A stretch of DNA of 64,000 bases, from contig OX387183.1 in assembly GCA_947561395.2 (NCBI GenBank), forward strand, positions 56,155,915-56,219,914, given 5' to 3'. The translations under genes and the position numbers were made by a program. Source of the DNA: Buxus sempervirens (Eukaryota > Streptophyta > Magnoliopsida > Buxales > Buxaceae). Positions 1 through 64,000 of this stretch are shown one piece after another (within the stretch, counting starts at the first letter, position 1; each line of letters starts with the position of its first letter). The notes below the pieces were generated by a model that saw nothing but the letters and a program-made list of their open reading frames with translations, was not told the origin of the DNA and did no database searches.

Positions 1-383
1 TCTGAGGAATGATTTAGGAATACACAATTTGAACAAAGAAAAGAGTTTCAATATGTGGTAATGATAGAGCAGGACTCAATCTGCCAACTATAAAACTATT
101 AGGACAGAGGCATGGTTGATTGATTGAATGATTGAAGCAGTGCATTAGTTCATTAATTGTTTTAATCAACTGCTATACTCTTTTGTCTATCACATTACCT
201 TTTTGGGGGTTCTGTACTCCTGATCCCAGTTATTTGCTTGATTGTAGTGACAGACAAGGAACTTTCATTGTTTGGTGCCGCAGAATGAGATTTATGTTTT
301 GCTTAATAAGTTTTTCAGGGCTTTTCTGAATTCCTTGTTTCTTACTCTTACATTTGAAAATTTTGATACTGGGATTTCCAAAG

Positions 384-612
384 GAAGCAGCTGCTGCTGG
401 GGCAAAATTGCTTTGTTTGCCCGAAAATTTTTCGTTTGTGGGTGCCAAGGAGGGAGACAGTCTTAAGATAGCAGAACCATTAGATGGACCAATTATGCAA
501 GGATACTGTTCTCTTGCCAAGTAAGACCATGGTGTTGTAACTATTTTACCATTTAACTTATCGTTTAAAGTTTTCTCATCATCTGCTTCTTTCAGCTTTA
601 TATTGCTTGCTG

Positions 613-652
<40 letters not shown>

Positions 653-3600
653 ACACACCCACATACAACACACACATCTATTGTGTGTATATGTATCTCT
701 CTCTACTCACACACCCACACCCACACCCACACCCACAGCCACACAAACACACCATATGAATGCATGTATACATGTGTGTGTATTTTCATCAATGTTGGAC
801 TTCTATTTCTCTCTATCTATTTATAATCACTTAATCACGGTCTTCTTGTTTGGATGCTCTATCCAGACCCAAAATACGAGTTTGAAATCTAGTTCAATTT
901 TTTGTGGAAGTATTTGAGACTCAAGAAATTGACTAGGATGGAATCTGCATGCCATATACATTGAGTGAAAGGAAACAGGAGTCTCTTTCCTTGCACTAAC
1001 TCATAGTAGAGGTTGATCCCCTATCACCTTTGGTGCCTACACATGTGTATATGCATGCATGAGTGGGAATGCACATGTAGAAGTTATTTCCTTTTTTTTT
1101 TCCTAATTGTTTGTATACATAGAAGTACATTGTATAAAAAGTACAGGAGTTTGTTATTTTGTTTTTGTGGAATATCAGTTATATTTCCATTTGATTAGTT
1201 ATTGCTTATTTGACATCATGCTTCAATTCATCGTTTTCTTATCATTTGCTACCTAATTAACTATTCGTTTCGGTGCCCCTTTCCCCAATATAGTTTGTTA
1301 TTATCTGGTGGATGACATTTTAAAATTTCTTTGGCCATGCTTGCAGTTGGTCAACTAATTTATTTGCAGTTGTAAATCTCAGGGAGTCCAAAATTTGGTT
1401 GTCACTTGGAGGGTTCCAAGAGAAAGGACCTGATGATGAACACTTACATAACACACACGTTCTAGTTGATGATAATGGGTCCATTAAAAGCACATATCGG
1501 AAGATACATATGTAAGTATTTCAAGAATATTTTTTTTAAAGTTGGGAATACTTTTTTTTTTTTTTCATTCTTTTCGATATTAATTGAAGATGTTGCAGTC
1601 ATGTGGATGATTTCCCATGCACTTTTACTTTACCTCATTATTTTATTGTTGACGCATTTTCATTTTAATATATGGTTAAATATTAATTTACTTGACAAAA
1701 AATGTACGTTTTTCTCTGATCTCAAACAAATTTAACAAAATACACAAATTTTTAAGCAATTGGAATATGGCAAATAAACATTTTTTTTTGGTTTTTAATT
1801 ATCAAACTGCTGTAAATCTTTGGTAAATCAGAAGAGAAGAGAAGCAAGTAAACCTGTCTCTCTTTTGCATACTCTGTAACTACAGACAACCTACTCAGTA
1901 GTTGACTTGTATCCCATCTTTAATTTTCCACTTTCAAGTCTCTTTCTCCCCCAATCCCTTATACTCCCTTTCCATCTCTTTTTCTCTCTAAATAAATGCA
2001 ACCTGCTGTGTTGGGACAAACATCATATTCCGATCCACTTGTTCCTTTCTATTGTTGGAGGTAACATATTTATTCTGCACCTTGTGTTGCCACTGTTTCC
2101 CTATCCTTTATGCACAAGACACACACATTAGGTGACAAAGCAAGAGCTTTCCTTCTTCTTTGGAGGTTATCAAGGGTATTAATATTGTTATACAAGGCTC
2201 TCCATAAGAAATCTTTTAACTTGATGGTTGATCTAATTGAAACCAAGCTGTTTTAATTTTAAATAATTAATTTTTAGTATTTCCATATTAGGATTGTATC
2301 CTGAGGGCTGCCTATGCTAATACAACTTAGGCAGGCTGGACTGGATCAAGAACATCTGATATTTAATACTCTGCTGGTGCTAAGGAAATACAAAAAGAAG
2401 ATTATTGGATGGTTCATTGTAACTGTAGGAAGGGTGTTGAAGTAACTCAACTCCGAACATAGGAACAAAAGTTTACAAGTGAGAAGAGAGGGGAAAGTTA
2501 AATTCCTGAATGAATTGGGCATAAAAGAAATCTGTACATCATTTTTCTGCTTTTATATCATCCCTGAAATTAACCTGATATTCTACTTCGATTCTCTGAG
2601 AATGTTATATTATAGATGGTTGATATTGCCTATTAAATAATGAAACATTATCACTTCATTTTCTTGAGCTTATATGCTTGAACTAAATTGGTAGTAAATT
2701 TTTAGTTGTTTACAGTATACCAGATTTCCCATATTTAAGTTAGTAAATATTTATCATTGTACAGCTATACTTAATAAACTCTAAATAAAGAATATCTTCC
2801 TATATGAAAGGTTTGACGTAGATGTTGCTGGTGGCATGGTATACAAGGAGAGTAGTTTTACAGCAGCAGGTATTCATCTTTCCTCATATGTATTTGATTT
2901 GATGTTTTCTCACTATTAATATTCTTTGATACTAGAGTTTCTATATCAGACCTTGTATTCTCTTTGATGAAAAGCAAAAGCATTTATCAAGAGAAGGGGG
3001 GAAATTTACGATCTTCCCCAAATGATCAAACAAAGCAAACAGAAAGGCATAATTACAATGACTAAATATAAGGCTGAAACTGGCACAGGTAGACAAATAC
3101 TGACCCAAAGAAAAATTAAATAAATAAATAATTACAACCACTAACACATCCAAAAAATATACCCCTATCATTGAAGCCCCTGTCATCATGGGCCTACTAT
3201 ACGAAAAATCTCCATAAAACCCCCTTGAAAAGGCTATCAGCATGACTATTGGCAACACTAAGATGCCTCTGAGAACAAGATGTTCATTGATGATGCCAGG
3301 GATTTGGCTACTTGAACTGAATAAAATGAAGCACCTACAGTAGCATGGTTATGGCCCTTGTATCCAGCAGTGTTTTCAATGCCAGCAACATTTCGCGAAA
3401 TGTCACTATTTGGAGGGTTAGCGATGTGAAATCACCCTAGAAAATGGAATGCTGAGCATTCCTGTAAATCGTCAAAATGAAGGAAAAGTTGCCTGTGACC
3501 ATGGTATCTTCATGCATGCACTTTCTATTTTTGTATGCATTTTCAGGTTTACTACGTACATATGCATGCCTATCAGCCTATGCCTTTGTATCTTCATCAT

Positions 3601-6600
3601 TAAACTTCCTTTAAATATGCTAATGATCCATTATTCCACATTTAAATATGTTTTTGTCACAATTTCTTCCCTTTTTAGGTGTATTTTAGTCTCATTTAAA
3701 CCTAGAAATAGTATAATATTAGAATGATTTACTATTTTTATGATTTTCTCTCATTATTTAATGAAAAATCATGTTCTGGCGATTTTCCTGCAAGTCAGCG
3801 ACATTTTGTGAAATGTCTCCAGCAGCAGCAGCGGGGACTTTGGTATCCAGAACATAAAAATGTGAGAATCTCTTTCTACACAACAATTGCTTCCTTACAC
3901 TGGTAATAAACCAATGGCAAGATCCTTAATGGCATCTCCTTCCCAGTCAGACCAGAGAAAACATGAATTTCCATTTATTATCTTTTAAGATGCCATTGAT
4001 TCCCAACATACCTAGATTACGTAGAGAGCAGCCACTAATATTGGCCTTGGATGTTCAAGGTAGAGGACTACTCCAAAGAGCAGGAGCAACCCTGCCTAAC
4101 GATAGGCACTGGACCCCTAATCTCTTCTGCTTTTGGATCCTGTAAAGCATCTGAACTTGCTAGAGGAACTTGTTCAATCTGAAATCAACGTCAGTATATC
4201 ATTTATAATCCTCAATATACACTGAGTGGAGTCCTTGAGGATCCTATATTTAGAGTAACCTGGCTCTCGAGCTAACCTGGGTCGGTAGCGTGTACTTGTC
4301 AGATTTTCTGAATTTCTTACTGTGACAGATATCTTATGATGCTCTGTTTTACCTGACTGCCTTAAATTATGGAACACAGACCCTGTGATCATGACTGCCA
4401 AATGGTCTCTGAAGTTCAGTTATTAAATGATCTACCATATCTGATACCCCAACCACTGGTGAAACTAACTCCTAACTTTTTAAAGTTTAATCTGCATGGT
4501 GAGTGGTCAAGGATAAATCAATGATTTTATATGCATGACTGAGTCAAATTTGATCTGGAAATATGATGTTATTAAACTTGAGCTGCATGACCTGGTTGCC
4601 TTGCATGTGAGCCTTGTGTAGTAACATGACTTCTGCTCCCTGTGATTTGATGTGCATATTTATCTGCTCCTCTGTAGACTTGAGGAATTTTGTGTTCCTC
4701 AATTATGCTTCGCAGGTGAACTTTCACTTTGATGCAAGTGGCATAACTTGACAGATAGGGTCTGAGACTACCAAATTGATGCAATTTGCAGGAAAGAATA
4801 TTGTTGCGGTAGATAGCCCTATAGGGCGTTTGGGTTTGACTGTTTGTTATGACTTGAGATTTCCGGAAATTTATCAACAGCTACGATTCCAACAAGAAGC
4901 ACAGGTAAAAATGTTTCCTAATATTTGCAGTGTTACGAGGATCTTCTGAAACTTTTGTTTCTTGGAAATGTTCTGCAGGTTCTATTAGTACCTTCAGCTT
5001 TTACGAAGTTAACTGGGGAGGCTCACTGGGAGATTCTTCTTCGTGCTCGTGCTATTGAGACTCAATGCTATGTATGCTTGCAGTTCCATTCTCATGACGT
5101 ATTTTTTATTTAATGCAGTATTTTATGTAACTTGTGGAAATACATTTTATTGATAGTAAATATATCAAATGATGTTTATCAACTATTTTGGTGATTGTGA
5201 AAATTGTATTTTGGAGAATCATGGATGGTTTCATAACTTCTTTTGGCTGTGGATACAGAGAAATCCATTAGTCATATACAGTTGTATTTATGTTTTTTCT
5301 TAGTTTTTCCTGAATAGAAGCTGTAAAGTAAGTCCAGAAAGATGTTTCATGCATATTATTTCTGTACATTTATTATCATTTTGAAGCAAAATATATGAAA
5401 TTGAGAAAACTAGTAGGAGGATAGGCTGATCAAATACTAAGTTACTTTTATTACCATTCTTACTGGTATTGAGGACGATTTTAAGTAATCAACAGGCTTA
5501 TGAATTTGCCCTTGTGCTATATTATGTTAGTGCACTAATTTATGTCTTTGATTCTCAGTGGAAATATCAGATTTCTATTAATGGAAAAGCAATATCCTCC
5601 AATATTATGGAGGTGTATCCACAGAGTATTCCCTGTGAACCAACTACCAATGCTGAATGACCCTCAAGTCTAGCTGGTAGCAAGAACTAGTGACTTACTC
5701 AACTATATAGTGATCTTTAAATGTCAAATTTGTGGTCAATTCTGCAAAGTGCTTATGATCAGTTAGAAAAAAAGGAACCTACCATATGCTGATGTACCGT
5801 AGAAGCGCAGTTCATCCAGCAAAACTGAACTTTTGGTGACCAACGGTTTGAGCCATAAAATTATGGCCATAGTGCGATTGGGTTTGTAACTGTGAAGCAT
5901 CCAAATAATCCTTCCCATCATGCCTAGCTGTGGTTGCTATAATACTCCTTAAAATGAGAACACTAATAGAAGTTGAAATTTGCATCTTACTCCCCTTTTG
6001 TTCACTAGCACGTCTTATGAATAACCTTCATTGAAGGATCACTATGTTGAGATCCTTGTATTCATTAAGATTGCAAACTCTTTTTTTCCAAGAGAGCTGA
6101 ATTTATTTCTTGTATCTGTTGTTTCTCCGAGCTTGTGCTGCATAGTGTTGCTTCTTCATCTTTCCTAGTCTATCACATCCTTTACCCCATTTTAGTCTTG
6201 TTAACCAATGAAAATGAGTGCCCTGAATTTCAGCTGTGGTCACATGATTGCAATGGAGATCCATTCTACTTTGTTTCCTCCTCCTATCCTTCAGTAACAT
6301 CTCATTAGTGGTGGGCATAGGTGTTACATGATTGCGAGTGAAGACCCATTCTACTTTGTTTCCTCCTCCTATATTTCAGTAAATCGTAGTGATTGGCGTA
6401 AGTGTTGTTTTGATGGATTTAAAATTTTTAGCTATCAAATTCTATTTCCTGAATATGTCATGGCATATGATAGTATTATTTCCCAAATAGTTGGGTAAGG
6501 ATTTTTGTTGTTGTTATTTGTATGTAGTAGCCATCAGTAGTGTTAATTGTCGTGGTTGATAAATTCTTGTGGAAAGAGTTGGTGTTTGTTAAAGAAGTCT

Positions 6601-8140
6601 AGTTTTGGCTTCGTATTTAAGGATCCTGTAAGAAAGGGGAAAAAAAATTCATCAGACAAAAAAAAAAAAAAAGACTACTTATCCAGAGTACGAGTATATA
6701 TGAGATCTGTTGATTAAATTTTTAACTATCGAGAATATTGGTTTCTGTATGAAAGTCTTGGAATGTTATACAATCCCATAAAAAAAGTCCTCAAGTTTAA
6801 AGCTATGTATGAAATGCGTTTGCTGATTTGCCACTATTTCCTTCATTAATTTTTTGATAGTGGTTTTCAGAACTCTATATCATAAAAAGTCTGTAGAATG
6901 CACTTGTTAAAACTCTATGTAATTAAGAATGTGAGTAGTTTGTTTTATATGATATCTTGATTATGATGTTTGTTTCTGTACGAATAACCTTTATATATGA
7001 TTTACTAGGTCATAGCTGCTGCGCAAACTGGGAGGCATAATGCTAAGAGAGAAAGCTATGGTGATACCTTAATAATTGATCCTTGGGGAAAAGTTGTTGG
7101 TCGTCTACCTGGTGAGAAAAGTTATGAGGCACAGCATGCAATGTTTCACCTATTGTTCCATACCTTGTGATCGCTTTGAGATAGAAAACTATTTCTGTGG
7201 TCATTCCCCATATTTTTTTCCTGTTATTTGGTGTAAAATTTTACTACACCTGTAACTTTGCAATTGTACAGAAGATCAACCATGTGAGGTATGGGCACAG
7301 GCCCTAGATTATTTGGGCATATTATGGTATTGCAACTATTGTTAACAACCGGTGCTATATCAAAATTTTCCATATATTTGAATTCTAAAAATGAAATTGT
7401 ATACATTATGCAGGGATTGTTGCAAAATTTTATTCTTTTCATGGATTTTTATAATATCATACTTACCTATAAAATGAAAATTATTCCTTTCATAACTTAA
7501 AATTTTTTATGATTATCATAATAATAAATTCCTAGACACAGAAAAAATTGATTCACTGTCTTCAGATCCAATATGGATGGCAGCTGATTAGTGATTAGGG
7601 CATGGCCTATTAGAGCATAATAATCTCACTTTTGGGTGCTACTGTCCCCAGAAAATTTTCAAGTTCCTCTGGACTCAAAACAAAGAAAATAGGTAGATCT
7701 TACACAAGGTGTTCTCCTTCAAACTAAATAGGTAGAGTTTCAAATACAATCAAATCCTTCCTTTACACCTTATGGGAAAAGCCAAATTATGCTGAATATT
7801 TTACAAGTCTTCTCTTCTGAATTTGGAGGCTATGAATGGATGGCTTATATCTCTGGTTAGAAGTTCATCATTTATTCATCATAACAGTCAGTAATCGAAG
7901 TGATTGACTATTTGTGATCTTGTAGCTTATTATATAGAAGTGTCCACACCCAAGAGAACCATTTAACCCATATGGACTCAATTGGCGTGTTCTTTCCTGG
8001 TTAGCTTCCTTGCTGAATGACTTCAGCAGCAAGACTCATACTGGGTTGGGCTTCCAGTCCTTCATATTTTCACTATTACCAAACTTGATCTCCATGCTAA
8101 AATGTCACCTTAGAATAAAGGGAATCATGACTACCGGAAA

Positions 8141-8176
<36 letters not shown>

Positions 8177-9736
8177 TAAAGGGTATCAAATATGTCCGTG
8201 TACATTCCTGCTGCTCCCTTTGAAACTTCCTCCTTGTATGCCTTTGAAAAACTATGCTTTCCAAGATCTGATCAAGTATCCTGAGTTCTGTGTTTGAGCA
8301 GATGTCTCCCTAAAGCATTGTCTTCGTTGTTGAATCTTCAGATATGCTTCTACCTGAACTTAATTGATAGGCTTCAAATTCAATCTTCTTTGGCTATACT
8401 TCTTACTTCTTTGGCAGAGAAATCAAACTCCACTTCACAAGATGTATCTCTGTCCTGGCTTTCTTTGATACTTATGATGACATTTTGAAATCTGATGGCA
8501 TATACATCTTGAACATCAACATAAAGTAAATGAAAATGCTCAATAAGATACTTTCATTGAGGTGATCAGGCCTTTAAAATGCAATATAATTTATTTCTGG
8601 TTATCCAATCTTGTTTCTGCTATTCTCCTTCCCTCTGACACGCTTTGTGCAGTTCTCTTTCAGCCCTTCTCTAGCCCCTTTAGATCCTTGAACCTGCAAC
8701 ATCTCGTGCCTTCTTACATAGTCACACGTGCCTCTCTGGGTTCCATTTACAATCCCAAATTTTCTTTTGCTTTATCCCCTACTAGAGCTAAGCTATAACT
8801 CTTTCAGATATATTCATTCATTATCTTATCTTTTAGTCTTTTGACATATCCATCTTAATATTTTTATTTTTGCTATGCCTTTTTTATAATTGTGTTGCTC
8901 CTTATAGTTTTAAAATTCTGCTTCATATATCATAGCAAGCCAAATAGTGGTCTTAACGGAAAAATTTAACTTGAGTGGAACACATCCATCACAAAATAAA
9001 ACTGTAAAAATATCTTTCCACTTATGGTGACTCTAATTCTTTGGTTCTCAATGTCCTTAATATCCCTTTCTCTGTGGATACATGATCAATATAACAAAAA
9101 AAGCAATTACTTTGGGGATATCCTGGTTTTCGATTCTTATCATTGCTTCACCTACACTACTGTTTGTACAAAAATTTGCATTCCATGCACTCAGATATGT
9201 TAATCTGAAACATGATAATTCCAAGGTTTCCCTGATTCCCTTCAAAACACTAGCTTTGTATTAATTATCTCTTTAGTTTGGTTCATCAATACTGTTTTTT
9301 ACGCAGAGAGCATCAATAGACTTCTCTAATAATTCATTGAAAAAAAAAATAGCCTTCTCTAATAATCTCTCTTTGTTCTAGATCGACTGTCAACAGGCAT
9401 TGTTGTAGCTGACATCGATTTTTCATCGATCAACTCTGTGAGATCCAGGATGCCAATCTCTCAGGTAAATCCTTCAGAAGAAGCAAAGAATACATAGAAG
9501 TTGGGGCCCACTGTCAATTTCTCATATATATATCAATATTGACTATGTTTTCCATGGAACTGGACCTGTTCTTTGTTTCCATCTTTTGCTGACAGATTTA
9601 TTTTCTAAAATTGTCATGTTTTGTTTTGGTTATATGGCTTGCAGCATTAATCAGTACAGAAATCTTATGATTCTAAGTTGATTTTATGTTTCAGCATCGG
9701 AAGTCCATGGATTTCTGGAAATCCGCTTCTCTTTGA
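384..9736 (+). CDS. Nitrilase-superfamily amidase (deaminated glutathione amidase-like), 5'-partial
   Basis: Eight exons join in one frame: 384-520, 1383-1511, 2811-2869, 4792-4904, 4979-5071, 7009-7111, 9382-9464 and 9695-9736 (stop). All visible introns are GT-AG. The product carries the carbon-nitrogen hydrolase triad: Glu in LPENFSF, Lys in YRKIHMFDVD and Cys in LTVCYDLRFPE. The segments SLGGFQEKGPDDEHLYNTHV and RESYGDTLIIDPWG are typical of plant NIT1/At4g08790-type proteins, which hydrolyse deaminated glutathione (metabolite repair). The first visible exon begins in phase 0 after an AG acceptor, so the N-terminus (possibly with a transit peptide) is encoded upstream of base 384, most likely outside the window. 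The introns are long, up to 2.3 kb, and hold microsatellites and small duplications. The family call is firm; the exact substrate is inferred. Confidence 0.9.
616..757. repeat. Compound CT / CA-rich microsatellite
   Basis: A (CT)n run of about 35 bases is followed by interrupted ACAC and CCCACA repeats. It lies inside the first visible nitrilase intron (521-1382) and codes for nothing. Confidence 0.9.
6236..6405. repeat. Tandem duplication, about 85-bp unit
   Basis: Two adjacent imperfect copies begin at 6236 and 6321. Both contain the segment CATTCTACTTTGTTTCCTCC. It lies in the nitrilase intron 5072-7008 and has no coding role. Confidence 0.75.
8138..8176. repeat. A-run followed by (GA)n microsatellite
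   Basis: A run of adenines passes into about 13 GA units, in the nitrilase intron 7112-9381. The rest of that 2.3-kb intron shows no recognisable gene. An A-run of this kind can mark an old retroposon tail, but I could not identify one. Confidence 0.85.
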
Positions 9737-10491
9737 ACTATTGGAAGACACCGTGCACAATCTCCCGCTCCCTGGCAGTTTGTAAAATCATTCTGGACAT
9801 CTATTATTTCCATTCCTAATGGAGGAGCAACAATGTGTATCTATGTACTGTTAAAATTTTCTTCTTGCATATATATTATCAAAAGAAACTCTATAGTTTT
9901 CTTATTTTGGGGACTCTTTAACAGAAATCAAGCATATCCATCAATGGATTGCAGATGACTGCAGTGTAATCATCTAGAACAAGCTAATCTATTGGTGTTT
10001 GAAAGTAAGGCCTTATTTGAAATAATAGTAGAAAGTGAAGCCTTATCTCTTAAATATGGGTGGGCTTATTTGTAAAAAATTTGGAAAAAGAGAGGCCTGC
10101 AGTCTTTATATTACACTCTTTCACAACAAAAAAGGCTTTCGAAAAGAAGGCCTTTTCCATGATTTTCCTCCAAAAAAAAAAAAAAAAGGGAAAAATTAAT
10201 TTTATTTGAAAATGATGGAGAAAATATGAAAATCCTATTTAACAGTTTCCGACTTCCCGTGAAAAAGAAATTATTAATTTTTATTTTTTCACCTAAAACA
10301 TCAAAATGGGTATAAATGCGTATCTAAAAAATGTGATTGAACACTTCTTTTAAATACCCTCTCTGTTTTAAATTTTGGGACCCAGTTTGTTCCCGCCATT
10401 TTTTCCTTTTTAAAATTTAATCTCTCAGCATCTTTCGCTGTTCGTGCTCCTTTCTTATAGACAAGTGGCAGCTTTCGGAAACCTACCGTTT

Positions 10492-10527
<36 letters not shown>

Positions 10528-12550
10528 AATGTTAAAGCATTGGAAACTGCTCTGGAAAGCTCGCAGAAATCTAAGAAATTATTTGCAGAAACGCTGTTGA
10601 TGTCCCGCTCAAGAGAACAAAGGACAATAATTGCAGAAATCATCGGGTGAAATTTCTGTGGCATCTATTCAACGCAGTAGAAATTGGTCTGTTCCGAGTG
10701 AGTGAAAGTAATCTCCAGAAACCGACGAGAAGTTTTCTCGATTGCCAGAACGAAATCGGTTTCGAAGAATATTATCCTTTTAAAGCCAGAAACTCTCTCA
10801 AACGCAGATTCACTTCTTTTGACGTTTATGTCGGCAGATAGAGGAGCTCCACAACCTGTTTTGGTTCACCTGGTCGGTGCTTGGGCTTGTGTTTCATGCC
10901 TAACCGTAGTTCCAAAAGCCCTAGGACTTGTGGAGATTTATTTGGTAAAGCACTTAACATTTAGGATCGCACCAGCTTAGTTCAATGAGTTAATTTGGTT
11001 CCACAAGGAGGTTAATCTTGGTTCAAGGAGTTAATTTGGTTCCTCAGGGAGGTTAAAGCAGGATGATCCGAACGCAAGCACAAGAAAGCACCTTTACGAG
11101 GCTTTCTTTGACTTCCCAGGGACTCTTGAGACGAGAGAAGGCACAGTGGGACAAAAATGAAGGCAAAGAATAGAAGCAGTCTAGTGACCATCGGTGCGAA
11201 AATGAAAAGGGGCAAGGTGGGTTCAGTGCGGAAAAAGAGAAGGAAAAGAGCAAGGAAACAAGGAGAGGACGAATTGAATGATCTGGAGAACCAATGTGGC
11301 AGTAACAAGATAAAAATATGAATGAAAACATAAGCCGTTGGCTGATCTTGTTGCTTGAAGCAGTTTATGGCATCATTATTTGGGTACTTTCGCAATCTTA
11401 TGAAATATTTTCCTTCTTGATTTACCTTGCTGCTTTGTGATTTTGTAGGTACCTTCTAAGGCTATAAGTTATGATATAAATTATAATTATATTTTTGGTG
11501 TGAAGATGTATCTCTGCTTCAAATCTTTCAAATATGAATGAATGTTGTCGGAATTTGTTTTTGACTAGGCATCAGGTTTTTTCTGGCTGACAGAACAATT
11601 ATCTTGAGCACTAACATGTGACTGTCAACTCCAATAATGTAGCATGGCCTCTTTATGTTAATTTATCATATTGAGCTGACAGGTTTATATCATTAGATGA
11701 TCTGCTAAATGCAAATTGTATAATTAGTGTTTACGATAACTGGCTTACATCAGTAATGACATGTATGTCCGTGGAGTTTATGGTGTTATATGCTGCTAGT
11801 GCGTTCTTTATGGTGACAGCCTTTTCATGGAGATTTTGTTATTTTGAAATAATTCTGTTGAAAATTCGCATGAAAAAATTGGAGGAAAATATTATGCAAG
11901 AAAATTTTGGTGCCCTTGGAAAAGGAAATTTTGTGAGAAATTTCGCCAAATTTCAGAAATTTAAAACCATGGGCATCATTAATGATACTTAATATTTGTA
12001 TAAATTGTGATTTTCTGTTTTCTTAGAGAGGCTGCTGTTCTTGTGAGTTGGCTGACCATTTTCGGAATAGTGTATTGCTGTTTGACATTTCTAAGGTCAT
12101 GTACTATATTGGGTCCATAGAATATGATACCCTTTAAGTCTTTTCTCTTTGCTGAGACCTATCTTAAATGGATATATAACATACAATTCTCCAACTTAAG
12201 GAAAACCTCAACAATTTTATGTTATGTGTGCATTGCACTTTAATGAAACAATAACCACCTACTGAGGACTGAACTTTTTTATTGTTTAATTTAACCATTG
12301 TATATAATGACAGTTGGAAAATTGAACCAATCCTTATTGTTTGTTTCAAGTTAAAAATCAACTTCGATAAAATTGAGTGCTCTAAAATAATACCAGTCTG
12401 CACAAAGTGGATTTACCGTATCTGTTTTTTTTTTGGTTGAAGTATAAAGCTCAAAAGATCTTAAACGCTTCTCAGGTTAAGTACCTGTTACATTTTTCTG
12501 GGTGTCGCTAGCTGACAGCTATTTTGAAGTATGTTGTTTATGAATGGTTG
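9737..12550. other. Intergenic region between nitrilase and PPR genes
   Basis: It contains the nitrilase 3' flank, an A-run near 10171-10188 and a (GA)n run at 10497-10524. The stretch around 10400-11330 is less AT-rich and looks like a leader or exon-like sequence, with a small basic ORF listed separately. From about 11400 to 12550 I see only AT-rich sequence and the 3' flank of the minus-strand PPR gene. No tRNA or other RNA gene was found. Confidence 0.6.
11157..11321 (+). CDS. Hypothetical small basic ORF (54 aa)
   Basis: An ATG-started ORF encodes a Lys/Arg-rich peptide with a nuclear-localisation-like core, VRKKRRKRARKQ, followed by an acidic segment, GEDELNDLE. It lies in a locally purine-rich stretch downstream of a GA microsatellite. 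The purine bias alone would produce a KR/E-rich translation, and an in-frame TGA lies shortly upstream. I do not recognise a family. It could be the last exon of an unseen transcript or chance; I lean to chance. Confidence 0.15.
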   Translation: MKAKNRSSLVTIGAKMKRGKVGSVRKKRRKRARKQGEDELNDLENQCGSNKIKI

Positions 12551-14536
12551 TTACCAGAAATCATTACAAGAACACTGGCCATCTTTGAAGTGATGAAATC
12601 TGTTACAATCTCTGAGAACTATCTCCCGGTCATAAATGTGGGAGATGATATTTATGGCTGAGTGACAATCTTTGCATATCCGGAGATTTTTCACCACTCG
12701 AATTGGCTTTTGATGGTTTATGTTAAGAAGTCCAAATGCAACAGCCAGCTTTTCACTGTGAACTGAAAGATTCCGAGCTTTCTCCTCTTCATCCAGATCA
12801 AACAAGACAACAGAAGTGTCTGGTACATAACCAACCAAGTCTAGTTTCTTATTCATCTCATCAAGTTTTGCATATATCTGCTTACTCTGTGGATGATTCT
12901 TGTCACCCACAACAAACTCATGAATTGTATTGTCAACCTCTATTGAACTGCATCCAGGAGTCTTTGAGATTCCCTGTGACTTCATCAAGTTACGTATTCT
13001 GATCACTTCCTCCCATCGTCCAACTGCAGCATACATGTTTGAAAGCAGAACATAGTAACCAGGGTTTTGAGGTTCCAAATCTACTAATTTCTCTAATATC
13101 TTCTCACCCAACTGGAAATCATTGCAGATTCGGCAAGCACCGAGTAAGGAGCCCAAGATTACCGAATTAGGTTCAATGGGCATCTTATCTATGAGTTTTA
13201 AAGCTTCCTCTAAGCGGTGAGCTCTTCCAAGAATGTCTACCATGCACCCATAGTGTCTGATTTGGGGCTGCACTCCATAAACATTTTGCATTTTGGTGAA
13301 GTAAGACCATGCTTTATCCACGAGTCCAGTGTGTGCACAAGCATTCAGTAGTCCCACAAATGTTATATCATCAGGCATCATGCCTCCACTCTCCATCTCC
13401 TTGAACAGCTCGATAGCTTCTTTGCCTCTACCATTGATTGCCAATCCAGAGATAATTGTGTTCCAAGATACCAAGCTTCGCTCAATCATCCCCTTGAAGA
13501 CAGCCATTGCCTTGTCGATGCAACCACACTTGGAATACATGTCGATGAGTGCATTGCACACTGTGGTGTCTCCATCAAGCCCATTCCTTTCCACATAAAA
13601 ATGGATCCACTCCCCTGATTCTAAAGCACCTAATTGAGCGCAAGCTGGAAGTACACTGATCACTGTGATCCTATCAGGCCTCAACCCAGTGAGCTGCATT
13701 TGATGAAACAGAGCCAGCGCTTCAGCAGGCATTGAAGCAAGAACGTAGGAGGAAATCATTGCATTCCATGTCGGGAGAGTCTTTGTAGGCATTCCTTGGA
13801 ATAATCTACAAGCATCGTCAAACTTACCGATCTTTGAGTATCCACAGACCATGACATTCCATGACTGCTCATCCTTCTCAGGCATCTTGTTGAAGAGTTC
13901 CTCAGCAGCCTCGATGTCCCCCTTCCTTGCGTACCCAGCAATCATGGCATTCCAAGTTGCAGCAGTCCTGTATTGCATCTTATCAAATAAGCTCCTTGCG
14001 GCCTCAACGTTTCCCTGGGCAGCACTGGCATACATGTTAACCAATGATGTATAAACATGGACATCAGAATCTGGTATCCCAAACACCACACTTTGGGCAT
14101 GGACTGCACGCCCGAGCAAGCACAATGAAGAGTCAGCACTGCAAGCCTTAATGAGGAAAGTGAAGGTATAGTTATTGGGTAGCATGCCTCGCACTCTCAT
14201 CCTTGTGTACGCTGATACAGCTTGGTTGGGTGAACCAGTACCTGCATAGTACCTGATCATTGTATTCCACATAAAACAAGTGGGTTCTTGAGATAGCTGC
14301 TGCTCAAAGACGAGCATGGCATAATCGAAAGCACTTGTGGAAGGAAACTGAGATTTAGTGCATAACAGTAAGAGCTTGGCATAGAGATACTGAGGCAGAT
14401 CATTACGAATTATGCAAGCATGGATTTGCTTCGCTTGTTTCAGAGAGCTGCAACTTGGTAGGGAGGATGTTACTGTTTGAAGCCAGTTGGTTAATTCAGC
14501 TGGGTGAGATGGGGAGCTTGATAGAGCAGCTGCCAT
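12551..14536 (-). CDS. PLS-class pentatricopeptide repeat protein with DYW domain
   Basis: An intronless 661-aa protein. After a short Ser/Pro-rich N-terminus come tandem PPR motifs (for example TWNAMIAGYARKGDIEAAEE and SWNTIISGLAINGRGKEAIE), then E motifs and a complete DYW domain that ends in DFW. The cytidine-deaminase-like zinc signature is intact: HSE at residues about 593-595 and CKDCH at 621-625. Such proteins bind specific organellar transcripts and catalyse or support C-to-U RNA editing in chloroplasts or mitochondria; the target site cannot be read from this sequence. The single exon and ATG at 14536 fit the family. The nearest gene upstream (SGR9-like) is on the same strand about 0.4 kb away. 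Confidence 0.95.
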   Translation of the reverse strand: MAAALSSSPSHPAELTNWLQTVTSSLPSCSSLKQAKQIHACIIRNDLPQYLYAKLLLLCTKSQFPSTSAFDYAMLVFEQQLSQEPTCFMWNTMIRYYAGTGSPNQAVSAYTRMRVRGMLPNNYTFTFLIKACSADSSLCLLGRAVHAQSVVFGIPDSDVHVYTSLVNMYASAAQGNVEAARSLFDKMQYRTAATWNAMIAGYARKGDIEAAEELFNKMPEKDEQSWNVMVCGYSKIGKFDDACRLFQGMPTKTLPTWNAMISSYVLASMPAEALALFHQMQLTGLRPDRITVISVLPACAQLGALESGEWIHFYVERNGLDGDTTVCNALIDMYSKCGCIDKAMAVFKGMIERSLVSWNTIISGLAINGRGKEAIELFKEMESGGMMPDDITFVGLLNACAHTGLVDKAWSYFTKMQNVYGVQPQIRHYGCMVDILGRAHRLEEALKLIDKMPIEPNSVILGSLLGACRICNDFQLGEKILEKLVDLEPQNPGYYVLLSNMYAAVGRWEEVIRIRNLMKSQGISKTPGCSSIEVDNTIHEFVVGDKNHPQSKQIYAKLDEMNKKLDLVGYVPDTSVVLFDLDEEEKARNLSVHSEKLAVAFGLLNINHQKPIRVVKNLRICKDCHSAINIISHIYDREIVLRDCNRFHHFKDGQCSCNDFW

Positions 14537-14957
14537 CTATTTTGAAGCTCTCCTTCCTTCTGCTTTCAGGCAAAACGTTTGCCCTCAGTTGTGGGTTTGC
14601 ACTCTCACTCACAACGTTATCCTATTTACTAAATACATGGCCATTTTTTTTCTTTTTGTTTGTGTGTGATGCTGACTCACATATGCAGAACAGCACTTGA
14701 CTCGGATCATTACAGAGAAGCTGAACACATAAACGTTGGAGAAGGGAAGGGCCACTCATCATCAAAGAGGTGAACAATCCATCAACCTTATTATTTTGTT
14801 TTTTTGTAATAAGAATTCTTTCAACAATACCCTAATTAACAAAATATCTTCTACATAGACTATGGCCTTAATAGTAACCACAAAAACCGCAACTTCTGTA
14901 CATTCAAGATAAGAAACAAATGGTGCTCCCTCATGGGTCTGGTTATTGTCATTATCT
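14537..14957. other. Short intergenic gap between PPR gene and SGR9-like gene
   Basis: About 420 bases hold the 3' flank of the SGR9-like gene and the promoter/5' leader of the PPR gene. T-rich tracts lie near 14640-14665. No further gene is visible. Confidence 0.6.
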
Positions 14958-15803
14958 TCAAATGGCTGACACACACGAGTCCCTGCCCTCACTACGTGTA
15001 CCCATCTGGACCAAAACTCCCCAAAGCCGTTGGATCTCACCGAACACATCGTCTGTTGGAAGCCGGAACCTACAACAGGGACAAGTGCTCCGCTTCCGCA
15101 GCCAAGGCAGTATGCACATCCAGTGAAACAAGTGATCACAAGGCAACTTACACACATCTCTCCCCTCTTTCATCTCCTCTCTACAAATCACACACTCAAC
15201 ACTAACCCCACATATCTCCACCGACGGCAGCGCCACCACTACTGCCGCCGATGTCGCCACCTCCTCTCTTTCACCTCCACTACAATCTGTTGCATCGAGA
15301 AATGTCCTGCACCTGGTCAGGGTGTCTATGTATGAATTCAAAATGGCACTACAGGTGGCTCCAATGCCAGATAACGTCATCGTCAGTGTCTTATCGGCGA
15401 CGTAGTCGTTAAGAATTTCGCGCCAGTTTGCTGGCCGGGTCTCTAAAGCTTGAGAGTCATGTTGGCGGAATTCGCAGAGGAGCATGAGGAGTAACAAGGC
15501 ATCGAGGTCTTGACACCTGATGGAATCGAAGATGTTGGGTGGTTGGGTTTCCCAGAAGGTGGTCATTTGCTTCAGGGATGATAAGAGATGGCGTGCGATC
15601 AAGTTGGTTTTTTGGTGGAAAGAAAGTGTCTCGAGGTGGTGGAGAGCACGGTCGAAGCGAGCAGGGTGGCGGAGGAGGGAGCACAGGTGGTGGCGCTGAC
15701 GCCGGAAATCTGAATAAAGTGATTGTGTCAGTAGGGAGAGGTGGTGGGGTTGTAAAGTTGCCAGAGCAACCATGATGGGTTCGCTTGGGTTGCCATACTC
15801 CAT
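14958..15803 (-). CDS. SGR9: RING-H2 E3 ubiquitin ligase, SGR9 ortholog
   Basis: A single-exon protein of 281 aa; Arabidopsis SGR9 (At5g02750) is about the same length. The N-terminus has the pattern IMVALATLQPHHL followed by NLIARHLLSSL, a close match to the SGR9 N-terminal region as I recall it. The C-terminal RING-H2 has C204, C207, C222, H224, H227, C230, C241 and C244 in C3H2C3 spacing, followed by the family tail RLPTDDVFGEIQRLW. SGR9 acts at amyloplasts, modulating their attachment to actin during shoot gravity sensing. The start at 15803 is chosen because the residues before IMVAL align with SGR9. A TATA-like TTTAAATA on the minus strand lies about 50 bases upstream of the ATG. Confidence 0.9.
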   Translation of the reverse strand: MEYGNPSEPIMVALATLQPHHLSLLTQSLYSDFRRQRHHLCSLLRHPARFDRALHHLETLSFHQKTNLIARHLLSSLKQMTTFWETQPPNIFDSIRCQDLDALLLLMLLCEFRQHDSQALETRPANWREILNDYVADKTLTMTLSGIGATCSAILNSYIDTLTRCRTFLDATDCSGGEREEVATSAAVVVALPSVEICGVSVECVICREEMKEGRDVCKLPCDHLFHWMCILPWLRKRSTCPCCRFRLPTDDVFGEIQRLWGVLVQMGTRSEGRDSCVSAI

Positions 15804-17026
15804 GGGATCCCGTGTTGTGGATTGGAGGAGCTTTTAGATCGTTAATGGGGTATTTAAAGGAGTTCCAAGTGGCTGATTAGGACGCTGACTGTTACATTCC
15901 TGGTGGATTAAACTACAAGAGAGAAACCACAGGAACGTGTATTGTTGATGTGAAATCGATGCAGCACTGGCGGTTCAGTCACGGGTGCAAGGATGGTTCT
16001 TGATTCATTGCATAGAACTAATTGATCCACATTTCTAGACTATAGTATAATTTGTTTTTTGACGAGCAAGGACACGTCTGATAAAAAGATCTCAAAGGAT
16101 TTGAGAGGTGTTCATTCACTTTGTCTGCAATAATAAGAAGAGACTGAATGTTTGTAGATGGAATGGGAGTGGGAGTGGCGTGGGACCAAAAGAGGGGTTG
16201 AGTGGTGCCCACAAATAGGTGTCTTAGTCGGAACATGTTGGGCATTCCTCCGTCCTTTTCTTCTTTGTACACTTATTAGATTCTTCCTACTTTTTTTCTT
16301 TAGTTCTTTCTGGTTATCTCTTGGGCATGGAAGCAAGAAAAGAAGAAAAAAAAATGGTGGATTCACATGGGACTCCATCATCCAAGCCGCAATCATAACA
16401 CATATCAGGCGCAACTTGGCCCTCCTGTCGTTCACTCCACTTACAGATCCCCTTCTAGCACGCCTTGGGTTTCCATCCTTTTCTCCTCCAAATTACCATT
16501 TATTGACTATTGGTTTTGGTCGAGCCGGGTCCGTGCTATTTTCCTGGGTTCATTTGACCTGGATAACCTGACACAAACCAGTGATTGAATTGATAAAACC
16601 AGCAATGTTTTCTTAAAGGACCCACCCAACTGGAATTTGTACCAGCATTGGGTCTTGCCGAAATTCAGGTCTCAGGGTATTGGTTGTTAACTGGTTTTGT
16701 ATATCTCTCTCCCTCTGTATCAAAAAGGATTAGGAAGGGGTGCAACGTAATTTAAACGGAGACAGTAAATGTTTTGGACCGTCGAACTAGGGTCGGGAAA
16801 TCTACTGTTGCTTGCTTTGGATCCAGAGAAAAAGCAAAATGTACTGTTTAAATAAGAAAAGGAGACTTCTAAAGCTGTACACTAAAGCACTTGTGATTCC
16901 CCAATCTACTGTCCTCTTTTCTGATGATAAAGTTCTAAAGGTAACATGCATGGGCTTATGCCTTATGGAATTGTTGGTCTAGGACACAGACAAAGCTTTT
17001 TCCACTGATACTATGTCAAATAGTCC
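15804..17026. other. SGR9 promoter side and intergenic sequence
   Basis: Bases 15850-15860 hold a minus-strand TATA-like TTTAAATA that could serve SGR9. The remainder up to the U2-like sequence shows only short ORFs and no recognisable domain. A GC-richer patch at 16140-16560 (with GAGTGG-type repeats) has no supported coding model. Confidence 0.5.
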
Positions 17027-17224
17027 CAAAAGCTAAGACTGACAGTAAAAAGATTGTGGGGTTGCAAGAGAATGATCTTTTCTATTAAGATATTGGTTGG
17101 GGCCTCCCCACAAAAAAATTAATTTAATATCATGTGGATCGATGACCCACGTATCAGATATTAAACTGATAAGAACAGATACTACACTTACACTTGATCT
17201 TAGCCAAAAGGCCGAGAAAGGTAT
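17027..17224 (-). ncRNA. U2: U2 snRNA-like sequence, probable pseudogene or divergent copy
   Basis: Read on the minus strand from 17224 the sequence starts ATACCTTTCTCGGCCTTTTG and continues through GGCTAAGATCAAGTGT and TTCTTATCAGTTTAATATCT, the canonical U2 5' half. The branch-site-pairing GTAGTA is present and an Sm-like AATTTTTTTG lies at about 17110-17119. Oddities: AAGTGT is tandemly duplicated (6 extra bases) just before GTAGTA, one of the most conserved U2 segments, and the sequence after the Sm site does not resemble stem-loops III/IV. Upstream is a USE-like GTCCCATATCA about 70 bases before +1 (two mismatches to RTCCCACATCG), with only ATATGA where a TATA box belongs. The 3' end is estimated from a U2 length near 196 nt. 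Identity is certain; function is doubtful. Confidence 0.85.
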
Positions 17225-17689
17225 GCCTTGTCCATGCTTATAACAGTGTTTTCATATCATCTTTGCCTTCAAACTCTGCTCTCACGCTTTTGATATGGGA
17301 CAACATTATGCTAGCTGCGGTCAAAAGGGCTGATCATTGGGCTTGGGCTGAGATATGGTCATTGTCCAAGCCTGCCACATATAAAATTCTGAGCAAGTCC
17401 ACTCGTTAAAAAGCTATAAAAGCCCAAGCCTGCCCATTGAAAGAAAAGTTTTAAATTTTTTTGTGCCAATAAGGAAATATATTGTTTTCAAATATGAAAA
17501 AAAAATATGAATAAGAGAAACCAATGTCGGAAGAAGGTTATATATAATATATATATATATATACAAGAATATTAAAACAAAAGCTTTCCAATGCTCATTC
17601 TTTTATATTGCATGTTAGCAATAGTGTATCTTCATCTTTACATTGGGCTTTCTTATGCATAAAAGTTGGACCTTTCCTATGTTCTTTCT
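17225..17689. other. Intergenic spacer upstream of the U2-like locus
   Basis: It contains the U2 promoter remnant (17225-17302), an AT microsatellite near 17539-17563 and the eroded 3' part of the Copia gag relic beginning about 17600. No gene is supported. Confidence 0.5.
17292..17302 (-). promoter_or_regulatory. Degenerate snRNA upstream sequence element (USE) for the U2-like locus
   Basis: On the minus strand GTCCCATATCA matches the plant snRNA USE RTCCCACATCG at 9 of 11 positions and ends about 67 bases upstream of the U2 start. About 33 bases further on, where a Pol II snRNA TATA box is expected, stands ATATGAAAA. The spacing is right but both boxes are eroded. This suggests the locus arose by duplication of a gene with its promoter rather than by retroposition. 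Confidence 0.55.
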
Positions 17690-18400
17690 TCCCCTAATCA
17701 TGTTCCACAATTCTTCATGTGGCTAAATTTGTGACAACAATGATATTCAAGAAGTAATAAAGGATACCATCCCCTTTCTCTTCCTTCTTTTCCTCTCCTC
17801 TTCCCCTACTAGAAAAAGAAAGATTCTCATCTTTCTCAGTTTCTTGTTGTCTCCTTTCCTTGCTCCTTTTGTCTTCCACGATAAGCAACTCTTCCTCATC
17901 TTCCTCTAGGACCTCCTCTAAGAGAGAGTTAAGTGTTAAAGGCTTGCTCAAGAGGAGTACAATCATATTGCTTCATTCGTGTTTCATGAGATATTTGAAG
18001 ACTTGAAGTAGTCGGAATCTTTGTATTGATCAAATGCAATAATAATGGATCTTCAATTTTCTCACTTTAAATAGTGATTTCCAGGTTCAAGTATTCTTCA
18101 ACTCCTTTAGAATCCTTCATCCTTGGTGCATCTAACTCACCAAAAAAGGATTTGTAATCTCACCATCTTAACTTTGTCATCCCCTTTGTATGATGCATAC
18201 AGTATTTCACTATTTCCCATGCTTGCTTGGCTGAAGTTACCAACGGAATTATTTCAAAAATAACGACATCCACCGCTTAATAAATGAAAAACAATAACTT
18301 TTCATCCTTCTTGCGATTTTCTTTTAACTCATTGTGTTATTGTTGGGTGAGAGATGTTGGATCAGCCGGCTCTAAAAATTCGGTCTCATCAACAGTGTTG
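17690..18400 (-). pseudogene. Degenerate Copia-type gag (retrotransposon relic)
   Basis: Reading the minus strand from about 18400 to 17700 gives a gag-like chain interrupted by stops: FLEPADPTSLTQQ*HNELKE, then KQAWEIVKYCMHHTKGMTKL, then FFGELDAPRMKDSKGVEEYL, then LTLNSLLEEVLEEDEEEL. These match the UBN2/Copia gag polypeptide (NELKENRKKD, KQAWEI, VEEYL and the later LEE-type segment). At least four in-frame stops make it non-functional. No LTRs, protease or pol were recognised nearby, so only a fragment remains. Confidence 0.75.
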
Positions 18401-19594
18401 CATTAAGAGACTATACCAAAGCTTCAGAAACAATGGACCATGTGAAGTGTCGATGGAAGCAGTCTAACTATCCGGACTTTGATTATTTCACAAACATGTT
18501 TTAAAACTAACCTGGAAAAGAATATATCAGATAGATATCTAGGAAAAGTAGTCCCTTCTTTCTAATTCCTGGGGTTTATGAACCTTTCTATTGGGTCATT
18601 TGATTGCAAAAATCATTTTGTCCTAAGGGTCCTTAACTGTACGCAAGTTTAATTGATTCACAGGTGCAAGCTTAAAACTGTATTCGCAGCTTTAAATCAT
18701 ACCCCCAGTTTAAGTTTTTTTTAGGTCACAGACACAGTTAAAACGCTTTTATCAAGAAAACTGATCTATTCCAATTTACGTTTTCTGACCTGAAGATCTA
18801 AAGCTAAATCTTGGGGTGTCCTTCTACCTGCTGCATCATCCTCATCAACCTTTTTGAAATTTGATGAGACTTGACTGTTCAAGACTTTTCGGGTGCACCC
18901 AAACTTGAGCTTCCCGAGTCTGTGCTGTTACCCTAAATAGGCTAGGTGCCATACCTATCACCTCCATTTTTGAATTCTCTGAAACATCAAAACATGGAAT
19001 AGACGCTAATGCATGCTCACAATCATAGCCCCCTCACGTAATGACATGCATGGTAGAGGGCCCACCAATCAAAGGGTCGACCATGTAACCAGGATTAACC
19101 ATCAATAACAAAAGATTGGGAATTGATGATGATGATCATCTCCTATGACTGGTAAGAATCATTTTGACGGCTTTTCAAATGTGACAGCCCACCCCACTTC
19201 TATCTTCAGGAGCATTGAGTGTTATCTATATTTGTAGATAGCCCAGAGCTTAGGATTCATGGCCTATAGGCCAGATTGACTGGTCATAAAGTCTATCTTT
19301 AGAACCAACAAAAGCTGATTTCCATAGGTCCATCTGGGTATTGATGTTGAATTTGGCAGCTTTAGATGCAAGAGACAAAATGAACATAGAAAACACAACT
19401 AGAACTACCACAATGCCCATTACAGTTTCTAATTCGGAAATTCGGAAATACAAGTTCCCATATGTTGCTGCGGAAAGAAATCATACTTAGACATGAACGT
19501 TCTTTCTTACTACACATCACAAAAGGAAGGACAAATAATTAAACAGCAAGAGACCTTCGTAGGCTGGAAGATGAAGGAAAGCTTTAATTTGTGG
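18401..19594. other. Intergenic region 3' of WOX3
   Basis: It holds the WOX3 3' flank. A minus-strand 67-aa ORF at 19250-19453 contains a hydrophobic segment (MGIVVVLVVFSMFILSLA), but it has no recognisable relatives and no gene context. Nothing else is supported. Confidence 0.45.
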
Positions 19595-20658
19595 TTAGTT
19601 GGTCGAGGAGGAGGTGGAGAAATGCTTGGGTGTGGTGCTTTCATCCTTGAGACCTGTAGTTGTGATGGGGAAGAGTTCTAGGGTTTTGAGGGGCTTGTTG
19701 CAACAGAAAGTTGTTGCACCCACATCCGTCTTCATCAACCAATCACGACCGTACATCATGGTCATTGAAATATCAGAATCATTCCTCCCTGATGAGATGT
19801 CAACGTTCCAAGCGTAATTCACTGCTTGGGCTGCTTGATCATGTAGTCCTCCCTGATCCAACAAAAATATGAAGCAAAAGAAGGGAACTTTAGGGCTAAA
19901 ACGAAAATTTGGAATAACAGCAAGAAAGAGCTAAATTAAAGACAATCTATATAATAGGATAGCTCTTTTCACTTTTAAAGCATACAAATCAACACAAGCA
20001 GCAAGAAAAAACCAAAAGAAGAAGGAAAATTACAAGAGAGAGAGAGATTATAGTCTATTAGCTATTTGCAGAGATATACCATGCTCAGAAAACAAGAATG
20101 AACTAAATAAATACCTCAGAAGGAAAATCAAAAGGAAAACAATGAAACCCCATCATTTTCTTAATCAAATGAAGGCCGACAAAGTAACCAGCAAGAAAGA
20201 GAAACAAATATAAACCAACTAACCAAGGAGAACATTCTCTTTTCTCTTTGTACATGCAACATATATATTACTATTACCATAAGGTAAGAGGAGAATACCT
20301 GTGGAAGAAAGAGAGATGAGTTATAGGAAGAAAGCTGCTGAAGAGCAGCAGAGCCAGAAGAATCACAGTGGTGAAGAAGGTGGTGGTGATTGTGGTTCTG
20401 TTGCTGGAGCTGAAGCTGAAGCTGCTGCTGCTGCTGCCTACAGAGTTTCCGCCGGAGCTTCTGTCTGTCTCTTGCTTTGTGGTTCTGAAACCAGTAGAAC
20501 ACATTCTTGCCTTCAATCTTTCCATAGAAGGATAGATGGGCTGTTATCTGCTGTATCTGGGAGGCATTAGGTGTCCTTATGCCTCCTCTATACATCTCCT
20601 CCAGTATCATGAGTTGCTCCGGTGTTGGGCACCATCTTGTTGAGGCTGCCGGTGACAT
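19595..20658 (-). CDS. WOX3: WUSCHEL-related homeobox 3 (PRESSED FLOWER) transcription factor
   Basis: Two exons: 20299-20658 and 19595-19852, with a GT-AG phase-0 intron between. The 205-aa product begins [20 protein letters not shown], and the WUS-type homeodomain follows (about residues 4-68) with the recognition helix [20 protein letters not shown]. This is nearly identical to Arabidopsis PRS/WOX3. A Gln/His-rich linker follows. Exon 2 has YGRDWL and the WUS box KTLELFPI, needed for repression. WOX3 recruits founder cells at lateral margins of leaves and floral organs. The start at 20658 is chosen by homology, although the frame stays open upstream to an ATG at 20877; that extension is probably 5' leader. 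The neighbour kinesin-5C is also WOX3's neighbour in Arabidopsis. Confidence 0.95.
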
Positions 20659-23600
20659 TTTCTCTTTTCTGACTTTAGGGGACGCCGGCTTTGGAGTTTG
20701 GGGACTCAAAAATCCAGATATAAATAGAAATGGAAATGAGAATGACTGATGAGAGGGCTGGAAAGAGAGAGTGAGAAGACATGGGAGAGACAAAAGGGAT
20801 GGAGAGAGAGCAGCAAAAGGAGAGGTTAAAAGAGAGGCAAAGTACTTGTCATGCTGATGTTTCTTGCAGAGAGGCATTCAATGTAGGTTTCAGTCCTTGC
20901 TCCACCGTCCTCTCTCTCGCTGTCTCTTTCTCTCTCTATCTATTTGTCGAGAGAGAAAGAGAGAATCTTGAATGAGTGAGCGTAAGAATTGGTGGTCGCT
21001 TGAATGATTCCGTAATGATCACCTTATAATTTACATTTCAAGAGGGAATAGACAAGAAGCGTGTTATACGCATCGTATCTCCCGTTCCTATCATCCTGTG
21101 TTTCGTCTCTGGTTAATTGGTAAGTCAGTCGTATATACCGTTTATCTCTCTATGTCGTCCCCACTTAGGTGATGCATACGAAGCATATCCACCATGCAAG
21201 GCCATGCTGATGCCACGTTGCTGTTCTAGGGTTTTACATCAAAAGCAAATGCAAAGAGCAAATTAACTACTGAACCCATCTTTTTGTGGCATTTGTCCAA
21301 TACGTGTATTAGAATCCTATTCAATATTAAAGTCTTTAATGGGAGAACTGTTTATTATAAATTGGTTAGGCCTCCTCTCATCTCCTAATTTAACTGACAG
21401 AGCATAACGTATTCTGATAAAGGAGGTTTAAGATATATGCAGTGAGCGAGTATCGAACCATTATTAATCAGATAAAAATAACAAGTATATATCTATTCAT
21501 AAATAAGAGATATATACTTGTATGTTGAATTTCAAGTGTAAATATGTTAATTGCAGAAATCTACTTCAATTAGGTAGCTTTTGACACTAGTATCCCAATT
21601 TTTGGTTGGTTTCAAGTTACTAACAGATGATTATAAATCTTAAAAAAATATTTAAATAGGCCTCCATCGGGATGGAAATCATGTACAACATAGGCCTTGT
21701 AATTGGTGTATTTATTTAAGAAAAAAAAATCAATCTCCCCTATCGATCTTATATGTGTAAAATCAAGTTGTTTAAAGTTTAAACCAAGAACCAATAAACC
21801 CAAACTCAATTTGATTCGGTTTGAGTTGGGCTTTAAAACATATTTTAGTTTGTTTTTGGGTTTACTAGGGAAATGCACGAGCTATGCGTGTATAGCAAAT
21901 TAGAAACAAATTAAGAAGCCCAGTTAAGTAACTTCCGCTTTTTAAGTGGGATTCTAAAATTTCTGGTTCCCCCCCAACTCATTGAAATTTCTATATTTCA
22001 TGAGAAGTGTTAATTGAAAAATTTTTTTGCCCCCCCAGATTTGGAGTAGTCCTGGTTCCGCCACTGCTTCTAGGTGGAGCATCCCATGATTAGTTATGAT
22101 ATAAAACTGCAATTACAAACCTAAAAAAAAAAAGAATTAAAGAGTGTTTTGGGTATCAAATGTCAAGCAAAAAACCCAAGATTCGCTTTATATATAGAAT
22201 AGATATTTTGATTGAACGAAACCAAATCAAACTAAAACCCAATTTAAAAATATGTTTTACTAATTAAACCCAACCAGAAAGATAATCACAACCTTGGTTT
22301 GATCTTGGGTTGATGTCTATCTTCAAAGACCAAAATTGAAACCCCTTGCACCCCCATGAATTTCATAAAAATTGAATTTTAAACATGAAAACGGTAGACA
22401 TCCAAATTGGGGTGGGACCCACATGTGAATAAAAGACAACAGGAGGCATTGTGTAACATGCCACTGGTGTGCATTGTCGGGGGTGGGGTACGAAACTCAA
22501 TAGAAGAAAAAAAAATGGCAAAATGGCATTAATACTGATGAGGAGGCCGTCTTGTTCACTCCTCATGCAGTGCAGTAGTCGAAGAAGATGAAGCCCTCTT
22601 TCCTATTTCCATTCTGTAGAGTAGAGACAGAACAGAACGAGAGCAGTCTAACTGTCTTGTCACATTTCAGTACGGTAAAATTCAAAAAGTTCCAGACATC
22701 ATTAATTAATCATCATTTTCAAAATCCATAAAATGAATTCTTATTTACAGTTTTATTTAAGCTCTCTCATGGTGCAGGGATCAGGGATGGGCATTGAGTA
22801 AGCTTAAAAAGGTCACCGGACCATTTCCTTTATGATCCATCTCTTTCAAATGTAATTTTTATTTTTCTTATAATTTTTTATTTTTTGTCTTTACCGATAA
22901 CATTCTCTTTTAAAATAGAAAAATCGAGATGGAAAGATACAAGGCTTTGCTTCGGAATTTAATGCAGAAACAGAGAAAGTCAGCAGTGCCTACTTCGCTA
23001 CTGAAATCTCGTGCCGTCATCAGCCTTCAAATCTCGGCGATCGGGAAATAGGACGCGAATGCCCCTACCTTTGGATAGTATTTACGGGAATACCATTTTG
23101 TCCCGTTATAGGTCTGGTCAAAGTCAAGGCCCTGCGTGATTCGGTCAACGTGAATGGCAATAGCAAAATTGCGCGATTCGCATATCTCACGGTTTTCACT
23201 TACACAGCCCGCGCACGTTAGTGAGAACAGTGAGGAGTGACTGAGGACCAAATGGACATTTCATCCCGGGATCCGTACGCTTTTACTTGCACGTGACAGA
23301 GGAAGATTGTCAACTTCCTGCTTTTATTCCAATTTCTTTAAAAATTTGACATGTTATCCTTAAAGTTTGTAAACATCCATCATATATACGTTAATTACAA
23401 AACATACCAACGAATTAGCATCAAATTAAAATTTTTTTTTTGGTGAAATTAAATTTAGTTTAGTTATAAGACATGTTAAAATCAGATTTGTCTTAATTCC
23501 ACCCTTATTAGTTTTGAAATTTCAGTAAACTCTGATGATGAGCATGAGTTAAAATTTGTTAAAACTTCTTTTAAACATACTGATTAATGTATAAAAAGAA

Positions 23601-25786
23601 TGGCTTACACCAAGTCTATGTTACTTACACAAAGAAAATGCTAAAGATTCTTGACTAACATTGCTGTCCCAAATGCCCCTCAATTTTATCTTGATAACTA
23701 CATATTATTCTGGCACGAGATCTACTGCCAAAATGTCCTTCGCTTTTACTTCTATTCTTTTAGGGAATAAAATGCATTGCTTGAACATCTTCCCCTAGTT
23801 TTCTAAATTCTTACCCAATCACTTGTTTGTGCATTAATATAGTATATAGATCCGAAAGCAAAAATTATAATATTATATGCCCATTTGTGGCCCTGAGACC
23901 TATTGATTATTCACAATGACAATACTTACTTAGGTTGCACTTAGATATCAAGAAAATGTGTTGGGGGGATCGATTAACCGAAGACATGATTTTTTATAGA
24001 GCGGGACGAGGAGATAAGATTCATGTTGTTGACTCTATTTTGATGGGAACTTGTTTATGATGATGATGATGATGATAACGATGAAACAAATTTTTTTTTT
24101 TTAATAATACCCTGATATCTTGAATGGGATGCATTTTAAGCATAAAATTTTCTCGGGATGGAATTTTTAGAAGTAGCAGGTCTCACAAACTTTCTAAGAG
24201 TATCATCATACACTCTCCCAATATCCAAACACAACATAAATGAGGATGTTTCGGTCATTATGCAGCTGAACGCAATTACTGTAAACAAGAAGCAACTTGA
24301 GAAAAAACATAAATACATGGGTCGGACCAAAACAAGCCAAAAGCTCATTGACTGCGACCCTGCAAATTAAACCCTCTCCGATATAAATACGAATTTATAA
24401 AAAGCCCTCCCACGCGGAAATCCGGACTTTAATCGTGATAGATCACATCAGAATTATGATGAGATCAATCAATATCGATCGTCCAAAATTAAAAGGTATA
24501 ATTACGAAAGAGGAGACAAAGCACGTGACAACACATACGTACTTTTCCTCTTTGACTTTTATCCCATAATAATTAGGACCATCAAAGAAGTGGAAAAAGG
24601 GAGGGGTTGTGTCTTGTGTGTACTAATGGTTGGCAACCCTGTTAGGGAACAAAGGTGCTAAAAGGAAGGGCGTTGCCGTCTTTTAAGTTATGGGGGTTAA
24701 TAATCTGAATGAAGCAGCGGAGCAGAAGGTAAGTTGTCAACCAGTTCATGCATGCATCGAGAGAAGGTGGTTGTTGCACCATACCAGAGTAATAGCTGTG
24801 GTTTAATGTGAATTAATTTGTATGCTTGTCCAGTGTCCACTGCTGCATGGTTGCCAAAAAAGTTTTTCATTTACACAAATATCAAAGTGATGGATTACTT
24901 AAGTTGGGCTGGCTGGCCCCTTTTGGACATTTTCTCTTACATTTCGGTGTTGTCCTCCTCTCCAACAATTTAATCCTGGCCTCACCATTAAGTTGGGCCC
25001 TTTCGGAAGATTGAGGTCATCTACTGTTAAGCTCGAAAGAAGGGTTTAACAGTATCCAGCAGCTGCTTACTGCATCACTAATCAATCGTAATAAAAAAGA
25101 GAAAATTTTTTTTACTTTTCAATGAAGTGCTTGCTGATGTAGCAAGCAATTGTTGGGTATTATTCGTGTTCCATAAAAATTTATAATGAATTTTGAGAAT
25201 TTTCTTAATTGCTTGAGGATTTTCTTCTTTCTCCTGTTTTGGGTGAAATAGATTTGCTACCTTTTCAATGGCATGAATTGATTTACAATTGGTCGTTTTG
25301 ATTTTGTTGCACAAAAAATATGATCATATAAAAATAAATGAACAACTAAGGACCAACCTTCTTTTCTTTTCTTTACTGCAGGTGTGATTGTAATTTTGTT
25401 GCCAAATCAATAAGTAAATGAAATTAAAGTTGTTTGGAATTAACAAAAAGGACCAAAAACATATTTTGCTGCAGGAAATCCCAACCTTCATACAGCAGTA
25501 CGAGTACATTCACTTGAGCTTCAACAGATAAAATTACACACCAACACAAATTCAGCATTGATAGAATAATCTTACTATACTTTGTTGTAAGAAAAGGACT
25601 TTGAAGATACGAAGTTTTGCCACCAAAATTCCAGAACTTAATCTACTCATCTTACCCACTAACATGTATAAAGCACCACCTCATAACTGAATTTTTAGTG
25701 AACCAATTAATGAATGACCATATACTAAAATTATGTATTCTGTACATCATATTGCTGAATACTATTTTATGTTTGATTCCTGCCCC
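20659..25786. other. WOX3 upstream region, no supported gene
   Basis: About 5 kb. Bases 20659-21000 look like WOX3 leader/promoter, with GA/CT-rich tracts. A transposon-tail remnant lies at 21960-22075 (listed separately). A locally GC-richer islet at about 22970-23270 has no long ORF. Short GAT repeats occur at 24056-24075. The rest is AT-rich with no gene or structural RNA that I can support. It may include distal WOX3 regulatory DNA, which is inference only. Confidence 0.5.
21960..22075. mobile_element. Transposon 3'-end remnant (hAT-like repeat tail)
   Basis: The pattern of a C-run (GGTTCCCCCCCAACTC), an A/T-rich block, a second C-run (GCCCCCCCAGATTTGGAGTA) and CCTGGTTCCGCCACTG is a common dispersed plant repeat that I associate with the untranslated end of hAT-type elements. 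No coding part remains. The superfamily is recalled rather than demonstrated. Confidence 0.4.
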
Positions 25787-28700
25787 TTAATTAATAGCAG
25801 TGAGAGGAACTCTGGAGTCTCTCAAGGATTGAGCAGCCTCATGTGTCCCTAATAAATGTTTCACATCCCCATTTGCTAGTTTCGCAGACTTCCCATCCCA
25901 GAATGACCTCAACAACTCCTCAAAAGCTGGAGTTCTAAGTTCTTCAATGGATGCAATACTTGGTAAATTGACAATTCTCTTCTTTGGCGTTGAACAAGAT
26001 GGTTCATCCACCTGATTACATGCAGATAAAATTGATCAAACACTGAAAATTCAATAATAAAAATTTAATTCCTTCCCTGATAACAGCAGCCATGCTAATT
26101 CTTGATGTTAATTACCTTGTATTCATCCAGCAAACATTTTCCTGCATTTTGAGTAATCTCAACAGTTTTGTGGTAGTGACTGCTCCTCAGTTCCCTCAGA
26201 TCCCCATAGCAGGGAACAATCATGGAATCCATGTTCCCACATGCATCATGGTCGAGTTTCAATGAATCTGCAAAAGTGTTTCCCTTGAATAAATCTTGTA
26301 GAAGGTGATCAACCAATCTCTATCAATTGGTGGCCTTAAACTTAAATCCATATACATGCAGATAAATACTTACACTCAATAGATGAAAGAAGACTCTTGT
26401 ATGCAATATCCACATCTTCAAGTGAAGATGAAGCAGCAGAAGATAACTGACAACGAAGCGACTGATTTGCCTCCATTCCACCCCTATGGGAAAGAAAATA
26501 ATGAAGAGAAAGGCATCAAAGAGTGTCCCTCAAAAAAAAAAATTTTTTTTTCAAGATTAACATCTATTACTTACATGATAATGGAATCTACAGATGCAAG
26601 ATTGCCCTTTTCAAGACTTGTCAGGGATTCTTGAGCATCCCTCCACTGTTGTGCACCCATCTTCACCTTTGACACACTGCACAAAATAATCACGAAATGT
26701 TGGAGATGGACCAGAAGAAATACACACACATCATATTTGATGTTGCCCTCCTTACCAATGTTGAAGACCATCTTCCAAGCCATTCTTTCCACTGTCAACT
26801 GCAGCAGTATCCTCAAGATAGTGGGTTTCTGTTTTCTCCATATATGTTGTCCACTCATCTTTAACAGAAGAAGTATAATGTTGCATGGTTGACATTTCTT
26901 GCTGTAACTTGCCGGTTCTGCCAGTAGCACTTTCCCGAAGACTGCCCACTGCAGTTTGAACCTAGACGTAAATAACATGTGAAAACTTTTAGATATCCCA
27001 TCATCCTTGAGGTACTAAAATATTCCATAAAAAAAACTGGACCTAATTAATACATCTCTCCATAACAACACCAAAAAATTAAGAAATAAAAAAATAAATT
27101 CTTTCATTCATTACCATAGGACATCTACATGCTGTTTGACAGATGGAATTTTTTGAGTATTTTTTTTAATTAATCACAGGTTTTAGGGTTAACAAAAATA
27201 AATTATCTTAAGAAAAGCCTCAATCCATCATAAGGAAAAGAAAAAATTGACCAAGTTGGACTTGGGAAGCATTTGAGGCTAACTCAAAGATCTGACCTTC
27301 AGTGTTGTCCAATTATTTCATGAATCAAAGAATCATGCAAGAGAAAAAAAAACAGAGTAAAAGGCCATCTGCGAAAACATTGTCAAATTAATACATATAT
27401 ATACAAAATGAAAATTCAGATAGAGATGGCGCATAGCAAATCAGAGTTACAACATTCACAAGGAATCACAAGCAAAATATTTAGTATGCTGCAGCTATTA
27501 ATGATATGTATTTTGTAAGTTTCCAGAATATGCAGTTTTTTTGGTTCAAGAAATATTTTAGTGGAGTAGTGTAACTTGAACTTGTACAAATCATGGCTAA
27601 AGCATTAATGCAGGACCGAACGAATTATATGTTCACATAACATGGAGACAGAAAATGGTACATAGAAGATGAGAAACTTTGCAAGAGACATGCAATTAGG
27701 TAACAACAATAAGTTTACGTTAAAGATTGAGTTGCGTAAAGATAAAATGGAGACATAAAAGGGTTAGTAGTCTAAACTAAAACTAATAAGGAGACGCACA
27801 AGTTTTTTCTTCCTATCATTTGAACTTGCAAGCAGCTCTGCAACTTTTTCTAACAATTGCCTTTCTTCAATAGCTGCACACTCCTACATGTACAAAATGA
27901 AAGATTAAATCCGGCAGTGGAAGGCTGCAAATAAATCCATTAGAAGGAATGATTTAAATTGGAAAACAAGAAAATACCTCAAATTTCTTTTCAAGCTCAC
28001 ATAACTTCTGATCATTGACTTTTTGTGCTTCTTCCACGATTTGTGACAATTTAGAGGCATGCATGTCTAAAGTCTTGAAGAAGTTCCCTGTAACTAAAGA
28101 AATAGATCGGGTGGTCTCTACTGTCCTGGAGAGTCCCTGTGTTTAACATCCAGATGAAGCAGTTTAATTCCAAGTGATACCCACAAATACCATTTAAAAG
28201 TGGTGCAAAAACACTAGGTGCCAGTTTTCTGACCTCACGTTGTTGTTGTGCATAAGCAGCTAGTTTATCTTCTTGCTTATTAAGGTTGCTTTGAAGATCA
28301 TCAAGTATCATGTTGGCATCTGAAGCAATTCTTTTGAAAAGCTGCATCACAGGAATAGTGTAAAACACTAACAGAACAAAGACCAAGTGTGAGTGACTTG
28401 TATAGGAATTAAGCAATACTAACATCTTCAAGAGAAGCTGACTGCCTTGAAACTTCTGAACTCAGATTTTCAAAAGTTGACTGAGAATTTCTATCAAGCT
28501 CTCCTGCTAAATCATCCAAGGCTTTAATACCAGAGCCATACATCATTTTCAGCTTTCCAAGGCGTCCTCGAAGTTCTTCTGTGGCCTAAAAACAGACTAA
28601 AGATTGTCAATAAAAACTGGTTTTTTGAGTCTAGTTTGTCAATCAAGTCTTCATCCAACTGTCTTCGTTTTCAATTTAGTCTTAGTTTAACCATCTTCGC

Positions 28701-31700
28701 AAAATTAAAAGGATCCAAATGGACTCAAAATGAGTACTTATATTTGAAAGAGAGGTTATATTCACAAAATGTACATCTTGCCTCTGTTTTTGTAGATACA
28801 AAGGATTGCATATCCTCCTCCATTTCCTTCAGCTGTTGCTCCTGCTGTTTTACAGAAGATGAAACATTCTTATGCAAGACTTCAAGATGCTGAGTTAATT
28901 GATACTGGAATTCTTGGATAAGAATTTTGTTTTGGTCTTCTATTTTATCCTTTCGCTCTGCAGACCAGAAATGATAGAACTGTCAGGAGTATTCAACAGT
29001 TCTTGCATTTTAGTGCATCATAAATTCAACAAACAAATTTACTTCTTAAAAAAATGGATACTAACCAATTTTGGTGAACAAGCCAGACATATCTGACACT
29101 GCATTCTCTAGCTCTGCTCGAAGCTCAAATGCTCGCTCCATAAGTACTTTCTCTAAAGGAACAAAGATGGATGTATTTTTATTAGAGCTATATCATGAAA
29201 TATGGAGCATAAATTGATCCAATGGATACTTCACACTAAATTCATAAACAGTAGCTTCAAACCATAAAAATCACATAAAAATATACGAATCTGTGCCAAG
29301 CAGTAATTCAAGATGAATAATAAAATTTCAAAAAAAAAATTTTACTTTTAGAAGCATAAAACCTAAAATTAGCTTCAAACAATAAAAAGCACAGAAAAAT
29401 ATATGAATGTGTGCCAAGTGTTAATTCAGGATGAATAATTAAATTCTTTAAGAAAAAATTTGCTTTTAGAATCATAACATCTAAAACAAGTTTTTATCTT
29501 CTACAGAGGAAGAATTTATTAGAAAGGAACACTGTAGTTGACATGGGACAGGGTCCACTAATCTTTGGCTTTTTGTTCCCCCTTAAATTTGGATTCTTAA
29601 TATAGCTCCTTTTTATATTTTGTCTTTCATTTTCTATTATTATTATTATTATTATTATTATTTTGCCTTGTATTTGGAGAATATATAGTTTAGGAAAATA
29701 TCTTGGATTTCTGTTAGTACAATTGTGTTTCTGCCCATTTGATACACTTCTTAGGGTGTCCATAGCGGTTTGCCACTTCGTATTTGATGCCTTATTCTTT
29801 TCCTTCTTCTCTCTTGCTTTGTTGCTTCTACACAAATCTTGCTGTACATGTACTGCAACAGAAAATCTTTCTAAATTGTTCTCAAACAGTAATATCCACA
29901 GCAGTGTTTTCAGATTTCTCTTTCTCCCTAAACAGATATCTGTGTGCGTTATTTTTTTTATTTGTGTGGGCTTGTGTGCGTGGTTGAGAAGTGAGGATAC
30001 AAGGAAATAACAATTTTATAATACCTTTGCTTTTTCGTTTTATACTTTTTCGTGTGTGTCGGGGGGGATGTGAATTGAAGAAATGTAGCAATCAAATATT
30101 ATAGATTATAGTAAAAAGAAAATTCCACATATAAAATTGCACTTTGCTTACCAGATCTGAGGAGATTTAAGATCAGGTATTCCTTTTCCTTAATTGTTGC
30201 ATTTGCCTGTCTATATCTTTGCTCTAGATCAAACAATGAATGTTCAGTATCATCGAGTTTTTTCTGCAATTAATTGAAATAGAGAAGTTCAATATTTTGT
30301 ACTAATAGAACACAGAAAAGGGTAGAACGAAACGTTAGCTGGAAAAGTGATTTGTAACATGACCATAAAATTATGTAGTACCTGAGTCCTTTCAAGTTTT
30401 TCACTTAATTCGGAAGACAACTCTTTCTGAGAATCATAAAGTTCCTGAAGTTCCATCAATTGCTGCTCACGGCATGTTAAGTGGTCAATTATCTACACAA
30501 CCATTTGGAAAGGCTCACATGGAAATGAAAAACCTCAGAAGATGTGGAATGTACCTTCTCTTTAGCTTCTGAATCAAGTTCCATGCGCTCTATTTTCTCA
30601 GACATGGCCTGGTTACAAGAGAGAGATTGCAGGGTTAAAGGCTGTCAAATCTACTACAAAAATTTTCTAGTGTTCTCTTTGTTGACACTGAGTGATCCAC
30701 ATCAGACAAAATAGCAAGATCAGAACCTTCTTCTCAGCTTCTTCTTGCAGGTAACGGTCCCGAGGTATATAGATACCATTCTTTTCTCTTGCAGCATATA
30801 CCTCTGTTTGGAGATGAAAAACAGGAACAACTATTATATAATGTAAAATAAATTTAAGCACCCAATTTTTTAAGATGCATTTCTCAGAGAGAAGGAGAAG
30901 GAGAGAGAGAGAGAGAGAGAGAGTAAAAGCCCATTCAAACTAAGAAGCACTCAACAACCTTGTTTAAGGCGGTCAATCTCAGAATATAAATCCTTGATCA
31001 TTGCAGATTTCATCATCTTCTGATTAACCTGAAATACAAAAAGGCAGAGTTATTATATTGGTTATCATTAATCCATTACAGCTTCAAAAGCACAAGAAAG
31101 GAAGAAAAAGATCAAAGTCAACCACTGACCTCCGGCTTGTTCTTGATGTTTTTGGCACGGTGTGCATAATCTAGGGTGCTTAGTGTCTCTTCCAAACAGT
31201 GAATAGAAGGTGATATGGTAGCAATTATGCATGTTTTTGTTTTCCCTCCAAGTGAATCTCTCAATAATCTTGTTAGTTTGCTATCCCTAATATTCCAAGC
31301 AATTTGTTTCAGTAGTTTGACAGACATTTTAGTTTTGAAACACGTATTGGATGCAAGTAGGAATGACTATGATACTTGCCTGTATGGAACATGGCAAGAA
31401 TGCTCAACTAATGCATTAATGACGCGACCAAGCGTAAGTAAGCTTTTATTAATCTCCCCTGCTTCCCTTGCTCTGCCCTGTAAGAATAGATTTCAGTATG
31501 TTCAAATGCAAACCACAGGAATTTTGAGCACTGGGACTGTTATGAACTGAATGTGCTTAGACCTAAAATAGCAAGAGTAGAGCTGTATACAAGAATCTAA
31601 CATTGTGTGCATGCCATCTCTCTATGAAACACAGCTATATCCTAAGAACAGTTCACATATGAAGCAGTCAAGGTTAAACGTAGCAATTATATACCTCTCT

Positions 31701-32979
31701 CGCACCAGAACGTGAAATATTCTCAGAACCAGCAAGATCAACAAGATTTAGCTTTCCGCATTTGATCAGCTCCTCCCCCTCTGGTGTACATTCCTTAATG
31801 TGAATAGTGATAGAAAAAATTGAGTGAGAACGACTGCTTTGCTTATTGAGAAGTGTCTCTGCGGTACGTCTTTTTGCAGACCCCTTCTCCAAGATCTTAT
31901 AAATTTCATTTGCAGTTGAAACTATCTCCTCTTCCAGACCTCTCACAAAAACACCCCCCTTCCCATCTTCCATAAGTGCTATTGGCTTCTTCAACTTCTC
32001 ATCTATAAATTTTGAGCATTCTTCTGGGGCCAAAAGATCTGTTATTTCCTCATTGTACAGCTCTAAAAAGGTAACTTTCATGCTATACTCTGCATTTTGA
32101 GCTTCAAGAATATCAAAAATTTCCCGAACAGCTCTTGGAATAACACCTGCATCATTTGGGAATTCCCCATTCTACAAAAATAACAATGCAAAAGAACTAA
32201 AGATAAATATGAGGAGTGAATAAAAAATATACATACACGTGAGCATATATACATGCACGCAGGCAAACACAAACACACATTCACACATAAGTGAAGGCCA
32301 GTTATATGTAAGAACAATATTAGAACCTTTGCTTTCCTTCCCCCTCCTTCCATAGTGTAAGTTTTTCCCGTTCCAGTCTGACCATAGGCAAAAATAGTAC
32401 AGTTATAGCCCTCAAGGACTTCATTCACGATAGGAGAGACAGATTGATCATACAAATCCTTCTGTTGGGATGTTGGACCAAAGACCTAGAATAAATTTGT
32501 AAACCATGTCACTGTCTAAATGCATAATTGTTCTAAATACATCAAAGAGGTGCAGAAATTATAATATGGGAATCAATATTAGCTACCAAACCTTGTCAAA
32601 CACAAAGGTTCTATCAATCTGTTTATTTGCAATGTTCTGAACTGCTGATACTTCTCGTCTATGCTCATTGCAGGAAATCACCACAGGTGTGTTCACCTTT
32701 ATCTCATCCTCACTCAATGGCCTACCAATGCAGAACAATTTTATCATAACGCCTCAGAGAGAGACTTAGCAAGTAAAATCACACATCACACCACGATTGA
32801 TCTCACCTGCAACGGAGAAGAACCTGAACATTCACCCCTTTATCATGCTTACTGTTCGAGTTTCCATCTCCTGATCGCAGATCCCTTCCAGCCTTATCGC
32901 TGGACCGTGGAGTTTGAGATGGTGAAACCGCAACCAGTCCCCCTACTCTCCTCTGATGCTGTGACTGGGAAGAATCCAT
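25787..32979 (-). CDS. KIN5C: Kinesin-5 (KIN-5C / TKRP125 / RSW7-type) motor protein
   Basis: Twenty-two exons, all in frame, give about 1062 aa: 32807-32979, 32592-32721, 32327-32485, 31695-32171, 31380-31477, 31130-31286, 30959-31028, 30727-30803, 30555-30608, 30382-30492, 30152-30263, 29066-29152, 28782-28957, 28424-28585, 28234-28341, 27978-28136, 27800-27883, 26756-26961, 26575-26676, 26374-26483, 26116-26267, 25787-26011. The motor domain is N-terminal: P-loop GQTGTGKT at about 136-143, switch I SSRSH at 266-270, switch II DLAGSE at 299-304. A long coiled-coil stalk follows. The tail has TPKKR and the BimC-like [13 protein letters not shown] with a CDK-type TP site, ending in VPLTAIN. 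Kinesin-5 tetramers crosslink and slide antiparallel microtubules in spindle and phragmoplast. Introns 5 and 13 use GC donors. Confidence 0.95.
29252..29487. repeat. Tandem duplication, 118-bp unit, in kinesin intron 11
   Basis: Two adjacent imperfect copies start at 29252 and 29370. Both run from TAGCTTCAAAC through GTGCCAAG to a TTTTAGAA..CATAA end. They lie within the intron 29153-30151, which also carries an (ATT)n microsatellite at 29636-29662 and T-rich sequence that may be a further insertion. Confidence 0.7.
30901..30923. repeat. (GA)n microsatellite in kinesin intron 7
   Basis: About 11 GA units lie within the intron between the exons at 30959-31028 and 30727-30803. Confidence 0.85.
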
Positions 32980-34657
32980 AGCTAAATGCTTCTATAAAGC
33001 TAAAATTCTCCTGAAAGATTGATCGAACAAATAATGAGAAACTAGTTCACAAAGAACATGCGTGATCTATCTCAAAATTAAACAATCCAAAGTTTCAAAC
33101 AACCAGAATCCAGAATCATCTATCCCCAAATCCAAAAACAAAAGAATCCTATCTGAAAAATAAAAATCTTAATCAGCTCAAAAGATCGGAATCTCTAACG
33201 AGACGTCTGAAATCCGACAATCAAAGATCCACGAAAAACAATTGTCTTCACAATACATACAAAAAAATTAAAAACAAAACAAACAGAACAATAAAAGAAC
33301 GAAAATCGACCTACCAGAATCAAGCATTTATTCAAGAAATGCACCATCAAATTCTTATTTCACAAGCAAAAATATGAGAAAATTACAGTAAAAAAGTATA
33401 CAGTAAATACCACAACTTAATCCTTCTCCAAACCCCCAAAAAAAAAAAAAAAAAAGAAAGAAAAAGGAAAAGAAGCAGTGAAACCTCAATCTGCTCGATA
33501 ACCCATCAATCGGAAAATCCTTGAAATTTGAGACAGAGAAATCGTGCAAAAACTCACTGTAAATCGATCTGCCGGCCGATCGAGAACTCCAACACGGATG
33601 TAAAACCAAAGCAGATTATATAAATCACAGTAAATTATGAAAAATATCGAAGAAGCAATGGCGATGACATCAAGCAGAGGAAGAGAAGTTGCTTCGATGA
33701 GCTCGTGATCTTTATTTAGGTTAAAAAATGAATCAAAGAAATGAGGACGAAATGGAGACGAAGTTAAACGATGAGGGAAGAGACTAGAGAGCGAGTCTTA
33801 AACTAGAAAGTAAATTAAAGAAGTGCCGTTACAGGAACGTTTAAAAATCGAAGAACCGCCTTGACGATCTTCCTTAACGGCGTTAAAGATCCGTTTCTTT
33901 TGATTTTCCGACCGTTTGAAATAGCTGACAATGAGATGAGAATAGACTGCTCAGGCATTGGCTCTCTTGAAACCTCTTATTTGAACAACAAACACAGAAG
34001 AGAGTGAGAAATTGTTATTTTAATGCTTCAAGTAGGCCCATGGATCTATTTTATTTTACAAAGGTGCCATCGATGCCCTAGTGGGAACTTTGTAATTTAA
34101 TATTCCAAAATTCTCTTTCTCACAAAGTAGGTCTCCCCTTTTTTTTTAATCACAGGGGAGCTTAGAAAACTTCCAACTTTAGCTAAACTTCCCATAAAAA
34201 AGAGCCTTTTTTCATTTTGACATTAGTGACCATTCTCAATTAAGAAGACAAAGTCTCTTTAAAAGATAATATCAGGTTGCGTTTGGATTGCTTAATTAAG
34301 CACTTAATTTCAATTTATGATTTATTAAAGCATTTTTTTTAAGCACAGTATGAGAAAAAGAAGGTGCTATTTTGTTTCAAAAATCACAAACAAGATGGCA
34401 AAAATAAATAAAGAACAAGCAAACCACAGAAATAAAAATTAAAATATGTGTAAAAAAAACCTAACACTCTAAATTGCTTCAGGATTTGGTAAACCTTATA
34501 AAACTTAAGATTTTTCTCATGTTCTTTTACTTTTAAATTCTCTCTCGCTTCCTATTTTTCTTTTTCAATTTTACAGATTATATTTATAAAAATTTGAAAG
34601 AAAGATTGTGAAGGCAACAATTTCTTTCTCCTTAATTACAACCTGTTATTATAAAAC
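32980..34657. other. Kinesin-5 5' leader and promoter region
   Basis: No coding ORF is supported. Bases 33000-33700 contain purine- and T-rich tracts compatible with an intron-containing leader, and the MSA cluster lies at 33826-33916. Bases 34150-34657 are AT-rich. A fragment at about 34276-34310 (TTGCGTTTGGATTGC...) resembles a MITE end, but its partner was not found. Confidence 0.5.
33826..33916. promoter_or_regulatory. Cluster of four Myb/MSA cores upstream of kinesin-5
   Basis: Four AACGG cores lie in about 90 bases: CCGTT at 33826-33830, AACGG at 33876-33880, CCGTT at 33891-33895 and CCGTT at 33912-33916. The last reads TCAAACGGTC on the gene strand, nine of ten positions of the mitosis-specific activator consensus YCYAACGGYY. 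MSA elements bind MYB3R factors and drive G2/M transcription of mitotic genes, which fits a kinesin-5. The cluster is about 0.85-0.94 kb from the ATG, so it implies a long 5' leader, probably with an intron between about 33000 and 33750. Confidence 0.6.
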
Positions 34658-34660
34658 TAA

Positions 34661-34931
34661 GGCCTCGTTCACCGTCATTTTGGGAACTTGACTTAAAATG
34701 AGTGTTTTGTTGCAATTTGGGAATGAGTTTTCCTTAAATGAGTTTAAGAAAATGCACTAGAAATGGAAATCACTCCTAAGCCCGTTTTTGAATTTTGAAA
34801 AACTTATTTTGCAAAAACACAATGGCGAACTTAAAATACTAAAAAACTCTAAAAGATATACTTAAAAACTTGTTTTAAAGACTTGAAATGAGTTCTATTT
34901 CCCATATTGAGAATAATTGGCAAACGAGGCC
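34661..34931. mobile_element. Tourist/PIF-Harbinger-like MITE, 271 bp
   Basis: The left end GGCCTCGTTCACCGTCATTT pairs with the right end AATTGGCAAACGAGGCC as terminal inverted repeats. Flanking TAA at 34658-34660 and TAA at 34932-34934 form a 3-bp target duplication typical of PIF/Harbinger MITEs. It has no ORF, so it would be mobilised in trans. Confidence 0.75.
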
Positions 34932-34934
34932 TAA

Positions 34935-35988
34935 GGATTCAACACCTACTAATCTATAATCTATAATATAATATAAGCTGATTTGTTCCAATTTCCGAGG
35001 GTCAAATAGAGTGGTTAGGATTGGGAATCGAAATTAAAAATTTGTTTGGACCAGAGGAGCGTTGGAAGTGTAGGAATGCTATTGGCTATTCAAATAGAAG
35101 GTGGTAGGTTGGTGAAAACGGTCCAGACGTGGGGACAGATTAGGAAAGTTAAATGAGATTAGAGGGAACAGGTGGGGTTGGTTATGTGGTGGCGAAGGTG
35201 CCCCACGTGAAAAAGAGTGATGTGAGCGAGCACGTGCCCTTTGGTGCCTTTGTTGCCTTTCAATTTCAAAATCTTCCGTTGCTTTCTCAGTACCAATTAC
35301 TACCCTTACCCTTATGCTTCTTTAGAATTACAATTTTACCCCATTTGATTTTTCTTGGTCTCTAAAGAAATTAAAGAAATAATCAATTTAAAAATCATTA
35401 CAGATTTAATTTTATTTTTTGCTACTTTAGATTAACAGTTATTTAAGGATAAAATGTTCAAATTATTTTTATTGATTTAACAACTTTGATAAAGGAGGTT
35501 AATGTCATTCTAAAAACCTTAGGGGAGTTATTTGCAGATTTCAGAAATTAGAAGGGAGGTAAGCATCATTTATAAAATTCTTGCAAAGTCTATAATCTAT
35601 ATCCTATATCATTTCCAATTATGTACAATGGCCTTATAATTGATCTTTGGAATCTTAAAAATAAAAAATAAAAAACTTATGAATTTTAAAAAAAAAAATT
35701 ATTTTTAAAATACAATGAGCCTCTTAGTTCACATTAAAATTTATTACTCTTTTGTTTGTTATTTTCCTCTTTTTGGTTATATAAATATTCTAATACAAAA
35801 AAGTTTTTTTTGTTCTTTACATTAATGATAGAAACAATATGAATGAAATCTTGCAACCCTTCTTAATTTTGCAAAATCGCTAAAAAAAGAAAAAGAAAAT
35901 AGAATTCAATTCATTTTAATTAAAAAATTGATTTTTTAAATTTCTTTTTTCAAAGACCACCCTTGTGTTGCCTCTAGTGTCTCGGATC
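34935..35988. other. AT-rich intergenic sequence with two G-boxes
   Basis: Two perfect CACGTG palindromes lie at 35204-35209 and 35231-35236, 27 bp apart. No adjacent gene start is visible. The rest (35370-35980) is very AT-rich with no ORF of note. Confidence 0.45.
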
Positions 35989-36156
35989 ACTTCCTGTGGT
36001 AGCTTTATCTGCAGCTCTTAAATGAAACCTCCACAAGATGCAAATATGTGTCCTGTGGTTGAAAATTATTAGTTGCGTATTTGCATCTACATGACACGTG
36101 TTTACATCCTGTGGAGGTTTCACTTAAGGGCTGCAGATAAAACCACCGCAGGAAGT
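35989..36156. mobile_element. Hairpin MITE, 168 bp
   Basis: The left arm ACTTCCTGTGGTAGCTTTAT and the right arm ending AAACCACCGCAGGAAGT are inverted copies. Complementarity continues inward (GCTGCAGATAAA against TTTATCTGCAGC; CCTCCACAAGATG against CATCCTGTGGAGG). The element folds into a nearly complete hairpin. I could not fix a target duplication. Confidence 0.7.
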
Positions 36157-37012
36157 AAATTGCTAATGTCTTAGATTAGATTGTGATTAATGTAGACAAA
36201 ATAAGAACATGGCTCACGCCCATATTAAGTAAGTATAAAGCCCATGAAGATGATTTGATACTGTAAAAAGATGGCCCACCGAAACGATCCAAAGATGTAT
36301 GCTACAAAAAATGAAACTGTTTCATATGGTTTCATTGATGCATTTTCATGTTACTGTAACTTGGATCACACGCCATGACTGTTCTGCTGCTGATGCTTTA
36401 CTTTAACTCCTTTTTCTCTCCTCTCCACATCACAACACTCCTTATCTCTGACACACGAGGAATAATGAAGCTTTCTTACTTTCTCAGTCAAGGTCTCAAT
36501 GCCTCCTTTCCCAATTGGAGGAAAGGATATTATCCTCTCTTCAACTCTTCAACTTCAATCATGGTTTCAAGACTTGGAAAGAGCTTGGTGTGACTCTGTA
36601 ACTGACGAGGTTGTTAAGGAGCGGACACTGCTCATTGTTTGCCATTCATGACTTGCCAAGAACCATCGATCATTGATGTGTCAGTTTGATCAACTAGGGT
36701 TGACGATTTCTGCATGAACCCATCTGGTATTCAATGGATCTGGGTTGGATTTGATTTGTAATTGCTTTGAAAGGAGAAGAGAAGAGAGAGAGAGAGATGA
36801 ATCCCCTTCATCGTTTTAGGCTCTCTCTAATCATAGTCTAAAGACTTGAGTCACCCAACCAAAGCTTTCAGCTAGCCCATGTTACTGAATCAAATGGTTG
36901 TCTCCTTGCCATCATAAGTTGGTAAGGAGTTCAATTCAATGTGCCTTCCGCTGCACAAAGAATATAATGAGAAAATTAAAGGCATTTGAAATCATAGCTC
37001 GTGTGTTCCAAA
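36157..37012. other. Intergenic sequence without supported genes
   Basis: Only short ORFs and a short GAGA tract near 36780-36796 are present. No domain, RNA gene or element boundary was recognised. Confidence 0.4.
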
Positions 37013-37020
37013 GTTGGAAA

Positions 37021-37535
37021 TATGGGTGTAATTTGATCGGTTTGGTTTAGTTTTTATGTCACACCTAAACTAAACAGAATTATGTTCATCAAAACCAAAC
37101 TGATTTTTAATTAAAAATCAAAAATCGAAAACTGAACCAAAATTAAATGATTAAACCGTAAACCGAACTGAAAATACAATATCTTTGAAGTTTAAACTGT
37201 ATTGTTTACTAGAATAAAAATGTGAACAATATTATTTATTAGAAAATAGAAATGTTATTTTCTATAATCTTACATTAATAAAGAAAATAGTAGGTTTTAA
37301 TAACAAAGTGTAGTAGGAGGTTTTGAAATTTTTGCATATATATTATGTGTAATATAAAATTATATTATAGTTCGGTTTTCGGTTTGGTTCGGTTTCTTCG
37401 TCACCTAATTAAATCATAAACCAAACCAAATTAGTTCGGTTTTATACTTTTTCAAACTGAAACTAAAACCAAACCGTAAAAAATCAGTTTGGTTCAATTG
37501 GATTTCGGTTTACATTGAACCAATTGACACCCCTA
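37021..37535. mobile_element. hAT-type MITE with perfect 8-bp target duplication
   Basis: The ends TATGGGTGTAATTTG and the inverted CAATTGACACCCCTA form TA(T/G)GGGTG-type terminal repeats. The flanks GTTGGAAA at 37013-37020 and GTTGGAAA at 37536-37543 are an exact 8-bp duplication, the hAT hallmark. The interior consists of GGTTCGGTT/AACCGAACC-like inverted sequence and has no transposase. Confidence 0.8.
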
Positions 37536-37543
37536 GTTGGAAA

Positions 37544-38181
37544 TGCCTTGTCTTAGCTTGGGAATTGACTTATGCAATTCAATTAATGAATGGAGAGTAA
37601 AATAAATAGATGTAGACATAGACATTTATAGTTTTGAATCATGATTAGGAAGGTAGTTCAAATTGTCTGCAATGTTCACTATGGTTTGAAATCATCTACG
37701 CAGACCCTACAACTTGCGTCAAATGTTGCTATGTACAGCATCTAACAGCCCTTACTTTTTGGATGTGAAAACATGAAAGCCGTCAAATGCTACACATGAT
37801 AGCATTTGACGCAGACTACAAGACCCTGCAACACAATGTCATCCCGTCTGTGGTGATCTCACAAAAAATACAATGCAACCCTTGAGGATTTATATATAGA
37901 CACACACTTACATAGAGATGGCAATGGGACGGGTACAAGTAAGTTTTGGGGACCCCTTCTCCATATGGTTTTATCTTATGTTGAACCCACTCTTAACCCT
38001 ACCCAGTTGAGTTGGTAATGGGATGGGTCGAATTGACCATTTGTGCTGTAAACCATTAAAATATGCCTTTTTAAATAGAAAATATGAATTAATTACATAT
38101 TTATTTATAAAATATATTTTCTTATGTACAAAATCCGTAAAATATATATATATTTAAGGTATTGAGGTTGAGTTTGGGGGA
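37544..38181. other. Intergenic sequence, possible decayed MITE
   Basis: Bases 37655-37860 contain inverted, imperfect copies of GCGTCAAATGCTA / TAGCATTTGACGCAGAC. This suggests an eroded MITE related to the element at 38182-38407. No gene is seen. Confidence 0.4.
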
Positions 38182-38407
38182 TGAAATCGTCTCCCGTAGG
38201 GATTCTACGGTAGACCTTGCAGCATTCTGCCATGTTTAGTATCTCATAGCTTCTACATGTTTCACATTTTTCAATGGAAAATGTCAGTTGAAGTGACATA
38301 TCACATTTAAAAATGTGAAAAAAAAACATCCATGGGATGCAACATGTGACAGCATCCCACGGATGCTGCAGCGTCTGCCGTAGAATCCCTATGGCAGACG
38401 ATTTCAA
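38182..38407. mobile_element. MITE of the AAATCGTCTGCC family, 226 bp
   Basis: The left end ATGAAATCGTCTCCCGTAGG and the right end CTATGGCAGACGATTTCAAC are long inverted repeats, about 35 bp each with few mismatches. It ends 184 bp upstream of the PPR start codon at 38591. Related sequences occur at 50184-50390, 52078-52297 and 53015-53115. Confidence 0.7.
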
Positions 38408-38590
38408 CCTGGTTTGGGGTGGGCTAGGGTCAGATTAGGCTGAACTTCAACCCAACCCTAACCAGCTAACCCGATACAGGGATGATGAAACCTTACCCAT
38501 TAGGGTCTATCGGGGCGGGTTATCCGATTAACTCACCGCGCTGCAATCTCCAGATACATAGAACGAGGGGCTTCACAGGCGCCTTCAGGA

Positions 38591-40177
38591 ATGTATTTCC
38601 TTGTTCTTCGTCATGGCTTATGTATCAGGAAGAAGCCGCGTGTTATTTCCTTCAATCCATCTTCAGTTTCTCTCCAGATAACTTCACGGTTCAGCTCATC
38701 TTCTACTCTTAAACTGACAAAAATTTCAAGAACACGGAGCTACGATAAGGCACTAAGAATTCTTGATCTCATAACCCCTAAAGCTGCAGTTCCTGAAAGT
38801 CGCGGAAACCATCTTCGCCTCATACAGAACTTGTTACAAACAGATACTGAACAAGGTAGATGTATACCACTAACGAAGACAAATCCGATTGTATTTGAGG
38901 AAATTCTTGGTTTTGCTGTTCCTTGGAGCAATGTCGTGGGCAAGGAGGACGCGGCTTTGACGTTACCACGAATGCATGGGGAGCGAGTGAGAGCCGATGC
39001 TTGTGCTTTGTCCTATGCCGTGAGTTCATGTGGGGTTGGTCGGAATCTCGATTTTGGGATTCAGTTTCATTGTTTGGCTCTAAAAACTGGGTTGGATATG
39101 TATGTTTATGTGGGTAGTGCTTTAATCACTTTGTACGGTAAATGTGGTAAATTGGAAGATACGTATAGGATGTTCGATGAAATGCCTGTGAAGAATGTGG
39201 TATCGTGGACAACGATAATTTCCAGTTTTGCTCAGTATGGGTTAATTGAAGTGTGTTTGGAATTATATTATCAAATGAGGAGATCAAAGTTGAAGCCAAA
39301 TGACTTAACTTTCTTGAGTCTCTTGACTGCTTGCACAGGAAGTGGATCAATTGGACAGGGGAGAAGTGCTCACTGTCAAACAATTCAGAGGGGTTTTGAA
39401 TCATATATACATGTTGGGAATGCTCTTATCTCAATGTATTGCAAGTGCGGTAATTTCAAAGATGCATTTTATTTCTTTGAAAATATGTTAGTTAAAGATC
39501 TCATCTCATGGAATTCCATGATTGCGGGGTATGCCCAACATGGACATGCAGAGGCGGCTATCAATCTTCTTAATGAAATGAAGCAGAAGGTGAAACCTGA
39601 TGCCATTACTTTCCTTGGTGTTCTCTCCTCATGTCGCCATGCGGGTCTAGTAGAACAAGGCCGTCTCTGCTTCAATTCAATGCTTGAACATGGGGTGAAA
39701 CCAGAAGTAGACCATTACTCATGTATTGTGGATCTTCTTGGTCGAGCTGGGTTGCTCGAAGAGGCTCAAGATCTCATTGAGAACATGCCTGTCTGTCCAA
39801 ATGCTATTATATGGGGGTCTCTCCTTTCTGCATGTAGGCTTCATGGGAATGTTTGGATTGGAATTCAAGCTGCAGAGAGCAGGCTTTTATTGGAACCAGG
39901 CTGTGCTGCAACCCATGTGCAACTGGCTAATCTTTATGCAAGCATGGGTTGTTGGAATCAGGTAGCCAGAGTGCGAAAGCTAATGAAAGATAAAGGGCTG
40001 AAGACAAATCCTGGGTGTAGTTGGCTCGAAATTAGGAATGAGGTTCACAGATTTAGTGCAGAAGACAAGTCAAACCCCAGAGTAAATATTATTCTCGAAG
40101 TGGTGGATAGTTTGGTGAACCACATGACAACATTAGGTTATGTACCTAAAACACAGGAGGAAGAGGCTGATGCATGA
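38591..40177 (+). CDS. PLS-class pentatricopeptide repeat protein, E type, probably mitochondrial
   Basis: An intronless protein of 528 aa. The N-terminus is basic and Ser-rich (LRHGLCIRKKPRVISF, then FSSSSTLKLTK), like an organellar presequence. Successive PPR motifs follow, for example SWTTIISSFAQYGLIEVCLE and SWNSMIAGYAQHGHAEAAIN. The C-terminus carries E-type motifs (WGSLLSACRLHGNV and NPGCSWLEI) and stops after YVPKTQEEEADA without a DYW domain. It would bind organellar RNA and, if it edits, recruit a DYW protein in trans. Single-exon structure is normal for the family. The closest named relative I can suggest is the At2g37320 type, but this is not certain. Confidence 0.9.
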   Translation: MYFLVLRHGLCIRKKPRVISFNPSSVSLQITSRFSSSSTLKLTKISRTRSYDKALRILDLITPKAAVPESRGNHLRLIQNLLQTDTEQGRCIPLTKTNPIVFEEILGFAVPWSNVVGKEDAALTLPRMHGERVRADACALSYAVSSCGVGRNLDFGIQFHCLALKTGLDMYVYVGSALITLYGKCGKLEDTYRMFDEMPVKNVVSWTTIISSFAQYGLIEVCLELYYQMRRSKLKPNDLTFLSLLTACTGSGSIGQGRSAHCQTIQRGFESYIHVGNALISMYCKCGNFKDAFYFFENMLVKDLISWNSMIAGYAQHGHAEAAINLLNEMKQKVKPDAITFLGVLSSCRHAGLVEQGRLCFNSMLEHGVKPEVDHYSCIVDLLGRAGLLEEAQDLIENMPVCPNAIIWGSLLSACRLHGNVWIGIQAAESRLLLEPGCAATHVQLANLYASMGCWNQVARVRKLMKDKGLKTNPGCSWLEIRNEVHRFSAEDKSNPRVNIILEVVDSLVNHMTTLGYVPKTQEEEADA

Positions 40178-43002
40178 TTGCAATAGAAGAATGCCCCAAA
40201 GGTGGTCCTCTTGACAGTTATATAATTGTTCAAAAGCAGATTTTTGGGAATGTTTAGTGGCAAAATTTCCAATCAGAAATTAATGACACAAGTGCCATGG
40301 GATCAATCATGGTTTTGGGGAATGTAGATAGGCATATGCTAGTACAAATGGTTTAGTTGGTTGAAAGCGGCCCTCCAAAGATATTTGGCTGTCAGCTATA
40401 ATGACTAAACAGTACCAAAATCAGTTTGAAGCATACCCACTTCCATGTGCACTGGATGCATTAGTCATCATAAGAGGTACAAATCTTACTATTGCCATTT
40501 TAGCAATGACAGTAGATAAATAGAGTCAAGACCTGAAGGGAGAAAACGAAGGAATTTTCTATCATTTAGAGCTCTTTTATAATGTCACAAAATCAATGAC
40601 AGGTAAATCTGATGGAAACAGCTCTAACTGCAGTTCAACCTTGACCACACCAGCCTTGCTTTAATAATGTCGGAAAACTCTATTGTATAATTAATATTCT
40701 TTGTTTGAACCTTGAAGACTAATAATTTTATTGTATTGGCTATGTTAACATATTAGAAATGTTTATTATGGATGGCTCTCTATTGAAGTTACTATAGGAT
40801 CTGTGATTCGATCATCGACTGGTATTATATTTATGATCAGATTTGTATAAGAATGAGATACAAGTAAATTCCATGTAGATCTACAGACAGAATTACTTTT
40901 ATTTTTACAACATAGCTTGAAATCAAGCTACAGAGTTTATTGGTTACAAAGATTCCAACATTCTTGACTGCATGATGATTTGGGTTTAAATCTCATGATA
41001 ACTTGGTTCCATAACTGGTTACAGGTTCTTTTGTGCTTGAAACACAGTATTTAATCTGGCAGTTCAGGACTAGCTAGATACTAACAACCAGTCAAAAAGA
41101 GAGGGGACGGAGGTCTGACTTAGCAGATGTGAGATGACAGATCAGATCAACTATGTGGACCAAATCAGTGATATTTCCTTTTCATCCCTGTATTTTTCAC
41201 ATCAGTGAAGTAGTTGAAGTTGCCCCCATCCCATGAACAAGGTATCTTGGTGGTTGTACAAGAGATTTGGCTCAAGAGTATTTCAATACCAACTTCACCA
41301 ACATCCTTAAAACAGAATAGATATGGGATCCACCAAACACTAGTTTCCATTTATACATTGCTAAACAAACAATGTTAAACAAACACTAGTTTCCATTTAT
41401 ACGCGATATTTTTATTTCAAATACACCATTAATGCAGAGCATGAAGAGGCACAATTTGACTAGCCCATTTGGGAGAAAGATCTTTCGAAGCTGAAAATGT
41501 CCTAATTTCATTATTTTTAGCTATTCAATGTTTCATCTCATATGACTAATACCTATCTTTGTCGATTTTGCAGATATGAATTCCAAGCTCTTCCGGGTGG
41601 GAATTGCCTCTGAATCTGATTCTGTTGAGTGTATGATGCGCTGATTATTCCTGACTCAAGTATGGTTGTTGCCTTGGCTTCAGGAGACTCATGGGGCCAG
41701 CAGAAACCTTGTTAATTAAAGAACATGGTTCCATCAATATCATGGGCATGATTGATGCGATAGGGCACCAAAAGCCTGTGGTAGCTTCTATTTCTATGAA
41801 CTCTTCATGATGGGTCAGAAGAGGGAATCAGTTACTTCACTGTGGCCACAAGGCAACCAGCTTGAGAAAGCGGTTTCAACTTTGTCCCACGTACAAGATA
41901 CTCAATAACACGGTGATGGGTAACCCATGCTCTTCTTTACATCACTCTTACACAAATGAAGAATATAATGGATCATCTTGGGACACCCTTTCTTCTCTCC
42001 CTTGAGTATAATGCTATTAGACTTTTTTTTCTATTTTCCTCTCTGTCTTTTTTGTTATTTTCGATTATAGGGCATGAAACAGGGCGTCAAGATGGCTCAA
42101 AGTACAGCAGCAACCTTCAATTGGCCTCATTTCCATTAATGAGAAAAGTAATGCTCAAAGAATGATTTGTTGAAAACCCATCTCATCACATTATTTCACT
42201 TGGCAAGGGCCTCCTACGGAAACACTGCTTATCTTGTCAGATTGTCCTACGCGTACTCGTTTGTAGTAGTAGTACACTCACGCTTGACAAATTATTTGGC
42301 AAACCCTACTTGTCCATAGTTACTTTCAGATGACTCACATCACATGTTTAAGGTATCACTTGCTGTTCATTTTGAGAAATTGAGTTCTAAGTAGGACTAA
42401 TTCCAATCGATAGAGTGGGGTTTCAAATTCGGCTAGCAATCCAAATGAGAATGAGAAAAAACCACTAATTCAATAAAGCCTGACCTGTTTCTGGGTTTAG
42501 GTATAGGCCTTTTGCTTTCACAATGATAAAGAAACTGACCATGCATCTGTTTCAGCCTTTCAGGTTTCAAAATGGGCCCCTATTTTGCGGCAGATACACG
42601 CTTTCCATTAGAATATCCTAAACCAGTCTTTCTTGGAATGTACTAAAATTCCAAAAACATGCTGCACATAAGCCCAAGGCTGAGTTTCGAAGTGTAAACC
42701 TCACAGGCCATTAAAGCACTGTTCAAACAATAGAGCAACAAGTTCACTGCACTACTCAATATACAGCCTCTATATCATAATAAATTATGTTGTTAACATT
42801 TTATGGCCAATATAAAGCCAATTTATCACTTTGATTCCTCGGTCTAACAAAATAGCATTCCTAGAAAGACAAAAATCGAATTCCACATACGATAAATTCA
42901 GATAGGAAACGATTTGCTTTAGTAATGTAATCCTACAAATCTCAGCCCTATTTCACCTACTGAATGTGATTCCAAGCACATCCTAACTGATACAGTTCCA
43001 TC
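40178..43002. other. Intergenic region between PPR and RRM genes
   Basis: 2.8 kb with only short ORFs. A short direct repeat (AAACACTAGTTTCCATTTAT) occurs at about 41336 and 41380. An acceptor-like TTTTGCAG at about 41575 precedes a short open stretch that could be a spliced 3' UTR of the PPR gene, but this is unproven. No RNA gene or element boundary was recognised. Confidence 0.45.
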
Positions 43003-46000
43003 TTACTCAAGAGCACGCATCAATATTTGATTATTGAGACAAAAACTTCTGTTCTTCACAAGGACAGCATGCATTGCCTGGGTCTGTGATGGGAAGTGTA
43101 CAAGCCCCAGTCTAATGGGTTCTGATGATGTCAACCTGCAGCACAAATTCAAATTATTCACACATACTAGGTACACCATAATAAACAAATATACAAAATT
43201 AGAATTATTAAGCTAGTTACTGAATTTTAACCTCTGAGAAAATTGAATGCGTCCAACATAATCACAGCCAGAAAGGAATCTCTCTACGTCTTCTGCGAGT
43301 GCATTATGAGGGATTCCCTGCAATAACACCTAGTAAAGGCAACCAAGCATTAAATAATTTGATTTAAGATATATGAAGCAAATGCCTAGAAAAAGAAAAT
43401 TTTATATAGCCTACGTCGCGTTCAATAGCAAAATATAGATACCCATCAATGACATAATAAAACCAGTTGCTAGAAAAGATAAACCATGGCAAGTGACATA
43501 TCAAGTAAAATTGACAAACAAGAAAATGATCCACAAAGCGGTTTGCCTAAATGTTATCTTCCTGGCAACACTAAACTGTTCAACTTGCCTTAGGCTTTAC
43601 ACAAAACAGCAATACACCAAAATTAATGTTGTAAACCTAACTAGGAAATGATATGGTTCTAGCTTACATCCACAGAAATATAAAACTTAACCATGACCTT
43701 TTTCCATTCTCCTGTCTACAACACTTCTGCAATGTGATTTAAAAAAAATCAACTTGCAGCAACTTGAAAGAACAAATGTTGCCTGATTACCAAAAGAAAA
43801 AGCTTGGGAGCCATAGATTTGAAATTTTAGTTCATGGATGCTCTCAACTGATTTCATGGGTATCTTGTTTCACAATTTCATCAAAAGAATTAAGCAACTT
43901 TCCTTTGAAGCATCATCCCCAAGGATTTCGATTTGATCAATCAGAATCAGACTAGGCCCTTAATCTTTTACCCTTCCCTGGGTGGGAGGTAAAAGACTAA
44001 GACAAGTAAACATGAGACTTATATCACACCAAGTCGAGTTAGAGGAGTGTCAAAAGGGGTTGGCAAGATAGTTTGGGCCTGTGCACTGATATGCATACGT
44101 GTGCCCAAGTCTGGTTTGACCCTATACTTCTCTAAACCTCAAAGACCAAAAATCAATAGATTGATGGACATTTCAAAATATATGGGGTGTGGTTCTGTCG
44201 GAATGGATAAGGTTCTTACAGATTGATTGGAAATCTTATGAATTTAATATGTAGGTGGATTAGAAGTCTGATGATTTCAGAAAGAAAAGTTTTTCTGGCT
44301 CAGTTCTCCATTGGGAGAAATTTCTACTGCTGGTGTAGTTCATTGATGGAGCTTTGAAGACCCATAACACATAATGTTTCATCTCAATGATTCAACAATG
44401 TCATTGTTGCTAGAGAAGTAAAAGAATATTGTGGGAGCTTTTCCCAGACTGGCAGAATTCATTTCTAGTCAACATCCAAGATTTTGTCTCTATGCAGGAA
44501 GGGAGGTTGATAAGTGGAGATGTTACCAGATATGTCTATCCAGAGGATTGGAATTCAACCAGCTGATCCCTCAAAGGATGAAAACCAGGAATATGTAAGG
44601 GATTTCACGAAGGCTGCATATCACAAGAATGAAATTTCTCAGGTGTTGCTTAATCTTTTAAGTCACCAGAAGTTCATGTTGCGTCAAGATTCCCACAAGT
44701 AGGGTGGTTAAGGCTATTAAGACTGCCGTGGCTTCTTGGGCTAAGAATTTAGAGGTTTATCTGCAGCAGAGATTTTCAGAAATTGGAATGCTTTTTGCTT
44801 GTCTTCTCCATAGATAGTTCAAAGTATGGAGCAACAGATACAACCTAGGGAAAGCTTCTACAAACTGAATTTGGATGCTTGTTCAATTGGGAATCCAGGG
44901 CCTTGTGGGATTGGAGGCGTGTTTAGGGATCATTTGGGGAGTTCCATTCTTGCTTCAGTGGTCCGATTGGTGATGAAGACTCTTTGCAAGCTGAGCTTCT
45001 AGCTCTTTTGACTGTTAACCACATGGCTATTAGGCAAGGTTATGAGGCAGCGGAAGTGGAGGGGATGCAACTTATATTATTAGTTGGATGGCGGGATCAG
45101 ACATGGGTCCTTGAAGACTATGTCAACCGGTTATGCTAGCACAATCATTAATACATGGGTTAAACATCTCACTTAATCATGTGTATGGGGACGCTAGCTA
45201 TATCTGGTGCTAGACGCCATTTTTTTAGTAGATGGAGTCTCTGGATCATTGTATTCTTGAGCAGTAGGGGCTTCTAGTTTTTCTTATGTATTTTGGGAAA
45301 GGCTCTGGTGCTGTTCCAACCATTGTATATTCTTGCCTAATGTAATACGATCTTCATTACTTGTACAAAGAAAAAGAAATGGCAAAGATACAATAAGTGA
45401 TGGATGTCAAGCCAAACCCTCTCCATTTTATGCCCCAAGCAAATCTGCACTTTTTTTTTTTTTTTTGAACTTGCTAGGATTGAAGCAGCCCTTTTTCAAC
45501 TACAAACTCTTATAAATAGGGCTTTCTTGCCAATTTCCTTGTCAATGTAACCACCTATGTTCTCCCTCCCTCTTTAGCTTACTTCCAAGGACACTTCTCA
45601 CTTAGAAAGTCTGGAAGTGCCTTAGGGAAACAACCCAACAGAAAAAAAATGCCTGAAAACCTAGAAAAAAATTCACTAATCCCAAAAGCTCTCAATACCT
45701 CAGAAAACCGTAAAACCTACCCAGTTCAAAGTCCTATAAATGCAAAAATACTAAAAAGGTATGAAAATCCAGGCAGAAAAATGGGATAATACTGCTATAC
45801 TTGTCTTTTTTTGTTTATTTATAATTACTACCTTGAAGGCCATTATCCAACCCACCAAGATCCACAATTTAACTAAGTTCCATCATTTTTATGTTGTTAT
45901 TTTGCTCCTAAAAGATGCATAATTTAGCAAAATTGCTAATTTTTCTTATGCCATCACTTTGCCCATAAAAATATTACAATTTTGTATTCTCTGGCTGGGT

Positions 46001-48376
46001 GCAAATTAGAAAGCAATTCAATCATCTTCCATGTCACCAAACCCGTAGACCTTCTTAAACCAAATAATTAATGATTCCATATAACTAGAAGAACTATCTC
46101 AACGCAAAGAGCCAAGCATAACTATTTTTCAATTGTTGCATCTACAAACATCTAGTAAGGCAAGACTTAAATGCAACTTACAGGAAAAAAAATAGTAAGT
46201 TTTACGGACATTCAACATATCATATGCATGATAAATAATGTCTATTTATGCATAAATATTTCATCAAACAATTTATAATCCTACAAATTCTGAATTCTAT
46301 GACAAGCAATTACAATATTCTCAAATTAGAATAAAGAACTCCAACTTACAACTTACAACTTCCAACTTACAACAATGGAATAAAGAACTCCAACTTACAA
46401 CTTTTCTGTCATATGATGGATGAAAATCCCAATGGGAACGTGTAGCCTGACATTAAAAAAGCTGGGTCATCAGCTATAAGGAACATTTACAAAGCAATGC
46501 AATAAATATCAAAAATCAGATCTCCTCAAATAAATTACAAAATTGTGTTACCTTGTCCAACTTGTATAATCGACCTTTCCGATTAATTGCCCTATAAGCC
46601 GAATCAAAAGCAGAGTGAGAAGGAAATTGCACCAACCTGCTTGCAACAAAAATATCGGAAGAAATGAAAAAAACTGAAAAGTATTGTTAAACAAAGAAAG
46701 ATCTAATTTTTAATATCCTGTAAATCAAGAGCAACAAAATAAAAGGATTTATTTGTCATATCAAGGAAAAAAATCATATTTTGGGGAAAACTTTTGCGTT
46801 CTGTTTCTTGCATAGCATCCAAACTTGCTTGTCTAAAAAGACAATTCAGTTGGGAGACTTTTCTTTTTTCTTTGTGATAATTAATGAAGCACTTTCATTA
46901 AGGATCAAAATGGGAAAAAATGATGACAAGAGACCCATGAGAAATGGGTAAAACAAGAAGCAGAGAAGCAAAATATCTAACTGAGGAACATAGGCATTAG
47001 ACCAGTCATACACAACAGTTTGGACTAATGCGTAAAACAGTTTGGAGACACTGCTAATATCAAGAAACACTTGCTAAGTTGATTTTCACATATAGAATCT
47101 TCCAAAGTTCCGTGCATGTAGACACATTCCATAACATGAAAAACATGCACATCTTGTTTTTTCAATTTTTTTCTTCTCTTCCTTTTTTTTAATAAATTTC
47201 AACTGCTTTAGTGATCCTAATTCGCAATTGATCTCTTTTTCACAGCATTTAAGGGAAGAGTTTGATAAAGTTGTGATCGCCCACGTATACAGAGAGGCTA
47301 ATAGAGTAGATGTCTGGGTAATAAGGCCCATGTAACAGGGGAGTTGGTGTTTGAATGGAAGTTGTGTCCCAGCGAGGTTTTGAAGATAATAGGGAGGACT
47401 CACTGGGGTTGTATTTGAAATGCCCTTAATGCACGAATAAGTTCTTTCTGTTTACCAAAAAAAGAATAAATTTATGAATTACTTAAATCCAAAGTTTTTC
47501 TCCACTTATTAAGAAAAATGGAGTCTGAAAACAATTTTTATTTTGGAAAAAGTAAAAAATATATATATAATATATAAATAAATATAATATGCTTAACGGA
47601 TAGACAATTAGAAATCTTTCCTAACTAAAGGGCTCATAGGAACACAAAGAAACACAAACCAATATGCACGGTAAAGATATAAACATAGTTAGAAAATTAC
47701 ACCGCCACTGGATAATAGTTCCGGGTGTATTCCATCTTGACATCCTCCGTCCTCAAATTTGAACCGTCAAGCAAGTTGATGATATCAGTCTTAAGGGCAT
47801 GCCTGACAGCGCCACCCAATCTTCCATAGACAGCACCTGTATTTAAAAATTTTGAAGAAGATAAAGAAAGAGAAGGAAAAAAAAACCAAACAAGCAAGCA
47901 AGAAATCATAAGCATATCCCTTATCCAATCCAGACATAAGCAATAACAGAACTCCAGTAATGCAATGCATTATCTTCACATATTAAATCATGTAACAAGC
48001 AAAAAGTTGAGATCTGTCACAAACCAAACCATTTTAGAATGAGATTGGAATTCCGGAACATTAGCTTTCCTAACATTGTCTGTATGATGGAATCAAATAC
48101 ATGTAAGCATTAAACCCTAAACAATAAATCATAACGCTATGGTTCGCTAGGAAGGTGTTCTGTTTTAATCGTCGCAAGATTAAGATTCAAGGTACCTCCG
48201 CTCGGGGGATGAAGAAAGGAATCAGGAAAAGGATTCTGCTTCTGTGGTTCTATTTCGTTCGAGTAATGCCTCGGTGTTCGCAGGATCAGCGAAGGAAAAA
48301 CCGATTGATTTGGTTCAATAATTCGCCGTAAAAGATTTGATCTGATTAGATTTGCAAATGGCTTCATCTTCGACAT
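43003..48376 (-). CDS. Putative organelle-targeted RRM-like RNA-binding protein
   Basis: Six exons in phase: 48196-48376, 47701-47836, 46552-46636, 46399-46446, 43232-43329 and 43003-43135, giving 226 aa. The N-terminus MSKMKPFANLIRSNLLRRII is basic and hydrophobic, a likely mitochondrial presequence (an in-frame ATG at 48406 would add ten residues). Conserved segments follow: TRNYYPVAVLVQFPSHSAFD and RSHWDFHPSYDRKVVLLQGI. The C-terminal half reads as an RRM-like fold, with RNP2-like VVLLQGIP and RNP1-like RLGLVHFPS. I do not recognise a characterised ortholog. The large intron 43330-46398 contains a LINE fragment. Near the exon-4 donor, a block with AATAAAGAACTCCAACTTAC is duplicated, so a second GTAAGT copy lies in the intron. 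Confidence 0.75.
44800..45380 (+). mobile_element. 5'-truncated LINE fragment (RNase H and 3' tail)
   Basis: The plus strand encodes YKLNLDACSIGNPGPCGIGG and VFRDHLGSSILASVV, the start of a plant LINE-type RNase H domain. After a frameshift it continues ELLALLTVNHMAIRQGYEAA. It ends in the typical LINE C-terminal patch (LYILA.CNTIFITCTKKKK), with the A-rich tail at 45360-45378. It sits inside an intron of the RRM-like gene in the opposite orientation. The 5' limit is uncertain and may lie nearer 44160. It is dead: frameshifted and stop-containing. Confidence 0.7.
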
Positions 48377-49181
48377 CTCTGAAGAGAGGGGCAAAGAGAA
48401 ATGCAAGGGCCTTCAGCTGAAGATAGTCTCTGCTTCCTTGGCTCGGTGGGAGTGTAAGCGCAGTAGCAGGTTCTTCAGATCGATTGGATGCGCCGGGTGC
48501 CCCCAAACGTGTCCTCAGACTCTCAGAGACATGATTAGGCGCTTCCGCATTGCGGCCATACAGGAGTCCGGGCTGAGTACAGCGATGCGGGTTGAGTTAA
48601 CTCACAGGTGGGTCAGCCAACGTTAATGGGTCGGAACGGCCCATATCAATGAGCTCCCGTTTAAAGGCCCACTATGGACCACTAGGAGTAGGAAAACTGA
48701 TCTATCCCTAATGGTTAGGGTTTGGTAAGTGGTTGGGATAGCCCCAACCCCAACACCTAATCAAGCTGGTGCCGAAATGGATTCACATCCACATCATTGG
48801 GTACAATTGTCTTGGGCAATTAAAGAGATAGCAAGGTACACTTATTCTCTCTGGGTCATTAATATGTTGCATATCAATTTGCAGGTTAGTGATGCTGGAG
48901 AAATGGGCCATCCATTCCTAGCCCTTGCACAGGTTAACCCACTAGGGTTGCCCAGTTGACAAGGGAAGAACTTTGGGATGAATTGTAAACGCAAACGTCC
49001 TGGGTTCAAAATCTCTTACTAGTGCTCTCTAACTTAAATGATACATGGGCCTTGCCGGTGGGTTCATGTATCAAGGAGTTTACTTCTCTTGGATGGGTCC
49101 AATTGAGGCTCTGCCTAGGATAGGTTTCCATGTTACCACCCAAAAAAAAAAGGTTATTGTAGCTAGCAATGATAAAGGATT
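48377..49181. other. RRM-gene leader/promoter and intergenic sequence
   Basis: Bases 48377-48560 are the probable leader/promoter of the minus-strand RRM-like gene and are GC-richer than average. Further on, only short ORFs are seen and no element boundary is supported up to the MITE at 49182. Confidence 0.45.
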
Positions 49182-50123
49182 GGGATAATTACACTTACAT
49201 CCCCTAAGATTTGTCACTTATGCAGATAGATCCCCTGACGTTTGAATAATAGCAACAACCTCCCACAACATTTCCACAAATGGTCATAAAACCCACTTTT
49301 GTTAGTTCAAGAATATTAAGAAGACCAAACTAATCCTTGAGATTCAATTTATTTAAAAACCAACGTAATCCAAAAAATAATAAGTCTTAATAAAAACAAA
49401 ATTCCAACTTTCACTGGTAAGTATTCTCCAAAAGTTTCCTTATAGTCATTTGTCATTTGGCATATAAGGTAAGGTCTTTTATTCAAACATAAAGGTTATT
49501 TTAGGCATAAAATCTTTAGAAGAGGGGCTTGTGGCCATTTGTGCAAATGTCAAGGGAGGTTATTGTTATTTTCCAAATGCTAGAGGGTCTTTGTCCATGA
49601 GTGATAAATGTAAAAACCCAACCCGGATTGTTTTCAGATCCTTTTGATGAACCACGTATTGGGGCAAAGATTAAGGGAGATCCAGATTATAGGCCCGAGG
49701 ACTACTACTACCATCCATAGTAAGATGCTCTTTATGATGTCGTATTGAGTTTTGGGGAATTGTAAATGAGATGTAAATATTCTTTTTGGACTTATACTCT
49801 TAGGAGATATCTTTTGTATATGTCTATATATTTTGGGAGAGAACTTGTGAGCATTTAGTTGCCTTAGTTGTAATTTATATACACAAACATCATGTCTTTT
49901 GGAGTTATTATACAAGTGTCTTTTGTTAGATGGAAAATGTTATTACATGCTTCTTATTGCTTATCCACTCTAATGATCACTTTGTAATTGTCCAGGTTAA
50001 TTGTATTAATTAGGTTCTTTTGGGCCCATAAGTAGGTCTCGGGGACGGATCGGTGCCGTGATAGGGCAGACCCGGTTCTGGGACGTTATAATAAACCTCA
50101 AGGGGTCTAAGTGTAATTATCCC
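49182..50123. mobile_element. Inverted-repeat MITE split by a solo LTR
   Basis: The left end GGGATAATTACACTTACATC and the right end TAAGTGTAATTATCCC are inverted. The arms match for about 100 bp: 49182-49290 against the complement of 49520-49608 plus 50096-50123. The right arm is interrupted exactly at 49609-50090 by an LTR. Without the LTR and one target copy, the MITE is about 455 bp. It has no transposase. Confidence 0.75.
49609..50090. mobile_element. Solo LTR (482 bp) with 5-bp target duplication ATAAA
   Basis: The segment begins TGTAAAAACCCAACCCGG and ends GGTTCTGGGACGTTATA. Identical ATAAA pentamers flank it at 49604-49608 and 50091-50095. Removing the segment and one ATAAA restores a continuous MITE arm, so the boundaries are well fixed. 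The last dinucleotide is TA rather than CA, a likely point change. Internal retrotransposon sequence is absent, so this is a solo LTR left by recombination. The superfamily is unresolved. Confidence 0.75.
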
Positions 50124-53000
50124 TGAAGGATTTCCACCTCCCTACGTATAGGAACTAATCAGTTATAAGGCATGTCCAAAGGGGATGAAATCTTCCTACA
50201 TTGTTTTCTGTTGTGAAAGTGACATGCTACCATTTCAATGTTAGTATTTTTTTTTCCCTTCCGGTAAATATTTCATGTGGGGCCTTGAAAAAACCACCAA
50301 CCATGAGATGCTCCACATGGCAGCATCTCACACCCATAGTAGAAACCAATGCAGAATTAAATTGCAGCAGATTTCAACCTTGTCCAAAGCACATTAAAAT
50401 TTAATACAAAGAAAGTGTTTCAAGAAAGGTGGAGGAGAAGTCCTTTGAAAACATTCAGGGATCTATAGCAAACCTAGAAGCTACTCCGAAGGACATTAAT
50501 CCTCCCCTCTGGTGAAGGTGCAAACAGTACTTCAAACCATCGTACAAAAGATGAGATTTTACATTATTTTAGAAAGACAACACAGCCGACATGAGCACTT
50601 GTACAGTAGCACCACCTTAAAAGCTTGACAACCCATGGCAATAATCAAAGCATCCTCCATTGACCACCCAAATATGGTAGGATTTCAGGCCATTTGGATC
50701 TCTACCTTTTCTGCTATAGATAAGCAATATGGAATCTCAACTACACCACATGCTCTCACAACTTTCTCTTGGAAACTCACTATGTAGAGGCCCCTTATGA
50801 TAGTTGGCTCAACTGGCTACAAACCACAAGCCTAAGTAATTTCACAATCTTCATATGCATAAAACATCATCTTATCTTCAATCCACAGCTACAGACTTCA
50901 CTTGTATTGCTGTACCTGACTGACAAGTCGAAGTAATACCTTAATGCAACTTGCCTAAGTCCCACAAGGAGGTCAAATACTGCAGTGATTAAGATTCACC
51001 ACCTGCAGTGACAAGTGGGTCTTGTAAGTTAGGAGTCAACTTGTCTGATACATCAAATCCCACATGGAAGAGAAGGAAGGGCATACGATTGTGATACCAA
51101 GTGGGGACTGGCTACTGTCTGCAACATATAAACGAATTTTTCCTTAGATTGCATGTGACCTGCAATGTCAGATTGGCTAAGGACACCATGTGAGTGTTCT
51201 TGACAAATATTGCATTGTTACATCAACGCGGTACGTTGATAAAACACAGTGGGTCCTGAACAACAAGGTGGGAATAATGGCTTGAGAAGGAGACAGGTGA
51301 TAATCGAATATCATTTGCATTAGATTAAGTTTAATTAGTTCAGGGCCAACCAGTCATGATTGGGTCTGGCATGCCAGATCTCTCCCGGCTATTCTCTCTT
51401 TGCAGTTATGTTATTTCCATTCTGCATGATCATCATTTCAGTTGCCTGAGTAAATTTCTTTGGAGATATATAGATTCCCTTTGGATGGTTCTAGGGGATT
51501 TTTAATGGATCTACATGGAAAATGCTACTGGGGTTTCTTTATTTTCTTGTGGGGCGGCTTGGGAAATTTTTCAAAGAGCCATCATCATGAGAGACATGAA
51601 TAATCAAAACCCTAGCTAGCAAGCTACTCCATGTGGATTATCAAAATAATTTCAGTGCAGAATAGTAACACTGTACCAGCTGCATCTGATGGCATCTTAG
51701 GGTGGTCCTGTTGTTGAGGTAGGATGAACAGTACTTGATATAGCTTGTGACATGATGTGTTATGAAGATGTTGTTAATGTTTTTTGCCTACAAAACCCTA
51801 AGATAATCATCCCTAACCTATTATAAATGATTGGAATTAAATGATTCTCACATTCGATAATGTCCCTTCAATTTCTCTCTCTCTCTACAGGATTGAGAGA
51901 GAGAGTGAGTGGTGGGGTCTTCTCTTTGAATTTCGTCAAATGCAAGTTGGGTTTGAATCAATGTCTTTTGAAGCAAATTTTAAGCACAAGCTGCAAGTAG
52001 AAATGCATGGGACCCGCATGAAAAGGTGTTTTATCGTTTGACCGAATCGTGTAAATAAGCAACTAGCTCTCAAAGGAGTTCAAATCGTCTGCCTTGCCTA
52101 CCTTATTTGTTCTCTGATGTCGCCCTGAGATGCTACCATATGGACCATCTCACAGCTACTGTTTTTTCATATGATATAAATGTATCAAGTGGGTCCTATA
52201 TGAAAAACAGTGGCCGTGAGATGCTCCACATGTCAGCATCTCAGGGCCACCTTAGGGAGCACTTCAGGGAAACATTGCAGAGGATTTCATTCCCTCTCAA
52301 AGCGATTCGAACAAATAATGTTATGTACTTGAAGGTCTCAAACCCAATCAAAAAGTTAATGGCTCGTTTTCAATTTATTCTTAATCTAGGGAATGGGTTC
52401 CATTCGCCCAATAAGTTTGTAATATTTGAGAGTACCTGGGTTTGAATAGTTGGTAAAACAACTTTTCATTCTTTATAAATAGTAGGGGAGTATGTAACAA
52501 ATTATAATAAATAAAAAAAGAATGAGAGCGTTTTGGATATAGAATGTTAGGCAGTTAGTAAATCATACGTGTAGCGTTAACAAACGGGTATAGGAATTAA
52601 TTCGAAAAATATGGAGAGCACCTTGAGTAAGAAATGTCAGCTAGAAAAGAGGGTCATGACTTTATATAATAAGATAGATAACAATTTTGCTTTATGTTAA
52701 AGATAAACGAATTTTCCATAAATGACAAATCAATCCTTGTCATATAAAGAAATCTTTAAAATTAACAAGTTTCACTTTAAGTAGTAGCAATACTCTTGAA
52801 GTGGATAGGTTTATGGATTCTTTCATGGTTATTTAATAGGCATCAAATGGTCCCCTAAACTCTATATAAGTTCAATGTACTTGGAGTAAATTTTCCTTTT
52901 TATACTGTTGAATAGTGGAAAATATATGAGGATAAACCTACATTTGAATTTCATTATCTGCTAGTCATGTAACGAAGAAGAAAAGGATGTCCTTGTCGAA
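50124..53000. other. Intergenic region with eroded MITEs
   Basis: Two MITE-like units lie at about 50184-50390 and 52078-52297 (the second listed separately). Bases 50400-52070 hold short ORFs only, including a GA/CT-rich patch at 51870-51907. No gene or RNA is supported. Confidence 0.45.
52078..52297. mobile_element. Hairpin MITE of the AAATCGTCTGCC family
   Basis: The left end GTTCAAATCGTCTGCC faces a right end CAGAGGATTTCATTCC. The inner hairpin arms, from CCCTGAGATGCTACCATATG to CACATGTCAGCATCTCAGGG, pair strongly (52122-52248), as do CTGTTTTTTCATATGA and ATATGAAAAACAG. It is related to the element at 38182-38407 by its end sequence. Confidence 0.55.
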
Positions 53001-53172
53001 TCCAATCATGCTCCAAACGGGATGAGCATCTCACGGCGGCGGTACCGTCTGCCGCATCCTCATTTTTTTTTTTTTTTTTGGTAAAGTGCCGCATCGGTAG
53101 ACGATTTCATCCCGCTGCAAACATACACACCTTTCAATCCCAGCCAACTCGTCCGAGCTGGAATGTGACTGG

Positions 53173-53213
53173 TCAACGTGGCCTTAACGAAGATGACGTC
53201 ATCCTCCACGTCA
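53173..53213. promoter_or_regulatory. ACGT-core (bZIP-type) elements upstream of the CCT gene
   Basis: A perfect palindromic TGACGTCA lies at 53194-53201, flanked by CAACGTGG (about 53173-53181) and CCACGTCA (53206-53213). They are about 95-135 bases upstream of the CCT-gene ATG. Clusters like this are bound by bZIP factors (TGA/HY5/ABF classes). A TATA-like CATAAAGA lies at about 53231-53238. Regulation is inferred from motif content only. Confidence 0.45.
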
Positions 53214-53307
53214 CCCGCTTTCTTTCCCGACGCATAAAGAGGGGGCGGTCCCTTCGGCTTTCAGCTGTGTCAATTAAACTGAGTCGCCAAATCACACTGC
53301 GCCCGCC

Positions 53308-54449
53308 ATGTACGAGTACTCCGACCCTTTGGCTTTCACCGGCGATTCCGTCGCTTTCTTCCACCATATGCCGGAAACCACTATTACAATGCCTTCTGTA
53401 GTCCCTTCTGCGCCACCGCAACTTCTTCTTCCCGTTAATCTCGCTAGTCTCACTGCGAACGAGTTTGAATCAGCTTATGAGGCCCTCGGACCACTGAAAT
53501 CGGAGGCCGGGAATAGCAGCAGCAGCTGCGGCAGTTATGGCTCACCGGGTTCGCTACTGAGTTGTAACGCTCATGGGACGAGTTACATTCAAAGGAGCAT
53601 GAGCAGTCACTCCCTTCGGAAAGACGGGTTTCATCACAAGCCCACTTTGTCTTCTCTGGATGTAGTGGACTCGGATACCTCTTCGATGAGAAAGGTGTTT
53701 AGCACTGGCGATTTACAGGCAAGAACAAAACAAAATTCGTTTAATTTCAGTCTAAAATGGCAAATATAACTCATATTAATGGGGAAATCCGACTCCCGTT
53801 AGCTTTCTCCATCTCACTGTGCTCTAAATTGCATGTTCCATTAATACTGCTTATTTATTATTGCTATTATTTTTGGTGCAAATCAGGGGATCAACTCAGT
53901 GCAATATAGTCTTCAATCTGAGAGCTCGTCATCACATGAGAACTACTATACCATTGAAGGGTCAAACAAAGTCTGTCGTTACAGTGCAGAAGAGAGGAAA
54001 GAGAGAATTGAAAGATACAGGAGCAAGAGAAACCATAGGAACTTCACCAAGAAGATTAAGGTTTTGCTCTAATCTATATTTTTACTGTTTATTACCATCG
54101 GCAGCAGCCATTAGAGCTGGTAAATTCTTGCAGTTATATATACAGTAGACATTACTACTGATGATTATAAGAAAAAGCTTAAAGGGTACGATTGAATTCA
54201 TGTAAACTTTGTTGGGAAGATATTTCCGGCTTTAATTAATTCTCTATCTTCTTGAACCAGTATGCCTGTAGGAAGACATTGGCAGATAGCAGGCCTCGCA
54301 TCAGGGGCCGATTTGCGAGAAATGAAGACATTGTTGACAGTTCTCGAATTCTGTGGGGGCAGATGAGAGTGGACGAAGATGAAGAGGACGATGATTTTTG
54401 GATTAATTTTCTCGGCGCCTTCTCGGAAAACACAGTCCCAGAAGCTTAA
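53308..54449 (+). CDS. CCT-domain (CMF family) transcriptional regulator
   Basis: Three exons: 53308-53718, 53887-54060 and 54261-54449, 257 aa. The N-terminal half is Ser-rich with short conserved blocks (YEYSDPLAFTGD at the start, and MRKVFSTGDLQ). A complete CCT motif spans the junction of exons 2 and 3: EERKERIERYRSKRNHRNFT, then KKIKYACRKTLADSRPRIRG, then RFARN. An acidic tail follows (VDEDEEDDDFW). CCT proteins act in the nucleus, commonly with NF-Y subunits, in photoperiod, flowering and light responses; the specific role is not readable here. Intron 1 begins GCAAGA and ends AG, a GC-AG intron that keeps phase 0 (DLQ|GIN). No B-box or response-regulator domain precedes the CCT, hence CMF. 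Confidence 0.9.
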
Positions 54450-54868
54450 AATCAAAGATGTGCATGCTTGCAGTAATGAATATTTCATTACAGCAATTTT
54501 AGTTTCTTTACATGTCGTTTATTTTAGTGTTGTTGATGCGAGCGTTAAATTTCAAATTCTGTAAATATATCCAATTCTGTAATTGCATTTGGTCAAATGT
54601 TCACCATTGTTTCTAAATAAATTAATGTTTGAGAATAGAAAAGGAGCTACATATATTTGTTAATTAGAATGGAGTTATATTAAATAAGATTTTGATCAAA
54701 TTAGAAGGTGCTCGGCGTACCCAATAACTAGTTGCAATATCAGCAAACAATTACAATAAATAAATAAATAAACATTTTTAGATTTTGATAATAAAAAAAA
54801 AGAATAATTTTTTCAGCTAGGTTGGTGATGTGGTAATCAGCTGTTGAGTGTATCTTTACGGTTATTAT
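54450..54868. other. CCT-gene 3' flank
   Basis: AT-rich 3' UTR/intergenic sequence with AATAAAT-type signals at about 54614 and 54759-54775. No further gene is seen. Confidence 0.5.
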
Positions 54869-55216
54869 TAGGGGTGCAACTCGGTTCGGTTTGGTCCGGT
54901 TTGAGCTCAATCTAGGACCGAACCGAAGCTATTGAATGTTGACCCAAAACCGAACCGAACCGAAATATAAACCAATCTTATTAAACCAAAAATCGAACCA
55001 ATTATATATAAGAAATCCGAAATCCAAGCTGAACCAAACCAAATCATATATTCGGTTTTGTTCTAGATCAAAACGGAGCAAATAGTAAACTTTTTTTATT
55101 ATTAAAAAGTTTATTCTTGCCTTCAATTGAATCGGTTCATGAGTTTAAACCGTTTAAAAGGTTAACTGTTTAAAGAAGAAGACTTAGTCTAAGGCATGAG
55201 AAAGGAAGGGGGTTGC

Positions 55217-55267
55217 TTTTATAACAGTCGGCCAGGGGAAAAAACTCTTCCTTGACCGATGTGGGAC
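55217..55267 (-). promoter_or_regulatory. snRNA-type promoter (USE + TATA), minus strand
   Basis: The mirror copy: GTCCCACATCG on the minus strand at 55267-55257, then 33 bases, then TATAAAA at 55223-55217. It diverges from the plus-strand promoter; the two USEs lie 25 bases apart within the perfect palindrome. Downstream minus-strand sequence shows no known snRNA. Confidence 0.6.
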
Positions 55268-55292
55268 TCAAGGGAAGAGGCTCTTCCCTTGA

Positions 55293-55344
55293 GTCCCACA
55301 TCGGCAATGAAAGACTCCATTGGCAATGTCTCGTTACTATAAAT
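55293..55344 (+). promoter_or_regulatory. snRNA-type promoter (USE + TATA), plus strand
   Basis: GTCCCACATCG at 55293-55303 is an exact match to the plant snRNA upstream sequence element RTCCCACATCG. TATAAAT at 55338-55344 follows after 34 bases, the spacing known for Pol II-transcribed plant snRNA genes. Transcription would start near 55365-55370. The sequence there does not resemble U1, U2, U4, U5 or U6. Confidence 0.6.
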
Positions 55345-55608
55345 GAAAGCTATAGAGTCCCATCATGAAAGACTCTTTTTGACAAAGGGAATGATCACGT
55401 GTGTTGGTCAAAGCCTTTATTAAAAGAAAACTTTTCTCACAAGTTTATAATATATATGTATATAGTGTCAGGTTTTGGTTCGGTTCGGTGAAATTAGCCT
55501 TTAACCCAAAACTGAACTGAACCAAATGTTATAAAAATTGAACCGAAGTCGGTTTGGATCGGTTCAGGTTTGGTTTTAACCGGACCGAGTTGCATCCCTA
55601 GTTGTTAT

Positions 55609-56141
55609 TAGAAGGACTCTCACTATTTTAAATCTAAGATTAAGTGGCATGTATTTTCTAGCGAATGGCTACAAAAGTGGTCGTCCGTAGAGGATTTTAA
55701 TACTCTTATAGGTATTTTGCTTAACACCCAAAGCATGGGCCACGCTTGTACGGATCAGTTGGAATTTTATGTTCTAGGTCAAGGAAGTTTCAAAGCCAGT
55801 CTCCCACACATATCCCTACCAAAATTTATCTTTCTCTTTCTCTTTGGCCTCCCTAATCAGGGAAAAGATTGTTGAGCCAGCAATGCGAATCTCAAACCAC
55901 TCTCCTCCAATAACTTTTGATTAGCATAATATTTTAATCTTTTTTTTTGGTAAACGCACAATTTTTTAATCGATACAGCGTAATGACTTTTCGTTCTTTA
56001 ATCATGTGAGAATCAAATCACCACAATTATGATAAGGAAGTTCGTTTTACGCTTTCTAATTCAAAAGGCCAAGGCTTTGTACATAATCCGAGATCATTGA
56101 AAACAAATGAATAAACTTTTTGCGTGCTCAAATTCTGTAGA
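55609..56141. other. Intergenic sequence
   Basis: AT-rich with no supported gene, up to the LINE tail beginning at 56142. Confidence 0.45.
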
Positions 56142-56566
56142 TTTTTTTTTTTAGTGTAAGACTAAGAATTTATTAATGAGATAAACAGAAGAAATTATCC
56201 AGGAACTAGTCGGGATTGGGTTCGTCCAAATCAGTCATCTAATACAAAACACCTTAGAATCTCAGGAACATCATTTAACCAAAAACAAGGGAAGTAGTCT
56301 AGGGTGAAATTGACCAACTGATCGGCAACGACATTTGCTTCACGGAAGATTTTTTTAATCTTAACTGATACGAACATCCACAATGAGGTAATCAATTCTC
56401 CAGGGAGGGGTGTAATATCCAGTCAGGCACTCCACAATAATCTTTGAATCACTCTCAATAATTGGGTGTGTAACATTGAATGGTAATGCAAGCTTTAGAC
56501 CTTCTACCATAGCAGCCGCCTCTGCAGAAATAGAATTTGATATCTGTTGCTCCAAAAATGGGCCGG
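56142..56566 (-). mobile_element. LINE 3' fragment (RNase H end and poly(A) tail)
   Basis: The minus strand encodes ISAEAAAMVEGLKLALPF and THPIIESDSKIIVECLTGYY, the middle of a plant LINE RNase H domain with its acidic ESDS motif. It ends with AATAAAT about 20 bases before an A-run (T-run at 56142-56152 on the plus strand). The RNase H frame opens directly at the gypsy LTR boundary (56567), so the upstream part of this LINE was probably separated from it by the LTR-element insertion. Confidence 0.7.
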
Positions 56567-57633
56567 TGTGGACACGTGTCTGTGGTGATGATGTGTCTCT
56601 ACGCGGGCGTGCCAGTATCGTTTGATACAAAGATTTTCGAGTCGATTCCTGACCCCGGGCACCTGTTCCGAATCTGAACCGGGATCGGTTCAGTCGTACT
56701 GCAAGTCACCTGTAATAAAGTCGGTCAGGCGATGGTATGAAGACTAGGAGTTCGGTCTTCGTTTCGGGTTCTTGTAAGTGTTTGAAAGTAAAAGCAACTA
56801 ACGGCACACAAATCCCTTTATTATAAAATCGGCCAAATAGCCGAAAGCGACAACAGATAATCCTCAAAATGGAAACAAAAAGTACAAAAGAAAACCGACA
56901 GGGCTCGCAGGACCGGCCTGTCCTGGTCTTATAGCCGTAATCGGGTATAAGCGCAGGAGGAAGGGGGCGGCTACTTACAAAGTCGATTCAGGGGGTTCAC
57001 CTTGGATTGCTGCTTACCCGAAAATACACAAGTCACCTGGCGTGAACAGAGCGAGTCTCGGGACCGGCTGCTCGGGATTCCGTAAATACAAAACTGCGAG
57101 TCAGGGGCGGCCTCAACTTACTCTCCGGTGGCAGGATTCTGGTGTTAATCGGAGTAAAGAGGGGTCGAAGATGTCACTGCGACTGGAAGCAGTGAGAGAA
57201 GTCCTAGTTTATCCGTCTGTGTTAGAGGGGATAAAGGATCACGGATGATCAAAATAATATAATAACCGGTTGCGGTTGTGTGGATTGTGTCCTCGAGCTC
57301 TTCGAATTGAGGCCTTTTATAGCCGCTCCTTGATGGTTGCTCAACTTCCTACTCTCGCACGATCTTCATGGCGGTTGTTTATCGTCAGTTCTCTGTTTCA
57401 AAGTGATAACCGCCCGGCCATGACCTAATAATTCTGTTCTTGAACGGCCGATGGCACGATCTTCTGATATTTATGGTTTTGTCTTATTTGCTTGCGTAGC
57501 TTGAACCGCATTCTTCTGTATGCGTGCTGACGTGGTCGGCTCAACCCTTCAAAGTCTACGGGCCGTGGCCTAACCAAGCCACCTAGGCACCACGTGTCCT
57601 TTTCTTATTCGTCGGTTATATAGGGTGTAAACA
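56567..57633 (-). mobile_element. 3' LTR of a Ty3/gypsy-like (Tat/Ogre-type) retrotransposon
   Basis: On the minus strand the segment starts TGTTTACACCCTATATAACC and ends GTGTCCACA. The ends form a short inverted repeat (TGTTTACAC against TGTGGACAC, 7 of 9). Directly before it stands a polypurine tract, AGTAGGGGGGCAA (57634-57646), as expected upstream of a 3' LTR. Inside are a TATA box CTATAAAAGG (about 57312-57322) and AATAAA (56817-56822), in the right order for LTR promoter and polyadenylation. Length is 1067 bp. The partner LTR and gag-pol would lie beyond the right edge of the window, so the element type is inferred. Confidence 0.65.
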
Positions 57634-57782
57634 TTGCCCCCCTACTTACTTGTGACGCCGTCATCGGTCGGTGTGATGAGTAAGTATTTTTGGGTTTTTC
57701 AAAATTTGTCCGTCGTTTGATGTGAAACGATCGCACCGTTTTCCTACGATCGTAATGATGAAACCTTTCGGATTTCGCCTTC

Positions 57783-57789
57783 TATAAAG
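57783..57789 (+). promoter_or_regulatory. TATA box of the first PMD gene
   Basis: TATAAAG stands about 70 bases upstream of the ATG at 57858, between the polypurine tract and the coding sequence and on the opposite strand to the LTR promoter. It suggests the PMD gene has its own antisense transcription unit. Confidence 0.45.
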
Positions 57790-57857
57790 TACCACAGCCA
57801 AGATTTTACTTTACTCTTTCTTTTTGGCTGTTTGTTTTTTCTTCCTCTTTGTCTTCA

Positions 57858-60800
57858 ATGGCGGGCAATCTCATACACTATCCTTCTACAGTCGAAGTTT
57901 TCGGCAACTCGATATCTGTAGGCCCCTTCATTTGTGCCAGTAATGCTCCTTTGGAGGCCCCGACTGATAAAGTAAGGGGCCCTTTACTCTTTACTGACGA
58001 AGAGAATCTCCATCTACCTCTTCGCTTTCGAAATTGGCCGACTGCTTACCCTGAATGGAAAGCTTGGGTTGACCGCATGAAGGATCGTTTTGCCGTTGTT
58101 TGGCGTAAGACAGGTATTTATGACATGATTATCTTTTCGTGTCACTCTATTCCCTGCAATCGCGATCTTCTCTGCGCCATGAGTTCATTCTGGAATACTC
58201 ATACCAACACCTTCAATTTCCCCTGCGGAATGATGACTCCTACTGTCCTGGATGTCTGCTTTATTACTGGTTTCTTCGCGACTGGTCATGAGATCCGGGT
58301 CGGTATGGCGGACCTTAAGGATTATCAGCATTTACCTCCGATGGAGGTGGGTGACAAAGGGAAAGAATTAGAAAAGAAAAGAAAGCAACCCTCAACGAAG
58401 AATAACAGGGCTTTCAAGAAGGCACGATCTTCTCGGCAAAAAGGTATTGTGCTGTCCGAGCATGAACCTCCACCGTCAGAGAGCGAATCTCCACCGACTT
58501 CAATTCATTCATCTTATCGGTCCTACATCAAGGACTGTGCCAAATTCAGGCCTCCAGCTTATGCAGATGAGGTGGAACACTTCTACTTTCTCCTTTATTT
58601 TTTCTGCAACTTTGTATTCTGTTCCAAGGCCCAAGCAGTTACCAAAGAGTATTACTCATTGGTCAAGTTAATTCTGGGTGAGTATGAAGTTGCCCTTGCT
58701 CCTTACTTTTTATCGGTTTTATACCGTTCACTTCAAGAGTTTGTTCATGGCTCCCTTCAAAATCCTGGGGGGCCATTGTGGTTCCTCCAATTTTGGGCTT
58801 ATCACTATTTTCCATCCCAGTTTTATGCTCAAGTACCGATCACTCCTAACATGCCTTCTGATTTTGGTGGCCATGCCTGTTTGGCTGCCACACCAGCTGT
58901 TCTATCCTTTTCTGAATGTTTCCGTTTCTTTTTTAACCTTCATTATTTTCCTACTCCTCCTTTTGAAGTCTCCTCAAATTCTCCCGGTTTCCTTTCAATG
59001 GTGGATGACATAACTGACGAGCAGCATCTTATCTGGGCCAGTTTTCTGAAGGCTCGAAATTTAAATTATGCTGTGAAGTCAATTAACAAGAAACCGGGGT
59101 ATGAAGTATACTTGCCCAATTGTGTCGGCCGGCAATTTCAATGCGAACAGAGGATTCCCTTATTTGAAGTAGATGGTTTGTTCACAGTTAATGCCAAACC
59201 TGTTGATCGGCCGTCTGTTACTGTAGCCGAAGCTGCCGACATGGAAGATGCTTATAAAGCTGCTGCCGTTGAATTTCGACTTCCCTTTCTTCCTCGTCGT
59301 TACGACTGTCGCTGTGATTTCCGTGTTTGGTGGAAATCGTTGTGGAACAATATCTGCCGTTATTCGGCCGATTATTATCTGGAAAGGATGGGTCTGTTTG
59401 AGCCTCCGGCTTCACCTATCCAAGAAGGTATATTCTTATCTTTCTTGCTTCTGATCCGTTTGATGTTCACTCAATTTTTCTGTCATTAGGTAAAGTTCCG
59501 CCTCTAGCTTTGGAGGCTAGTCCACTTGCACTTTTGCCTGAACCTGTCCAAGAAGATATTAGTTCAGGTATACGGCCACCCGGTGAAACGCCGTTGCTTA
59601 CCTTGGAGGCTCATACTTCTCCTTCCGGGGAATTGGCCGAAGATGACGCGTTGTCACCAGAATGTCCTCTCTCGATTGTCCCGTATGAAGATGATGAGGA
59701 TCCCGATGATGTCCCACTACGACGGCGTCCTCGGAAGGTACTGAATCTTTATTGCTCATCTTCTTAGTTTGATTTTTCTTTCTGACACCTCATTCTTCTA
59801 GGCTTCGAGTTCCTCGGGTCCAACTGCTTTTTCTTCCAATGTCATGGAATCTTCTTCGGATCTGGTTGTTGATCCCATGTCCGTTTTTGATTCGGCCAAT
59901 TTCTCTGTTCCTACCGAAGCATTGGATTCTCCTGGTAGTGTCGCTGCAGCAGCCCCTTTAGCACTCCCTGAAGATCAGGAGCATTTATCCATTCGAGAGG
60001 TTTCTCCAGAAAGAAGTCCGTCTCCCGACTTACCTCCTGGATATGAGCAGAGTGCAACCTTACCGTTAGTTGGGATTGCAACGTCTACTATCTCTGTTGG
60101 GCCTTCCAGCCTTTCTGCCTTGGCCGATATTCCTTCTGATTCTCCTGTTACAGCAGCGGAAGTTGATATTAATCGTTCGAAGCAAAAGCTTATTGACTTG
60201 GGGAGTTCCAGTTCATCGCTTATTCCTTCTTTTGCTGCGGAACCACTCCCTGGTGATGGTCGATTGGATACTATATTGAACGATGTCTGTTCTACTCTCT
60301 CATCTGACGGTTCATCTGAGCCCTTATCTCCAACGAGTATCCGATCGGAAACTATTCGCCTCCTCTCTCCAGGAATAATTGGTATTTCCGAAGAGACTCT
60401 TACCCGTGTGATGGTATTGGCTGCACAACTTCGGGATCTGTCTTCTGTATCTCCTGAGGTCAAATCGGTGTTCTCTCAACTTACTTTCCTCTACCCTTAT
60501 AAAGTTGTCTTTGACCATCTTTCGGCCAAATTACATGAGATGAGTAATACGGCCGATTCTGTTGATGGCCGATATCAACTTTTGCAACAGTTGAGGAATG
60601 AGCGCGAGATTTGTCATCATCAGTTTACTGATGCGGCCCACCGTATAAATATTATTAATGATGACATTTCGGCGGTCGACCGTCAAATTGCTGAGTTTCA
60701 ATCTAGAAGATCTGATCTTGTAAATCAACGGGAGGAACTTCTTCGTACACATAACTCTATTGATGACACCTTGAAAGAAAAGACCCGTCAGTGCATCGAG

Positions 60801-60938
60801 ATCTCCCACGAGCTGAAATCGGAGATAGAATTGGCTCGAGGTTCCTCTCTGCTTCGGTCCACTTTGGTTGAAGAAAGACGGTCTGCCCAAGAGTCTTTTG
60901 ACCGTATATATTCTGCCATTTTAAATACTTCTTTGTAA
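57858..60938 (+). CDS. Plant mobile domain (PMD) protein, copy A
   Basis: Three exons: 57858-59427, 59490-59737 and 59802-60938, with short GT-AG introns of 62 and 64 bases and an uninterrupted 984-aa frame. The N-terminal PMD (aminotransferase-like, MAIN/MAIL1-related) shows LRFRNWPTAYPEWKAWVDRM, then MTPTVLDVCFITGF, then GPLWFLQFWAYHYFPSQFYA and YLPNCVGRQF. A basic insert (LEKKRKQPSTKNNRAFKKAR) splits the domain and could be a nuclear signal. The linker is acidic and Ser/Pro-rich; the last 150 residues are charged and coiled-coil-like. The start is the first ATG, MAGNLIHYP. PMD genes occur in Ty3/gypsy and MULE elements as well as in host genes; here the gene is antisense to an LTR. Its biochemical function is unknown. 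Confidence 0.8.
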
Positions 60939-61261
60939 AGCATTTAATGAATTAAACTCTTTTTTGGAATCCATTTTGCCAACTGTCCTAGCCGTCAGAA
61001 TCGGCTCCTTTTTCAATTTGATTCATCCGTATGATCTTTACCCTTAAAAACGCTTTTTTCGAGAAGATATCGAGCCGCCGTTTCGATTTCTTCGGGAAGG
61101 CGATCGTACTATCAACCTCTTTTTCGGGAAGACAGCAGTCTTATCACCGCCCTTCTCGATATTTTGAATCATTACGAGCTCTCCTTTCTGCAGACGTTTC
61201 CTTGTTTCGTTTCGTCTTCTTCTTCCTTCGAGCTTTTCTTCTCTGGTTTCTAGTATCGATC
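60939..61261. other. Spacer between the two PMD genes
   Basis: About 320 bases. The frame of copy B is open back to an ATG at 61031, but the conserved-looking start is ATGGCGGACG at 61262, and the upstream translation (Phe/Arg/Ser-rich) looks like leader. No TATA box is as clear as the one for copy A. Confidence 0.5.
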
Positions 61262-64000
61262 ATGGCGGACGACAACCCTAACGACTTAAATCTGTTCCTT
61301 GATGGTGAGGATGGTCCTGTTCTTGGTCCATGCACTGATGACGAGACGGAAAAGGCTCCAAAGGTCCTTCATTCTTCCTACCACTTGATCAGCGCCTCTG
61401 ATCCTGTGAGATGGGGTAATCTGATTACTCTTCCTCGCTCCTGGCCTAAGTGTTCCCCTGAGTGGAACAAATGGGTTGAGCGTTTACGGTCTTATTATAT
61501 GGAGACCTGGGTTAGGCTAGGTTTGGCGGAGATGATCTTCTATTCCACCTTCTACATTCCCTTCAATCCTATTTTGCTTGGAGTGGCCTCATTTTTCTGG
61601 TGTCGGGGTTCTAACACCTTCTCCTTTTACCATGGGCCTATGACCCCGACCCTGTTGGATGTTTGCTGCATCACAGGTCTTTCAGTCCTTGGGGAAGAAG
61701 TAGATTCTACCCTGTCTGTTTTCTCATCTTCTGTTTTTAACACCGCTCATGCTTCTTCTGCTTTCGGCACCTTTGTTCGTGCTGAGCGAGTTCCAAATGA
61801 CGATAATCCTCCTTCCCTTCAAGAGCATTGCTCTTTCTTGCTGTTTTTTCTTTGCCATTTTTTCTGCTGTGGCCCATCTGCTCAGATGGTAAAGGAGTTT
61901 GCCGGTATTGCGGTAGCCCTGGCCCATGGTCGCCGTTTGGCTCTAGCCCCTTTCTTTCTCAGCCAGGTCTACCGTGGTTTACACAGTCTGTCTTTCGGCC
62001 GATTAGGGGTTGCCAGTGGCCCTCTTTGGTTTTTACAATTCTGGTTTTATGAATACTTTCCCGGCTTTTTCTGTACAGCCGTAGACAATCCTTTTCCTAA
62101 TTATTACTATGCCGGCCGTCGCTGGCTTACCGCAACACCTATTCAATTATCTTTCACGGCTGTTCTTGATTTCTTCCTGGTAGGTCTACAGGAAAATAAT
62201 CCTCCTTTATTCCATCACTTTTCTCTAGACCAATTTCATGGGTCTCCCCTTTATGCTGCCATCAATTCTTCTCCAGAAGCTCGCCGACGTGCGACGGCCA
62301 GTTTTCTTATTGCCCGTGAGCTTCCTTTTGGCTTGCACAACCGAGATGCTCCTGCCACTTCTAGAAGAGAAGGGGTGGAAATATATCTGCCGCATTTCGT
62401 CAGTCGGCAACTTGGTTATGGCAAAGGCATTCCTCTGGTGGTGTTTTCATCTACCAATGGTGGCTCTCGGTCTGTTTTGAGCCCTAGTTACCTGTCATTA
62501 GCAACTTCTCGGTTCCGCGATCTTTCTGCTCGCTTCCGCAATTATCCTCTTCCCCGGGAATCCTCAGTTGAACCTTCCTTTCGTCGATGGTGGTCTCAGC
62601 TTTACTCTGACTTTGTCCGGCTTGATGCAGAGTCGTATACTGCGCTATTTCGACCGAATGCGGTCGATATAGCGAGTATAGGCAAACTCCGCGGGTATTA
62701 TGAGGCCCGTTACCCAGGTAACTTTCGTTTATGTTTTTGTAAATTGATCTTCTCTATTCGGTCGCGTTTGACTTTCTTTTTCTTTATTAGATGATCCTCG
62801 ATCCTCCAATGTGAAGAGTAAGAAAAAGAAATCCAAGACGTCGGTCACCTTTAACTGGAGGCGACCTTCCAAGGTTTCTGCCAGTCGGAGCAACCCTTCT
62901 TCCAAACAGTCGCCTTTGAAAAAGCGGAAGATTGGTGAGGTATCGGACGGTCGTGCTTACGTTACTCGCTCCAGTTTGCGACTCCGAGTTCGGCGTCCAG
63001 GTGAGCGTGTCGTCTTGTCTGATGATTCTTCGGACGAGGAAGAAGATATCGATTTATTTCGTCCTCAGCATGGGCCTCCCGTTCATTGTGGGAGTAGTGG
63101 TAGATCAACTCCCATGCCGACTCCTCCTCGTGCATTTCATTATGCTAGTCCCCCAACCTCAACTCGATTTGTCACTCCTTCGACCGATCCGTTGCCTAGT
63201 GCACCTAGGCCGGCTCCTTTCTTCCCTCGTCCCGTGGTTGATGAAGCTGGTCCATCCACTGTTCCTGGTGCTGCTTCCTCTGGTTCCTCTTCTGGTGAAT
63301 TACCTTCTGAGCCAAAAATTCCGGTGGCCAAGGAAGAAAATTATAGACCCCTCCCTGGTACTTGCTTCGGATTTGTCAGGTTTTGCTTCATGGAAGTAGA
63401 CCGTTGTCTTTCATCTCCCGAATTTCATGACCTTCTTCCGGCATTTCTTCCGGATTTTGACAGTTGGAACGAACTCCGCTCTTTTGTTCTTCGTCAGCCT
63501 GAAGAACTTTCTGACGAAGATTTGTCAGAAGTTCGATTGTTGATATGCAGAGCCATAGTGATGAATTCTCGCGGGGATAGTTCAACCGGAGATCGGCTAA
63601 TGTCCATGCTTGGTTTTTACAGTGCCGTGCCGCAGCTAAGGGAAGCCATGGACTTTCTCCGTTCTGTCAACGTGAGATGTTCCGATTTCCGTCAAGAAAT
63701 TCGTGCTGTATATGGTCATAATCGCCATTTGGAGACTTTGAGGTGGTCTCTTCATAAAAATTCTCTTGGCCAGGGCTCTATTGCTGGTGATCCATCAGAT
63801 ACTGCTTCGGACGATTTATCTCGGCTACAATCTGAGGAACATCATCTTAAAGAATCTATCCAGACTCAGATGCTGCTGATCGAATCGAGCCGTCACCGTT
63901 TGGAGGAGCATATGAGGGATGAAAGGGAGGTGGAGGTTCGTCGAGCTGAGATGCAGTTATTATTGGAGCGGGCGAAGTACGATCATGCCCGATTTAAGAC
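61262..64000 (+). CDS. Plant mobile domain (PMD) protein, copy B, 3'-partial
   Basis: Exon 1 61262-62717, a 73-base GT-AG intron in phase 1, and exon 2 from 62791, which stays open to the window end. The PMD part shows LPRSWPKCSPEWNKWVERLR, then MTPTLLDVCCITGLSVLGEE, then GPLWFLQFWFYEYFPGFFC and YLPHFVSRQLGYGKGIPL, clearly paralogous to copy A but strongly diverged. Exon 2 starts with a very basic, nuclear-signal-like stretch (KSKKKKSKTS, KKRKIGE), then an acidic patch (DDSSDEEEDIDLF), a Pro/Ser-rich linker and a charged, probably coiled-coil region up to base 64000. Copy A has an intron of the same phase just after its PMD, so the two share architecture. The C-terminus is outside the window. 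Confidence 0.75.

What the first reader, a model, noticed from the sequence alone, without database searches (positions are those of the whole stretch)
56567..64000. Two tandem spliced PMD genes antisense to a gypsy-like LTR
Seen: the minus strand has an LTR (56567-57633) with TG...CA-type ends, TATA box, AATAAA and an adjacent polypurine tract. Immediately beyond, on the opposite strand, lie two consecutive multi-exon PMD genes, the first with its own TATA box. Known: Tat/Ogre-lineage Ty3/gypsy elements can carry extra antisense ORFs between pol and the 3' LTR, and PMD domains occur in Ty3/gypsy elements. Inference: this is such an element with a duplicated antisense PMD cassette. I know of single antisense ORFs as described; a tandem pair of diverged PMD genes with nuclear-signal and coiled-coil tails looks unusual and could be a two-component accessory module.
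Basis: partly seen in the sequence, partly recalled or inferred. Interest (0 to 1): 0.8.

Follow-up and report, generated by a model that had tools for sequence, protein, structure and literature searches.

The report
Retrotransposon end with paired antisense genes
The end of what looks like a young plant jumping element carries two distantly related genes of the plant mobile domain family, apparently with introns and read against the element's own direction; single genes of this kind are known in such elements, and the pair looks like an uncommon variant whose job is not known.

Summary
Minus strand 56567-57633 is a 1,067-bp LTR (TG...CA, TATAAAAGG, AATAAA). It interrupts a LINE RNase H remnant on its left and abuts a polypurine tract on its right, so it is a 3' LTR and the interior lies to the right. 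The visible 6.4 kb of interior hold two genes on the opposite strand: gene A (57858-60938, three predicted exons, 984 aa) and gene B (61262->64000, two so far). Each has a PMD domain (PF10536, E 4e-31 and 3e-29), a low-complexity linker and a helical tail. They are 29% identical over the PMD, no closer to each other than to a Rosa chinensis protein, so no recent duplication. Best reading: the 3' part of a young Tat/Ogre-type Ty3/gypsy element with two antisense accessory genes; antisense placement would let introns survive retrotransposition. Gag-pol, PBS, 5' LTR, TSD and other copies could not be checked: 13 of 13 identical genome requests did not complete. PMD genes in Ogre elements and antisense ORFs in Retand elements are in print; ten searches of a limited library showed no tandem spliced antisense pair in what I read.

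The parts
56364..56564 (-). LINE-type RNase H remnant (RVT_3) interrupted by the LTR: target site, not part of the element
   Evidence: PF13456 E 1.6e-05, 25.3 bits, cut-off 21.6, profile positions 39-79 of 123; a piece further left in another frame matches positions 100-122 below the cut-off (E 0.031, 14.6 bits)
56562..56566 (.). GCCGG, the 5 bp beside the LTR: expected target-site duplication if the TSD is 5 bp
   Evidence: read directly; the other copy would lie outside the window
56567..57633 (-). 3' LTR, 1067 bp, TG...CA
   Evidence: termini, TATA, AATAAA, PPT on one side and no TGG within 5 nt on the other
57315..57321 (-). likely LTR TATA box (TATAAAA)
56817..56822 (-). LTR AATAAA polyadenylation signal
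57634..57651 (-). polypurine tract AAGTAAGTAGGGGGGCAA
57783..57788 (+). TATA box of gene A
57858..59427 (+). gene A exon 1 (PMD at about 58113-59186)
   Evidence: PF10536 4.3e-31; frame
59490..59737 (+). gene A exon 2 (predicted)
   Evidence: GT-AG introns 59428-59489 and 59738-59801
59802..60938 (+). gene A exon 3 (predicted), with coiled-coil-like tail (about 60609-60923) and stop
61262..62717 (+). gene B exon 1 (PMD at about 61520-62593)
   Evidence: PF10536 3.1e-29
62791..64000 (+). gene B exon 2 (predicted), open at the window end; NLS-like KKKK and KKRK near its start
   Evidence: GT-AG intron 62718-62790, phase 1

Best explanation
This is the 3' part of a recently inserted plant Ty3/gypsy LTR retrotransposon, most likely of the Tat clade near Ogre, read on the minus strand, with two antisense accessory genes between pol and the 3' LTR. 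Each gene makes a PMD protein with basic NLS-like clusters, a low-complexity linker and a helical, coiled-coil-like tail. Gene A has its own promoter next to the polypurine tract; gene B may have a TATA-less promoter. Shown: LTR, polypurine tract, orientation, two intact PMD reading frames, GT-AG intron signals on the antisense strand. Inferred: the genomic RNA made from the 5' LTR carries these introns as their complement (CT...AC), so they are not spliced out and pass through reverse transcription, while the antisense mRNAs are spliced and translated. Inferred further: the proteins act in the nucleus on chromatin or transcription of the element, for example against host silencing of the MAIN/MAIL1 kind.
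For: LTR and PPT anatomy; insertion into a LINE remnant. LTR and interior share a make-up unlike most of the host part: CGGCC/GGCCG 7 in 1,067 bp and 22 in 6,367 bp against 16 in 56,566 bp; GC 0.486 and 0.461 against 0.369, CpG o/e 1.08 and 0.87 against 0.42 in 1-50000; LTR CpG count 68, highest of 278 host windows of that size 55. PMD in both genes. Print: PMD in 57% of Ogre elements (PMC6317226); [quoted passage not shown]
Against: No gag-pol, PBS, second LTR or second copy seen; the visible interior is all accessory. CpG o/e in host windows reaches 1.10 (278 windows) and the best CpG changepoint falls at 52973, in the host part, not at the LTR edge. B exon 1 CpG o/e (0.72) is close to the highest of four host ORFs (0.68). 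No RNA evidence. AlphaFold models are poor (mean pLDDT 41.8 and 39.9) and say nothing about PMD function.
Confidence: 0.78

Rival explanations
1. Host PMD genes (PMD-B or PMD-C type) that happen to lie beside a truncated or solo LTR; the LTR element merely landed there.
For: Genic PMD genes are found throughout angiosperms (PMC5418596 passage); intact frames and a TATA match of gene A's own.
Against: A polypurine tract lies exactly at the LTR edge on the gene side, which a solo LTR lacks; only 224 bp separate the LTR from gene A's ATG; LTR and genes share a make-up, with CpG o/e 0.72-0.94 in four exons against 0.21-0.68 in four host ORFs.
Confidence: 0.1
2. A non-autonomous derivative: LTRs and PMD genes but no functional gag-pol, moved by a relative.
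For: Some Retand elements lack typical coding domains (PMC11963269); nothing of gag-pol is in the visible 6.4 kb.
Against: 6,367 bp is still within the 2,933-6,566 bp POL-3'LTR range printed for Retand, though near its upper end and with gene B unfinished; pol may begin just beyond the window.
Confidence: 0.15
3. A second mobile element with PMD genes (for example a PMD-bearing MULE) nested in the LTR element's 3' region.
For: MULE-encoded PMD is in print (PMC5418596).
Against: No MULE transposase match in A, B or the two minus-strand ORFs scanned, and no inverted-repeat arm over 22 nt among the 15 pairs found in 56000-64000; the right end is missing.
Confidence: 0.04

Closest known systems
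Ogre-type (Tat clade) Ty3/gypsy elements with PMD eORFs
   Same: PMD (PF10536) extra ORFs and large accessory regions; PMD printed for 57% of Ogre elements (PMC6317226, passages seen)
   Different: Two PMD genes in tandem, antisense, with intron signals; no such pair in the passages seen; lineage here not shown because RT is outside the window
Retand elements (Grande, RIRE2, Retand)
   Same: Antisense ORFs between pol and 3' LTR; printed LTR range 315-1,194 bp covers 1,067 bp (PMC11963269, parts 1-2 of 5 and passages seen)
   Different: 97% of Retand clusters encode TRP28; neither gene here matches it as far as visible; 'PMD' and 'mobile domain' occur 0 times in that text
MAIN/MAIL1 (Arabidopsis genic PMD-C proteins)
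   Same: Same domain; two PMD proteins in one pathway, perhaps as heterodimers (PMC5418596, passages seen)
   Different: Host genes that silence TEs, standalone PMD (PMC7156037, passages seen); this pair seems to be carried by a TE and has long linkers and tails; no sequence comparison with MAIN or MAIL1 was made
Rosa chinensis LOC112178068 (P0001)
   Same: PMD, linker and tail with weak coiled-coil matches; 29% and 32% identical to A and B over the PMD
   Different: Its genomic setting was not seen; tails show no detectable similarity to A or B

Membership tests
LTR retrotransposon | LTR with TG...CA ends, promoter and poly(A) signals | tested here: met
   one LTR only
LTR retrotransposon | Polypurine tract at the 5' edge of the 3' LTR | tested here: met
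LTR retrotransposon | Second LTR, PBS, target-site duplication | not testable with these tools
   outside the window; the genome search unanswered in 13 of 13 tries
Ty3/gypsy, Tat clade, Ogre | RT-RH-aRH-INT order and tree position | not testable with these tools
   pol not in window
Ty3/gypsy, Tat clade, Ogre | PMD-type extra ORF (printed for 57% of Ogre elements, so typical, not strictly defining) | tested here: met
   PF10536 in both genes
Ty3/gypsy, Tat clade (Retand style) | Antisense ORF between pol and 3' LTR | tested here: inconclusive
   antisense to the LTR and next to it: met; 'after pol' not seen
Retand | TRP28 (Transposase_28) antisense protein, printed for 97% of clusters | tested here: not met
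   no such Pfam match in A, B or two minus-strand ORFs; B is incomplete
Gypsy-encoded PMD-A1/PMD-A2 clades | Tree position among PMD reference sequences | not tested
   reference sequences are in a supplement not available here; a six-sequence tree only parts A, B, Rosa and Rubroshorea from Castanea and Colocasia (99/98), their order open, two long branches unsure
MULE with PMD | Mutator transposase and TIRs | tested here: inconclusive
   none seen, right end missing

The most novel reading that the evidence does not exclude
The element encodes a two-part PMD complex in antisense: A and B form a heterodimer that mimics or poisons the host MAIN/MAIL1 (PMD-C) silencing machinery, and the two Gypsy-only PMD clades of angiosperms (A1, A2) are the two partners of this module, kept together in one element since early in angiosperm evolution.
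Probability: 0.1. Interest if true: 0.78.

Novelty: new variant of a known kind. Interest (0 to 1): 0.42.

Why it matters
Some PMD proteins of plants silence transposons, and the domain is shared with Gypsy elements, but what the elements use it for is unknown. An element that keeps two diverged PMD genes intact and antisense suggests that both are needed and gives a natural pair for testing PMD-PMD binding, interference with MAIN/MAIL1 and antisense promoter use. It also illustrates a simple rule: genes placed antisense can keep their introns through reverse transcription.

Tried and rejected
Recent tandem duplication: rejected, since A-B identity (29%) is no higher than A-Rosa (29%) or B-Rosa (32%). 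Homology of the tails: A-B score 38 against shuffled mean 36.8 (116 of 300 shuffles as high), so none detectable; of six pairs only A-Rubroshorea was rare (2 of 300), likely a composition effect. The A-B linkers score somewhat above shuffles (16 of 500 as high), which I do not read as homology. CpG changepoint as boundary evidence: it fell at 52973 in the host part, so CpG is only weak support. Structure models: mean pLDDT 41.8 and 39.9, so no fold search was run. Solved structures: best E 0.54, no relative. Relatives: viral contigs none confirmed (131 and 33 pattern matches); protein search 3 hits among 7,993 candidates scored for B, none among 4,294 for A residues 40-540 (although A does align with the Rosa protein pairwise, so that search is not sensitive), 4 among 7,993 for a five-sequence profile, three of which were in the profile. 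Rfam on 54000-64000: none; tRNA on the window: none. Tandem arrays in the interior: two weak rows of 2-3 copies.

Full report
What is there. The window is, by its genes, from a plant: the host part holds a DYW-type PPR protein, a RING protein and a homeodomain protein. At 56567-57633 on the minus strand lies a 1,067-bp LTR with TG...CA ends, a good TATA box (TATAAAAGG, from 57321) and AATAAA (from 56822) in the right order. No second copy is in the window.

Which side is the inside. Left of the LTR, the minus strand reads CCGGCCCATTTTTGG, with no TGG within five bases, the place where a primer-binding site would start (criterion as in PMC6317226). Instead it runs into a decayed RNase H of a LINE (RVT_3, E 1.6e-05, profile positions 39-79 of 123). 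A piece further left in another frame matches positions 100-122, but below the cut-off (E 0.031). To the right a purine tract with six G lies against the LTR, the only such tract in LTR plus interior. So this is a 3' LTR, the left is the target site, and the interior begins at 57634. A solo LTR would have no such tract.

Same element or neighbours. The LTR and the 6,367 bp to its right share a make-up that most of the host part lacks: CGGCC/GGCCG 7 in 1,067 bp and 22 in 6,367 bp against 16 in 56,566 bp; GC 0.486 and 0.461 against 0.369 in 1-50000, CpG o/e 1.08 and 0.87 against 0.42. The LTR has 68 CpG; the richest of 278 host windows of that size has 55. Undepleted CpG and intact frames suggest a young insertion. 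Against it: host windows reach CpG o/e 1.10, and the strongest CpG changepoint is at 52973.

The genes. Gene A is 57858-59427, 59490-59737, 59802-60938; gene B is 61262-62717, 62791 to beyond 64000. The three predicted introns are GT-AG, 62-73 nt and 50-55% T. If kept, they give a first stop at 59487, 59765 and 62792. Intron 1 of A and the intron of B are both phase 1 and both lie shortly after the PMD, though not in the same alignment column, which fits a shared ancestral intron (inference). Pfam finds PMD in both. The rest of each protein is a linker rich in P, S, T, G, D and E, with basic clusters in B's linker, and a proline-poor tail. Heptad-like periodicity is strong in A (0 of 300 shuffles as high for 876-945) and weaker in B (p 0.037, 0.020 and 0.18 in its last three windows), whose tail is cut.

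How old the pair is. A and B align at 29% (E 2e-45). A is 29% and B 32% identical to a Rosa chinensis PMD protein. In a tree of six sequences A, B, Rosa and Rubroshorea part from Castanea and Colocasia (99/98), with their own order open; Rubroshorea and Colocasia are long, unsure branches. The pair is thus old or of separate origins, and the frames are intact as far as visible.

How it may work. On the genomic RNA, made from the LTR promoter on the minus strand, the three introns read CT...AC, so ordinary splicing has nothing to cut there, and the genes keep their introns through reverse transcription. The plus-strand mRNA can be spliced. This follows from the anatomy and general knowledge; no RNA was seen. 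Grande, a Retand element, has a precedent for an antisense gene with its own promoter and a nuclear protein (PMC7264820, passages). For function there is only analogy: host PMD proteins MAIN and MAIL1 silence transposons, perhaps as heterodimers, and the authors of PMC5418596 speculate that PMD captured by MULEs serves anti-silencing. I take nuclear regulation of the element as most likely (about 0.5) and anti-silencing as a fair guess within that (about 0.25); both numbers are judgement.

What is known. PMD in Gypsy elements and antisense ORFs in Tat elements are both in print. I saw passages of PMC6317226, PMC9289625, PMC7264820, PMC7156037, PMC5418596 and PMC11152179, and parts 1-2 of 5 plus passages of PMC11963269; other papers listed were seen only as listings. 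The survey by Steinbauerova and others (2011) is not held; I know it only as recalled and as cited by others, and it may describe such arrangements. In ten searches I saw no title, abstract start or passage that describes two spliced antisense PMD genes in one element. The library is limited and supplements were not open, so absence from print is not shown.

Limits. Gag-pol, PBS, 5' LTR, TSD and copy number could not be looked at: the search of the window's own genome was unanswered in 13 identical tries, and the tool's holdings are described as prokaryote genomes. Filing under Tat/Ogre therefore rests on PMD, antisense placement and LTR anatomy, not on reverse transcriptase.

Noticed in passing
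62636-62681: A near-perfect hairpin lies inside gene B exon 1: the 66-nt stretch 62625-62690 folds at -31.6 kcal/mol, z -5.3, 0 of 200 shuffles as stable. It sits just after the PMD and before the predicted intron.
   Followed up: partly
56100-56566: Decayed LINE RNase H, apparently frameshifted, cut by the LTR; it gives a testable prediction for the right flank of the element.
   Followed up: partly
52400-53770: CpG-rich stretch (windows with CpG o/e 1.0-1.1) around an ORF at 53308-53769 without a Pfam match, unlike most of the host part.
   Followed up: no
58365-58562 (gene A residues about 170-235): Gene A carries an insert in the middle of its PMD with two basic, NLS-like clusters that gene B lacks there.
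   Followed up: no
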